Assembly (NCBI GenBank): GCA_017506865.1
Contig: JAFCMP010000076.1
Span: 62,001-126,000 of the forward strand
Length of the DNA stretch: 64,000 nt
Direction: 5' to 3'
Source of the DNA: Tribonema minus
Lineage: Eukaryota > Sar > Xanthophyceae > Tribonematales > Tribonemataceae
The notes below the pieces were generated by a model. That model made no database searches. It was not told the DNA's origin and worked only from the letters and a program-made list of their open reading frames with translations. Both the position numbers and the translations under genes were made by a program. This document shows positions 1-64,000 of this stretch, piece by piece (within the stretch, counting starts at the first letter, position 1; every line of letters begins with the position of its first letter).

Positions 1-127
1 ACCGCAGCGCACGAGCACTGCTGCAAAGAGGTCCAGGGTGGGGGGAGTGGGGGGCTGCGGGCTCTCTGCTTTACACGAGGCGGCTGCCGCAGGGCAGACA
101 GCGTGTGTCGCGGCGCTGCTGCATGTG

Positions 128-172
128 AGTCAAGGCTAGGGTTAGGGTTAGGGTTAGGGGTAGGGTTGGGGG
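128..172 (+). repeat. short TTAGGG-like telomeric repeat tract
   Basis: About four head-to-tail copies of GTTAGG followed by degenerate copies (GGGGTAGGG, GGGTTGGGG). A second, shorter tract with both strands represented lies at about 430-467. The unit is six bases rather than the TTTAGGG or TTTTAGGG usual for many green algae. Too short and degenerate to be a chromosome end; it is interstitial telomere-like DNA. Confidence 0.6.
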
Positions 173-1733
173 TGAGCCTGGGATTAGGGTTAGACTGATG
201 CAGGGGGCGGACAGTGCATATCCTGGCTCTGCTGCCTGTGAGCTCAGGCTATTGGTAGGGTGAGGAGTTAAGTTGACCGAGGATCAAAGCCAGCGTGATG
301 CAGCGTGGAGAGCGCATGTCTATGCTCTGCTGTGTGTACGCTGTGTTCGTGCGTAGAGCCTAGAGGTAGAATCAGCCATGATGTGTGCATTTGAGTATGA
401 GCAGGTCATTGCAATTGATTCGTAGGTATGATAGGGTTGGGGTTAGGGTAATCCTAACCCTATAGGCAGAAGCCTTCAACGGGTCATGGCAATCAGCTAG
501 GTACCAAGTGTTGCGCGCTTGCAGCTGCAGAATCATCCAGACCGACACTATCGTGTCAGTGAAGATCATGTGAATGCATTGTTATAGTGTGAACTACCAG
601 CTGGTGAATGCTATCATAGTTGAAGCTTCTGGACTGATCTGATGCTGATCTGATGAGGGCATACGTACATGTATTGCTGATAGTCATCTATGACTCCAGC
701 ATCCAGTACACCCCGCTCTATCTAAATGTCTCAAGTTGCATGTGCTTGTACATTGCCATGGGGTGCTTACCCCTGCGTACACTAGTTTGTGCCATTTCGT
801 CAACCATACCCATCTTTCCGACTTCATGCCAGGATTGTGTGCACGGCTTGTACATGGTCGTTGCCTGCTGCTCAGCACTGCTTTGAGGTTAGAACTGCGA
901 CTTCATCTGGAAGTTGCAAGGAGGGTCACCTTTCAGATGGTCTGCGTAGTGCGCCTGTCTTGACTCCTCCTCTTCTACTGTGGGTGCTTATGATTCTGTT
1001 GTTGGTTTTCCTGTTGTCTGTTGCAGTATGGTATGAACCCATGCGCCAAGGAGCCCGGCCCGGAAGGTAGGTGCTGTGGCTGGATGAGTAGCCCTACAAC
1101 TTTGGGTAGAGGCAATCAAGCAGCTGAAAACCCCACTTGGTTGCTGGCGCACTTGATGCTTGCTGCTTGTTTGCATTTGGCCAATGAGCCGATGACTGCT
1201 GCATAGTGTACATGGTTTCATTTTTTCAGTCCTCAATGTGCTACAAAATATTGGTGGGGTCTAGACTAGTCGTGGATGGCTTACAGTGGTATTAGGCAGA
1301 TACCCCAGTACTCAGCTGTAAGTACCACTTTAAAGTGCGCTGATGTATGATGCATCGCGGAAAGACTGATGCCCGTGCTGCGTCCAGATTACACTGAGCA
1401 CTTCATGCGACGGTCAGCGAGACAGTTGAGGCGGTTATTGCAGTTAGGGTTGCAGGTCAGAGCATCATGGTGTTAGTTGTTGAGCCCACGGGGCTTTATA
1501 TATTGTCAGTTCCTTCCGGGGCTGTGTCAATTGAAAAACTTAAAAGTATAGCAAAACTTGGTGTTTGCCTTTACATCTTGATGCTTTGTTTTACACTTTC
1601 TGAGCAGCAGTCATTGTTGTCACAACGCGCATTAGGTGACGCGCCTGTTGCACCTGCTGGGTCATCCAATAAGACCCCATTCTGCTCGCGTTATCCACTG
1701 GCGGCACTTTGAGCACGTGCTTCTGTGATGCAG
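173..1733. other. 5' region upstream of the ANK-BTB-BTB gene
   Basis: No coding region can be defended here. One possible small first exon lies at 1027-1066: it follows an AG acceptor, precedes GTAGGT, contains an ATG at 1041, and its phase would join the ankyrin exon at 1734. This is a guess based on splice signals and phase only. Confidence 0.35.
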
Positions 1734-4700
1734 TCATTTGGGCCAATGTGCTTTCATCCGGCAGCTCAGCCACCATTATGTTTACCCGCCCCCTCCCCCC
1801 CCAATTACACCAGGCAACACCCCCCTCGGCCGTGCCCTGCTGGCCCCCAACGGACCCCACCTGGACATCTGCGCAGCACTGCTCGACCACGCAGGCCCCC
1901 CGGTACTTGCCGTTGAAAATGCGGCGCTGGAAACGCCACTGGTGCTGGCAGCGCGCGTGCCCAGTGACAATCCCGCTGCCGTGAGGCTGCTGCTGCGCCA
2001 CTGTGGCGGCGACGCAGCGGACGCCAAGGCTGTGGTCAATGCACGCTCCGGTCACGCTGAGACGCTCACGGCGCTGTCGGCGGCGCTTGCTGCGGGCAAC
2101 GTGCGCGTGACGGCCGCACTTCTGCAGGTGAGCGCTGGCTGGTATCTAGGGCGTGGGGTGGGGGTAAAAACCTACCTCAAACCTGCATCTCAATATGCCC
2201 GGGTGACCTGGAATGCAAGTTGACTGAGTAGTTTCAGCAATGCAGCACGCAGTTGCATGTCCTTGCATGTTTGCAGTGAGTGCGGCGACTGCTGATTAGC
2301 ATAATCTGCTTTGTGGCCAGTCCTGCATAGGTCTGCGTGCACACTGCAAGCAGGTGTGGACAGTGCCGCTTGGTGTGCAGTGCACTTCAGCCGTAGCAAA
2401 CCTTGCTGTGTAATCTCGTATTTCTGGCTGCCTTGTGTGACATCGCTCTGAGGTGCTGCCGACTTTCAAGCTGATTGCAGTCAATTGGCAACCTGTGCCA
2501 TGGTGCTCTCAACCCTACCTACCGAATTACCCATCCAGATGATCCCTGCGCCATGGAACGTTGTCAATCTTGCTGCACTTCAAACTTTGACGCCGCTTTA
2601 AGTGCAGCAATGTGCTTGCCACGCTGCACATCGCAGCAGCAGTAACGATCATCATGTAGGTGGAGGCCCCCCCCCCCCCCCCCCACTTCTGGCATGTGCT
2701 GCCGCCTCCCTCACCCTTACTGCAGCTTCACCCTTTGTTGTTTGTTATGTTCACCACAGGTCACATGAATGCATGCCAGTTTTCCATCAGTGCTTGTTAC
2801 CTCTAAAACTTTTCAATCCAAAAAGAATTGATCAGATCAGATGGGCTCAACAGTCTGTCGCGGCCAACAAGTCAACCGCAAAATCTTTATTCCTCCAGTG
2901 GACTTGGTGTTCATGATTGTGCTTGATTGGATGCCTGCCCTATTGCGTCCATCGTGATATCGCGACCTTTGAGTTGAGACGGCGCCACCCTACAGCTCTG
3001 CGAAAAAGTGATTCTCTCTGCATCTGCTGAATCATCATCATCAGCTTATACCCCTTGCAAACCACCAGCGCAGCGCGCAGCAGACATGCCTACAACGCCC
3101 CATGTCACAGAGCCCAAATGTGGTAATCAATATGAACTCGACAACTACACAAACACGCAAATTCAAACTTCAACAAACACGCAAATTCAAACTTCAGCTC
3201 AGCTTCACGCTGAACATGAATTCTCGTGTTCAGACACCCGAACGTGTTACTACACCCACGCGCAAACTAAAACTCACCTTCACCTGCGACATGACCTCTC
3301 GTGCTGCAGCTTGGCGCCACGATGAGCCTGCGCGCGCTGCGGTCAGCGCAGCTCACGCCCCCCGCGGGCGCCGCCGCCGCCCCCCCGCCCCCCCTCCTCT
3401 CCTCCAACCTGCTGGATCTCTTGGATGAGCCTGACCGGGATAGCGGCGGCACCAGTGACGTTACGCTGGAGCTGCAGGGGGGGCAGCAGCTGCGGTGTCA
3501 CAGCGCGATTCTGGTCGCCTTTAGCGGGTACTTTGCGCGCACGCTGACTGCAGCGGAGGGGGCGGCAGCGGTAGATGAGCCGGTCGTGGTGCCATGTTAT
3601 GGGTGGGAGGCGGCGACGGTGGTGACGCTGGTGCGCTGCATGTACGCCGGGATGCTGGTGGAGCCGCTGAGGCAGGCGTCAACAGGTACGAGCTCAACTT
3701 CAACTACAACTTCAAGTTACAGCAATTGAATGTGGGTGATACTTTGAACGTATGTATTGTATGTACAGTTGGGTCTGGTGGGACCAGAGACAAGCACGCA
3801 AAGGTGAATCAGGCAGAGAAATGGTCATTTCGGAGCATCACATCTGCTGTGTGCACGTGATGAGGATTAGAGCCGCTGAAACCATGTTGTGCTGCGGTCC
3901 TACTGTCAGTGTCATCCGAGGCTTGTTGGGTCAGTTCATTCATCATTATCCATAATAGTTTAGACATGCGCTGTTGATGCGCACAATGAGGCTGCTATTA
4001 GTGTTCCAGTTTTTTAGCTGATATCCTGTGTGAAAGGTGACGTACAGTGACAAATGAGTTGAGGTTCAGGCTTTGCCAGGTTGCCAATGACAGATGCACA
4101 TGCAAACGATCATGGTCAGCACATTTGTGCTGCACAGGAGTAACTTGCTGACATTGACACCATCTGTATTGCCTGTCAAGCCTGAGGCACACAGTGGCAA
4201 CACTGCAGACGTCTTGGTCTAGTGTGAGCATGCACAGTGCATGCAGAGCATCTGCCCTTCTTTGGTATCCAATTGTGCTTACTGCAACATGCATTCGTGG
4301 AGCTGACTGCCTTCAAAAACCAGCTTGCTTTCATAATTGTGCTACAGGTGGTTCCATATAACAGGTCATGGCACCCCTGACCCTGACAGTCATCATGTTA
4401 TCCGTTGCATGCGCTGCAGACGAGCTTGTGGACTTGCTGCATGCGAGCCATGCACTGGGGTGCTCTCGCACCTTTGTCCAGGTGCAGCACGCACTGGGCA
4501 CGTGGGGACACGTAACCGACGCGACCGTGGTGGACCTGTTCCAGCTGGCAGCGGCAGTTACACTTTCCGAAACTTTCCGGGACCATGCAGAACACAGGCC
4601 CACAGCCATCATGCTGTCAGGTAGTACAACTGCCGCAGCGGTTGCGTGCGATGAAACAGCTGGACTTGGGCTAGCGCTAGGGTTACAAGCGGACAGCAAG

Positions 4701-7700
4701 GCAGCGATACTGGAGGCATACTGCGTGGCTCATGTGCAGCGGCAGGCACTTCTCGGCAGCGGCAACTCAGCAAAGCAGCAGGCGCTGCGACGGCGGCTAC
4801 AGGTGCGTGTGTATGTGTGGTTGCAGATGTGTTGCACATGTGCGTATTGTGCGACACATCGCACAGGCAGAACTCATCACACCAACCAGACCAAGATCTG
4901 ACAAGATAATTTGCAAATGTATGTCGACCTTCAGCATGGCACATCAGTGCTCAGCACAAACAAGGAGACACGTCCATGAGCGCTAGCCGCTACCGCAAAG
5001 TTGACGCCAACACCCATAGGAAAACTGCATGACTAATAAGGCCCTCTGTATTAGGCTGCTGACCTTCCCGGCATGCATGCAGCTGCCTGGGACACAACCT
5101 CAGCACTTGCCTGTGTTGTCATGCTCAATTTCAAACGTCTCGCTCAACTAATATTTTCATTGCACGCCAGGATGGCCTCGCCACTGACCTCTGGTCACAA
5201 GGCTATCATTTATACATACTTGGCTTGTAAGCGTCAGACGCACACAACGTGCTTGCAACTGAGACATTATTGCCGGACTGCGGGGATAGCCTCCTGACTA
5301 AGTTGCTGAGAAACTGCATGTCAAGTTTTCTCAAGCTCAATGTTGCTGATCAAACTTCTTGGTGTATGCATTGCCGTAAAAGTACCATCTTTCAGTATGG
5401 CAGCTGTCGCATTCAATGACGGGCAGGATGGCTTCAACCTCATCACAACATCTACTCTTCATCATGCCGCACTTGCAATCACAGCGCTAACTGCGCATAT
5501 CTATTGCCGTCTTTGATGCTATACAGCAGATACCTGTGCTGAACATGGCGGATGTCTCCCTCAAAGAGAGCGAGCTGTCATGCACTGCTTACCTCGGCAC
5601 TGGGCTGTGCCACCAGTGGCTAAGCGGTCAGACTGGCAACAAGGAACTGCAGCTGAAAGCCAAGCAGCAGAGAATCAGGTGCGTGCGCCACCTCACCCTT
5701 GAACTCACCCCAATTTGACCAGGGCACTTCTTGATGATCAGCCGCTTGCACAGTTGCGCACAGAGAGCACTGTTACGTCCTTCAAGCCTGGATCGTTGCT
5801 CCCGCGCTTTGTGGTTTGAGCTTTTGTACTTCGAAGTATGTGTTTTGCTACAGTGCACTGCCGACAACTTGACGCCAACACAGCCGAACAGCTTATATCT
5901 TGCACTTTGTTGAACCTGTGCCCATCCAATCAGTGTTGTTAATGACGCAAGTACGGGTAGCGACGTAAGTACGCGTAACGACGTAAGTATGCAGGATTCT
6001 GGGTAATGACGGCTAATGACGGCAAACCCTATTTGCTGCAATGTCATAACCTTAGCCCTAACCCTGACTAAAAAGAGGGTTAAAATGCTCCAGGGCGCAT
6101 TGGCGCATGACAGAGCATGCTAAATACCATCAGAAACTACTGCATGGCTGCATGGTCGATGCATGCAAATGTGACCACTAGCACTACCATGAGTATATGG
6201 GTACAAGTGTCATGAATTCATGTACGCACTGCCACGATGCCATTTGCAATAAAACATGCCGTGGCAGCAGCGGCACAGATCGCCAGCAGCAACACTTGTC
6301 CCAGTGAGCCTGATTGCCAGAGCAGCAACACTCGTTAAACACAGCATCCCTCAGTCTACAGTATCCTCTGTCTTGAGCATGATGCCTCTCGCCTCCGAGC
6401 ACCTCGCTCGACGTGACCCTCGGCAGAACTGTTTAGGCCCGATTTCCTCAAACCCTAGCCAGGTCACACCCTAAACCTCCTAACCCTACTTGTGCCAAGC
6501 CCTAACCCCCCTAACCCTACTTAGGCCAAACCCTAAGCCGTCATTACCGTAAGTATGTACGATCCGGGCTAATGACGCCATAACGCGTACGTATTTACCC
6601 CCAGGACACGTGAATAACAACACTGCATCCAATTGCCACGCTGCAACTTAAGCATTGCTGTGGTAATGGTGTGCACTGATTCATTGCCCTCTGTCTGTTG
6701 CGCTGATCTTCAACTATCTGCTGCAGCTATGACGACATGGTGGTGCTACTGATGGACCCCCCTCGTTGCCGTGCACTGGGCATAATGAAAGACCAGCGCA
6801 GGCACCTGCTCACTGCTGCCATCCAGGGCATGGGACCCACCTATATACCTACCCTTCCACAACCTGCTCGGACCCACCCCCAACCCTCCGCACATGGCTA
6901 CGACAGCGCGGCCGGTCAGCAAGGTCAACTTGAAATCCATCCCCGACCCTTCTCTGAGGGCCTCACTCTTGCTGCCAGCAACATGTCTGAGGAGCCTTGG
7001 ATGGAGCCACTGCCGCACACACCCAACGTTGTGGTACTGGGCGGGGGTCTGCTGCGGCTGCTGCGCAGTGCGCAGCACTGTGATGTGGAGATCAGTGTGG
7101 GCAGGACAGTATTTCGCGCGCATGCGTGCATCCTGGCTGCCCGCTCTGAGAAGGTGAGAAACAGAAGCAAAGTAACGTATGTTCATTGCTGGTAGGAATC
7201 GTCTGCCTTGCATGGGGCAAGCTGTCTATGGTCGTTTTATTACGGCACATTGAGTACTAGTTACTACGCTCATATACCCTCGTCACTCTGTAGGACTTCC
7301 TTGCGGCATTTACGGCTACGGCCAACTTCAACATCAACACACGGCCTTCAAGGGTTTAACTTTGGGTTTGTTGGGTGTGTTCGCTAGCGCGCCGCCCGCC
7401 TACAGTAGCTTGTCTGCCGATGGTAACGAACTCAGTATCCGGCATGAGTACAACGTGACTGTTGCTGTTGACGTGGAGAAGTGCTGGGCACGCAAGTTCT
7501 GTGCAAGCATTCTCCAAGCTGGGCTGCGCACCTTGCTAAGGTGGCTTGTAGAAATACTTGCAGAAAGCAATCGTGTATACTCTTAAGATCTGCCACAATC
7601 ATGATGCACTCCCTTCCTACAGAGGTGCCCTCAGCCATGCACAGTCACCTGTCACAAATGCTAAGCGCGTTTTTTGCGTGGAAATGAATGCATTGTGTTG

Positions 7701-9130
7701 CAGTGTCGCGTTTCCTGCATCTTATGGTTACGCTTTTAACCTCAGAGCATTGATTGGCACCAAAAGTTGGTGTTGAAGTACGTCAAAACTCAACTTCAAG
7801 TTTGCCGTTATTTGCCACCGTACTCTGGGAACTTACAGTAATTTACTTAGAAGTACCTGCTTACTCTGACGTAAAATTGGCGTCATTACGTCATCAACAA
7901 CCCTGGCAGGCGGCCTGCAGTTGTTTGCAACATTAATTGGACACCGTGCAGCGTCTCATTGATGACATCGCCACTGTGCAAAGGATCTGCTCTTGAACAC
8001 AGCCCCCCCCACCCTTTTGTTTTTCTTTTTCTGGTTCTTGCGCGCAGTTTCGGGCCATGCTGCGCTTTCAGGCAATGAGCGGGCACTTGCAAGCTGTTGA
8101 TGCTGCCCAGGCCCCTTTGCGCCTCGACCTGTCGCACGACACCTTGCAACCAGACATATTCCGGCACCTGCTGAACTTCATGTACGGAGGCTTTGTCAAC
8201 CCAAGCCTATCCACAGAAGTAGTCATGGAGCTGGTCAGCCTGGCAGATGAATATTTGGTGAGCCATACAACAACCACTCTTTGAGTACAGTCACATTGTT
8301 TTGCCACATGGGTATGCATGTGTGAAGTTGATGGTGAGCATTGTCAGCAGCAAACCAACTTGAAGTTCATCACTTGAGGGCAGTCTACTGGTAGTAATTG
8401 TGACTGAGGCTGATTAGCGCAGCGTGGCTTCGCTCTCTGTGAGTACAGATGTAACATGTAGAGGACTGCATGTAACGCTTGCCATGGGCAAATCAATAAT
8501 CAGCAGTGCTACTGTGGGATGTCAGAGAGCTAATAGTCATTGCTGCAGCTACATAGCGCGAACACTCCAAGTTCTATGACAATCGGCATGGCTTTGAGAA
8601 CATGCCTGTCACTCTTGTTTGAAAATTTCGAAGCCGCTGCTTTGCCAGAGGCGGGCACCAATACCAGCATCTTCGTGTATAGGACAGAGGTGCAGTACAT
8701 GGTTTCGGTGTGGTGACCCTGGGTTTACTACTCGGCTAAAAAGCTTGTGCGCACTTGGCAGTGTTACTGTACCTTTCTGGTGCCAGGACACCACACGCTA
8801 GTCACTTTTTCTGTGTATTGCTAAGTCTCCTCAATCCTGTTCCTCCCTCCCGTGTTCCCTCCATTGCTTGCACAGGTGCCAGAACTTATTGCTCAAGCAG
8901 AGGGCCTGCTGATTGAGCGCATTGAGCATGCAGATCTAGGATGCGCATCAGCGCTGGACCTACTTCAACTAGGGCAGATTTTGGGCCAGAAGCTACTCAG
9001 CATCAAGGCCGCGCAGCATGTGCTCAATCACTTCACCGAGACGCTTGCCTCACGGCACTTTAAGGAGTCTGGCCTGACAGTTACAGATCTGGTCATGGCA
9101 GCGCTCACAGCAGGTCAGACACAGGGCTAG
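1734..9130 (+). CDS. ankyrin-BTB-BTB domain protein (ABTB1/BPOZ-like layout), multi-exon
   Basis: Exons read from the sequence: 1734-2127, 3310-3685, 4420-4802, 5530-5678, 6727-7153, 8048-8257, 8876-9130; all introns are GT-AG and phases agree at every junction (about 730 residues, stop TAG at 9128-9130). The first exon holds about three ankyrin repeats, completed across the junction into LGATMSLRALRSA. Exon 2 carries BTB domain 1 (SDVTLELQGG, then RCHSAILVAFSGYFARTL); exons 3-4 are helical, BACK-like. Exon 5 ends and exon 6 continues BTB domain 2 (CDVEISVG, FRAHACILAARSEKFRAML); the last exon is a helical BACK-like region (VPELIAQAEGLL). Ankyrin plus two BTB domains is the layout of animal ABTB1; such proteins usually act as Cullin-3 adaptors, which is inferred here. 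The true start codon is not found, and exon 4 (5530-5678) is the least certain. Confidence 0.8.
2667..2684 (+). repeat. poly-C tract in intron
   Basis: An uninterrupted run of about 18 C in the intron between the ankyrin and first BTB exons. Similar runs of 10 or more C or G occur at 29141-29156, 32487-32500, 37178-37190, 46021-46032 and 61201-61210, all outside exons. Confidence 0.8.
5935..6605. repeat. dispersed repeat with TAATGACG/ACGTAAGTA motifs (in intron)
   Basis: The left part (5935-6080) has repeated GACGTAAGTA and TAATGACGGC motifs followed by CCCTAACCC; the right part (6440-6605) has CCCTAA blocks then GTCATTACCGTAAGTATG. The left part recurs at 53500-53670 in the same orientation with moderate divergence. 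It behaves like the end of an uncharacterised mobile element. No coding potential seen between the ends. Confidence 0.55.
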
Positions 9131-10021
9131 CCCAAGGGCTACTGGTATGCCATACCAGTCCTGAGACTGTGGGCTGCACCGTGCTTGTGGCAGCGCGTGA
9201 TAGCCTTGCCAAAGTGCTTGGAGCGCTTGAGGACGTGACATGCCCACAGGCAGCAGCGATAGGGGTGCTGCGATGAACTTGGAAGGTGGTGCTGCGCAAT
9301 GTGGTCCATCAACTTTAAGTCGCAAGTGACACAGGTGTCATTCACGTCACAAGGCCTTCTGGCACTGAGTCTAGCTCCCTCGTGGATTAACATTGCTGAG
9401 CATTGTTGCGCGTGTTGGTGCCCAGCTCATGTGCTTCAAAGTATAGGCACACAGGTTGAGCAGCTGCAGCTATATGGTGTGCGCATCTATCTGTGATGGC
9501 CATTCAGCACCATCTGTGCGCACCCTGCTCAGCCTGAGAAGTGCACTTTGCAGCTGTCAACACATGATGAACGACAGATGTGCTGCATATCTTCCTCTCG
9601 CTCTCTCTTGTGGCTTTTTTTGTTGCTGAATGCAGTATGGTCAGCAGTGCATGTGTGGAACACGCGGGGCACAGAATCTACTGTAAGATTTCAGATGCTT
9701 CAACATTTCGAAGAGCGCCAAGTGTCAACTCTTCATTCATTAGCTTCAACATCAGGTAGATTTTCTTTGGCGATTTGTTACTTAAGTCAAGTGCTTGTTG
9801 TGGCGTCTTTGACTGCTGGTTCAGCACGTGGACCTTGATGAAATGCCAACAATGAAGCTGCAGCTACCACATGATACCATGATGATAGCATGCCGACTTT
9901 CAACATGGACATTCTGGCTAGTCCACTTGTGGTGTCACTGATGGCCTAACACTAAGCGCAGTGATGGCTGCACTCTACTCAATGTCAGAAGTTGAAGTGC
10001 CACTACATCACCATGGTACTA
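9131..10021. other. intergenic, no feature recognised
   Basis: Space between the ANK-BTB-BTB stop and the stacked LINE A insertions. Open frames here are short and lack family resemblance or splice support. Confidence 0.5.
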
Positions 10022-10106
10022 GTAGGGGTGTACTTTTTATTAATTCTCACTCAGGGCGCGAAAAAGCCCAGATGATTGGCACCTAGCTGTAAGGAATCTA
10101 CATGTC
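10022..10106 (-). mobile_element. LINE A, very short 5'-truncated copy (a)
   Basis: Only the last ~71 bp of the element's 3' end plus the 14-bp target copy. It matches the 3' end of the larger copy at 10195, including the stem GGGCGCGAAAAAGCCC. It is bounded by identical GTAGGGGTGTACTT sequences at 10022 and 10107. Confidence 0.75.
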
Positions 10107-10194
10107 GTAGGGGTGTACTTTTATTAATTTCGCTTCGCAAGGGGCGCGAAAAGCCCTCTCTTTGGATGTGCACTCAATGCAACATTCCTTCTCC
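10107..10194 (-). mobile_element. LINE A-related, very short 5'-truncated copy (b)
   Basis: A diverged relative of the neighbouring 3' ends: it keeps ATTAATTTCGC and a GGGGCGCGAAAAGCCC stem but has its own inner sequence. It lies between GTAGGGGTGTACTT at 10107 and GTAGGGTGTACTT at 10195, so the flanking target copies differ by one G. Confidence 0.65.
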
Positions 10195-12413
10195 GTAGGG
10201 TGTACTTTTTATTAATTCTCGCTCAGGGCGCGAAAAAGCCCAGATGATTGGCATCTAGCTGTAAAGGAATCTACATGTCGTATGACAGTCTGAAAGTGTC
10301 GCAACGACAACCACTCAAACGCCGCCGCCGCCAAATGGCATCTCGGGGTCCTCCCCTACGTCCTCCTCCATGTGCCCCCCCCCCCTGGATTCTGCCATGT
10401 GTGTCATGACACGGCCAGAGTACGCCATGTGGAGCGCTGCCGACAGTGCCGAGCGTAAGCGCGCCAGGGCGATGCCCTTGAGAGCTTTAGGGCGCGCTCC
10501 TCCGGGCACTGACATCCTGCTGGCATACTCCGTCGCCACAGCCTCCAGCAGCTTCCGCCCCTGCTCCTCAATGCTGCCAAATGACCCTATTGCCAAAGTG
10601 GCAAGTTTGTAGCAATTCTGATCATAATGACCAGAATAGTGGGTAGTCTTGGCGGCCTCTTGGTCGCGGCAGCATCGCTCGGGGTCTGCTGCAGTCTTCG
10701 CCGCCCGCGACGCCACCTGTGCCTCGAAGCAGGTAACGTCCACCATGAGCGGTAGGTGGCGTGTCGGGTCGTCGTAGCCGGTCACCGGGAAGGCGTCGGC
10801 AGGCAGCACGATGTCCATCCTGCGACTCCCCGGCGGCCCGGCGGACCCCAGAAACGGCGTGTAGTCCTCGTCCACCAGTCCCGTTTTGAGGTATTGCCGC
10901 AGGATGCGCTGCGTGGCCCTCTTGACGCTATTGTGGACAATGGTGTCGTGCGCCTTGACGCGTGGCTTGACACAGCCGTGCATGCAGGGTGCCGCCCGGC
11001 GACTTCCCGCACAGTTGCAGCCTGCCGTCTGCTCCTCTACTCCGATGGCGCGTTTGACGGCCAGCTGCCAGGATAGGCCATCGAACGAAGCCGTTGTGGA
11101 GTACATGGGCTCGTTGAGGAATGCCATGCCGATCGAGTGCATGTGGCGCTGCGACCGGAATCGAGCAAGTGCTTGCGTGCGTTGCGTGCCCTGCGGCAGC
11201 TGTTGCAGGTCCGCCTCCACCTTATCTGCAAGCTCGGTAGCGACGGCATCTGCAAGCGCACTCTGATTGGGGCGCTTCAGGCTACACTGCAACTGCAGAG
11301 CACTGGCGTCAAGTACGCAAGCAGTATCCGCACCAGTGCCACCACCTGCTGTCGGCCGCAGCGGCGGCTGCTGCGTAGGTGGTTGCTGCTGCAGTGGCGT
11401 TAGCGCTGGTGGCAGTATATGTTCCAGCTTGTCACCTGTTGCTGCACGTAGAGATGTGGCAGCTGTGGCGATCGTCCGCATGAGGGGCAGGCGCGCCACC
11501 TCTGCTGCTGCTGCGCCTTGTAGCATTGCTGGTGTGGAACGCGCAGCGCCTGCATTGACGGCTGCCGCTGCTGCGTGCGCTGGTGCTGCAGCTGCGCCGC
11601 CTGCCGTTGCTGCTGCTGCCAGTGGTGTTGCTGCTGCCGCAGGTGTTGGTGCAGCACCTGCCGCATTGGCCGCTGCCACCGCCATTGCCGCTGTCGCAGC
11701 CGGCACGGTTGCGGCGCCGCCTGCCGACGCTGCTCCTGTTGCAGGTGCTGCAGCAGCCCTTAGGCTAGTAGGGCCTGTAGCAGCTGTGTTGCCTATGCCC
11801 GCAGCCGCTGCTGTTGATGCTGCAGTTAGTGATGCCGCCGAGGCCACTTGAGGTGCAACATGTGCTGCCGCTGCTGCAGCAGCCTCTGATGCTGGAGCAG
11901 CTGCTGCTGCCGCCGCTGCTGCTGCCGCCGGAGTAGTTGCGCCGTGCGCCGCCGCTGCTGCTGCTGCCGCTGGTGCCGCCTGTGCTGCCGCCGCGGCCCC
12001 TGATCCAGCGGCAGCTGCGTCGTGTGTTGCCGGAATGGCTGCGCCATAAGAGCGGCCAGCCGTTGATGCAGTTGCCGCTGCCGGAGCGGTCGCGCCTCCA
12101 CTGGCAACCGCCGCTGCCGCTGTAACAGTTGCCGCTGCTGATGCTGCTGGTGCTGGTGCTGCTGCCGCTGCTGCCGGTGCCGCTTGTGTTGCCGCATCCT
12201 CAGCAGCGTTGTCTGCAGCCGCTTGTGGAGCCGCCTGCTGCAGCACCCCCGCCCATCCAGAGAGTGCTGGTTGCAGCGCTTGCAACGTGCCCGCCACATA
12301 CGCAGCATCAGCGATGTCGCAGGCGCTGGTAATGCCAAGGCCGCCATGCCGTATTGGGAGTCGCGCTTGCTGTAAGGCTGGGCCGTGCGCTGCCAGATGG
12401 AAGTGGGCCCCAC
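10195..12413 (-). mobile_element. LINE A, 5'-truncated copy (c)
   Basis: Non-LTR retrotransposon copy holding the region behind the reverse transcriptase plus the RLE domain and 3' UTR. The 13-bp sequence GTAGGGTGTACTT is present at 10195-10207 and again at 12414-12426, a target-site duplication. The 5' end is cut off inside the coding region at 12413. The 3' UTR contains the stem GGGCGCGAAAAAGCCC. Confidence 0.85.
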
Positions 12414-12429
12414 GTAGGGTGTACTTCAT
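10315..12429 (-). CDS. LINE A C-terminal polyprotein fragment with RLE-type endonuclease
   Basis: A 704-residue open frame. The apparent ATG and next few codons come from target DNA, so the true start is missing. Residues 1-60 hold the post-reverse-transcriptase RHGGLGI motif. Residues ~70-340 are a low-complexity Ala/Thr-rich linker encoded by imperfect GCT/GCA repeats. Residues ~475-620 resemble the RLE of R2-like LINEs: a CNC...CMHGC cluster, VHNSVKRATQRILR, RRMDIVL, MVDVTCFEA, then K in AKTTHYSGHY, consistent with a PD-(D/E)xK fold. The C-terminal helical region includes LATLAIGSFGSI. Resemblance is by motif, not by a search. The frame is open throughout, so the insertion may be fairly young. 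Confidence 0.75.
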   Translation of the reverse strand: MKYTLRGAHFHLAAHGPALQQARLPIRHGGLGITSACDIADAAYVAGTLQALQPALSGWAGVLQQAAPQAAADNAAEDAATQAAPAAAAAAPAPAASAAATVTAAAAVASGGATAPAAATASTAGRSYGAAIPATHDAAAAGSGAAAAAQAAPAAAAAAAAHGATTPAAAAAAAAAAAPASEAAAAAAAHVAPQVASAASLTAASTAAAAGIGNTAATGPTSLRAAAAPATGAASAGGAATVPAATAAMAVAAANAAGAAPTPAAAATPLAAAATAGGAAAAPAHAAAAAVNAGAARSTPAMLQGAAAAEVARLPLMRTIATAATSLRAATGDKLEHILPPALTPLQQQPPTQQPPLRPTAGGGTGADTACVLDASALQLQCSLKRPNQSALADAVATELADKVEADLQQLPQGTQRTQALARFRSQRHMHSIGMAFLNEPMYSTTASFDGLSWQLAVKRAIGVEEQTAGCNCAGSRRAAPCMHGCVKPRVKAHDTIVHNSVKRATQRILRQYLKTGLVDEDYTPFLGSAGPPGSRRMDIVLPADAFPVTGYDDPTRHLPLMVDVTCFEAQVASRAAKTAADPERCCRDQEAAKTTHYSGHYDQNCYKLATLAIGSFGSIEEQGRKLLEAVATEYASRMSVPGGARPKALKGIALARLRSALSAALHMAYSGRVMTHMAESRGGGHMEEDVGEDPEMPFGGGGV

Positions 12430-12475
12430 ATGTACGTATGGACTTGTATTTATAAAGGCCCAACTTCATATGTAC
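12423..12475 (-). mobile_element. 27-bp LINE B-type 3' tail with 13-bp target duplication
   Basis: ACTTCATATGTAC occurs at 12423-12435 and 12463-12475, enclosing 27 bp (12436-12462). Read on the minus strand the insert matches the last bases of LINE B near 25915-25943 (TTTATAAATACAAGTCC). It is an extreme 5' truncation, and LINE A copy (c) later inserted next to it, overlapping its target copy. Confidence 0.75.
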
Positions 12476-13942
12476 AACCACACCAGTGTCATGCCAAGCA
12501 TGCCGTGGACATACGTGAGCGCGCTCACATGGTACTGATGCTGCTTACATTAGTTGCGCTGTTTATTTGTTGCGAATGCTTCTCTTGTGGTTTCCTCAAG
12601 CCAAAGGCTGATGTACAATGGTTGCATACATCCCTAGCACTCTACATGGTGCCTATATCCATGCAATGCGCATAGACTCGCTTTCGGTGAACATAATTGT
12701 GAGGCAGAGCCTCAGATGTGGCAGATGTATCAAACATGACAACAGGCGAACACCAAATACATGACTCGACACGTCAACAGGTGAGACATTTTGGTTGCAG
12801 ATGTGTACATGACTCTGTCCGTTGCCACGTGCCTGCACGAGGTAGTCTGGTTACGTCTGCCTTGTAGTGCACTGTGCATACCATCAGTAGTGGCTGCATG
12901 GCTACTGGTTGGTGGCGTTTGAAGAACTATCAAGTTGGAGTTGGGAGTTGGCGCCAGCCAAGGCCCGGGTGTGCCGGTTTGTGACCCTCAGCGTGTGTTG
13001 ATGTTGATTGAGCCAGCAGTCATGACACGCCACGCATGCCATGCAATTTTGTCATGACGGACAATTGCTTAAGCCTCAGCTAACACATGTTCCAACCAAT
13101 GATACGAAGCACTTCGAAGTATATGATTAGCCATCAATGTCAACAAAGTGTATGCTGTCAAGATGTCACTTATACGTGATCCTGTGCCATACGCATGTAT
13201 GTATACACGCTTGGAAAACCAATACTTCCATGCATGTCGGTTTTAGCCTAGCTAGTTGTGCTGGCATAGCAATATACTGGAGACAACCGACATCCTCCGA
13301 GCCCTCCTTCCACAGTTTATACTTCTATACAAATCCTAGAGTATAATATTTGAGGTATGCGGACCCATGTCTGTACATGATTGCCACAAAGATTTTGGTC
13401 ACAGCGCTAGCCCGTGCAGAGTCTACACACCATGCAATGGGGCAGCTAACATTGCTGCAGTTCCGAGTGCTGCCTTGGCGCCAGCTGAAACTCCATCAAC
13501 AATTGTTTAAGGACAACCAAAAACTGCAAGGTGCCACAGTGGTATGCATCTCACAGGCATTCAGCGATGTGTGAAACCCTGAGCCAGCTCTAAAGATAAA
13601 TTTTAAGTGACTGCTTCAGTGAAATTCTTGACGTAAACAATACCAGAGTCAAAGCAAGGGCTGCTTACATCGAGAGCAGTGCGCACGCATTTCACACAAG
13701 CAGGAGCTGTCGTGGTGGTGCATGGTCACGGTGGTGCTGCGCAATCATTATGGTGCCAAACTTGCTTCGAACAACCCTGAAACAATGCATTGCCAACCGG
13801 AATGATCAGGACATTGAAAGAAGCAGGATTCTAGGAAAAATTTGGAGTGAATATCTTCACCATGACTAGGTTGCATTGTACATCAAGTTGAGGTCACCGT
13901 TAGTCACAGTGCTACCTGCAGGCATGCTGATGATACTGCCGG
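12476..13942. other. intergenic, no feature recognised
   Basis: Between the LINE cluster and the 3' end of PPR-SMR copy I. AT-richer, with many short open frames but none with family resemblance or splice support. Confidence 0.5.
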
Positions 13943-16900
13943 CTATGCATCTGATCGAGGGATGATGATTCTGCCCGGATGTGCTGCTGGCAACAAGTGG
14001 TGGATGCCCTGAGCATTGAGTGTATCGCAGACTGCAGCTTTCAGCAGGCCGTCACCTTGCCCGGTGATGATGTACAGCGGATTTGTGCGCTTACTGGCAC
14101 TCGATTGCCGCAATCGCAGCTCATGCCGAATCGCAGCCCGACCAGTGCCCCGATTCACTTTGTGAAGGTCCATCTGCAGCGCAAAAAAACATGACTATTA
14201 TAATACTGTCATTGACGGACGCAGTTGCACACGGCACAAGTGCAGAACTGACAGTTGCCTACTGGCATATGATATCCCAATCTAAGACCCATGTACTAAC
14301 CAATTGTTGTATGTGTCAACTTGAACATGGCGTTAAAGCGTACAAATTTCTAATTGACTTGGTGGTAACCTGTGCAGAAGCGGCGGCTTACCACATTGCG
14401 GTTCAAAGCGACTGGTTACAGTAGTGAAGGCTGCTTTCTATACTTGGAAATAGAAATACAAGACTATCACAGAGCTCTGCTGATGCCCTCATCACATGCA
14501 TATGAGCATCCTACAGCTATCAGTTCATGAGGGCAACATTTTTCTCGTGTCACTGTCATGAGACTGCAGACGTGATGTCGGCTGCAGTAATTCTTAGACT
14601 AGACAAAAGTGCATGGGTGCAGTGGCAAAGAGCGAGAGCAGAGAGTTTGTTTCGTTGCCAGTGAGTCCACTCCATGAAGCCATTTACTGAATTTGCTGAG
14701 CTCAAAGTTGATTCTTCAAACACTTTTAAGTAGCACATTCACTCCAACAGTTTTTATTGATACCGCCCATTTTTGATGCTTCTACTTTAAATTATATCAC
14801 GTGCACTGCTCGCGAATTGCCTTCTGGCGCTGGCTGCCATTCAACAGCTGCCAAAACTCATCACATGAACACCAGGCAGATTGCTGCCAGCAAGGCTTGG
14901 CGCAGGTGCGGGCGTGGCATATAATCTGCAAATCTTCACATGGCAGCCATATGTAGGTGATAGAACTGATCCCGTAAATTACCTGAAAAAGGTCTCAACT
15001 GCATGCTGATCGCCAAGAACCCGTCACTACAGTGCCACATTCTGAGCTGTAAATTGTACTCACCACAGTACCATTTGGCTGAATGTTGCCTGAGGCATCT
15101 TTCATCTTGACGCTGCGCCATGGCCTGTATGGCTTGATTGCTCCCGACAGCAGCGCATCTTCGTACAGCTGGTCTGCCCTCTTGAGATCACCTGCTGTAT
15201 CTGCAGCATGAATAATGCTCTTCCATGTTGGAAGGCTTGGCTGTACCCCTGCGGAACGCATCCTGCTGATGACTTGCTCTGCTGCGTCCAGGCGCTGCAC
15301 CTCAATGTATGCCTTCATGAGGCTGGTCATGTAAGGGAAGTGTGAACAAAGCAGCAGGCAGCCTGAGGCTGTGAAGCATACTTAGATCACGTGGCAATGA
15401 GCTGAAACCTTCAAATAGTACGCCAGAGCTCAATGCAAGAGTTGAACAATCAAGTGACAATGCATAGCAGCTAATACAGCGTCACGGTGGTCGTTTGTGT
15501 GCATGACGTTAGATCATCGCAGAGCAAGGAGTCATACACGCAGGGTCGTGCCATGGCTGGCTGTGGAGTTGCAAGTGTCATCAAACCTGTATGTGCCACT
15601 GGGCAAACAAGTATTGTGTGGCTGTCAGCGTTGCAGTCCTGGTATCAGAGCAGTGCACACCAATGAGGAAGCAAGTGCATTCAAGTTTCTGCGAGCCAGT
15701 GAGGTGCCAAGTGCATGTCTCTGTGATGGCCGGCCTTTCACGTGACACTGTCATTGAGAGTAATACGAGATTGCCCATCATAACGATTGTGACACTGCTC
15801 ATACATCTTGCAAAACATACATGTATCACACATGCTGTTCTTTAAATCAGTAAACCTGCAGTGCACCTGCAAATTGGAATACATGGAGCAGGTGCGGGTC
15901 ATAAGCAAGCGCTGGAGTCTGCACAGTCTCTTGAGCAGTTTGAGGCTCTTCGCTCGCACTCAGTTACTCATTTACTGACGTTCAAGGCATAGCCTGGCCC
16001 TCACTGCCCTCCACTGTGACAGTCTGTGCAGCTGATAGTAACTGTTGACAATGCACTGCCTTCAGAACACAAACAAACATATCTAACCTCAGGCTGCCTT
16101 ATGGTTTTGCAGCATTTTGATGATGATGACGTAACCAAGAAACCTGGACGTTCAACCTGGTAGTGCATGTATGGGTTCATTTGCTGAGTTCCACCATGAT
16201 GACCAAGGGATTGCATCATTAGCTGTACACCTGAACCCCCCGCATGAAATTACAACATCACAGGGATAGATGTCTTGTGACGCTGTGCAACAACTTGAAT
16301 AAATCAGATGCATCACCACCACACATGGTGCTGCATTGAGTTGAGCACTGCTTTAAGAGCTGAGCGTTTCATCTTGAATCAAGCAACGGCGGCACTATCA
16401 TAATGCTTCATCTCCTCTGAGTGCAGTGCAACTTGAACTTCGGATTCAATTGAATGGCCACTGCACTTTCATGGTACTCTTTGCAACCCCATTTGTGCGC
16501 TGCTCCATGTCATGACCTGATACTCAGATACCAGCCTGCGCTGTGAAGTGTCAGCATGTTATACATTTCGTATACTTTACGCACCTGGTGAAGGTAAAAG
16601 CATTCGGCTTGACATTAGCAGCTTGGCACATTTCTGCAAACACTGCCTCCGCCTTCTCCGGCTCCTTTGTCGTTGCATAGAAGTTGATCCGTGAAGTGTA
16701 GCTCCGGACATCAGGCTCCAGCTGGAGACGATGCATCTCCTTCCAGATGTCCTGAACAATGCCGCATCGCCCCGCGGCAGCAGCGTGGGCCAGCATGGTG
16801 TTCAAGGTGATTCTATTAGGCTGTTGTCCGCTTGTGCACATCTCCCTGTACTTTGCCAGCATTAATTCCACCTGGCCTGCCCTTCCGATGGTGTCTAAAA

Positions 16901-18422
16901 GCGTATTCCAGCTCTGTAAGTCCGGCACAATTCCCTGCAGTGCACAATGCGCCAGTCACAACATTGGCGTACAAGCATCAAGATTGCAGTCAGCCCATTG
17001 CATAAAGATTTCACATAAGTACTAGTAGCACGAGACGTAACACTTGCCCACAAGGGCTAGGCATGTGGGGTACATACATACCTTTGTGTACAGTACGTGC
17101 AAAGCATGCTGGACGTCCACCGCGTAGTACGACAAACTGAACACTCAGTTGCTGAACACAGTGCTGCCAGGTGCAACAACATGTTACAGGAAGTACAACG
17201 CCAAAACAACGATGATGCAGTAGTGTTGGTGTCGTTAATTTGTCAACGTTCATAATATCCAGGGACAGTACTACCATGCGTAGGGTGAAATGATGTGCAG
17301 CCATGACGCCATGTAGTAGTGCACGTCTCATACATGAACGAAGATGTGCCCAGGGTTTAAATGACCTATGCTCACTTGTCGCAAGGTAAAGGCACCAGTC
17401 TATTCACTGACTGGTAACAAACTGAATCAGATGCAGACTCATTGTGTGCGCATGAAGGCTTGTGCAATGCTGCACTCTCACATCATGACCTCATCACGCA
17501 TGCATTATCGTGATCACCTGGGTTGCCATCTGCTGAAAGATGATGGAGGCGTTGACCGGGTTGCGCTCCCTTGCACACACCTTCAGTGCAGCATTGAAAT
17601 TTTTAACATCAGGCGCAACCCTTGTGTCTCTCATGAGCTGCAACAGCTTGATGGCCATCTTGCTGCCGCCTCTGCTGTCGCCAGCGGGCGTCACGACTTC
17701 GCTGCGCTCATCGCGGACGCAGTTCGTGGTGAGCATGAGAAAATCTACCTTGTCGGGGCTTATACCAACCTCCTGCATTGCTTTGATGAGCTGCACTGCG
17801 GCATTCAGCCGCCCTGCTTTGCCGAAAGCTAACAGCACAGCGCTGCATGCACGATGGGTCCAGCCAAACCCTTCCCGCTTCATCTCGCGCAGCAGCTCCA
17901 TGGCTTTGAAGGGAAGTTGATTTTCATACGCCTGGATGGCCAGCTCATAGTCATGGCTATTGGCTCCTGAAACCTGCAGCCGTCTCAGGGCAATCATGGC
18001 GTGCTGGGGCTGATGACTGCACGCCATAGCCTTGAGAAGTGCCCTCACTTCCAGAGCAGTGGGTTCACTGATGGCGTTGAAGATGTGAAGAGCGTCTTGC
18101 CATCGCTCTGTCTGCCCAAGGCACGTATGCTATCGGCCGGTGAGGCTGGCGGAGGCGGCTTGTCCCCGCGTGAAGAGTGCTGTTGTCTCGTGGTGCAATT
18201 GCTGACGATGCAGTGCTGGTGCGAGGCTCGCTGCATTATGTTCAGTTGCTGACGGTGCCAGTGCGACGGCCCATGTGTTGCAGCCCCAGGGTCACGACTG
18301 AGGTGCTTCGCAAAAGCCCATGTTGCTGCTCGCACCTGTTGCAGGACACGAGTTGGTGGCGCATTGCTGCCCACACATCTGGCTAGATGGCGACCAGGGG
18401 CTAGGAGCCTCGCGAATAGCAT
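13943..18422 (-). CDS. PPR-SMR protein, copy I (4 exons, one frameshift)
   Basis: Exons on the minus strand: 18422-17518, 16934-16585, 15322-15064, 14173-13943 (stop TAG), about 581 residues. Introns are GT-AG and phases join exactly (NAFTFT+SLMKAY across exons 2-3). The N-terminus (MLFARLLAPGRHLARCVG) is basic and could be an organelle transit peptide. Exons 1-3 give about eight pentatricopeptide repeats, e.g. DLQSWNTLLDTIGRAGQ. Exon 4 is a small MutS-related (SMR) domain with MDLHKVNRGTGRAAI and LYIITGQG. PPR-SMR proteins act on organelle RNA or gene expression; the specific target is unknown. Compared with copy II there is a one-base deletion near 18100, within codons matching GKQKRWQ, which shifts the frame. 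This could be a real lesion or an assembly error. Confidence 0.75.
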
Positions 18423-18565
18423 GCTTGGTGTGGCACCACTTCCTCCTCCTCCTCTACTACACACACATTTTTTTTTCCAAACCATAGCAATCACCTTACA
18501 CTTCAAACGTGAAGTTTCCACTCATCTTCAAAGTAAAGTTTTTCAAGAACAAAACTTTTTGTCCC

Positions 18566-18722
18566 CAGAAGCAGCCTTGAAACGTTAGCTATACAGAAGC
18601 AGCCTTGAAACGTTAGCTATACAGAAGCAGCCTTGAAACGTTAGCTATAGCTATACAGAAGCAGCCTTGAAACGTTAGCTATATATAGCTAACGTTTCAA
18701 GGCTGCTTCTGTATAGCTAACG
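18566..18722. repeat. tandem 28-bp repeat ending in an inverted copy
   Basis: Four direct copies of about 28 bp containing CAGCCTTGAAACGTTAGC, followed at about 18688-18722 by one copy in reverse orientation, joined through TATATATAGC. A transcript would fold into a stem. Lies just upstream of PPR-SMR copy I (minus strand). Confidence 0.85.
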
Positions 18723-18840
18723 TTACATAAGGACCCAACTTCAACAACATAAGGCCCAACTTCAATAACATAATGCCCAACTTCAATAACATAATACCCA
18801 ACTTCAATAACATAAGGACCCTACTTCATATATAAGATCA
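18723..18840 (+). repeat. tandem ~21-bp repeat (CATAAGGCCCAACTTCAATAA type)
   Basis: About five degenerate copies of a 21-22-bp unit with core CCCAACTTCAATAACATAA. Directly abuts the preceding array and lies in the upstream region of PPR-SMR copy I. Confidence 0.75.
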
Positions 18841-18914
18841 TCAACTTCAAGTGTAACACAATTAACTTCAACATAAGATATCATAAGATCCCAGTATATC
18901 TTCAAACACTTTTC

Positions 18915-19180
18915 AGCCGGGATGTGGTGATGCTCAGCTGCAGGAGGTGGTGATGCTCAGCTGCAGGAGGTGGTGATGCTCAGCTGCCGGGATGTGGTGA
19001 TGCTCAGCTGCCGGGATGTGGTGATGCTCAGCTGCCGGGAGGTGGTGATGCTCAGCTGCCGACACGGTGGTGATGCTCAGCTGCGGGAGGTGGTGATGCT
19101 CAGCTGCCGGGATGTGGTGCTCAGCTGCGGGAGGTGGTGATGCTCAGCTGCCGACAGGGTGGTGATGCTCAGCTGCCTCC
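18915..19180 (+). repeat. GC-rich ~24-bp minisatellite
   Basis: About eleven copies of a unit with core GGTGATGCTCAGCTGC and a variable GGGA(T/G)G(T)GGT segment. Units vary in length by a few bases. There are no spacers of the CRISPR kind. Further GC-rich repeats (TCGCGGATTGCCAT, CTCATCGCAGAAC) follow at 19190-19410. Confidence 0.85.
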
Positions 19181-19439
19181 CACATATCGCGGATTGTCAG
19201 GGACCTCGCGGAATGCCATGGATGCTCGCGGATCGCCATGAATGTCGCGGATTGCCATCATGCGTCGCGTGGCTGCCGTGGTGCTGATGGCAATGATGCT
19301 GTCATGCCCTGATGAGTGAGGCCTATGGTGGTGTCTTATCGCAGATCGCAGAATGTCTTATCGCAGAACTCGTCTCATCGCAGAACGTGTCTCATCGCAG
19401 AACTGTACGCCGCGAGATGCTGTCGTGCCAACTCGCAGT

Positions 19440-20510
19440 AACGAGAGACGGCCCCAGCGCTGGTGATTGCCATTCGAGAGGCACTGCTGGACGGGATGGT
19501 GGCATACGTCACGCAGGGGGCGGGCAAACAAGGGGCCAGCATGTCATCGATGCGTCAACTGACCGCGCATGCAGCAGCCCAACCTGCGTGTACTTTTTAT
19601 TAATTCTCGCTCAGGGCGCGAAAAAGCCCAGATGATTGGCATCTAGCTGTAAGGAATCTACATGTCGTATGACAGTCTGAAAGTGTCGCAACGACAACCA
19701 CTCAAACGCCGCCGCCGCCAAATGGCATCTCGGGGTCCTCCCCTACGTCCTCCTCCATGTGCCCCCCCCCCCTGGATTCTGCCATGTGTGTCATGACACG
19801 GCCAGAGTACGCCATGTGGAGCGCTGCCGACAGTGCCGAGCGTAAGCGCGCCAGGGCGATGCCCTTGAGAGCTTTAGGGCGCGCTCCTCCGGGCACTGAC
19901 ATCCTGCTGGCATACTCCGTCGCCACAGCCTCCAGCAGCTTCCGCCCCTGCTCCCCGATGCTGCCAAATGACCCTATTGCCAATGTGGCAAGTTTGTAGC
20001 AATTCTGATCATAATGACCAGAATAGTGGGTAGTTTTGGCGGCCTCTTGGTCGCGGCAGCATCGCTCGGGGTCTGCTGCAGTCTTCGCCGCCCAGTACAC
20101 GTGAACAATTCGACACGTACGGGACACGCGCTCGCTGCCTCGCAATCGAGTACGGCACAAATGAAACGGACAGCGCGGACAGCGGGCACACGCTCCTGCT
20201 GCAACGCCTACAGGAAGAGGGCGTGTGGGGACGGCCCCTCGGTTTGTCTGTGTGGGCCATTGTTGCAGCGGTCTACGCGGTCTCGGTGACGGTGTGGCAG
20301 GCCGAGCCTCAGGCCACTGGCAGCATTCAAAAATCAACAGGGCTGGTGCTGGCACAACTGATGGGGCTGCCAGCGGTATTCGCACCGGCAACTCCAGCTC
20401 AGCCTGACTGCCATCTGGATGTGCTGTGGACGCCGCCTGGGCTATATACAAATGTGGGACACTTTGAACTGCTTGTCGCCCCTGCGGCAGCTCCGCCCTT
20501 GCCAACCACT
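19440..20510 (+). pseudogene. OTU-like cysteine protease region of LINE B, split by LINE A
   Basis: Before the insertion: DGPSAGDC (candidate nucleophile Cys, about 19447-19470), then in another frame AIREALLDGM and MSSMRQLTAHAAAQ. After it: REQFDTYG, then LLQRLQEEGVWGRPLGLS and finally NVGHFELLV (candidate catalytic His, about 20450-20475). The order GDC, then L..G.WG..L.LS, then H(F/Y).LL fits OTU proteases. Cysteine proteases of OTU or Ulp1 type are, from memory, known in some non-LTR clades. There is a frame change just after GDC. Domain identity is by motif only. Confidence 0.55.
19588..20093 (-). mobile_element. LINE A, 5'-truncated copy inserted into LINE B
   Basis: About 506 bp, nearly identical to 10198-10704 of LINE A copy (c), including the stem GGGCGCGAAAAAGCCC and the end of the coding region (VATEYASRMSVPGGARPKAL). 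The 5' truncation is at 20093; beyond it LINE B's OTU frame resumes. The 3' end abuts GTGTAC. A clean target duplication could not be seen. Confidence 0.85.
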
Positions 20511-20926
20511 GTGAGGAGAGAATTATTTGGGGCAATCCCTGGATACTAAAAGGCACCACAGGACATTAATGCAATGATCAAGTTGAAGATTGCACAACCA
20601 TTTGACCGAACATCAACAGTTCGCTTCAGCTCGCTCTGCGGATGATGGTGCAATCTTCAAACTTCAAATTGGACAAACTTGACTCGAGACGCTACTGTAG
20701 TTGAAGTACAACTTCAAGTGGAAGTTTAACATCAACTGTCACGCTCAGTATTGACCATCATCTTCAATTTGAAGTTTGACGGTTGCATCACCGTCCGCAC
20801 AGCATCCTGAAGCGAACTGTTGCTGTTCAGTCAAATGATTGTGCAATCTTCAACTCGATCATTGCATTAATGTCCTGTGGTGCCTTTTAGTATCCGGGGA
20901 TTGCTCCAAAAAATTCTCTCCTTGTG
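20510..20926. mobile_element. 409-bp MITE with ~140-bp inverted arms, TGTG target duplication
   Basis: The element spans 20514-20922 and is flanked by TGTG (20510-20513, 20923-20926). It begins AGGAGAGAATT and ends AATTCTCTCCT; the arms stay similar for about 140 bp each, roughly 90 percent identical. Removing the element and one TGTG rejoins LINE B's reading frame exactly (LPTTV to TASATTQ). No open frame of its own. Confidence 0.85.
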
Positions 20927-23626
20927 ACAGCGTCGGCGACCACTCAAGCTGACAGCACCCACATCACGGCTCCGAGTCGGACACAGCCCCGTACTGCGCT
21001 GCAGTTGCCACAGCAGCCTGAGCCACTGAGGTGTCCACTATGCACACTGGCATTTTGGCAGCTTGGTCAGAAAGAGGACAGCAAACAGCGAGGCAAACTG
21101 TCAGCTGCGAGCCGCATGGCACCGGTAGTGGCCCACTTCAACGGTGGTAGCTGCACGAGGTCGATGCTGAACCCTGAGGCGAGCACATCACACTGTCAGC
21201 AAAATCCGGCGGCAGCATACACCAAGGGAATCCGGCAGCAGGTTGATCACGACCCATCCGGTGACCGTGCCCCTTCAGGCAGCAGTACCTGCAACACTGG
21301 GGCACACCATGCCAAGCGTGTGCAGGAGATGAGCACCATGTATGGTTGCACGGCAGAAGACTTCCTACGGGCGGTAAGGAAGCTGAGTGCATGCACAGGT
21401 GCCTGCGGTCTGGTCCATATGTCAGCCAGCGCGGGGCAGAGGCAATGCGCGCTGACCTCGCCATGCCACACGTGTCGACGGAATGGAAGCGCCCCCACGC
21501 GCGCACGCCCGGCAGTACCCCCGGGCCAGTCCGAGGGCGGGGGTGCGGGTAGCGACGGCGCGGCCGCGGCGGCGGGGGCTGCCGCAGCGACACCTCCAAA
21601 GCCACCGGCGGTGCCGGCTAGTGGCGCTGCCAACTCAAAGTCCAGCAAGAAACGCCCGGCGGCCACGGCAACCGGCGCGCAACGCCGGCGCCGAACGGCA
21701 GTTGCTGCGGCACCGCCTGGCAGCGCCGGCAGCCGCACTCAGTCTAACAGCCTAAGGCTGCAGGACAGCAGCCCCCCCCACGGGACGGCCGTGGGATGGG
21801 CGGACATGGACTTGGACCCGCCGGACGATGCCGCGTCACCGCCCCCCCCGACCACCACCACCAGTGGCAGGCCCTCAAAGCCCCAGGCACGAGCATCCCT
21901 GGCTTGGGACCTCTCGACGCCCTCGGTCGTCCACGCACTTGACCAGACCAATGAGGCGGATCTACTGCTGCTACGGTTCACCACAACTGCCAACCCCTTC
22001 CGCACTCAGCTGCAGTGCACCCAGTGGGCACGGCTAGTGGAGCACGCCACACGACTACTGGCGGACGCCACAGACAGTGCACGTGAGGCGGCACGGGTGC
22101 GCCTCCACCATGGTGCCGGGGCGTTTGCTCATCAGGTTTCTCAGACTCTAGTGCAGCGCGGCTACAGGTTGCTGCACCTGCTAGCAGCAATGGCCTTTGG
22201 TAGGCAACCGGAGGGAACCGGTATGCCGCCTGCGGCCCGGCTGGCAGCGTTGCTGTCTGGCGACTTTGCGGAGCTACTGAGAAAGACGCTGTCAGCAGCA
22301 GCGGCGCTGCGGGCCCCCAAACCAAACAACGCAGCTACGGCGTCGGCACAAACGAACTTCGATGCCGACTGGACGGAGGCTGACTCCAGGCAGCAAACAG
22401 CATGCGCTGCCCTCTCAGGCAAGCGACGGGGGGTAGGCCTGGCTGCCGCACGACTAGAGGCGCGTGAAGCATGCGCCCCAGCAGACGAGGTCACGGCACA
22501 GGTGCTGGCAGCAAAACACCCTGAAACTGGCACCCGGCCCGGGGTAGTCGATACGCCAATGGAGCAAGTGCGCGGCCTGGTACGCGACGCCCGGCGGCAC
22601 TGCTTGCACGGCGCAGGGGTGGCAACGACCGCCGGGCCCGTTGGCAGCGGCAGTCCCGTCTTCGAATCGGGTCAGGCGCATGATCGCAGCGATAGGCCTG
22701 AGGATGCTGCCAGCGCAGCCGGACGGCGCCTCGAGGTGGAGGCGACAGACATACTGTCGACCTTGTCCGCAGCAGGGGCGGGGAAGGCAGGAGGGCTGGA
22801 CGGCCTACGCTATGAACACCTCTTGATGGCCGCTGGGCCTGGTGCACCAGTGAAAGCAGCCACCCGCCCCGTGGGCAGTGCCTCGCCAGGACTAGCTGGT
22901 GATTCAGAATCGGATGTGATGGAACCGGCATTCGCCCATCACCTGGCCAAGGTGTTCACGACGCTGCTTGTTGAGCCCGAACTGCTGCCGGAGCAATCGC
23001 AACGGCTTCTCCGCGCCGCGGCCCTCTCAGGCATAGCACAGAAGCGGCGTCCGATCGCCTGCTCCAGTGTCTGGCGCAGACTCCTCGGGTCCACAGCGGC
23101 ACGGAGTGTCAAGGGCAAAATATCGGGGCTGCTGGCCTCCATGTCGCAGTTTGGCGTAGGATACCGGTCTGGCGTCGAGCATGTGGCAGCGCGCGCGCGC
23201 GTGTGGCACGAGCTGTATGGCACCACAATCCAGCTGGACTGTGAGAACGCATTTAACAGTGTGGATCGCGCCGCCATTGTGCGGGGACTTATGCTCTTCT
23301 GTCCGGAGCTGCTCCCGCACTTTGAGTCCGTATACTGTGGTGACACTGCCCCAGAGATGCGAGTGGAGGTGAACGGTGAAGCTCGCATTATCTGCTCCCA
23401 CCTAGGGTGCCAGCAAGGGGACCCTCTAGGGCCGCAGTACTTTGCAGTGGCAGCGGCCTTCCTACTCTTCTACCCTGATGGAGTGAATGCGACGCCCGGC
23501 AGTATGCCGGCCTACGGCCACAGCACAGCGGAACCGCCAGCCCCGCACTGCGCTTTCCTGGATGACCTCAACGTGCTGCAAGCTGCCTACTTCGACGATG
23601 AGCGGCCGCTGGGGTGGCAGAGGTGA
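20924..23626 (+). CDS. LINE B polyprotein: zinc-finger-like segment and reverse transcriptase (first part)
   Basis: A 900-residue open frame; its first codon is the last GTG of the MITE duplication, so this is a continuation, not a start. Residues ~37-80 include LRCPLCTLAF and a later H..C, resembling the N-terminal zinc finger of R2-like elements. Residues ~200-300 are Ala/Pro-rich. Reverse transcriptase motifs: LDCENAFNSVDR at residue ~771 (catalytic Asp), GCQQGDPLGP at ~828, FLDDLN at ~878 (the Y/FxDD box). The frame breaks soon after the DD box, at a shift near 23610 into the next open frame. Confidence 0.8.
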   Translation: MTASATTQADSTHITAPSRTQPRTALQLPQQPEPLRCPLCTLAFWQLGQKEDSKQRGKLSAASRMAPVVAHFNGGSCTRSMLNPEASTSHCQQNPAAAYTKGIRQQVDHDPSGDRAPSGSSTCNTGAHHAKRVQEMSTMYGCTAEDFLRAVRKLSACTGACGLVHMSASAGQRQCALTSPCHTCRRNGSAPTRARPAVPPGQSEGGGAGSDGAAAAAGAAAATPPKPPAVPASGAANSKSSKKRPAATATGAQRRRRTAVAAAPPGSAGSRTQSNSLRLQDSSPPHGTAVGWADMDLDPPDDAASPPPPTTTTSGRPSKPQARASLAWDLSTPSVVHALDQTNEADLLLLRFTTTANPFRTQLQCTQWARLVEHATRLLADATDSAREAARVRLHHGAGAFAHQVSQTLVQRGYRLLHLLAAMAFGRQPEGTGMPPAARLAALLSGDFAELLRKTLSAAAALRAPKPNNAATASAQTNFDADWTEADSRQQTACAALSGKRRGVGLAAARLEAREACAPADEVTAQVLAAKHPETGTRPGVVDTPMEQVRGLVRDARRHCLHGAGVATTAGPVGSGSPVFESGQAHDRSDRPEDAASAAGRRLEVEATDILSTLSAAGAGKAGGLDGLRYEHLLMAAGPGAPVKAATRPVGSASPGLAGDSESDVMEPAFAHHLAKVFTTLLVEPELLPEQSQRLLRAAALSGIAQKRRPIACSSVWRRLLGSTAARSVKGKISGLLASMSQFGVGYRSGVEHVAARARVWHELYGTTIQLDCENAFNSVDRAAIVRGLMLFCPELLPHFESVYCGDTAPEMRVEVNGEARIICSHLGCQQGDPLGPQYFAVAAAFLLFYPDGVNATPGSMPAYGHSTAEPPAPHCAFLDDLNVLQAAYFDDERPLGWQR

Positions 23627-24825
23627 TCCGTCGGCTTGCGGCAGGGGGCCTACGCGTTCGACCAGACAAGTCGCTGGCCATCGCCATGCGCGGCACAGTG
23701 TTTGATGAAGCGGCCAGAGCACGCCTGCGCGCCCTTGACATACCGTTTGTGGACGCCACCATGCCAGAATCCAGTCAGGGCTTTACGTCGGTCGGGGTAC
23801 CGGTAGGGCACCCAGCCTATGTGCATGCTGCCATGAGCAAGCATCTTGTTGACGCAGGGACATGGCGATTGTCGTGGCAGCTAGCTGGAATGGCGCGGCA
23901 TCACCTACAGGCAGCACAGTTCATTCTGCGCAGGTCACTGACGAAGCGCATGGGCTTCTTAGCTGGGGTCGTTGACACGGCTTTGAGTGAGACATGGCTG
24001 CACGCATTTGACGGGTTCTGTGCATGGACGCTTGAACGCATGCTGCACCTGCACGGCTGCGCTACCGCGGCAGTCATGAAGTCACACCTGCTGGCCGCCT
24101 GCACTGCTGGTGACAATGAGGTAGCCAGCAGTGGCAGCGTGCTGGTATTGCCGCGCTTGGGCCCGCCAGAACTCACGGACATCGCAGTGCCACTGCGGGC
24201 GTCACGGTTGCCGGAGCGACGAGGCGGTCTGGGCATGCCGCTTTTGGGGCTACTGGCACCAGCCGCATACACGGCCCAGGCATGCACAACACTGCGGCCT
24301 GCAATAATTCATGCCACTGTGGCAGCAGGGGCCCTGAGGCTCGGCACTGACGAACACGGCGCAGTCACCTGGTTCGCGCAGCACTCATGCGCAATACGCG
24401 AGGACCAGGGACTGCCGCCAATCATCGAGGCCGTGCGACGCTCTACGCGAGCGCTGACAGCTGATGGCGGCGAAAAATCACGCACAGCTGTGGCCGAGCA
24501 GCTCCCAGCATCGTTGCTACGGTGGGCAGCAGATACGACGGCCGCAGCGTCGACGCTCCCCACTGCGGTGCAAGCGATCTACGCCGCAACTGCCGTCACG
24601 GAGACGGGGACCACTGAGCCAGCCCCACACACCCACGGCATTGTGCCTGGCGCCGAGGCGGCGCTGCGGCGGCGACCGTACCTGGCCCTCAAGCCGCTGC
24701 CGCGGCTGCCTCTTCCACGCCCGCTAAAACACAAACTAGCGCGGAAGAAAGCAGCTGCAGCGGCGGGCAGGAGGACGACGACGACGACTGGGAGGCCTAT
24801 GCTGACGAGATCTGCAGGAAGGTAG
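23614..24825 (+). CDS. LINE B polyprotein, post-reverse-transcriptase region
   Basis: A 403-residue open frame in the next phase after the first frameshift. It opens with VIRRLAAGGLRVRPDKS, the RT thumb-side continuation (the conserved K of LNxxKS-type motifs). PERRGGLGMPLL near residue 205 is the typical R.GGLG motif downstream of non-LTR reverse transcriptases. Towards the end the natural frame changes again: an acidic stretch EEDDDDDWEAYADE is encoded in another phase. Confidence 0.75.
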   Translation: MAEVIRRLAAGGLRVRPDKSLAIAMRGTVFDEAARARLRALDIPFVDATMPESSQGFTSVGVPVGHPAYVHAAMSKHLVDAGTWRLSWQLAGMARHHLQAAQFILRRSLTKRMGFLAGVVDTALSETWLHAFDGFCAWTLERMLHLHGCATAAVMKSHLLAACTAGDNEVASSGSVLVLPRLGPPELTDIAVPLRASRLPERRGGLGMPLLGLLAPAAYTAQACTTLRPAIIHATVAAGALRLGTDEHGAVTWFAQHSCAIREDQGLPPIIEAVRRSTRALTADGGEKSRTAVAEQLPASLLRWAADTTAAASTLPTAVQAIYAATAVTETGTTEPAPHTHGIVPGAEAALRRRPYLALKPLPRLPLPRPLKHKLARKKAAAAAGRRTTTTTGRPMLTRSAGR

Positions 24826-25865
24826 TGCCCCGCCGCCGGCGCGGTCACTTCACGCACGGACTACAAGCCGGCCTTTCAAATGTTCTTCGACGTCAATACG
24901 AGGACTGCCTGGTGGAGGACCTAGAGGCTGCCTCGGCTGGTGCCGTGGGCAAGCCGACGCAGGCTACACTTATTGGTGACTCGCGTGACACCAGCCGCCG
25001 CCGCCAACAGGCTAGCGCGCGGGTCCTGGCGCAGCTGCGCAGCCAGCGTGCGTCCGGGGCAATGGCGTGGATGAGCGTGCCACCCGCTGCCAATGACCGC
25101 CCGGGTGCGGCGCCCATGTCCAGTATGGCAGCAGCCACGATGATTTTGGTTGCGATCTTTATAGACGGGTGGGGCATACAGGGCGAGGTGTGCCCATGGC
25201 GGTGCAGTGACGTGAGCCCCACCTCCACGCATGCGATCAGCTGCCCCAGCCAGCACATACGGGGGCACAACGCGACACACACTGCCCAAAAGCGGTGCCT
25301 ACAGCGCATCTTGAGACAGCACCATGTCTCTATTGTCGGCAATGAGGACGCTAGCGTCTTCAAGGTACCGGGGTATCGGGCGGACACAGTCATTGACCCA
25401 GGGTGTCTGCACTTTAGCAGTGCATACCAAAACAAGGGAATAGTGCTAGACACAAGTGTGCGCGCGCCCACAGCGAGCTCGTACCTGACAGGCAAAACAA
25501 ATGCCTCGAACACGGACGGCTATGCTGCTGGGGTGGGGGAGGACGCGAAGGTCAAGCACCACACCGGCATCTTGACGTCATCTTGGGCTTTTGTGCCATT
25601 CGTGCAGGAGTCGTACGGACGGCTGGGCAAGCAGACAAGCCTTTTTGTTAAGGAGTTGGCAATGCACTCAGCACTGTGCTCAGGGGGGGGGAAGGCAGAT
25701 GTGTTACGCAAGGCCGGGTTAGCTAAGCGTCAGATCCACATTGAGCTGAGCATATCGCTGGCGCGGGAGTTGGCGGAGCGCGTCATGGCATACACACGTG
25801 GAGCGCGAATGCTGGGCTGTGTTGCGGCGCCGGTATCCAAACTCCTAGGGCACAGCGCAGACTAG
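24825..25865 (+). CDS. LINE B polyprotein, RLE-type endonuclease region
   Basis: A 346-residue open frame in the third phase. Residues ~122-148 form CPWRC...H(A)ISC, a CCHC-type cluster. It is followed by GHNATHTAQKRCLQRILR (R/HN motif), GYRADTVID (~184), GIVLDTSV (~207) and K in AKVKHH (~244), the order expected for a PD-(D/E)xK restriction-like endonuclease. The C-terminus (FVPFVQESYGRLGKQTSLF) matches the helical tail of such elements. Stop at 25863-25865, then a short 3' UTR to 25943. Confidence 0.75.
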   Translation: MPRRRRGHFTHGLQAGLSNVLRRQYEDCLVEDLEAASAGAVGKPTQATLIGDSRDTSRRRQQASARVLAQLRSQRASGAMAWMSVPPAANDRPGAAPMSSMAAATMILVAIFIDGWGIQGEVCPWRCSDVSPTSTHAISCPSQHIRGHNATHTAQKRCLQRILRQHHVSIVGNEDASVFKVPGYRADTVIDPGCLHFSSAYQNKGIVLDTSVRAPTASSYLTGKTNASNTDGYAAGVGEDAKVKHHTGILTSSWAFVPFVQESYGRLGKQTSLFVKELAMHSALCSGGGKADVLRKAGLAKRQIHIELSISLARELAERVMAYTRGARMLGCVAAPVSKLLGHSAD

Positions 25866-26012
25866 GCTGCTGCGTTGACGCAAGCTTTTCGATTGCATAG
25901 GCAACCCGGCCTCCCTTGGGCCTTTATAAATACAAGTCCATACGTACAATTGTATACTCAGTTGCTGAAACTAGTGCTGCCAGGTGCAACATCACATCGC
26001 GGGAAGTAGAAC

Positions 26013-27095
26013 AAGCAGTACAAGTACAAACAGCGTCCCAAGCTCGTTAACGCCGAAAGGCGTGGCAGCGAATGCGGCTGGTTTGGTGGGTGGGCTGGGC
26101 TGCAGGGCTTGCAGGAGCTAGCACCAGCGGCCCTCAGGTGATGCCAGCGTGCGTAGCCCCTTCGAGAGAACTTCAAACATGTGGTGGTGTCTCGGAAGCC
26201 CTGGCTGGCGTGCGGAGGAGGGACAGGCAGCGGCTTGGCGTGCTTGGAGAGCAAGCGGAGTCGGCTGCACGCCACGGCACCAACCACAAGTTACTCGCAG
26301 CGGTAAATGGCAATATCTTGTCAGGCTTGCAGCCTGCGGTGAGCCGTGACCTCGCTCATCAAGGAGGCTATGCTTTACTTAGTTATATAGCCTTTCTCTC
26401 TAGCGTCAGCGCCTGGCGCCCAGTGACTCCCTCTGCTTATCTCTATGATATCGGGGTTCACGTAGATCGCCACAATCTCCAGTTCAGGGCCCATCATGGT
26501 GACCTTGGCCTGCATGAAAACTTTGAGATGGAGTCTGTGTGGAGCTGGGTGGCCCTTAGAAGGGTCTGTCTGTGGGGGGAGAGTCTTGCAGCTTTCTTTG
26601 GTATCCCTGCTAGTGTGTGGGGGACAGTCGCTTGCGGATGCTTTGTTGGGGGTGATATGGGAGGCCCGGTGAACCACCGTCCCGCTCATCAAGGAGGCGA
26701 TGCTTTGCTTAGTTATATAGCCTTTCTTTCTAGCGTCAGCGCCTGGCGCCCAGTGACTCCCTCTGCTTATCTTTATGATATCGGGGTTCACGTAGATAGC
26801 CACAATCTCCAGTTCAGGGCCCATTATGGTGACCTTGGCCTGCATGAAAACTTTGAGATGGAATCTGCGTGGAGCTGGGTGGCCCTAAGACGGGTCTGTC
26901 TGTGGGGGGAGAGTCTTGTAGCTTTGTTTGGTATCCCTGCTAGTATGTGGGGGACAGTCGCTTGCGGGTGCTTTGTTGGGGGTGATGTGGGGGGCGGGGT
27001 GTGGCGTGCAAGCTTTGCATGCTACATCCAAGAGTGAGAACAAGGCGACACACCTACAACATGGCATTTCCACAGCCACAAGTGGAATATAATAA
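26013..27095 (+). mobile_element. insert with two 330-bp tandem repeats, probable LINE-type 3' end
   Basis: Relative to the homologous intron of PPR-SMR copy I, about 1.08 kb is extra here. The 3' end GGAATATAATAAA abuts AAGTACAAC, and the left flank has AAGTAGAAC, an imperfect target duplication; the target resembles those of LINE A and B. Inside, 26354-26683 and 26684-27013 are tandem 330-bp units, about 93 percent identical by eye. A plus-strand frame of 321 residues (26072-27037) runs through both. No domain was recognised with confidence. Confidence 0.55.
26354..27013 (+). repeat. tandem duplication, 2 x 330 bp (110 codons)
   Basis: Each unit starts GCTCATCAAGGAGGC and ends near the next copy with period exactly 330, so the plus-strand frame is kept (units begin HQGG(Y/D)ALLSYIAFLSS). 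The minus strand is also open across most of both units (GPELEIVAIYVNPDII). Which strand, if any, is coding is not known. Confidence 0.85.
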
Positions 27096-27413
27096 AAGTA
27101 CAACATCAACAACGATGCGGTAGTGTTGGTGTCATTGATTTGTCAGCATTCATGATGACCAGGGACAGCACCATGCGCTGTCTGCAACGATGTGTAGCCA
27201 TGACTGCCATGTAGTAGTGCAACACGTCTCATACATGACCGAAGATGTGCCCAGGGTTTCAATGACCTATGCTCACTTGTCGCGTGATGCAGGCAGGGTT
27301 ATCGCAACTCTCTGTTCAACAAACTGAGGTAGACACATTGTGTGCGCCCTAAGGCTTGTGCAATGCTGCACTCTCATGTCATGACCTCATCACACATGCA
27401 TTGTTTTGATCAC

Positions 27414-28337
27414 CTGGGTTGCCATCTGCTGAAAGATGGTAGTGGCACTGACCGGGTTGCGCTCCCTTGCACACACCCTCAGTGCAGCATTGAAATTCAG
27501 AACATCAGGCGCAAGCCTTGCGTCTCTCATGAGCTGCAGCAGGGTCATGGCCATCTTGCTGCCGCCTCTGCTGTCTCCAGGGCGCGTCTCGTCGTCGACG
27601 CGCTCATCACGGACACAATTGCAGATGAGGATTTGAAAATCCACTCTCAGACTGTTAGGGCTCATGCCAACCCCCTGCATTTCTTTGATGAGCTGCAATG
27701 CGGCATTCAGCCGCCCTGCTTTGCCGGAAGCTTGCAGCACAGTGCTGCATGCACGATGAGTCCAGCGAAATCCTTCCCGCTTCATCTCGCGCAGCAGCTC
27801 CATGGCTTCGAAGGGTAGTCCTTTTTCATGCGCCTGGATGGCCAGCTCATAATCATGGCTGATCATGGCTCCTGAACCCTGCAACCGTCTCAGTGCAGTC
27901 ATGGCGTGCCGGGGCTGATGATTGTACGCCATGGTGGCGAGAAGCGCCCTCGCTTCCAGAGCAGTGGGTTTACTGATGGCGTTGAAGATGTTAAAAGCAT
28001 CCTGCCATCGTTTTTGTTTGCCCAAGGCACGTATGCTATCGGCCGGTGAGGCAGACGGAGGCGACTTACCCCCGCGTGAAGAGTGCTGTAGTCTCGTTGT
28101 AAAGTTGCTGGCAATGCCGTGCTGGTGCGAGGCTCGCTGCAGTAGGTTCAGTTGCTGACGGTGCCAGTACGGCGGCCCATGTGTTGCAGCCCCAGGGTCA
28201 CGAGCATTGCTGCTGAGGTGCTTCGCAAAAGCCCATGTTGCTGCTTGTATCTGCTGCAGGACACCACGAGTTGGTGGTGCGCCGCTGCCCAGACATCTGG
28301 CTAGATAGCGACCAGGGGCTAAGAGCTTCGCTAACAT
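27414..28337 (-). CDS. PPR-SMR protein, copy II, intact exon 1 only
   Basis: Starts at ATG 28337 (MLAKLLAPGRYLARCLG, transit-peptide-like) and ends at a GT donor after IFQQMATQ. It has 308 codons with no disruption and aligns along its whole length with exon 1 of copy I, without the copy I frameshift. PPR-like repeats include HDYELAIQAHEKGLPFEAM and FNAALRVCARERNPVSA. Exons 2-4 are absent downstream; the intron is interrupted by the 330-bp repeat insert and LINE B. It may be an orphan exon, or could be spliced to copy I exon 2 about 10.5 kb away. The second idea is speculative. Confidence 0.75.
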
Positions 28338-29953
28338 GCTGTGTGACCCACTTCTTTGTCTTCACCGTACTTCAAACGTGAAGTACAGGAGGTTCCTGAT
28401 GATGATCATATCAAACGGCTCTAGGTTCTGGCTTTTTTATGCCCAGCCTGTTTCCGTATCCTCTTGATCCTGATTTTGTGAGGCACCAGAACTTTCTTCA
28501 GGAGACGCTGCTGGCCATGAAGTGATCATCATAGCACAGTTCACAGGTGCCACAGTCGGCCACAGTATGCGTCAAACAGACTTCAGCTCTGGTAAATGGC
28601 CATTTGGGGGACATGACTGCTTCACATAAAATTTTGTGCCAATACCACAATTGGCTTGAAAGTATGTGGTGAAGACGGCACACACACGTGTGTACACAGC
28701 GGAAATGCGGCAGCAGCAGTTGCTGCCACAGCTGCTGCCCGGCAGAGCTGCCCAGCGCTGAGGCTCTCATGTTCAATTACCACTTCAGATTGGCATGTTG
28801 CTGTTTATTTGTGGCGCTCCCTTTGGGTTCCAGGGCCCTCATAAGCACGGATATTACGGCGTAGTCACCATCGAGTGTATACACACTTCAAATACGATTT
28901 CAAGTCGATTGCAGTCACTGTGAGTTGTGAGCACATCCTTTTCATCCTGATTGGCACCAAAAAGTTGCCCATTTCCTCTAGAGCTGTAACGTCCGGCACG
29001 TTGTGTGCCAGGCCCCACGACCCCTCCCCTTTTCCCTATAGCTCAAAATCTCTCTGGGGTGGCATGTAGAGGGGGGAGTCATCCCCTCCTAGTAGGATCC
29101 TCGATGATGAGTCCGATCGCGTTTGCGTCTATGCGTTCTACCCCCCCCCCCCCCCCACCCGGGACCCTTTCTCTCCACACACCACAAGTGCCCACCTACT
29201 TTGACAAATTACATTAACCCTAAGGCCTGTTCATGCCATCAGACTGGGTGACGGTGACACCTTGAAGCTTCCTAGGTGACCTTCAAAGTTTCCGTAGAGG
29301 CAATGCCATGTGCACGCAGGCTTCAATGCTGCGACTGCTGGCATGCATCCTGGACGCGGATGTGTACAAGGACAGCAGCAATTATGTGCCCAATCCCCCA
29401 GATTGCTTGCATGCACTGACGGGGGAACTTCACCAACATACCCTGACTGTAGTAATGCATCTTTGCTGGCACTGAAGAGCATCTGTTGAACCGCCCATTA
29501 CGTGCACGTGCACGTACGCTCTAATCTTTGTCAGCACTAGTGGAGGCAGTTGAAGCCTAGTCATGTATGTATCTTCTCGCGAGATGATGACGGTGCTGGT
29601 GGTATCAAGCAGATCGAATGAACCAATATGATGCCCGCTCCTTGCAAAATTACAAGTTATGATGGCCACGGCCCGGGCCATCCTAGCCAGCAGGCTGCAC
29701 CGTTATATTGTGGCTGTGCTGCCAGTGCATCTTTTGTGCTGCGGCAGATACATCTGCTTACTGAAAGGCACCATACAATATTGTGGCCTGCACTGGCGCA
29801 AACATGCACCACACTGCAACTTGAAGTGCACTGGCATGCACCTCAGCCTGTATGCTCATCAACATAGTATGGAAGCGTAAACAGAGTGATTAATGACCAA
29901 CTTGAAGATGCGCTAGGTCTAGCAGGCAAGGCTTGGCAACAGGAGAACCTCAC
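28338..29953. other. mostly non-coding; possible last exon of the LRR-coiled-coil gene
   Basis: On the minus strand near 28500-28440 a short frame (SPEESSGASQNQDQEDTE, then GWA and stop TAA) is rich in acidic residues and would suit a C-terminal tail, but splice phase could not be matched. A poly-C run is at 29141-29156. Otherwise nothing recognised. Confidence 0.35.
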
Positions 29954-32900
29954 CTCTCAATGGCAGCATGCTTAAAAGTTTGCTCTTGCATGCCCATCTC
30001 TTTCAAATTGAATCCACTTCTTGTCAAAACCAGTGCCATAGCCTTAGTCACTCTTCCTCACTGGTGTGCTGCCTTGGCTTGGTATTTTCGCATGCAGCTG
30101 TGGCTGCACTCGTCGGCCTGACACCGCTGGCAGGTACATCAGTTGTTGATCGGAACTATACTTATGTGCTCTGTCATAACATCACATACAGCTCAGGTGC
30201 ATGCACAACAAATTCCATGATGGCGCGTTTTTGTGAAAGGTGTGCACATCATGACTGCCAAAGTCTTGAAAGAATTTGCATTCAATGCTGTTTCACTTGC
30301 GGCTCAAAAGCAATTGTGCACATGTGTGGGAGGTCAGCAATGGACCATTGGTATGCGCTTAAAACGTATGCTCTGATCCGCTTGCACTTGCATCCATGAA
30401 GTTCTCCAGGGCCTGCAGAGCATGAGGCAGTGGGCACATAGCAAAACATCCGATTCCGTTTGAGACAATTGCATGTCAGCATAACAATGTTGCAAATACA
30501 ACGCACACATGTGCAGGGCATGTATGCATGAACAGGCATTGCAGTGCTGAAGCTGCAGCAGCTGTGAGCTGATGGCAAGTTCTCAGATTTTTGCTGGAAT
30601 CATCCCACAACAAACAGGGACCTATAGATGTGCGAATGTTATCGTCACCTGCCAATTTGGGCTGCAACCGGCGGGCATGATATGCAACGTTAGGCCTTAA
30701 ATTACTCGTACAGCAGCCTAAGGTTGGGCTCCGTCTGCAGTTGAGGCAAACACCAGTAATTGACAGTTCGATCAGAGGGTACCATGTACCTATTTTAGAT
30801 TATAATACCTTGATAGCCCTCTCCTGGTCCTCGACGACCATCGCTTTGAGTGCTGAGACTTGAGCTCCATGGCGCTTGATGGTATCTGAGAGTTTCTTCA
30901 CAGATACAGCAGAATCCTTGGCCACCTGCCTCGCAGCCAGAACATAAAACAAGCCAGTGACCAACACTTTAATAACATTATAGAAGCATGAATGATCTGG
31001 CTTATCATTCTGGCTTATTCAGCAGCGATGTGCATGATTGGGCTACATACAGCATGTAGACAAGTGATGAGTCTGACACGGCGTTGTGTGACTTTATCGG
31101 TCTACATCAGCATTGTAGGCCCGAAGACATTGGGCATTAGACAATTGAGCGAAATGCACACAGCAAAAGTTGTTGCGCACCTGCACAAGCAGTAAGTTGG
31201 CCATGTGGGGAACAGTCAGCATTATTTGAGTATTTGCAGTATCAGGCGGCGCTTCACAGATTTATATGAAAACTGCCGGATCTAAAAAACCATATGCTTC
31301 CTGATGCTGTTCACAGAAGAGCCAAGCGCAGATGCGTATGTGCAAGCACCGGAGCAGCACGCCAAGCGCTTGGGGTAGGTTTGCTGCACGTACTGTTCTC
31401 AGGCCATAATGGCATTGTCAATGTACATCAGGTCTTGAATAATGCCTTACATGACTGTAGCCCTGCGTCATGTTCATGCATAAATGCGAGCAGCTGCTAA
31501 TTCAAACTGAGGTTCCCCGGTTTCACCTGCTCATTGCACATGCTCGTTCTGGCGCATGGCACTCATTGGCGACGCTGTTGAGCAGGTCGTCGGCTGCAAG
31601 TGAAGCATGCTCTGCAGATGCGACTTTCTCAACACATGTATACTATAGATACCACACCCTCTGAGTTGACTACATACATTCTCACCTCGGCAAGAGCAGT
31701 CCTGAGCTGCTGCAAGTCTTTGGCTGTGCTCTCTTGTTGCGCGGTGTTGCTCATGGCCTTCTCCAGCATGTCTAGCCTCTCTGTGTGCATCAGTGACTCC
31801 GTGTGGTGGCCTGAAGACCGGCACATCATGAGAGCATAGGTAGTGAATGCTTCTGCTTGAAAGATGGTTAAAAATATTCAGATCTTTCCAAAGGACTTGA
31901 CTTGTTCGCAGAGCATCGCTTTTGCCTCCACTTTCGTGACCCTGTTTGCTCAGCAAACAGATCTTTGGTGGCCACCTGAGGACCAGCAAGCTCGTATGCT
32001 GAGCAGTTTAACAGCACAGCTTTAGGCAGCTACATATGTGGATGCTGATATACTCATTGACACTCTGAAGAAACACGTGGGCACTCAAAGTCACAAGACA
32101 GGGTAAGCCAGGAAGCTGCTGCGGGATCACCACAAACGTACACATGCACCGGCTCAGATTGCTGCGCAAGCGAGCTCATCATTTCATGGTCCAGTAGAGC
32201 TGTGGTCGCCATTGGTGGCTGCTGCCTGGCTATTTGTCACTGGTATTGTGAGCATGCTGTCAACAAGCTGGCGGTGAATCACATGCCCAAAAAGGTCAAG
32301 TCATTAAAGTGCTGTATCAATTCAACCACGATTCACTAGGGCCGCCAGTGATAGTGTGGCGCTGACAGACTACACTGGTCATGCAATACACGAGCAATCA
32401 AGCACATTAAATGCCATCTTCTGCAGCGTCTTTCCCTTCATTCATCTCCCCTCCCTACCCATATCATATATACTACGTAAAAGTTACCCCCCCCCCCCCC
32501 ACCCCCCCACCTCATGCAGGTGCATAAAATGCAGTGCGGAGATACTGCAGCTTCACGACCCTATGAAAGAAACACTTAGAGAGACGAAACCAAGAGTTTG
32601 GAAGCATTGTCAACATGCCCACTACAGGTGTGTGTACTGATTATTTTCATAGGCGCGCAGATCGGGCAGCATGTCTGCGTTGCTCAACCACGCTCTAAAT
32701 GCACATCATGGACCAGAAACAGATTTACAGGCATGGGCTTGGAGCTTCCTGCGGCAGTCACGTGCTTTCGTTCAACCTGGCCCTGATTCAGCAACATCTG
32801 AAAGTTCGCATGTACCTCATTTCAACTGTTGGACGCACTTGAACTTGACTGCTCACATGGCATGTAACATTCGTCACCTATGAAATGATTGCGTTCCTGC

Positions 32901-35900
32901 TACAGAGCAGGTGCAATTCAATTGCATGAAGAAGTTTCACTGAGTACGCACGGCAAAAGCTGTGCAAGCGCAACTTCTGCTTGGAATATACCTGCTGAAG
33001 CCTCTTCCAGCGCCTGCAGCTTGGTCTGCACTTCCTTGAGAGTAACCCGCATTTCCTCCACGGCTGTCCTGTCGCGTGCCGTCTGACGTGCATTTTCCTG
33101 CAATGATACATTGCACATGCGCCTTTGTTGTGATTGAACTTGTTTATCGCAGTCACCAAAACCAGGCATGCAAAGGAGCAAATCGACACACTGAGCATGC
33201 GCAAAGACACTGTGGCACACAAACCATGCTCTACAACAGGATGTTGAGATTGTCATGACCTGCTGGCATTCTGGCACAACAGCAGTGAAGGTGTTCCAGA
33301 GTTCATTGTCATTCGTGCTGTGTATCAAGTTTACATTGTACACTCTTGAAATACCATGCATGGGATATTGGTGACGTGAGGGTCTAGATCCCCTGGCTTA
33401 CTTCCGGCAACACAGGCCCTGGGCATGTCGCAATGTGCATTGGATAATCATTGTCAGTGCGAGATTATCATAAAGTTGAAGTTGAAGTGACGCACCTCGT
33501 CCACCCACCGCACTTCTTCCATGACCTTTTGGATTCCAGCATTGATGCGCGCTTCGGCAGATGTTGCCGCCTCCTGGCGCAGCGTTTGAAGCACCTGGCC
33601 CAAGTGCGCCTCCTGTGATCAAACGAAAAAGTGAAGGAATCAACAAGCTGCCTACAGTACTTTCATGTATGCCTTTCAAGGCATGTGCTCATTTGTGAAG
33701 CATGGCTGCCAACTGATGACCAGTACATCAGAAACCAATCACTTGAAGATATTGGCCTGTAAGACGCGCCTGCCTGCACACACAGGCGGAATGACGCACT
33801 GACAAGTCATCAACAAGTTGACGCCCTCATGCTTTTATCGCAATATGTGCAGAAAACTTACCCACTGGCGGCGGGCCTCTGCAACCGCCAGCAGTGCGCA
33901 CTCACGCGCCATCCTTTCCGCTTCAGCCATGGTGAAGCAAGCATCGCTGTTGCCATCGCTTGCATCCATTGCTGCAGTCAGTTGCTGCCGTCGAGCTGCA
34001 GCGGTTGCCTCGTTTTGAGGCGTGGGAGGAGGTGTCACAGAGCTGGCCGTGCTGCCACATGAGCCAACATCCTGCGAGGACGTTTGGGTGGGGAGTAGGC
34101 TTGAGTGGATAGGCACATTGAGGGCTATGGCATCAGTGGAGTAAACCAATGCAAAGAGCCTTGAAGAAGTCGTTTTCAGTGGCGTTGCTGCTGCAGCAAT
34201 GCTTGTCCAATACGCACAGCATACCGCCATGCAAGCAATCACATGCTATGATTGCTGTCGCCATGCTGAGCCAATATGCCACACCTGGCATAACTTAGCA
34301 TTTGAACCGAGAATAAGGCACTGTTGCAAGTGCAGCCACCTGTAATGCGTGCGCGACTGCGAAGATGAGAGCCGCACATAGCGGTATAACAGTTGACAAT
34401 GACACAGACACTTGCCAGAGTACAAATGGGCACCGTCGGGTACAGACATGAGTAAAGATGTAATGGTAGCCGTCATTGTGGGGTGTGCTGTGTGTGAGCA
34501 GCTTCAAATGATGTCAGATGATGGGCAGTTGAAAATCATCAGTACATTGCGTGGTGCAACACTTCTGGCAATAGCAGGAATGTGCCGTACACACATATTT
34601 GAGGTCATCTGAAGTACCGGTGAAACACACAAAAAAGAGTCATCGCCAAAAGCATAGCGGCAGCAATACATACCTGCGCCGATTCATCAACAGTGTTGCT
34701 GCTGTCTCGTCCCGCGGCCTCCGCTCGTAGATCATGAATCTGTACAGCAAGCAATGTTTTGCATCAACGGCGGAACACTGACATGAACGGGCCCACTGAA
34801 GACACTGATGTGAAGAACACTCACCAAAGTGTTGGGGGTGTAATGCGACCCTTGTTCTGCTACTGCAAACTTGAGCACACCATGCGCAAACATGCGAGGG
34901 AAAAACATGCCATTATCTGTTACCGCACCAGGATTCTTCACTCGCAGCAAGGCGAAGCTGCAGCCCCCTAATGTGCCGGTACATCCACTGCTGTCGATGC
35001 AGTCAACGCCCGCGAAATCAACTGCTGTCGGTGCAATCAACAGCCGCCACTGTCGCCTACTCCCATTCTGACCTCACGGCGTCCTGGCCACCAATGCGCT
35101 GTGCACTGCAGAACCGTGCCCCACACTTTTGCTGAATGCCTTGCACTTCCAGTTAGTGATTTTCTGACACACACAACTACCGCAACTGCAGGCCACTGCA
35201 TGCCCGTGCACGACACCAGACAGCATGTCCCATTCGCCTGCTTGTTACAGTCCTAAGCCTCAACCTCGGTCTACTCACTGTACCTCATCCAGCAAACCTA
35301 CTCAACATCCACTCCTCACCTCGGAAGCAAGTCCTGCTGCCGCCACCAGCTGTGCCTGCCGACGTTGCTCCAGTGCTGCAACTCGCTCACGCAGTGCGCC
35401 ACTATCATGCGAACCGCCGCTGTTTGGTGTACTCATGCTGTTGCGCTGTCTCGGTGAGGTATTGGGTGCTGCTTGAACACTGTTTCGCCTGCCACTGCTT
35501 CTGCTGCTGCTACTGCTGTGGCTGTTATGCTTTGAGGGGGTGTATGCGGCACCGGCCGGGTGTGCCGCTGGCGCTTGCCCGGAGCGGTGCTGCTGCAACT
35601 TGGAGTTCAAGTGAAAAGAGTGCAACACAGAAGGACGGGAAGATCAGCAGGCTATCAGCCACTCATGTCATTGTCGTCACAGATGTCACCACAGCTGCTG
35701 TCACAATACGCTTGAGAACCAACAGCATGGCCCATCCTGACAGTTGGGCATAACGCTGGCGGCGTGCGAAGGTCTTGTTTTGCCTATACACCTGGCAAGA
35801 GGTTAAGGTGACATTTACAAGGCTTCCTGATTTACGGGTAGTGTAAAGCATGATGGCAGGAGCATAATAGCTGCCCTTTGAGACTGATGTCGGCTGCTGA

Positions 35901-38900
35901 CTGATGGTGATGTGTGACATGTTGAAAATGCGCCACTCAGCAAACCACTTGCATTATTCAACTTCAAGCAATACCGTTCTTCCTCGGCCACCTACATCTT
36001 CAAAGCTGAGAATGGCAGCCCCAGTAAGTGAGCCCGTGGTCTCAAACAGAGGACCTTCTTTCGCAATGTCCAACGGTACTTTCAACGTCAGCTTGCGCCC
36101 GCTACCTCATGCGGCTTACCAGGGGTGGTGGCGATGCCGAATTGCTGCCCCACTTGCCACTCAGCGTGTCCTTGATGGACTGCATCGCAGCGCTGTTGGC
36201 AAATGCAGCCACATATCCGCCTAGCTTCAGCTGCTGTAACTGACAATTGCTGTCTCGCAGCGCCTCTGACAGCATTGACAGGGCAGTCTCCATTTCATCT
36301 CTGTAGACACAACAGAGTGCAGAGGATGCAATAGTCAAGTCGATAAAAGTGCTGCTAAGCCCATCGCTGATGTGATACGCTGAAAGAACAGTGATGAGTA
36401 GCTCGAGTCTCACTCCTTATTATCTCATCCCTGTGCCAGATGTGACCAAACAGCCATAATTAATAGTTTCTTGATGCTCGCCTAGCGTACGCACTCAATC
36501 TTGTTCAGGATGAACGCGGCCATTGATGCCGGCAGAAGTACAGGCCCCAAATGCCTTGCTCTACGAGCTTGGCGTGCGCCAAGTATACGAGCATGAAGCT
36601 AGGGTCCTTTTCACATGCAGTCCACTAGGCACACTAAGCAGTGAGACTTGCATTTTCCTCAAGTAGTGCTCCGCAGTACTTGTGCTGGAAGCAGTCGACA
36701 GCCTTCGACAGAAACATGTCTGATATGCCCATTCATTAGTTCGCAGAGAGTTTATAAAGGCCTACCCCTGGTGCTACATTTCCTAACTTAAAGGCAGTCA
36801 GTGCGGAGTCCAGCAAATTGTCTAATAGGCAGTCCATGCTTAGCCCAGCGAATCGTCCAGACCTAGTCAGTCCACAATCTCTGACTGTAACCCCCATGCT
36901 TTGTGTACTCACCTGTCAGACGAGCCCTTAGTGTGTACTGCCGCCAGCAAATCACCAGGCGGAGTCAGATCCAGAGCTGTCAGCGATGAATTGGCAGATA
37001 AACATTCGGCTACAGCTCTGAGCGCTGCTGCATCGATGCCAGCGCCTCCCAGGTCTGCATCACCAGGACAAAGGGCCAAATGATACTGCAAGGGTCAGTA
37101 GTGACAGCTACGACAACAGGGGTGGTGCGTAATGACAGCCGTGGCTGCAGCTTGCAGCGCTGCCGTATACGTGTTCTCCCCCCCCCCCCCAAAAGAAGCC
37201 TAGAGTTGTGCGCGAGTGCTGCCAAAACATCACCAACACTGTAACATCTGAAGATCAGACCACAGTACCGTTCCGAGGCTTGCTCACAACAATGAAGTGA
37301 ATGAGCTGAGGACGAGCCAGTCAAGCCGTGCCACACTTGGTAATGAGGTCGTTCGTAAGGCATCAACCAGCACGCTGAGGCGTGGCCGGGAGTGGGCCGT
37401 GCTTTGCCATGATAGTAGGTTTCGCGCTGCTGCCACCTGCGCCTCGAGCGGTGTAAAACGAGCAGTACCTGCACTCAGTCTGGTTGCTAGCGCCGGGAGT
37501 GCTGTTGCAATTAGCTGTGCATGTCTAGAGCGGCTATACAAAATGCAGTTCACGATTTACGCATGGATTCAGCGGCGCCGAACTGGCTGTACAGATGGAC
37601 GGGGACATGAATATTGCACCATCCTGGTTGTGTGCGCTGCCAATGTCGCAAGTCGAGATGGACACTCAAAAAGAAATAAAAAAATGAGCACATTCATCAT
37701 GCGTGGCCAGCATTGCAAGAGTGTGCAAAGCAGCCTTGTGCACGTATTCAAATCTGGCCTTAGGTTGCCGTTTGAGTCAACGGTTTAACATAGCAAGTTG
37801 AAGTTGAGTCTGAGTGAGCAACGCCATGGTAGCAGTCTTGCGCACTTGTTTCCAATTACTATATCTCGAATAACATATGTACACTTTGCAGCCGCAAGTC
37901 TCTTTCAAATTGTCTGCTTGCGTCACCACTGCCCCTGACACAATGGCCAGCTACGCACACTGAGGCTTGATTACAGCTCAAGCAGGTCCTGTCTCACCTA
38001 GGGTGCGCAGAGTGCATGCACGCTGTGCCATAGCAGAGCACAGGGCCTGGACACCTGCGTAAACATTGCACAGCAGCGGTAATATGGACATATTGAGTCA
38101 ATGCTGCAAGCATGAGAATGAGCACAATCCTGAAGTGAGGCGGGCATTAAAGACGGGACGAGAATGAAGCGTGCCGACAATGACATTCTGCAAGCACTGA
38201 TAGGTACTGTGATATACTGGGTACTGGAATTCACCGGGATGCAACACAATTGCAGCCTGAGCTTGTAGCAGTCACAACTTTGTTCATTTGTTGGTCGTTT
38301 TGCTCAGACATTGCAGCAGCCCCAAACACACAACTCTTAGGACAGCACAGTCAGCTGTGGTTGTGCGTGGGTGCATTAACGCCCCCATGTGTTTCACGCC
38401 CAGATAGCGATGAGATGGCGTATGAACAGGACTCGACCAGGCATGAAATCTCACACAATGCGCAGCTTTGGAGTTCTGGCCAGGCTGCCCTCCATGCCCC
38501 ATTGCTGAGGCGTGTGCATAGGTCACGGAGTGTGTCTGTGGGACACACAGTATTGCTGGCAGATGTTGTTGCAGTCGAGCCTGGAAGCGCTGCTGGTGTG
38601 GAGCAATTGCAACAGCCCCAGTCGCGAACGAGCTGGCAAGCAGCGGCAACATAGGGACAGAGCCTGTGCCAGGGCCTGCGACTGACGCTGCTGCAGCGGC
38701 TCCGCACCACTTGTCCGCCATCTGGAGCAGCGACAGTACTTCAGGTCCAGTATCTGTTGCTGACCAAGCGTTGGTGGCGTGGGCAGACAGAGCTGCTGCT
38801 GACTGGGGCACGGATCCAGCAGCGAGCAGCAAGCCATCTGAGCCCACCAGACTCGCGGCTGGATCCGCATCCTAGTCAGCAGCAGCTGTATGTGCCCACT

Positions 38901-40834
38901 CCACCAGCGCTTGGTCAACGACAGACACAAGACCTGAAGTACTGTAGCTGCTCCAGATGGTGGACAGGTTGTGCAGAGCTGCCGCAACAGTGTCAGTCAC
39001 AGGCCCTGGCACAGGCTCGGTCTCTATTGCGGCGCCGCTTGCCAGCTCGTTTCCATTTGGGGCTTTTACACCCGCTCCACCAGCTGCAATCCCAGCCTTG
39101 ACCGCAGCAACATTTGCCGGCAATGCTGTGCGTCCTACGGACAAGTGCCTCAACCTCTGCACACGCGAGATGCTTGGGATCGCGGGCGAGGGCGCCGAGC
39201 AGCCCAGTGGGTGTAGACAGCTCGCTGCTGAACTCATGCTCACGAGAGCATTGTGCAGGCAGCAGCTGCACGACAAAGTGCTGCAGCAGCACAACAGCAG
39301 CAGCGCCTGCTGGCGCAGCGGCTGATGAGCTGCATGGGCAGTATTCACGCACCGCAGCGCTGCTACATTCGCGCTTGGGGGCACCGTGCCCCTCAACGCG
39401 CGTGCTGCTTCTGCGGCAGCACCAGTCAGCGCCGCGCATGAAGCAGCAGCAGAGCCGGAGAGCGCCGCCGCAACAGCATCGACGCAGCAGAGCTCTGCAG
39501 CAGCAGCGCCGCCTGATGGCGCCGCACATGCAGCGAGAGCTTGTGGGAGCGCTGCTGCGGCATCCACAGCAAGCAACATAGCAGCCTGCGCGGCGCATGC
39601 GACAAGTGACAAATGCCGCGGCGGCAGTGGCGCGCGCTGGGGGCAGGAGCATATCTGTGTGCTGGATCTGTTTTGCGCTGCAAGGATTAGCCAGATGATG
39701 CTGCCGGCAGCAGCGCTGACGCGACTGACATGAAGGGTGCAGCGGCCGTGCGACGGGCGCTGCAGCCACACCTCGGTGGTGCAGTTGGCCTTCGGGCCTA
39801 GTGGGAACGCAAAGTACACATTCCCGACAGCGGCGGCTTGAGTTTGAGGTCATACGTTCACGACATGACCCCAAGATGAATGCTGCCTTGGCTGAGGGAT
39901 GCAAGCACTTGCCAGTGTACATAATCGACCTACAGGGATGGGACGTTGATGAGGTGACATGTTTGTGCCTGCAGCTCACTCCGTATAGCAGCAAAATGTT
40001 ATCAACAGACAAGAAGGAAGTAGGACATGCACCACATTGCACTTCCGTTTTGATCTCAAAAAGGGCAGCACACCGCACCATCACGGCCCCTCTAGGTACT
40101 CTCGCTCTCTCTGAGCACCCCAAACTGGGTGTTATGACGCCTGGTGACTGGTAGTGAGACCAGCGTGAAGATGCTCAGCTCGCACCAATCTGCACCATGA
40201 TGCTTTGAGCAGGGCCGCCACGCTGGCAGCTCCTCAAGTACACACACATGAGCATCACAGTGTAGCCTTGTTATGTGCGGCACCACTCAGCCCCTTCCAC
40301 AGCTTACCATCCCATGGTGTGTAAAAGGGACCGTAGTTAACTTCAACCTAGACAACGATGCTGGTTTTGCCAGACCCCATTTAGAACTCATTGACAGCGA
40401 TGCGCACACAGCACTGCTCCTTCTGCAGGTGTGTGGGTCTTGCTGCTAACAAATATTACAAAGGAGTTGGCTGCAAGACCCGGCAGCAACAGCGACCTGC
40501 ATTGTGCATATGCTAGGGTTGGGTCCCGGTCCCCCTGTTCGGTATCGGGATGATGGTGTTCGGGAATGCACCGGTATCGGGATGCAATACTGGTATACCG
40601 GTTAGGCTACGTGGCATGGACCGGAATGGACCGGGATTGACCGGAATGACCGGTAATGCCGGCTTCCGACCGGTATTTATCCGCTCTTACGGTTACACAG
40701 CAACGGTTCCTCGCGCACAGCAGCAACAACAGCAGAACGACAGCAGCAAGTGACAAGCACCCATCTTGAAGGCTCAGTAAAGAGATCCAACCTTCATTTG
40801 TGCGCACCAAAACGTACCAACAGCAGGGGCCTCT

Positions 40835-40867
<33 letters not shown>

Positions 40868-43800
40868 AAGCAACATGGCGCCACTGCAAAAAAAAACGCT
40901 AGCTCATGCTGCCGCCCGCTGCTTCTGCTTTTTGCACCAATCATCGACTGTGTCCCAAGCGTTCTTAAGCCACACCAGTAGGGTGACTGCCTCGCCAACA
41001 AGGCGATTGCGGTGCTTAGTCGCAGTCAAGCCAGCCGCAGAAAACAGCCGCTCAGAGGGAGCTGAAGTGGCAGGGACACAAAGCACACGGTGTGCGAGCT
41101 TAGACAGGTGCGGAAACTGCACCATGTGGTCGCGCCACCAATGCAGAGGGTTTGAAAGCTTCTCCCCCTCGTACATGGCCAGAATGGGGAGGAAAGAGGC
41201 TGGCTCTTAAACTGCTGCACGGTGTCCTTGCACGCCCCACAGACAACGTACTCGACCATGTCGGCATCAGCATAGTTGTAGAACGTGAGCCCCACGTTCC
41301 ACACTGCCGACATGGTCTTCGTTGTAGTCTTCTTTAGCAGCGCCCAAGTAGTCAGACGCTGCCACTTGGCCTCCATGTCTTCCTTTGCCTTGGCTTTGCC
41401 TGCTGCTGACCGTTTTTTGGACCTCGCTTGAGGCTGGCGAGCCTCGTCCTCATGATCAGAAGACACCAGGTCGACCGCTCCCACCTAAGCGTTACTCGCA
41501 TCGTCAGCCATACTACCAGGCTGCACACTACAGCGATCTCACAAGCCAAACCCAAGCCACAGGCGGGCTTTTTCAAAAATGGACCCCAAGGTGACCGTTT
41601 AAGTAACCCTGTGACGTGATGTGTGGTGTTTGAGGGTGCAAAGCGATCATAAATGCTGTGGAGACATGAAAGAGTAGTGCTGAAGTGACAACAAGTCACT
41701 AGGGGGCAGTTTGAGGCTGTTTATCACCAATCCCGGTTCAGCCACCTCCCTCGACCGGTATCGGGATCGGGATGACCGGATTTCCGGTCTGCGACCGGAA
41801 ATCCCGGTTCCGGGACCCAACCCTAGCATATGCAGCATAGGCTAAAGCGGTGATTACACTAAGCTGGTGATGAGCACATGGGAAATATACCTTGAAACTT
41901 GTGCAGCCAGCGGTTGGTCCATTCTTCTCAGCAACAAGCTGATCAAACTTCCAATTTCAGCATATGAATCCCCTATGACAATCCTCCTGCTATGTACTAC
42001 TAGTAGTAGTAGATAAACCTGCCGTCACATTGTAGCATGCATATATGTATACTCTGCCATTGTTTGCGCCGGGACTAAATTGGCGTAGCCCACCACTTTT
42101 TAAAAATGTTGTAGAAAAATTTGTTACACTTTAGCTCACAGTGTGGAAGTGTCCCCCACAGCACACATACCTGAAGTGCCAATGAGATTGCCAGCAAGAT
42201 CAAGATGCTCGAACGCGAAGCACGCTTTCTGCTGTATAAGCTGCTCTGCCATTGCGGCGCCGCTGTCTGTGATCGCGTTATTGCGCAGCTTCAGAACCCT
42301 GCATCCAGTCAAGAGAGTAATTTGCCGGAGGACATGATTGAGACTGTCGGCATGCAGACCAGTCATCGCCGCATGCAGTTCAGCGAAAAGCAGCAACTAC
42401 TCCGGTCAACATGCATGCTAGGGTCGGTGCACAGTTACGAGCCTCTGCAATCAGTCAGCAGTAACACCATTGGAAGCACGGTACACTTTAATGTGCAGTG
42501 ATGCTGGGGCCGCTTGTGGCAAGCACAACAATTGAACTTGGCTATGACCTTCTGATACAGCTTTGAGCCCCCTCACAAAGCTGCGTTTAGTGTTCCATTT
42601 GGCCAATAGAAGACATCAAGTCAGCATGGCAGCAGTGCGGTACACTAGGCAAGCAGTACTGGCCATTGACTGCATTACCAAGTTGATCATCGCCAATGAC
42701 AGAAGCACAGTATGTGGCAGCCTCACCTGATTGTACATTTGGCCTGGCACACCTCCCCTGTCCCCGCAGTTGAAGTTGACACCATCTTCCCTTGACCACC
42801 TCCTGTGAAAGGCTGGTCTCTACTGACTGACTCCAGCAGTCCCAAGCACAATTTCTCAAATCCTTCGTCGCCGAATTGATTTGACGACAGATCCAGGTGT
42901 ACGAGCCGAATGGTGCACTGCTGTGGAGTGCCGCCAGTGGCCGCTGAAGTTGAATTTGGTGGTGTAGAAGGTGACGCTGAAGACCGCACGCCGGCTTGCG
43001 TAGAGTGCGTGTTGCAGTAGGCCAGGTGGCTGGTTGCGTCGACGCCGATGGCACCTCCAATAGCTGCCACGCCATTGTCTCCTTCAGAAACAGTTTAAGA
43101 ACCAGCAGCAGAGTAAGTTAAGTGCAGGTTGACATGAGGGGACGTGAAGGACTTTGGTGGCTTTTTGTTGCATTGGCCCCTGTGCTCCTCCAACGGGTGC
43201 ATCTGCAACCTGTCGTGCAGAGTAACGAGCACCAGTACCACTCGCTGTCAGTTTCAAGAGTTGATTGCGGTACTGAGTTGGTATGGTACCCTGCAATGTA
43301 GCCCCCCGCATTGCGTCGGCTGGTATTGTGTCAGTGGACAGCTACAGTACCAGCATCACAACGCAAGCATGCCTGCGTCACAGCACCTGGGCTGACTGTG
43401 TCTTGTGTGTCGCACGGTGGTGCCAGGGCTGTCGCAAGTGCGTTGCCAAGCACATCGGCGGCATCTACCATCCGCGTTGCGGCGGCTGATAATGTTTCGA
43501 TGGACAACTGCTGCAACACCAGCATAACAATACGCCACTCCGAGTGACTCCTGCATCAAAGCCGTGTGCGCCCGAGCTCAATGACTACTGTGCCACACAC
43601 TGTGTGCCAGGGCTGCCGCGAGTCCATTGCCAAGCGTGTCAGCGGTGCCAATTATTCATGCTGGCAGCGCTCCACAACAGCAATTGCCATTGCCACATTG
43701 GTGTGCCGCATCAACGCTAAGCACCTCTTCTACGACAATAGCACTATGCTGCCAATCTGCTTGGCGCTGCTTCTAGAGCACCAGCGCCAGCAGTGCCGCG

Positions 43801-46800
43801 TCCACCGATGAGGCTTGGCAACCAGCTGCTGCTTGGACTGCGTGTAGTCAAAGGCATTGTGGATCCAGGTGTCCTGGCGTACCGCTTTGCGCAACAGGTT
43901 CGCCGTACTTCGTCAGCTGGCCAGTTGTGGCCCAAGACATCCTTCTTCAACATCACAATACATTAAATCATAGTGTAGTCACTACGCACTTGCTCACGCA
44001 ACAAGTGCATAGAAGTTTCAGTCGTTTCTATGCCACCACAAAAAAGTGCTACATTCAAAGTACTTGTGCAGGTCTCACCTAGGCAGTTGTGTGAAATATC
44101 CAGCTGCTGAAACCTGCGCACAACACAGATCACCATACGCAAGTGACAAGACCTGGCTTAGTCTCAAGTACTGCCACCACCAAGTAGTGTTCCAAGCATT
44201 GATTGGCATCCACATTGTGATTGATGTCCTATAGACAGCAATGCAACACAATCAGCAGCTGCGCTAACACCAGGAACGTGATGTCAACAATGCAGCACAT
44301 GAAGACTGTGCTGAAAAAACTAGCATGGTACTGAGGTGCTGTTGATATTGCTTTTCGTGGCTGCATGCTGCAATCGGCGAAGATGCTCAGCACTTAAGAA
44401 CTGGCATTGGAGTGGGCAGGACAGGATGCAAAACTTAAATATGGATGTTTTCATCCTTTTTCAGCCTGTGCATTCTGTTCATAATCAAATTTGACACTGA
44501 ACGCACATGCTGTGAACATCTCAGTGCTCAGAGTTTGAAGATTTGATTACTATTCTTATGTACACCAAGCGTGGCAAAAACAAAGCAAGAGGCGCTTTAG
44601 TGTCTTGCCCTCTGTTGACCGTGTTCTGCAGCGTACTAAGCTATAGAAGTACCAGAAAAGTGCGGCATTACTAAATGTATCAACCCTGACGTATACCCAA
44701 ATAATGCCATTATTCAAGTCAGTGAGCGTCTTACCCCCTTCGGCCTCTGATTATCATGCCCAGGTATACACCCGCATCCTGTCTGAGCTCATTGCCCGAG
44801 AGCGTTAGTGATCTGCACAGCACAGAATGCGCATACGTGAGCAGCGGCAGGTGATGTATGTATAAGGTGTATACTGGAATTGAACTTGACTAAGCGTGCT
44901 GCCACTGCACAATAATGTCATCCATGCATGCTGACACATTCAAGTTGACGAGCATATCCAGCATCTACAGGTGCTTAGCGTTAACCCCAAGTAAGGCCTG
45001 CTGTAAAAGGTTAGCTGGACTGTGTATACACAGTATGCACAGCACAGTGGATGCAATGCATGTAATGCATGCTGTAGAAGTATATGGTCGGGGCTTGAGT
45101 GTGTTGTTACAACATGAAGTATAGAGGTGAAGTATGCACGCATACGGCCACGCGCAGATGCTGTCAATGCTGAGCAACGATGCGTGCTGGTGCGCATATC
45201 CCGTAGAGATCATAACGGGTTCAATTGACTTATCCTCGCAATCTACTGCGGCAAGTAGATTCTTGTTATCGCATCAGCATACTACCGTACATGGCGTCTC
45301 AATCTTGCCACTGTGCACTGTGCGGCAGATGTAGTTCCTCAAGACTGCCAAATGCTGGTGTGTTGTGTCTGCGCAAGTGCTGCATGCCCTGTTGAAACAG
45401 TAATTCGTATGCAGTACAGAAAGCAGCCACTCCGTACCCACATACACCACATTGGCTGTCCACACTGCTTGTTCCAGTAGGCTTGGGATTTGATTGGCCA
45501 CGCCAGATAAAAGTCACCAACGTCTGATGCGTTACGCCCCGAGGTATCTGTTCTCAATATGCTCTTGCTGTCTGATGACTTCACTGCTGTCTTCATTGCA
45601 CCACAAGCGGAACTAAGTTACTCAAGTCCGCTGGCGGATGATGGCTGTGCTGATAGCAGTGACATTGCAAGCAAACAACAAGGCGCGCAATTGATGACAA
45701 GAGCAACTGCAGCCATAGCCAAGCCACCTGTAAAGGCAGCCTTTGCTAACTAAAGTATAGGTAAGTCGGTGTATAATCACCTCAGTGGAGCACTGCTGCT
45801 GCTGCTCCCACTGCTGAGCGCTGCAGCAAGTGCTGAAAGGCCCGACACGGTCATGCCACAGCTGCCAAGGTCGAGGTCCATCAGTGCGCCGCCAGCAGCA
45901 CTGCTGCCTTCGCGCAGTGCAGAACACAGCATGAGCACCCCACTGTCACCTGCACCAACAGCGCAATGTGATGCGGTCAGTCACGGCACAACATGGCAGA
46001 CACGTTTCAGGGTTGCTTGGAGGGGGGGGGGGAGGGGCATGCCGCACGCTCTGCATGCTGCCTTGCTGGTCATCATTTCTGGCTACATCGCTCCTGACAT
46101 TGCGCAGTTGCGCCCCATGCTATGCAACCTACACACCGTGAAGCACGTGCAATGTGTGCTGGACTGATGCAAACATGCAGTCGGTGGCTAGTACATTGTC
46201 GCTTTTGTGAACTGAGTTGAGGCAGCAGCTGGAGGCACACGCTTGTGCAATCAAGTGGCGGATGAAATGTGCAGCAACAACAAAAGCATTGCAGCCTCAA
46301 ACATGCCTTGTGTCTGAACTGCACCTCTCATCTGGCGATGCCGCATGTATGTGACTTACCTAGTGGCACGTGCCTCAAAGAGAGCCTCGTCAAAGCGGGA
46401 CTTTGTGTAGCTGCCTGCAACAAGACAGCAACAAGAAGATAAAACGGTGTTGAGTGTCAGACAAATTGGCCAAAATGTTCGATAATTCCTACCCTCCATG
46501 TGTGTAGGCAACAGGGCTAACTAAGGGCAAGCCACAAACGCAAAGAAGGGTGACGTAATTGAAAGCATTATGACATTCACACATCGATGGTCCTGCTGGC
46601 TCTGATTTCACAATAACTCATCCCTCAGGCATCCTTCTTCTGACAGCACTGGATTGACACGGTTGTAGGCAGATGAATGCATAGTTGAGATCTAGACGCG
46701 GGCACTCAAGGTGCATCCCATGTATGGTTGAAGTCGACAAAGCTCTTGTCACTTGCACTGCAGGCGCAGGGACCGCCAAGTGATGTTATGCTCGCACAAC

Positions 46801-49214
46801 GCACACAGAACAAAAGACCAATCAGTGCATGTTCACAACTTCTATTACATTTGTACTGCTGCTGACTGTCATGAATGGCTCAGGCCAAACTTGACAGCAT
46901 GTGCGGGCCTGCTCATCGCCCTGAGTTCACATCAGCATGTCCTCATGATCATCTGGGAAAGCTGCTGTACACACACGCGATTTGTGTGCATACCACCACC
47001 GATTTATGCCTGTTCTGGTGCAAGACTACCAGACGAGAAAGCACAAAATGACAAAGCACCAGGGTTGGGGTGATAAATTTGAGATGGGGTCAAATACACG
47101 CATAGCCAGCTGCATGAGGTGATGACTGACGACGCTTATGTCAGGATAGTGCTGTGGTGCTGGACTATCATTGAATATGACTTGAAGACTTAGCAGTGCT
47201 CTGAGGGGATGCGCTGTCAGTCAGGCAGGCTGCACCACAACTGCACTTGCAGGTCGCTAGAACTTCAAGGTACGCACTTACAGGGTGTGTGTGGGAGCCT
47301 AAAATTTAAGTTTTTCATTGGAGCACACCGCTTCTGTTGAAGCACCCATGAGCCCCAAATCTTCAAGTCTGCCTGCGGCGCAGTCGCCTGGAGCGTCAAC
47401 TGCAGCCCCTTTGTGGTTATTACTTCAGATGAACAACATGTGCAGTGTGGCACTATATCTTTGTGCTGCTGGTAAAACACTGTGAGACTTCAATGACATC
47501 ACAGAGCACATACTGTATTTCACATACCTTCAGCAAGGCACTGAGCCCCCTCAGTTCAATGCGGCAGCTTGAGAGATCCAGCGCTGTCACAGCTTGCGTT
47601 GCTTCAAGCACTGCAGCCAACGCCTGTGACAAGCGCGCACATCACTCGGGCCTAATTATATAGGCAACAGAGCGGCCCTATGACCATTTTGATGCCAAGT
47701 GTAATCTATGCTTTGAGAGTCGTACCTGAATCGACAGTTTCATATGATGACAGGCGCCAAACGCTGGGGCACTTCTTGAACGAAAAAACTGGAAGCGATT
47801 TACTCCCAATGACATGGCTCAAGTGAGAGGCAATCAAGGCACGGAACCGCGCTTGACGAGCAAGCCTGTTCAGTGCGATTCACCGCGCAGACCTCAGTAA
47901 CATCTGAAGGGGTCTGTGGTGGTTGCCTGTTGTCCTACCCATGCCATGCCTGAGAGGTAGATCAGTATGATTGAGGACACTTCAAAGAGGTCTCATGTGC
48001 TAAATAATGCAGCAAACATGCGTCAACTCCTGTTTGCTGCCTGGAAAAAGGTATTGACGCATCTTGCTCGCTGCAGGCAAGCGTATGCCTGTACCAACAA
48101 GTCCTTGAAAGCAATTCATGCTTTTGAGACACCGGTTGCGCTTTTGAGACACCGGTTGCGCTTTCTGCACGCCCAGTGCCAGATGCAACTGCATCGAACG
48201 GGTCATGCTTTCTTGCCCTCATGCTGCCTCGCCGCGCTCAAACAAAGGGTTTAAGTTGACTGTTTTACCTTGGCGTTCTACGTTGGGCGCCTTCGAGCCC
48301 ATATTTCACAGCTCCACATGACAATGACACAATATGTACAGTCGTACCAGACTTCAGTCATCGAAGTTTGGGAGCACTCCATTCTATTCAGCCAATGTAC
48401 AGCCTATGTGCTTCCGAATGTGCAGTTGCACTGCTAGCAAACTGAATACTCACATGTAGCGCTCATATCAAATCACCCGAGACGCATGAACCTGAAACAA
48501 TGCCAGCGGATAATGCCACATGTTGTACATGCACTAGATCGTGTGTCAATGCACATGTACCCGCATGATGAACATCAGTGGTTGGTGCCAGCCAGCAGTT
48601 CTTGACAACCACCAGGCACGCTTGCGTCGTTGACGTGTATCACTGTGTGCAGGAAAACTATATCATCATTGGATGCAACCTGTGCAGACTTGTTCAGTAT
48701 AGCCTGCAGTTGCGGGGCTGCAACACTGGAGCACGCATTTTAAGGCAGATTATTGACAATATGGCCAGCACAATACTCGATGAATCTGCACAGATTTGCT
48801 TTTCAAATCAGTACCTGGGCCTGACGTCCATCCTTCAATGTGCCCTGTTTGCACTTCAAAGCCGCCTTCGCTGTTTCCCCTCCTGACAAGCATGCTGTCA
48901 CGTCACCGCTTGGCTCCGCGCCCAGACTCCTAATGGTTTCCTCGTACACCAGTCCGGGATCCAAACATGTTGGCTTTTGCTGTTCCTGCAGCTTTTGTTG
49001 CTTGAAGTTCGGTTGCTGATGCCGTGGCCTTGGCTGAGCATGTCCGGATCTCAGTGACAGGGGCACTGCCAGCGTAGAGGGGTGCGCGCGATGCAACAGA
49101 ACCTTCAATCAGTGCATGTACATGTCGTACCAGCCGGTGGTGACTAAGGGTGAGTGGTTGTTGTGATCGCGCAATGTCCAGCGTGAGTTCGCTTTTCAAA
49201 ATCCCAGCACCCAC
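28440..49214 (-). CDS. leucine-rich-repeat plus coiled-coil protein, many exons (LRRC45-like layout)
   Basis: Exons with agreeing phases: 46409-46360, 44812-44735, 44113-44079, 43081-42727, 42343-42171, 38054-37998, 37468-37288, ~37085-36913, 36300-36120, 35598-35320, 34739-34674, 34071-33862, 33612-33496, 33097-32992, 31810-31686, 30925-30809, 29997-29954. Only the 37288/37085 junction is unresolved. Exons above 36 kb encode ribonuclease-inhibitor-type LRRs: SLTLSGNELRQDAG, LDISHNCLGDNGVAAIGG, LKLRNNAITDSGAAMAE, LDLAGNLIGTSGVQALCSA. 47623-47528 (VTALDLSSCRIELRGLSALL) is probably an earlier LRR exon. After a Ser-rich linker (35598-35320) the rest is heptad-like coiled coil (ALREREVAALEQRR-type, VEEMRVTLKEVQTKLQALEE, LSDTIKRHGAQVSALK). 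N-terminal LRRs plus C-terminal coiled coil resembles centrosomal/basal-body LRRC45, which is a suggestion only. Ends of the gene are uncertain. Confidence 0.7.
38520..39163. repeat. ~640-bp near-palindrome in an intron
   Basis: Arms 38520-38822 and 38853-39163 are inverted copies, about 75-80 percent identical by eye, with a loop of about 30 bp. Matching landmarks: AGGGCCTGCGACTGACGC against AGGGCCTGTGACTGACAC on the other strand, and TGACCAAGCGTTGGTGG against TGACCAAGCGCTGGTGG. A transcript would form a long hairpin. It could be a MITE or foldback element or a small-RNA precursor; no target duplication seen. Confidence 0.8.
40506..41833 (-). mobile_element. hAT transposon, internally reduced copy
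   Basis: The element spans 40514-41825 (1312 bp), with termini TAGGGTTGGGTCCCGG inverted at both ends. It is flanked by perfect 8-bp GCATATGC duplications (40506-40513 and 41826-41833). Subterminal DNA is full of ACCGGNAT-type motifs. The minus strand keeps the hAT C-terminal dimerisation region (LHWWRDHMVQFPHLSKLA, then VPATSAPSERLFSAAG, 41170-40920) and a basic segment upstream, but no full transposase. A CAG triplet run lies at 40835-40865. Sits in an intron. Confidence 0.9.
44079..49214. other. 5' half of the LRR-coiled-coil gene, partly resolved
   Basis: Candidate exons besides those in phase: 47763-47726 (AFGACHHMKLSIQ), 47623-47528, perhaps 47404-47281 (LTLQATAPQADLKIWGS). At 49214-48815 two overlapping minus-strand frames occur (ILKSELTLDIARSQQPL, then DPGLVYEETIRSLGAEPSGD) ending at a GT donor after GRQAQ. 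The change of frame inside 49108-48930 may be a missed intron or a lesion. No start codon is established. Confidence 0.4.
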
Positions 49215-49575
49215 ATCTCGAGCCTAAAGGGGCAAGCAACAGGATGTCAGGTGTTTACCTTTGAGTTTACTGGCGCTGGTTGACTTCATCATCCTGGTCC
49301 CCCACTCGACGTTGCTGGCGCGTTGTTTCAGTTCAGCAAAAAAAAAAACGGACTTCTTCAAGTTTGAAGTGAGTTTGTTCACAGTCAGTCAGTCAGTCAG
49401 CCTTGAGCTCACAGCACGTGAGCCGATGCGCCTATATCACCGCCAATGACGTCACGCAGCGAACATCGCACCACAATGTTCAGTGACGCCAGGAAGTATG
49501 CAGATGAAATCGAAGGGGATGTTGCTGAAGCTCCAGAAATTACGAGCTGTGACAACGACATGGACGTCGTAAGCC

Positions 49576-49705
49576 TGCCAATGAAACACTCTGCTTGGCG
49601 ACCTTTGGAGGTGCTGCACGAGATGGAGAAGGCAGGGATCTGCTACATACAACATGCGTGTGGTGCTGCGCTAGCTGGCAGCGTGCAGGCAGGGCAGATG
49701 AAATG
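49576..49705 (+). pseudogene. PPR-SMR exon 1 remnant on the plus strand
   Basis: The frame PLEVLHEMEKAGICYIQHAC and GAALAGSVQAGQMK aligns with copy III exon 1 (GALKLLNEVEKAKVCWTEIA, CGAALRACAKAGQHN) and more weakly with copies I and II. Only about 40 residues survive and a stop follows. Orientation is opposite to the other copies. Confidence 0.55.
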
Positions 49706-50296
49706 AATCAGATGCACTGCAACTTTTCGCAAACATTAGCAACTGCAACATCAGCTCTAGTGGTGGTCATTGTCTATGATGGCTGTCATTTTTGTTGCCC
49801 ACCATGTGATGTGCCCGCCGGAGTGATCTGATGCGCGCTGACGACTCAAAGCAGTGGTCACCGTGGCTGCAGGCGGAGTTGTTCGAGCTGCAACATTTTG
49901 TAGCTCATGGAGAGCACAAGCTCCATTGCCTGATGATTGGCGCTTTACTACTAGTAACTACGCGCGGCAATAGGCGCGCTTGAGACAATACGGCTATTGC
50001 TCAGCGAACACGGCACTGCAGCAGGGATCGCGATAAAATCATGCTGCAGCTGCTAGCACCGCGATTTTGAAATCATCTCAAGCTGATCATCATATGGTTT
50101 AAGTACTTCTACTATAATATCATTAACCATGGAAGCATCTACTTACATTGCTGCCATCATCTCACGTGGGTGAATGCGCCGAGATATCTGGTTTTGACAT
50201 AAATATGAAGTCGTTTCCCTGCATGGCTGCGAGCGAATGCGTAGGCAATATTGGATCCATGGAGCCAACAATTTCTCAAAGCTCACATGCATATGT

Positions 50297-52945
50297 CAGT
50301 ATATTAGGGTTGGCACTTGCGTAGATAGTATATATACGGTATATTGGTATATACGCGTATATATACGCGTAGACGCCATTCGGGTGCGTATTTTTGCGTA
50401 TATTCACTTTAAGCCATGGACGACGCCCCTGACCCTGGGCCCGACAAGGGCAAGGAAGCTAGGGCTCTGTTTGACAAGCTGAGGGGCCAGAAGCTCAAAG
50501 GCAGAGCTCATTGGTGGAGCAGCTTTGACGTGGTGATGCTCTCAGCCACAGAGGTTGTCCTGCAATGCCTTCGCTGCCCGGAGCAGCTCAGCGCCCTTAA
50601 CCCGTCGGCTCGGGCAACTTCACACCTGAACAGCCGAGCCTGCACCAGGGCTTTTGCAGTCGCTACGGAGGCTGCGTCAGCTGCTGCAGCAGCGGCCGCT
50701 GCGACTGATGTGGAAGAGGAAGGTGGGAGTGGACACAAGCGGCCTCGTACAGCCGCTGAACTGGCCAGCCCTGTGCCTGCAAAGGACGTGAGGCAGCACA
50801 TGGTCTCAGCGCATCAGATCACCCAGGCAACCACCTGTCTGGCCCGCTTCTTCTACAAAAGCGGCGTGGCTCTGCACCTTATCGAGCAGGAGGACCTGCT
50901 GGCTTCGTTCAAGGCCCTAGGCCTCACCCTCCCTAGCCGCAAGCAACTGGCCAACAAGATGCTGGACGCGGAGTACGAGCGGGTGAGAGCTGACGTCTGG
51001 CAGGAGATCCGTCAGCTCTTCCTGCTCCAGCTTTCAACAGACGGGTGGCGGCGCAATCACTGCGCCGATGGCGCGCCCCTCATCAACGTGATGGTGCTGA
51101 AGCCGAAGGGAGGGTCCCGCTTCGTCAAGGTGGAAGCAGCGCGGGGCGTGTGCAAGAACGCCGAGTGGATTAAGGAGCAGCATCTGCGCTGGGCACACGA
51201 GGTCACGGAGGGTGATCTCAGCCGGATGCTGGGCATGGTGATGGACAACACCAAGGTAAGCTTCTTATATCACGTTATGCAACCGTTCTTGATGTAACAA
51301 AGTTTCTCTATGCTTCTTTTTTGTCATGTGTATGCGACCATACCTAGTGTGACAAATGAAGTGTGCTAATGGTGTCTTGATGCGCGCATCATGATCAAGT
51401 TTAGTGCTTGACTCAACATCTTCGTGCAATGTGCATGTGTCGCGCTGCACCCGCAGGCTAACAGAAAAGCCATGGACATGATGAAGGCGCAGCACCCTCA
51501 GTGGATTCTGCTCGGGTGCCAGGCTCATGCTTTGGCCCTGCTCATCAAGGACCTTCACGGCGACAAGACTACGCGGCTGCCCTGGTCCAAGAAGGCGTAC
51601 GCCACCGGCCTCATGATGTCCAACACCATCAACGGCTGCGAGCCGGTCAAGCGCGCGCTGCGCGAGCAGCAGAAGGAGATGTACGGCAGCGTCAAGGGCG
51701 TCCGCACGCACTGCCCCACGCGTTTTGCTATCCTGCACTTCATCATCTGCGACCTGTTGGCGTCTGAGGAGGCCATCAGGCGCATGGCGTCCGCGCGCGA
51801 CTGGCCCACCATCTCTGGCACCACAACGCACGCGGACGAGTTTGCCGGTGCTGCCACCATGGTGCCCGCGCGCGGGCGCACGCCGGCATACCGCTTCTTC
51901 AGCGAGGCCAGTGCGCTGAAGACGCTGGTGCAGCCGGTGAGCGACGCCATCCACCAGCTGGAGGCTGATAAGGCGCTGCTCAGCCAGTTGTTTCCCATTT
52001 GGAAGCAGCTGCTGAAGCACGCCGCCAACTTTGACGCCCATCCCGACAACGAGGGCCGCGCAGCCGCGCTGCCGCTGTTCGAGCGGCGGTACGAGTTGCA
52101 TCGGGCCAAGGAGTGGGTGGCCGCCTACGTTGTTGACCCCTGCTACGCGGTGCAGACGGACGGCGAGTGGTTCTTGCCCTTCGGATCGCTGGAGCCCATG
52201 GAGCTCGCGGCTGCCAAGGCCTGCATCCTGAAGCTGGGCGGAGCGGAGCATGCGGCGGCTATCACCGCGGAGCTTGTTCGCATGCAGCTGGCGCCCTTGC
52301 CAGAGGTCATGTGGGAGTCGCTGCCAACGCTGACGGAGCGCACCACGCTGGCGTCTGGTAAGGTGCAGCTAGCCAATGGAACCATGCGCCGCGGTTGGTG
52401 GCAGGCTGTAGGCCGCCAGCACTTCCCTCTTGTGTCCAAGGTGGCTGTGAGACTTCTATCGTTTCACGCTACCGCGTGCGCCACTGAACGGAACTGGTCG
52501 CTGTGGGGCACGGTGTACACCAAGTGCCGCAGCAACCTCGCTCTTGCAAAGGGCGAGAAGCTGGTGTTCATCAAGGGCAACGACAAGAAGGCTGCCGATG
52601 TGCTTGATGAGGAGGTCATGCTTGAGCTGCTGGAGGAGGGCGCCTAGGCTAGTCAACGTTACACGTCCAACAACGTCTCAATACCATCAACAAACCTGTT
52701 TCGTTCTTTCTTTTTGAATTTGGTGCAATCTGTTCTGATGTTTGCATATCTGTAGCCTGCAGTCTGAGCCTGTTCGAATGCACTTGGTTTGAGAGAAATT
52801 CAAAAACAGGAAGTGGCAGTTATGTCATTGTGGCTTTGTCATATACGCTAATATACGCAGTATATACGTATTATACGCCAAAAATACGTATATTAACGGG
52901 TATGTAAAATCCAAATATACGCATTGTGCCAACCCTACAGTATAT
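50297..52945 (+). mobile_element. hAT transposon, apparently complete
   Basis: The element spans 50305-52937 (2633 bp). It begins TAGGGTTGGCAC and ends with the inverse, followed by perfect 8-bp CAGTATAT duplications at 50297-50304 and 52938-52945. Subterminal regions hold many TATACG motifs on both sides. The transposase frame is uninterrupted apart from one intron, so the copy may be recent and possibly autonomous. Confidence 0.9.
50416..52647 (+). CDS. hAT-family transposase (two exons, 676 residues)
   Basis: Exons 50416-51255 and 51457-52647 joined by a GT-AG intron in phase 0; the ATG sits in GCCATGG. Near residue 55, CLRC...TSHLNSRAC gives a C-x2-C...H-x4-C pattern like a BED-type DNA-binding finger. 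An Ala run and an acidic/basic hinge follow at ~90-115. LSTDGW near residue 212 and MVMDNTK near 278 place the two catalytic aspartates. LLGCQAHALALLIKDL is the insertion-domain C..H region. The C-terminal dimerisation block (HFPLVSKVAVRLLSFHATAC, then ATERNWSLWG with the catalytic Glu) closes the protein. All expected landmarks are present; activity is inferred. Confidence 0.88.
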
Positions 52946-53394
52946 ACTTAGGAAGCTTGCGCAACAGTGTGAGGTTTATGGTTCTTTGACTTGTTGGAGG
53001 ATATTGTCTCGCATGGCCGCATATTTGCACGGTGACAACATGACGTGTCCACAATAGAAATTGTTTCTTTACAATTTGCCATCTGCTCATTACAGCCAAC
53101 TTGAACACATTCATCTCGTGGCACATGCACATGTGCAGCAGCTGCACCATGGTGTGCTACTGCAGCTATTGTTGAGTACTCTAGGGCTCGTATTACTGAT
53201 GAAGGCCTCCTTTGCCAGGGAGGCCGGTCACTGCACGCCGTGTGTCCTTCACGTTCAAATGCAGCGATTCGGAATTGTTGAACCTTGTCTGGATGCATTG
53301 CGCCCCAAGCGCTTCAACACTCGTTATTGAAAAGCGTCAAAGGTAATGATCAGAAAAGCGCTTTGCCATCATATGATACTATGAGTAACAACTT

Positions 53395-53680
53395 GTTGAA
53401 CCTGTGCCCATAGTAAACTCATTATGGTGCCTCAGGCTGTGCGCCTCCATGTACTCATTGATCATTAATAATTATTTATCGTGATTCTTGCTTGGCAGTG
53501 TTGTTAATGACGTAAGTACGGGTAGCAACGTAAGATTCACGCATAACGACGAAAGTATGCATAAAGGATTCTGGGTAATGACAGCTAATGACGGCTAACC
53601 CTAGTTGCTGCAATATCCTAAACCTAGCATTATCCCTGACTAAGGATACTATAGTAGTTTTAAATTAGAATGTGCTACAG
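53395..53680 (+). repeat. second copy of the TAATGACG dispersed repeat
   Basis: Shares with 5905-6090 the order: AACCTGTGCCCAT, GTGTTGTTAATGACG, AAGTACGGGTAGC, GGATTCTGGGTAATGAC, then AACCCTA...TGCTGCAAT and a CCCTGACTAA end. The two copies differ by point changes and a short extra segment (about 53415-53500). Not in a gene here. Confidence 0.7.
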
Positions 53681-54800
53681 CGCGCATTCATGCGGAGGTG
53701 GTCCACTTGCTTGAGCAGCTGATAGAGCGCGTCCGCAAGCAGGTTGTGCCGCATGACGTCAAGCCCATGTGAGACACTCTGCAGCGGCGCAGGTGCCTGC
53801 CTGAGTACATTCAAGTTGGTTTATGGCACTTGGGGCACCGCGCGGCAGCGGGGGCGGGGCGCCCCACGCCCAGCATCTCGTGGACTTCTGCTGGCGACAT
53901 GGTCCCCGCTGCCAGTGCTACTGTGGGTCAGTGCTTGGCAATTGCGCCAAGAAACCCATGCCCCGGGGCCCCTTAGAGGCGCCGCTGCGCCACGCCGCAA
54001 CTGCTTCCAGCGCATTTGCTGCCTCCAGCCGCCGGCGCAGCTGCGTGGCGGCAAGCGCTGCGTATAGCACCCGGGTGAGAGCACGGCTTGATGCCGCGGC
54101 AGCACGGCGGCCGGGGGGGCCCGGCCTGGGCAGAGCCGCGCTTGAGCGCCACCGCTAGCGCAGCACAGAGTGCGCCGGCGCGAGTCTGCATTCCCAGTCC
54201 CGCAACTCCGACCGCCCGTTGCAGGAGATGGCGCAGCGCCCGCCATGCGCAGTCGTGCTGATGCGAGTCCCGCCAGTACCAGACCGAGGACAGGAGCGTG
54301 CAAGGGTTGCATGGGTTGCAAGGGTTGCCGCGGCGTCTTTGCCGCCGCTGCGCAGCTGCTGCAGGCAGGTAGCTGTATAGTATCTTTGCGAAGGCGAAGC
54401 AGTAGCGGGCGTGAAGCTTCAGGCCCTGCTGGAACCAGGAGTTTCACCATTGCTTGTGTGGTAAATCATCGCTGGTAATGCAGTCTGAGGTTGAACACCT
54501 TGGTGCACTTTACGCTTCATAGTTCATGGGCAGGAGTGCGAATGAGTGGCGGGCAACTGCGCATGTCTTGAAATGGTCATATGCTTGAACAATTGGATTT
54601 TTACAGTACACGCAATGACCTTTTCATGTGAGTTATAACATATATGCAAAGGCACAGAACACTGGTTTTGCAAAAAATGCAAAATGTGTGCTTGCAGCAT
54701 TATGATGTAGCAGCGTATTTGTGAGGTGAGCGTTCATTCCCAATTGCAGCCATCTGAGTAGCCCCACTGCGTATGCTGCTGCAGCATGTTCTCTAGCAAC
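53681..54800. other. GC-rich block of unknown nature
   Basis: 53740-54480 is much richer in G+C than its surroundings and open in several frames on both strands, with GGGTTGC triplets near 54300-54335. No domain recognised. Compositional contrast suggests inserted DNA. 54480-54800 is ordinary AT-richer sequence. Confidence 0.4.
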
Positions 54801-56610
54801 TCATGCTGAAGGCTGCGAGCTGGTGGCGCCCGCTGGCAGTTTTGTCGGAAGCACCCAAACTACACCAAGTTGGCCTTTGGAGCACAAGGGAGGTATGCCA
54901 CGGGACCTGAGGGTTTTGCAGAATGCCTGGTAAAGCTGGCTATTGCCTTGTCCTGTGATGATGTACAGTGGAGTTTGGCTCCTGGCAGCACAGTCTTGTC
55001 GCAGCTGCAATTCGTGCCGCATCGCTGCCTTGCCTGTGGCTTGATTCAGGTCGTGCAGGTCCATCTGAGGGCGCAAGTGAAAGAGGTTGTCATAGTCAGC
55101 ATACAAGTCCTATTATGAGCACAAGTCAGGTTGCAGCTGTACGCATTGACTGAAGGACTCATAAAACTATTTGTGCGGGAGCGCTGACATGTAGCCAAAT
55201 TGGGTTGTCAATGACTTCAAGTGACTTGGGGCCATGGCCGTGAGGGTGCAACAAAAAGACCAAAGCCATATATATATACTTCTTGAAGTATATATATGCA
55301 GGAGGCAGATGTTACAAGTTCAAGGGCACTGCACATACGCACCTCAATGCATGCAAGTACCTTGATGCTTCAAGTTGATTGAACAGCTGCATCAACTTGT
55401 TCTTCTGCCAATGCATTCAATTTGGTGCATAGCAGCATGTATTGACACGGTGTATTCACAAATTTAGTGAGGACATGACAAGCTGCAATTTGAAGTTGGA
55501 GGCACCTGTTGCACGAAAGCTTGGTGGATTGAGCAGAGAAGAGTATTGACAGAGTAGCTGACACAACAAGGATGGACTCAGAGTAAGATTGAGCAGCATC
55601 TGATTTCTCATGGTACGGACCATGAGGGAAGGAAATGGTCCCAGGAAGGACTACGATATTTGCTGTTGCTGATCATCGGTGCAGTTGAATCATGCATGAA
55701 ACTGTGCACAACTACTCATTTACCACATGCGGGCTGGAGCTTTCGAGATACATCAACCAGGAAAATGTGCCACACGTGGTCAATATTATCATACTTCTAC
55801 ATGAATTGATGTTTATAATTCAATGCACAATTTGAACGTTCAATTTGTTCTAGTGAATCTGCGTATAAGTGATACTAGGTATTAAAGTTCAAAAAATAAA
55901 ACTTATTCGAAGCAGTACTTCGATTATGGCACCAGCAGCATGAGTGCGCAAAGCGCCAACAACTTTGGAGAATAGGTGGATGCGTCAAATTTTCAAGTAT
56001 CTTCACGAGAAGATAAACAACACTGCGAAAACTGTAGTCTACGTTGAGGTGTACTCACTACGCACCCTTCTGTTGGCATCCTGCCAGCGGCGAGTCTGAT
56101 GACATTGCTTCGCCATGGCTTGTAAGGATTGATCGTCCCCGATCACAAAGCATCAGCATAGAGCTCATCTGCTTTCTTGATATCACCAAGCGCTTCTGCG
56201 GCATGATGCCTCTCCATGTGCTTTCCATTGGTTGTACCCCAGCAGCGCGCATCCTGTCAATGATGAGCACTGCCTCGTCCAGGCGTCCGCTGCTATAGTA
56301 CGCCTTCATCAGGCTGGTCATGATGGAGAAATAGAAACCAGCATGGCAATGAGGTGATGGGTTGAGCAAAGTGACCTACAGTTACTGTAGGTGTTAATTG
56401 TTGCTGCACGACAAAGCTTCCCACAGCTGCTGTTAGGAACAAGTACTACTAATGGACTCGGTGTAGTGGGTATTCGATTTGGCACGCCCTCACATGCTGC
56501 AGCGCAAGTGGCACGCCTTCAGCCATCAACACAATGTCATGCAGATGATTGATACTTCTCAAAGAGTTCACTTGCTGAAGTTCAATTGTTCTATCGTGAG
56601 TGCATACGCT

Positions 56611-56738
56611 GTGCGCCCAGGTGTTGTCGAGGCCACGCATCTCGGTACCTGTACAAATGTCGTACAGGTACCGAGATGCGTTGCATCGAATGTCGTACAG
56701 GTACCGAGATGCGTTGCATCGACAACACCTGGGCGCAC
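56611..56738. repeat. compact hairpin with one arm duplicated
   Basis: The left arm 56611-56654 (starting GTGCGCCCAGGTGTTGTCGA) pairs with 56693-56738 (ending GACAACACCTGGGCGCAC). A partial second copy of the right arm lies at 56661-56689, so the right half is a tandem duplication. Arms are about 95 percent complementary. Lies in the intron between exons 2 and 3 of PPR-SMR copy III. Confidence 0.85.
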
Positions 56739-57736
56739 AACGCCAACCGGCACCGGTAAAGTACGACCAGTAGACAAAGTGTCAATTGCAACCCTATCCT
56801 GGGGTTAGCATTGTAGATGAAACGCGTCTGTTCCACGCTCAGGCTATTTTTCATTATGGTATACGTGAAGAAAGGGTGATATGCACATCCGTAGGGTTGC
56901 CGAAACCGTAAATCGTAAATTTACGGTACGGAAATATACGGCGTATGATACGCCGTATGTTTGAAATGGCATCGCATATTCCGTAATTTACGGTAGAATT
57001 ATACGGTCGAACTTTTCGTACCCATTTTTTTCGGTACGATTTTATTACGGTGACGTGGATGATGCTGAACAAACAGGAGGTGGGCGTGATGGCGATGGCG
57101 CCAATGCTCTTATATCTCCTCAGCCTGGCACAGTCAGCAAGCCGCAAGGGACCTAACACCCCAAAAAAAGCCGAGTGGACAAAGTTCAAGTCTTCTCTGC
57201 GAGCGTGTAGTAGCGACAAGGCACTTGTTGTTGTATGCCAGCAATCTTTGCGCGCTACAATCCTTGCGCGCACTAACACTGAGCACATCCACAGCAGTGA
57301 AGACCAGCTGCAGGGGCGCAGACGAGGCAGCAGCAACACAGTTGACAATTGCAAAAGCCACTTGACTCGGCGCTTCCAAAAGCAAAGCCAGGAAAAGGCA
57401 GCGAAGGAGTGAGCTGTATGCACTTGGCTAGTTTTACGTTACGTGGCTCTGTTACGTGGCCCTGCACGTGATCAAAGACCTACACTTCAAAGCGCACTTT
57501 TCCTGTAAAAACTTCAACAAAGCGCTGCTGGCTTGGTAGGCATACTAAGTTTGAATGATGGCATCTTCACCTTCGTACTTTCTACTTCAATTATTTATAT
57601 GGTAGGCTGTACCCATCCTCATTGCCGACATTGAATGCAGTGATCTTTGGTGAATGCTTGATGCTATGCTTGCGTGTCATTAATTCAATGAGTTGGCTCA
57701 CGTTACCTGTGAGGTTGAAGTTAACAATTGTCATAC

Positions 57737-58550
57737 TACCGTCATGTGCCAAATTAGGCCGGTCGGTCAAAGATTTAGAATGGTTAAAAAAAGCACTCGG
57801 ACACTGAATAAGGATCACGCAAACTTTTGAAAAAAACACCAGGCGCAATTAGGACAGGGCCTCAAAACACCCTCAAGTGGGCACTACATGACCATCAGCG
57901 AGACCTGCAAACATTGTGCGTGCTGCTTTTGTTTCGCTGTTGAACGATCGGGAAGCACACTTGAAGTTGCTTACGCGAAACCGATCACGTGAACAGAAGG
58001 GTGCGCCAAGCTGCAGACATCTCAAAATCTTGGGGGTGTTCTTTCCACCCCGCGAGCCCCAACAGCAGCACTAGCAATACCACCTCCAGCTCCATCCTCA
58101 CATTCAGACATGGAGGTACTTGCTTGCTTTCCAGGCGAAGTGCGTGTGGGAGACCGGCTGAGTGATTTTCGCAGCTAAAGATCTGATAGGAGGACAGTGA
58201 CTTTGGTACTTTGGTCCATCAGATTACTTCGCGGTCGAGAAAACCTTGCTCTATGCATGCTTTGTGCATGCAAGATGTGCAAGCTTGTGCTGCTCTTATC
58301 CATCAGAGGGTGCAATGAGCATTTGAAGGTGTGCATCTGATAGTGCAATGGCACTTGTAACCTGCTTGCATGCTGTGCTTTGAGTGCCTCACCAGTACCA
58401 AATGAGTGCATGCCATAATAGGGTAACCACACAAAAAGTACCACCAGGCCTAAATAGGAACGCCCAAAAAAACACCCAGGCCTAATAAGGATCGGTGCCC
58501 GGTACGCTCCTAATTCTTGACTGACCGGCCTAATTTGGCACATGACGGTA
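57737..58550. mobile_element. TA-flanked element X, 810 bp, non-autonomous
   Basis: The element spans 57739-58548 between TA dinucleotides. Inverted ends of about 32 bp start CCGTCATGTGCCAAATTAGG, with one mismatch. Inside the ends are ATAAGGATC motifs near both sides. No transposase frame. Nested in the hAT element at 56892-60117. Confidence 0.8.
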
Positions 58551-59854
58551 CCGTATATGCCCCAGTAAACGCCCCCCCCCCTGTACAGCCCCCCCCCCCT
58601 CGTAAACGCCCATGGGCGTGCTTGCCAGGGCAAAGTGGGCACCAACGCCCACCCCCCCCTTGTAAACGCCCCCTAGCAACCAAAATGGTTGCAGGTTGGC
58701 GCGGCCTCGCAAAAACACCCCCGAAAGCCGAATTCAGCCGAACTTCAGCTGCTCAAGCAGGTGGCCCACCTCCGCGGTCTCGACCGGGACACCCTTGCCC
58801 CCTTCCGCCGCTACGCGGCGCGCCACGGGTTCAACAAGTTCATGGACATCGTCTTTGGCAGCAACCAGGTCTGCCTTCCAGTCCCTAAAGTGCAGCCGAG
58901 CGCCGACGCGGTAGCAGCAGGCCGGTGCACTAAACTGCGCGGCGGCTTTGAAGTAGCTTGTTGCATAGACGTCACCATACGTGACAGCTCATGCCCCTCC
59001 CGCCTCCGTCAGGCTCAGGGGGGCGCGCGCGATGTGCAGCGCGTGCTTGAATCGGCTTCGCAGGAAAAGATAGACACATACGTAGTCTCAGGGGCCCTGG
59101 ACCCCACTACACACACCCTATTTTCCGCAGCCTTTGACCACTTCGGCGCTATGTCACGCGACACCCAAGCGCTGCTACACGCACTCGCCGAGCAGAGCTC
59201 GCAGGGCAGCTACAATCTCGCGCAGCGCGTTGCCTTCTGGCGCCGCCGCACCTCCCTCGCGCTACAGCGCGCGCTCACACGTGTCGTGATCGACAACTGG
59301 AACGCAGTCATCGCCCCTGATGGCGACGTCAGCGCTTACCGCCGCATCGCACTGTTGCAAGTGCCGCGGCCCTCGCCGGCCAGCGCCGAACCGCCGGCCC
59401 CTCCGTAGATTTAGTTATTGCAAGCCCGATTTATCGTGCGCGCAGCCCATGCGGTCCAGGACATAATATACAACTTCAAGCCGAACTTGAACTCAATTAT
59501 ATCGCTTCGAGTACTTCTCTACTGCCGACGATGGTCACACAGGCAACATGCTCGCTTGACAAGAGCTGTCGTAGCTGCAGCGGCTTCGCCAGCACCGCCA
59601 TTGCTGTCACCAGAGATGTCCGCTATCGCCACCACACAATTTGTGCTCGCACCCTTGTAAACGCCCCCTCCGGGCCCTAGTAAACGCCCTCTCCCCCTTG
59701 TAAACGCCCCCTCTGCTAGCTGGCAATTCAAATGGAGCAGCTAAGCCCCCCCCCCCCTTGTACAGCCCCCCCCCCCTGTATACGCCCATGGGCGTGCTGT
59801 GCAAAGTCCCAGATCCGCACACCTGGGGGGGCGTTTACTCGGGCATATACGGTA
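58549..59854. mobile_element. TA-flanked element Y, 1302 bp, with GTAAACGCCC repeats
   Basis: The element spans 58551-59852 between TA dinucleotides, sharing its left TA with element X. Inverted ends start CCGTATATGCCC then (C/G)AGTAAACGCCC. At least six internal copies of (A/C/T)GTAAACGCCC cluster near both ends, along with long poly-C runs. About 70-bp direct repeats (TGTACAGCCCCC...CGCCCATGGGCGTGC) lie at 58575-58640 and 59757-59805. It carries the open frame described next. Confidence 0.8.
58689..59408 (+). CDS. RLE/LINE-like C-terminal domain protein inside element Y
   Basis: A 239-residue frame; its first codon is a GCA-preceding non-ATG start in context, so the true start is unclear. 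CCIDVTIRD near residue 93, EKIDTYVVSG near 130, FDHFGAMSRDTQALLHALAE near 150 and FWRRRTSLALQRALTRVVID near 185 follow the order DVT - K..Y - FG - LL..LA - terminal helices. The same order is seen in the C-termini of LINE A and LINE B. It is therefore probably a captured or inserted fragment of an RLE-type LINE. It lacks reverse transcriptase and the cysteine cluster. Confidence 0.55.
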   Translation: MQVGAASQKHPRKPNSAELQLLKQVAHLRGLDRDTLAPFRRYAARHGFNKFMDIVFGSNQVCLPVPKVQPSADAVAAGRCTKLRGGFEVACCIDVTIRDSSCPSRLRQAQGGARDVQRVLESASQEKIDTYVVSGALDPTTHTLFSAAFDHFGAMSRDTQALLHALAEQSSQGSYNLAQRVAFWRRRTSLALQRALTRVVIDNWNAVIAPDGDVSAYRRIALLQVPRPSPASAEPPAPP

Positions 59855-60170
59855 GTAGTACGCTCTCATGTAGTCATCTGTGCCTGTGTTACCATATGCA
59901 AAAGCGGACCATGTCACGTACATGCATCATGATAACTGCATAATTACGATAATTACAGCACGTACGGTTTACGGTTGGGAGTACGGTTTTACGATTACGG
60001 TCATTACGGTAACTACGGTTGTACGATCACAGGTACGGCATACGATTACGGTTACGGTACGGTACGTTTACGGCCTACGGAGTATATTTTCAAAAACCTA
60101 CGGTTTTGGCAACCCTACACATCCGACACATTTGTCATGGGGAGAGAATAGCCCATGAAGTACAGCAGAA

Positions 60171-60449
60171 GTGCTGGGCTTCTGTGACAACACACTGCAG
60201 TACTGCGTGCACTGTGAAAGGTGGCCCAGGGCAGGGCATACCAACTGTCAGAAGGTATGCCACCCTGACGGACAAGTTCGAATAGCACAACCAGAATTCA
60301 GATTCTCGCAACCCGGTGTTGTGCCTGTCGGGCATTTCACTCCCTATGGACATGATGCGAGAGTCCACAATTGCCCAAGCAACTTCAATATGAGTAATCC
60401 TGGGCCAAGAGCATTAGCATTCGGCTCCGCGTTTGCGTTTCAGTTTTAA
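60171..60449 (+). other. small Cys/His-containing open frame, unassigned
   Basis: A 92-residue frame with YCVHCERWPRAGHTNC, giving a C-x2-C-x7-H-x2-C arrangement like a metal-binding knuckle, followed by CHPDGQ and a neutral tail. It lies antisense inside the pseudogene intron, just outside the hAT target duplication. No family recognised; could be chance. Confidence 0.25.
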
Positions 60450-61601
60450 CTGAAGTTCAATATCACATATATTTGAAGCAGGGCAAGTTTCCATAATTGT
60501 GCAAAATGGTTCTGAAGCAGCTTCAACACCTTGAGGTTACAGTGCAACTGCATTTTCTGCGCTGCTGTCGCGGATTGTTGGTGTCGTGTGTGGCAGGCAT
60601 TAAATATACCAGTCTGGGGTTTGCGTGTCTCAGCATCCGGGCCTAACTGCTACACAGTAATAGCCTACCGAACACGCGAGAGCTTTCGAGACTGAACACC
60701 CACCCTCAAATGCTAAATAGCTTGCACACAGAAGTCATTTGACTACTATGGATATGGTGGCACTGTTTGACTCGTGGCCGATGACCGCAGCAGCGTTGAC
60801 CACGGTAATTTGTGGAAGGCACTTGCGGCTAACCACGCCTTGTAACCTACAGCTCTACAATCTTTGGAGTCAATTCCATTAACAATGATTCTTGACTCTA
60901 GACTGCATTGTGTTCCACATTGCCAAGACAACGTGAAGAATAAAGCACCTCAGCGCATGTGAGTTCTTTGGAATGGCTATATGTCTGTGAATGTATATTT
61001 GAACGTCACAATTATCACATACAAATCATTGCAGCTCTTAGACAAAAATCTGGGGGTTTCAGGTTGTAGTTTTTTTGCTGCACACAATGGCAAATGTACA
61101 CTCATCAGACAAACACATGATAATGGCGTTTGATGTCTGCTGAAAACAAAGGGGAGCTTAGCGTTTCAATTTTCAAGCTCTGCATCTGCAGCAGCTTCAT
61201 CCCCCCCCCCTGCGTCTGCATTGCAGTAACTTGGTACATGGATAAAAGCCTGGTATGAAGAAAAAGCAAGAGACGATGCAGATCCATCCTACTGCCATCT
61301 AAAACGCCATACTGCCAAATGGGAAAATAGTGCTGTTGGTTCCAAGCACTGCTGTTGATGCTGACGAGCACTTTTGTTGTTTGTTCATGCAATGACATAA
61401 TTACGTTTCCTCTACTGTGATGCAAAGGCCAATCAGCTCGCTGCTTGTTGTCAATGATTACACACACAGAATGAGCTGCTCTGCATCCCCAATGAAAATG
61501 ACAGAATGAGCTGCTCTGCATCCCCAATGAAAATGCCGTTCTGCATACGCAGTGTCTTACGTACTTTGCAACCTAAGTTAAACTTTGTATATTATGCGCA
61601 C
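60450..61601. other. intron sequence of PPR-SMR copy III
   Basis: Nothing recognised except a poly-C run at 61201-61210 and a 34-bp direct repeat (AGAATGAGCTGCTCTGCATC and following bases) at about 61470 and 61503. Confidence 0.5.
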
Positions 61602-61864
61602 CTGCCGAAGATGATGGCATTTGGCTTGACGGCAGCAGACTTGATCATTTCCGCAAGCACTTCCTCAGCCTTGCCCGGGTCTTTTGCCATTGCATAGCAG
61701 TTGATCAGCGTGTTGTAGCTCCTCACATTGGGCACTAGCTTGAGATCATGCAGCTCCCTCCATATGTCCTGAACAATGCCGACCTTTCCCGCTGCACCAG
61801 CACTGGTAAGCAGGGTGTTCATGGTGACCAGATTAGGCTGCTGTCCACTGGCACGCATCTCCCT

Positions 61865-62397
61865 GTACATCTACTGCTCGTTAGCACCGAGAGGTGCGGC
61901 AGCACTCGCGGTGGCGCTGATGGTGGCGAGGGTGCATCAGGCAGCAAGGGGATGGGAGATGCTGGCTGTGAGCAGGAGCTGCGGAGTCGCGTGTGGTGAG
62001 GATACGGCTTTGGGCAGCAGCAGGGGATATTGGAACATGGGGATACGGATAGCATCAGGGCACACTGTAGATCGTTTGCTTGAACACGCAAGAAAGAGAA
62101 CCTCGGCCAGGCACGTCAGCGGCGTGCTTAGGCAAGGAATCGAGGACCGGGCGCCTCTGGCCCAAATGTATACTAGAGGCATAACCGCGGTCCTCCGGCG
62201 TTTTCGCTCAAGAGATGGAGACATCGGCTACGATAGGTGTGGCTCAGACTGGGTGCCGCTGTGTCTGCCCCCCATGAGTCTAGTACAAGCCTGCAACGCA
62301 GGGCTCTAAGGGCCCGTCCGATTTTAGTTTTTTGCATTCTTATCCAACGCATCAAGCCCACCTTGGGGCTGCTATAAATACAAGATCATAAGTACAT
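61865..62397 (+). mobile_element. 521-bp 5'-truncated LINE fragment inside a PPR exon
   Basis: The insert 61871-62391 is flanked by GTACAT (61865-61870 and 62392-62397). Removing it restores the PPR frame across the site (minus strand QLDQMIAMYREMRASG). The plus strand ends with a coding-like frame stopping at 62307-62309, then an ~80-bp 3' UTR with CTATAAATACAAGATC, closely resembling the LINE B 3' end (TTTATAAATACAAGTCC). It is a third RLE-type LINE lineage or a diverged B relative. Confidence 0.8.
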
Positions 62398-62478
62398 TGC
62401 TATCATTTGGTCCAACTGCCCCGCGCTGCCGATGGCATCCAGGAGCGCATTCCAGCTTTGAACATCCGCATGGTCGCC

Positions 62479-63281
62479 CTGAAAGGCCAGCACAAGACTG
62501 TGTTAATTGATTGTGTAGCACAGTTCTGATGTTACGACAACTATTACACTCCTTGCGGGCAAAACACGCCGTCGGGTTGCACACCAAACTCAGTCTGCTG
62601 CATCTTTCTTTCATGTTCGCATATCGCCTACTTCGCAGTATTATTCATTAAAATTTGGCACTTGAAAGTGTTAATTCAGTAAATCGAAGTTTTGATTGCT
62701 GCTGCATGTCTGGCATCATCTGACATCTCTCACTCTGGATTGCATGCCAGGCACTGCACCAGCCACAACACTTGGGCGATTGACACAAGCTCGAACAACG
62801 TCTCATCCATGGCAAGCTCACACAGAGTAGGGACCATACAATGCAGTGATCGAAGTGCAGGCAGCAGCAGCGACAGCTATAGACGCTGCACAGCTTTCCT
62901 GCTGTGTGTGATGCTGTGATTGGCAGTGCAGGCAGCAGCAGAGACTGCACAGGTTTGCCTGTGGTGTCATTGAACCCGCACTCTGACTGCTTTGAGGTGC
63001 AGCATTGTGATTGTTAGGAATACTATCCAATGACTGCCAGGTGCAGACAATCCACCACAATTTTGCAGCAGTGCAGAAATTGCGACACATTGATTGTCAT
63101 GACAATGTCCAGAATGCAACCGGTGTGTGCAAGTGTTTTGGCATCCAGGCGATGCCATGCCAACAGCTGCTTACGACAGCAGAGCTAGGTGAGGGTGATG
63201 CTCACTAACAGGTTCAGCAAAGGGCATTTGTGCACTGGTGTGTCATGATCGATGCACAAGGTTATAATTCTTTGTGCTTAC
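62479..63281. other. intron 1 of PPR-SMR copy III, nothing recognised
   Basis: Bounded by an AG acceptor at 62479-62480 and a GT donor at 63280-63281 (minus strand). Contains GCAGGCAGCAG repeats near 62855-62945 but no other feature. Confidence 0.5.
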
Positions 63282-64000
63282 CTGGTCGCGCATCCGCTGA
63301 AAAATCTTGATGGCGTTGACCGCGTTGCCTTCCGCCGAACAAATCACCACTGCAGCAGTGAAATGCTGACACTCAGGCATATGCCCTGCGTCTTCCATGA
63401 GCTGCAGCCACTCCAGTGCCTGCTCGCTGCCGCCTCTGCTGTCTCCTGCATGCGTTGAATCCTTGTTGCGGACACATTGTTGGATAAGGGTGAGGTAGCT
63501 ACCGCCACTGATAGTGACGCCAAGCTTTCTCATCTTGTCGATCAGCTGTCGGGCTGTGTTGTGCTGCCCCGCTTTGGCGCATGCTCGCAGTGCAGCCCCG
63601 CATGCGATTTCAGTCCAGCACACCTTTGCCTTCTCCACCTCGTTCAGGAGCTTCAAGGCTCCAGATGGGTAATCTATGTGCGCAATGATGGCGCGCTCAT
63701 AGTCTTTGGCAGTCAAGACAATTAACCCCTGCAACCTCCTCAATGCAGTCATTGCCAGGTTGTGCTGATGACTGTACGCCATGATGTTGAGGGCCGCCCT
63801 CAGCTCTGCGCCAGTGGGTGCGGTGGCGTCCTTCAACGTTCGGGCAACGTCTCCCTAGCGTCCTTGGCTGCTCAAAGAGCGTATGCCATCAACGAGCGGG
63901 GAACGTGGAAGCGCTTTGCCTCCCGTCAAAGGCTCGTGCTTCAGTCTGCTTGGGGAGGCGGCATTTGCGATGCCGTTATGGCGATGTTGTCTACGCGCCT

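Follow-up and report, generated by a model that had tools for sequence, protein, structure and literature searches.

Stacked LINE 3' ends in Tribonema minus suggest serial insertion at a regenerated TGTAC target

In the genome of Tribonema minus, four element fragments stand side by side with copies of one short word between them, and the locus raises the question of whether they arrived one after another at a target that each insertion renewed, or together, and how long that target is. The window, meaning the whole stretch of 64,000 nucleotides that was analysed, covers positions 62,001 to 126,000 of contig JAFCMP010000076.1 (assembly GCA_017506865.1); coordinates refer to the window unless a locus number (L) is given. 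We consider it very probable that the array grew by serial target-primed insertion at a regenerated TGTAC, with 5' truncation, into a same-strand stack.

Layout of the array

A sequence-only reading had placed GTAGGG(G)TGTACTT at 10022, 10107, 10195 and 12414. These coordinates hold, and every copy of GTAGGG(G)TGTAC lies at an element boundary, the extra TT of the 13-mer being common to the duplication and the T-run of the LINE tail. That reading also put each copy directly after an element 3' end, which is correct for three of them, whereas the copy at 12414 lies at the truncated 5' end of a 2.2-kb element. All four elements are on the minus strand and each 3' end points left. The native left flank stops at the first copy of the target duplication, GTAGGGGTGTAC (10022-10033), which is followed by a 5'-truncated 3' end of LINE family A of 73 bp (10034-10106), a second GTAGGGGTGTAC (10107-10118), and a 5'-truncated 3' end of family B of about 76 bp (10119-10194), a family with 139 exact tails genome-wide. 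The third copy, GTAGGGTGTAC, has a G count one lower (10195-10205) and precedes a 5'-truncated LINE A of 2.2 kb (10206-12413) that retains the end of the ORF, with an alanine-rich linker and a C-terminus resembling a restriction-like endonuclease (RLE), and the 3' UTR. At its truncated 5' end stands the fourth copy, GTAGGGTGTAC (12414-12424), and then TTCATATGTAC. The left 13-bp duplication ACTTCATATGTAC of the last insert (12423-12435) overlaps this preceding target; the insert itself, a 27-bp 3' tail of LINE family C, occupies 12436-12462, and the right ACTTCATATGTAC 12463-12475. The 27-bp tail had been described, accurately, as flanked by a separate 13-bp duplication that overlaps the next target, and its assignment to a LINE B stands if that name meant the family ending at 25,943, as it probably did; the tail does not derive from the 75-bp element. 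Its source family is represented by a long family C copy on the plus strand (read from 20891 to 25943, approximately 20.9-25.9 kb) with three overlapping frames.

Exact duplications flank the 73-bp, 2.2-kb and 27-bp inserts on both sides, and for the 2.2-kb LINE A the exact match spans 12 bp (10194-10205 and 12413-12424), counting one ambiguous C. The two duplications around the family B insert agree exactly over only 8 bp because of a one-G difference: the first two duplications of the window each contain four Gs, the last two only three. This departs from the earlier description, and one gain or loss of a G accounts for it under either growth order of the stack. The commonest tail sequence is matched exactly by 67 of 99 sampled A tails, and the 73-bp tail differs from it at two positions, which is too few for dating. 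The repeated 13-mer alone is unremarkable: allowing up to two mismatches, it was found twice where 0.79 occurrences per shuffled window are expected, and 17 of 100 shuffles reach a count of two. The weight of the observation lies in the word standing exactly at element junctions and in the same geometry recurring at other loci.

A short target word

The target had been proposed to be 13 bp long, and the junctions of other tails do not bear this out. Among 48 A tails sampled irrespective of their junction, the preceding five letters are TGTAC in 35 and another NGTAC in 8, or NGTAC in 43 of 48, and the letters upstream are nearly random; the information amounts to 1.0 to 1.7 bits at each of the five word positions and to at most 0.22 bits per position further upstream. 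These tails were taken from C1-C3 of the whole-genome A-tail list (51 there, 3 left out) because the queries of the first samples contained the junction and favoured TGTAC; two of them (L104, L105) have a common left flank. The remaining five follow TGTCC, TGCAC or GTACC, without GTAC in its usual place, and a right copy is present in only one of them, at 7 bp (L073). Variant first letters are found in both copies of the duplication, namely AGTAC at L081 (11 bp), CGTAC at L091 (12 bp) and L106 (10 bp), and GGTAC at L107 (9 bp), so GTAC acts as target and not as part of the element. Five Ts open 47 of the 48 tails, and there is therefore no variable poly(A). The downstream preference was drawn from 34 right flanks, several of which open with letters resembling a tail, and this inflates its T excess.

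Of the exact tails in the whole genome, TGTAC precedes at least 993 of 1462 in family A, a lower bound in that the second pattern also requires exactly TTTTT, and 439 of 1014 in family C. The exact tested junction is absent in 469 of the 1462 A tails and 575 of the 1014 C tails, so that either the target tolerates other letters, above all in C, or tails do not always begin at one letter. The window has 159 occurrences of TGTAC, both strands counted, which scales to approximately 393,000 in the genome. Taken together, the junction sequences show the target to be the short word TGTAC and not a 13-bp stretch, with the cut probably behind the C. Elsewhere in the window, further tails at 19593, 27098 and 62392 (families A, E and D, respectively) each stand directly after TGTAC, and the 3' end of the long family C copy (20891-25943) adjoins TGTAC read on the minus strand.

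Stacking across the genome and its explanation

Similar stacks are present at many genome sites, and the window locus is not special. In the first loci, 39 of 96 tails have a second copy (at least 9 bp) of the pre-tail letters downstream, in many cases with another tail following at once; one of these duplications (L060) is not at GTAC and is probably spurious. The stacks include one of five elements (L003) and others at L004, L007, L008, L010, L022, L090 and L102. Across all 110 loci, a biased sample in which L001-L008 come from a query spanning the window stack, 29 of 67 same-strand adjacent tail pairs share at least 8 bp, compared with 2.2% of random pairs, and in the fairer sample L071-L110 the figures are 7 of 15 and 3.4%; the random pairs include linked pairs, which makes the control stricter. 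Less than 8 bp is shared in 38 of the 67 pairs (8 of 15 in the fairer sample). The first 100 of the 1462 A tails form 11 same-strand adjacent pairs within 1600 bp and no opposite-strand pair, where 0.74 of each is expected.

Stacked tails make up 7 of the 48 sampled A tails by rule and 10 by hand, the latter adding one in L081 and two in L109. A rough target-preference model, with all 34 right flanks for the profile and 26 for the occupied sites, has 1.9-7.8% of new insertions re-landing on an older duplication (for 1500-6000 existing copies). Compared with 7 of 48 observed, target regeneration therefore explains part of the stacking, and perhaps most of it if copies are many; stacked tails still exceed the prediction approximately two-fold or more.

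The order of events is legible in some stacks. At L003, L004, L090 and L109 the 5' end of the earlier element lies inside the later duplication, which therefore records two events, and at the last three of these the later duplication includes letters of the earlier truncated end, so that their order is known. By hand, we read five cases as growing into the truncated-end copy of the older element (the last pair of L003, L004 twice, L090 and L109) and two as growing the opposite way (L007 and L030); L005 is possibly a third opposite case or else a template jump. A strict growth direction was rejected on these cases, and as growth is seen both ways, both new target copies seem usable. The script count for L030 is opposite to the hand reading, one tail start being off by one. 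Set aside from the direction reading were the other rows in which the script count was not zero, namely L007 at 1506, L008, L010, L021, L022 at 1238, L045, L060 (twice) and L073 (twice), in which a tail start was off, an outer copy had the same letters or the partner sequence was not known.

Several other explanations can be weighed against serial insertion. The tandem unit might have travelled whole, carried by 3' transduction of a compound tail or copied in a segmental duplication; the sequence-only reading had itself named copies of the unit in unrelated flanks as what would speak for this and against its own view. Family B and A tails are neighbours in both orders at L002-L006, and near-identical copies of one B+A locus (L011 and L013) mean that some block duplication occurs. 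However, at the junctions of L002-L008 the compared B/A pairs differ in B end points, truncation points and duplications (GTATGTAC at L002, CCCTGGTTGTAC at L003, ATTCCTTGTAC at L004), stacks vary in family order, truncation point and duplication, target letters stand at each window boundary, and the 622 bp to the left of the window array occur once in the assembly. Given the differing truncation points and duplications and the single-copy left flank, the array therefore did not, in all probability, move as a block; a duplication of the whole stretch, as at L011/L013, is not seen for it, and we regard this explanation as very improbable. No empty site for the window array was found in the same assembly. 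The locus pairs L011/L013, L014/L018 and L104/L105 have common flanks as well as common insertions, which suggests that the assembly contains duplicated or allelic contigs. A single event is somewhat easier to envisage for some stacks, with reverse transcriptase jumping between template RNAs or several complexes re-using one nick. At L005 the outer ends share CTGTAATGTAC and the A-B joint retains little beyond GTAC; some junctions there and at L060 and L073 have little shared duplication and may reflect template jumping or some other event, and the modelled re-landing rate is lower than either stack count. Against this stand the target copies of approximately 10-12 bp at each internal boundary of the window, unlike a template-jump product, and the two-event duplications at L003, L004, L090 and L109, and a single event is in our view unlikely.

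GTACA follows most sampled tails on the sense strand, as it would if TGTAC belonged to the element 3' end and the repeats were element sequence instead of target duplications. This was rejected as scarcely credible, given that right copies ending in TGTAC stand at the far truncated end beside unrelated flanks and that both copies keep the variant first letters. Permissive chromatin could also gather insertions with same-site re-use only incidental, and adjacent pairs that share no long duplication are no rarer than the others (38 of 67). Sharing of at least 8 bp by the remaining 29 is nevertheless about 20 times the random rate, and the opposite-strand A pairs number zero in the first 100 tails, which makes this explanation improbable. 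The main points of serial insertion are supported. The proposals that each insertion regenerates the target, so that new copies land there, and that the array records target-primed insertion with 5' truncation agree with the window and with many other loci and stacks; a further correction is in the cast, three families (A, B and C) taking part instead of two.

The junctions, duplications, motif, independence of the stacks and orientation bias, all read directly in the DNA, fit the following course. A LINE-encoded endonuclease would nick behind TGTAC, tolerating some deviation, mostly in the first T. The 3' end released there would prime reverse transcription, beginning at the fixed 3' end of the element RNA; we infer the nick position and this chemistry from established LINE mechanisms, and the RLE-like domain would be the enzyme. 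Synthesis would often stop early, leaving many copies as short 3' tails, and repair of the staggered cut would duplicate approximately 5-13 bp ending in TGTAC, giving two usable targets per insertion. One of these copies would then receive a later insertion, whether from the same family or from another that targets TGTAC, and same-strand stacks would build up. The window array would comprise three such events at one TGTAC (A 73 bp, B approximately 76 bp and A 2.2 kb), with the 27-bp family C insertion as the fourth, at a second TGTAC 11 bp away. Family B could have been mobilised by its own machinery or by that of A.

The families and their relation to known elements

Variable 5' truncation, a constant 3' end and target duplications are all present in these LINE families. 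Family A has a long ORF, and among the 95 near-identical copies that were scored many have it at 1786 aa. The 1536 aa scanned contain a reverse transcriptase (Pfam RVT_1, E 1.7e-10), which scores 41.4 bits where the cut-off is 29.6. Its N-terminus has C2H2-like letters by eye, without a Pfam match. The C-terminus, readable in L040, has CKLC...H...C together with RMDIV, LMVDV and KTTHY, which by eye resemble the D..D core and the KX2KY lysine of an RLE as given in PMC5678591. The knuckle, also read by eye, is CX2CX8HX3C in L040 and CX3CX8HX3C in family C, in both cases with the last spacing one residue short of the CX2-3CX7-8HX4C form in PMC5678591. Neither Pfam nor solved structures gave a match to a restriction-like endonuclease in A, and solved-structure searches in general gave no credible match. 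Predicted structures of the C-terminus and the reverse transcriptase were poor (mean pLDDT 40.4 and 34.5) and were not used, so the RLE assignment in family A rests on motifs; its reverse transcriptase is a Pfam match. A search for relatives of the reverse transcriptase in viral contigs confirmed none.

The long family C copy, ending at 25,943, also has an RLE-like C-terminus, laid out like that of A at 25% identity. Its reverse transcriptase scores 20.3 bits in Pfam, under the cut-off, and aligns to that of A with 29% identity over 247 columns; as judged from these alignments, the source of the 27-bp tail is a diverged family of the same type as A. At least two family C insertions are reduced to the last 26-27 bp (12436-12462 and L112), and 40 of the 1014 exact C tails have no unchanged continuation to nucleotide 32, hinting at a preferred early stop. 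Family B has its last 3' letters in common with A. A first view of B as non-coding was withdrawn, since several copies (L017, L035 and L037, at 487-496, among them) have sense frames of 412-496 codons, compared with a 95% shuffle value of 210; some of these frames extend beyond the examined stretch, and in other copies they are broken. The two B copies scanned gave no Pfam match, and no reverse transcriptase was found in the stretch scanned. Families D and E are known mainly from tails. A structured 3' RNA end was considered and dropped, the folding energies being ordinary (z -1.56, -0.28 and -0.21).

Family C also meets other tails end to end. It stands tail to tail with another C around a single GTAC at L111 and with A through one GTAC at L113, L114 and L022. 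Such joins are expected if both strands of the palindromic GTAC can be cut, and their presence suggests that both strands are used. Among the first 100 of the 1014 C tails, three opposite-strand neighbours and no same-strand neighbour lie within 1600 bp (0.51 of each expected); same-strand stacking of the A type was not seen in this set, and C may differ from A in its use of the site. A tentative proposal, to which we give not quite an even chance, is that two or more diverged LINEs of the RLE type (A and C), together with B, D and E, form a guild that shares one self-renewing GTAC target. If the guild is real, a LINE can spread with a target the size of a restriction site, and its own insertions join its habitat. 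Stacks whose duplications can be read document how target-primed insertion is repeated in nature, down to tails of 27 bp, and if a short dispersed word is truly used by an RLE-like LINE, they offer a system for the evolution of target length, from strict specificity to random insertion.

RLE LINEs (CRE, R2, R4, NeSL/Utopia and HERO) are described in passages of PMC5678591 and PMC4640811 as having one ORF with an N-terminal zinc finger, reverse transcriptase, CCHC knuckle and RLE, and in a passage of PMC4640811 as mostly target-specific. The targets named in these passages are rRNA, tRNA and U2 snRNA genes, spliced leader exons, transposons, microsatellites and telomeric repeats, and the HERO clade is said there to hold many non-specific families (PMC5678591, PMC4640811). 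As far as these passages go, family A would be alike in a long ORF with reverse transcriptase and, by motif, knuckle-like and RLE-like residues; its target differs from the named ones in being a dispersed word of approximately five bases. We found no description of a TGTAC-targeting LINE among the openly licensed papers listed as matches, and none of the matches listed for TGTAC holds the word. MoTeR and other telomere-targeted fungal LINEs form arrays of truncated copies that re-use one target and are telomere-bound, whereas the tails here are spread along contigs. Zepp and ZeppL of green algae insert into existing copies and build nested arrays mostly of 5'-truncated 3' ends (a passage of PMC8226300, citing Higashiyama et al. 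1997); they are of L1 type and clustered at centromeres, according to passages of PMC8226300 and PMC11005252. Nested insertion into older copies and stacks of 3' ends are, on that description, common to Zepp and to the families here. The differences are that the tails are dispersed over many contigs, that the protein is RLE-like by motif and, as far as these passages go, that the site is the word TGTAC. Family A does not qualify as an L1-type, centromere-confined element of the Zepp kind: an APE domain is absent from its Pfam matches (1536 of 1786 aa scanned, the C-terminus separately) and its tails lie on many contigs. By analogy, the behaviour at TGTAC most closely resembles Zepp stacking among those described, here in dispersed form.
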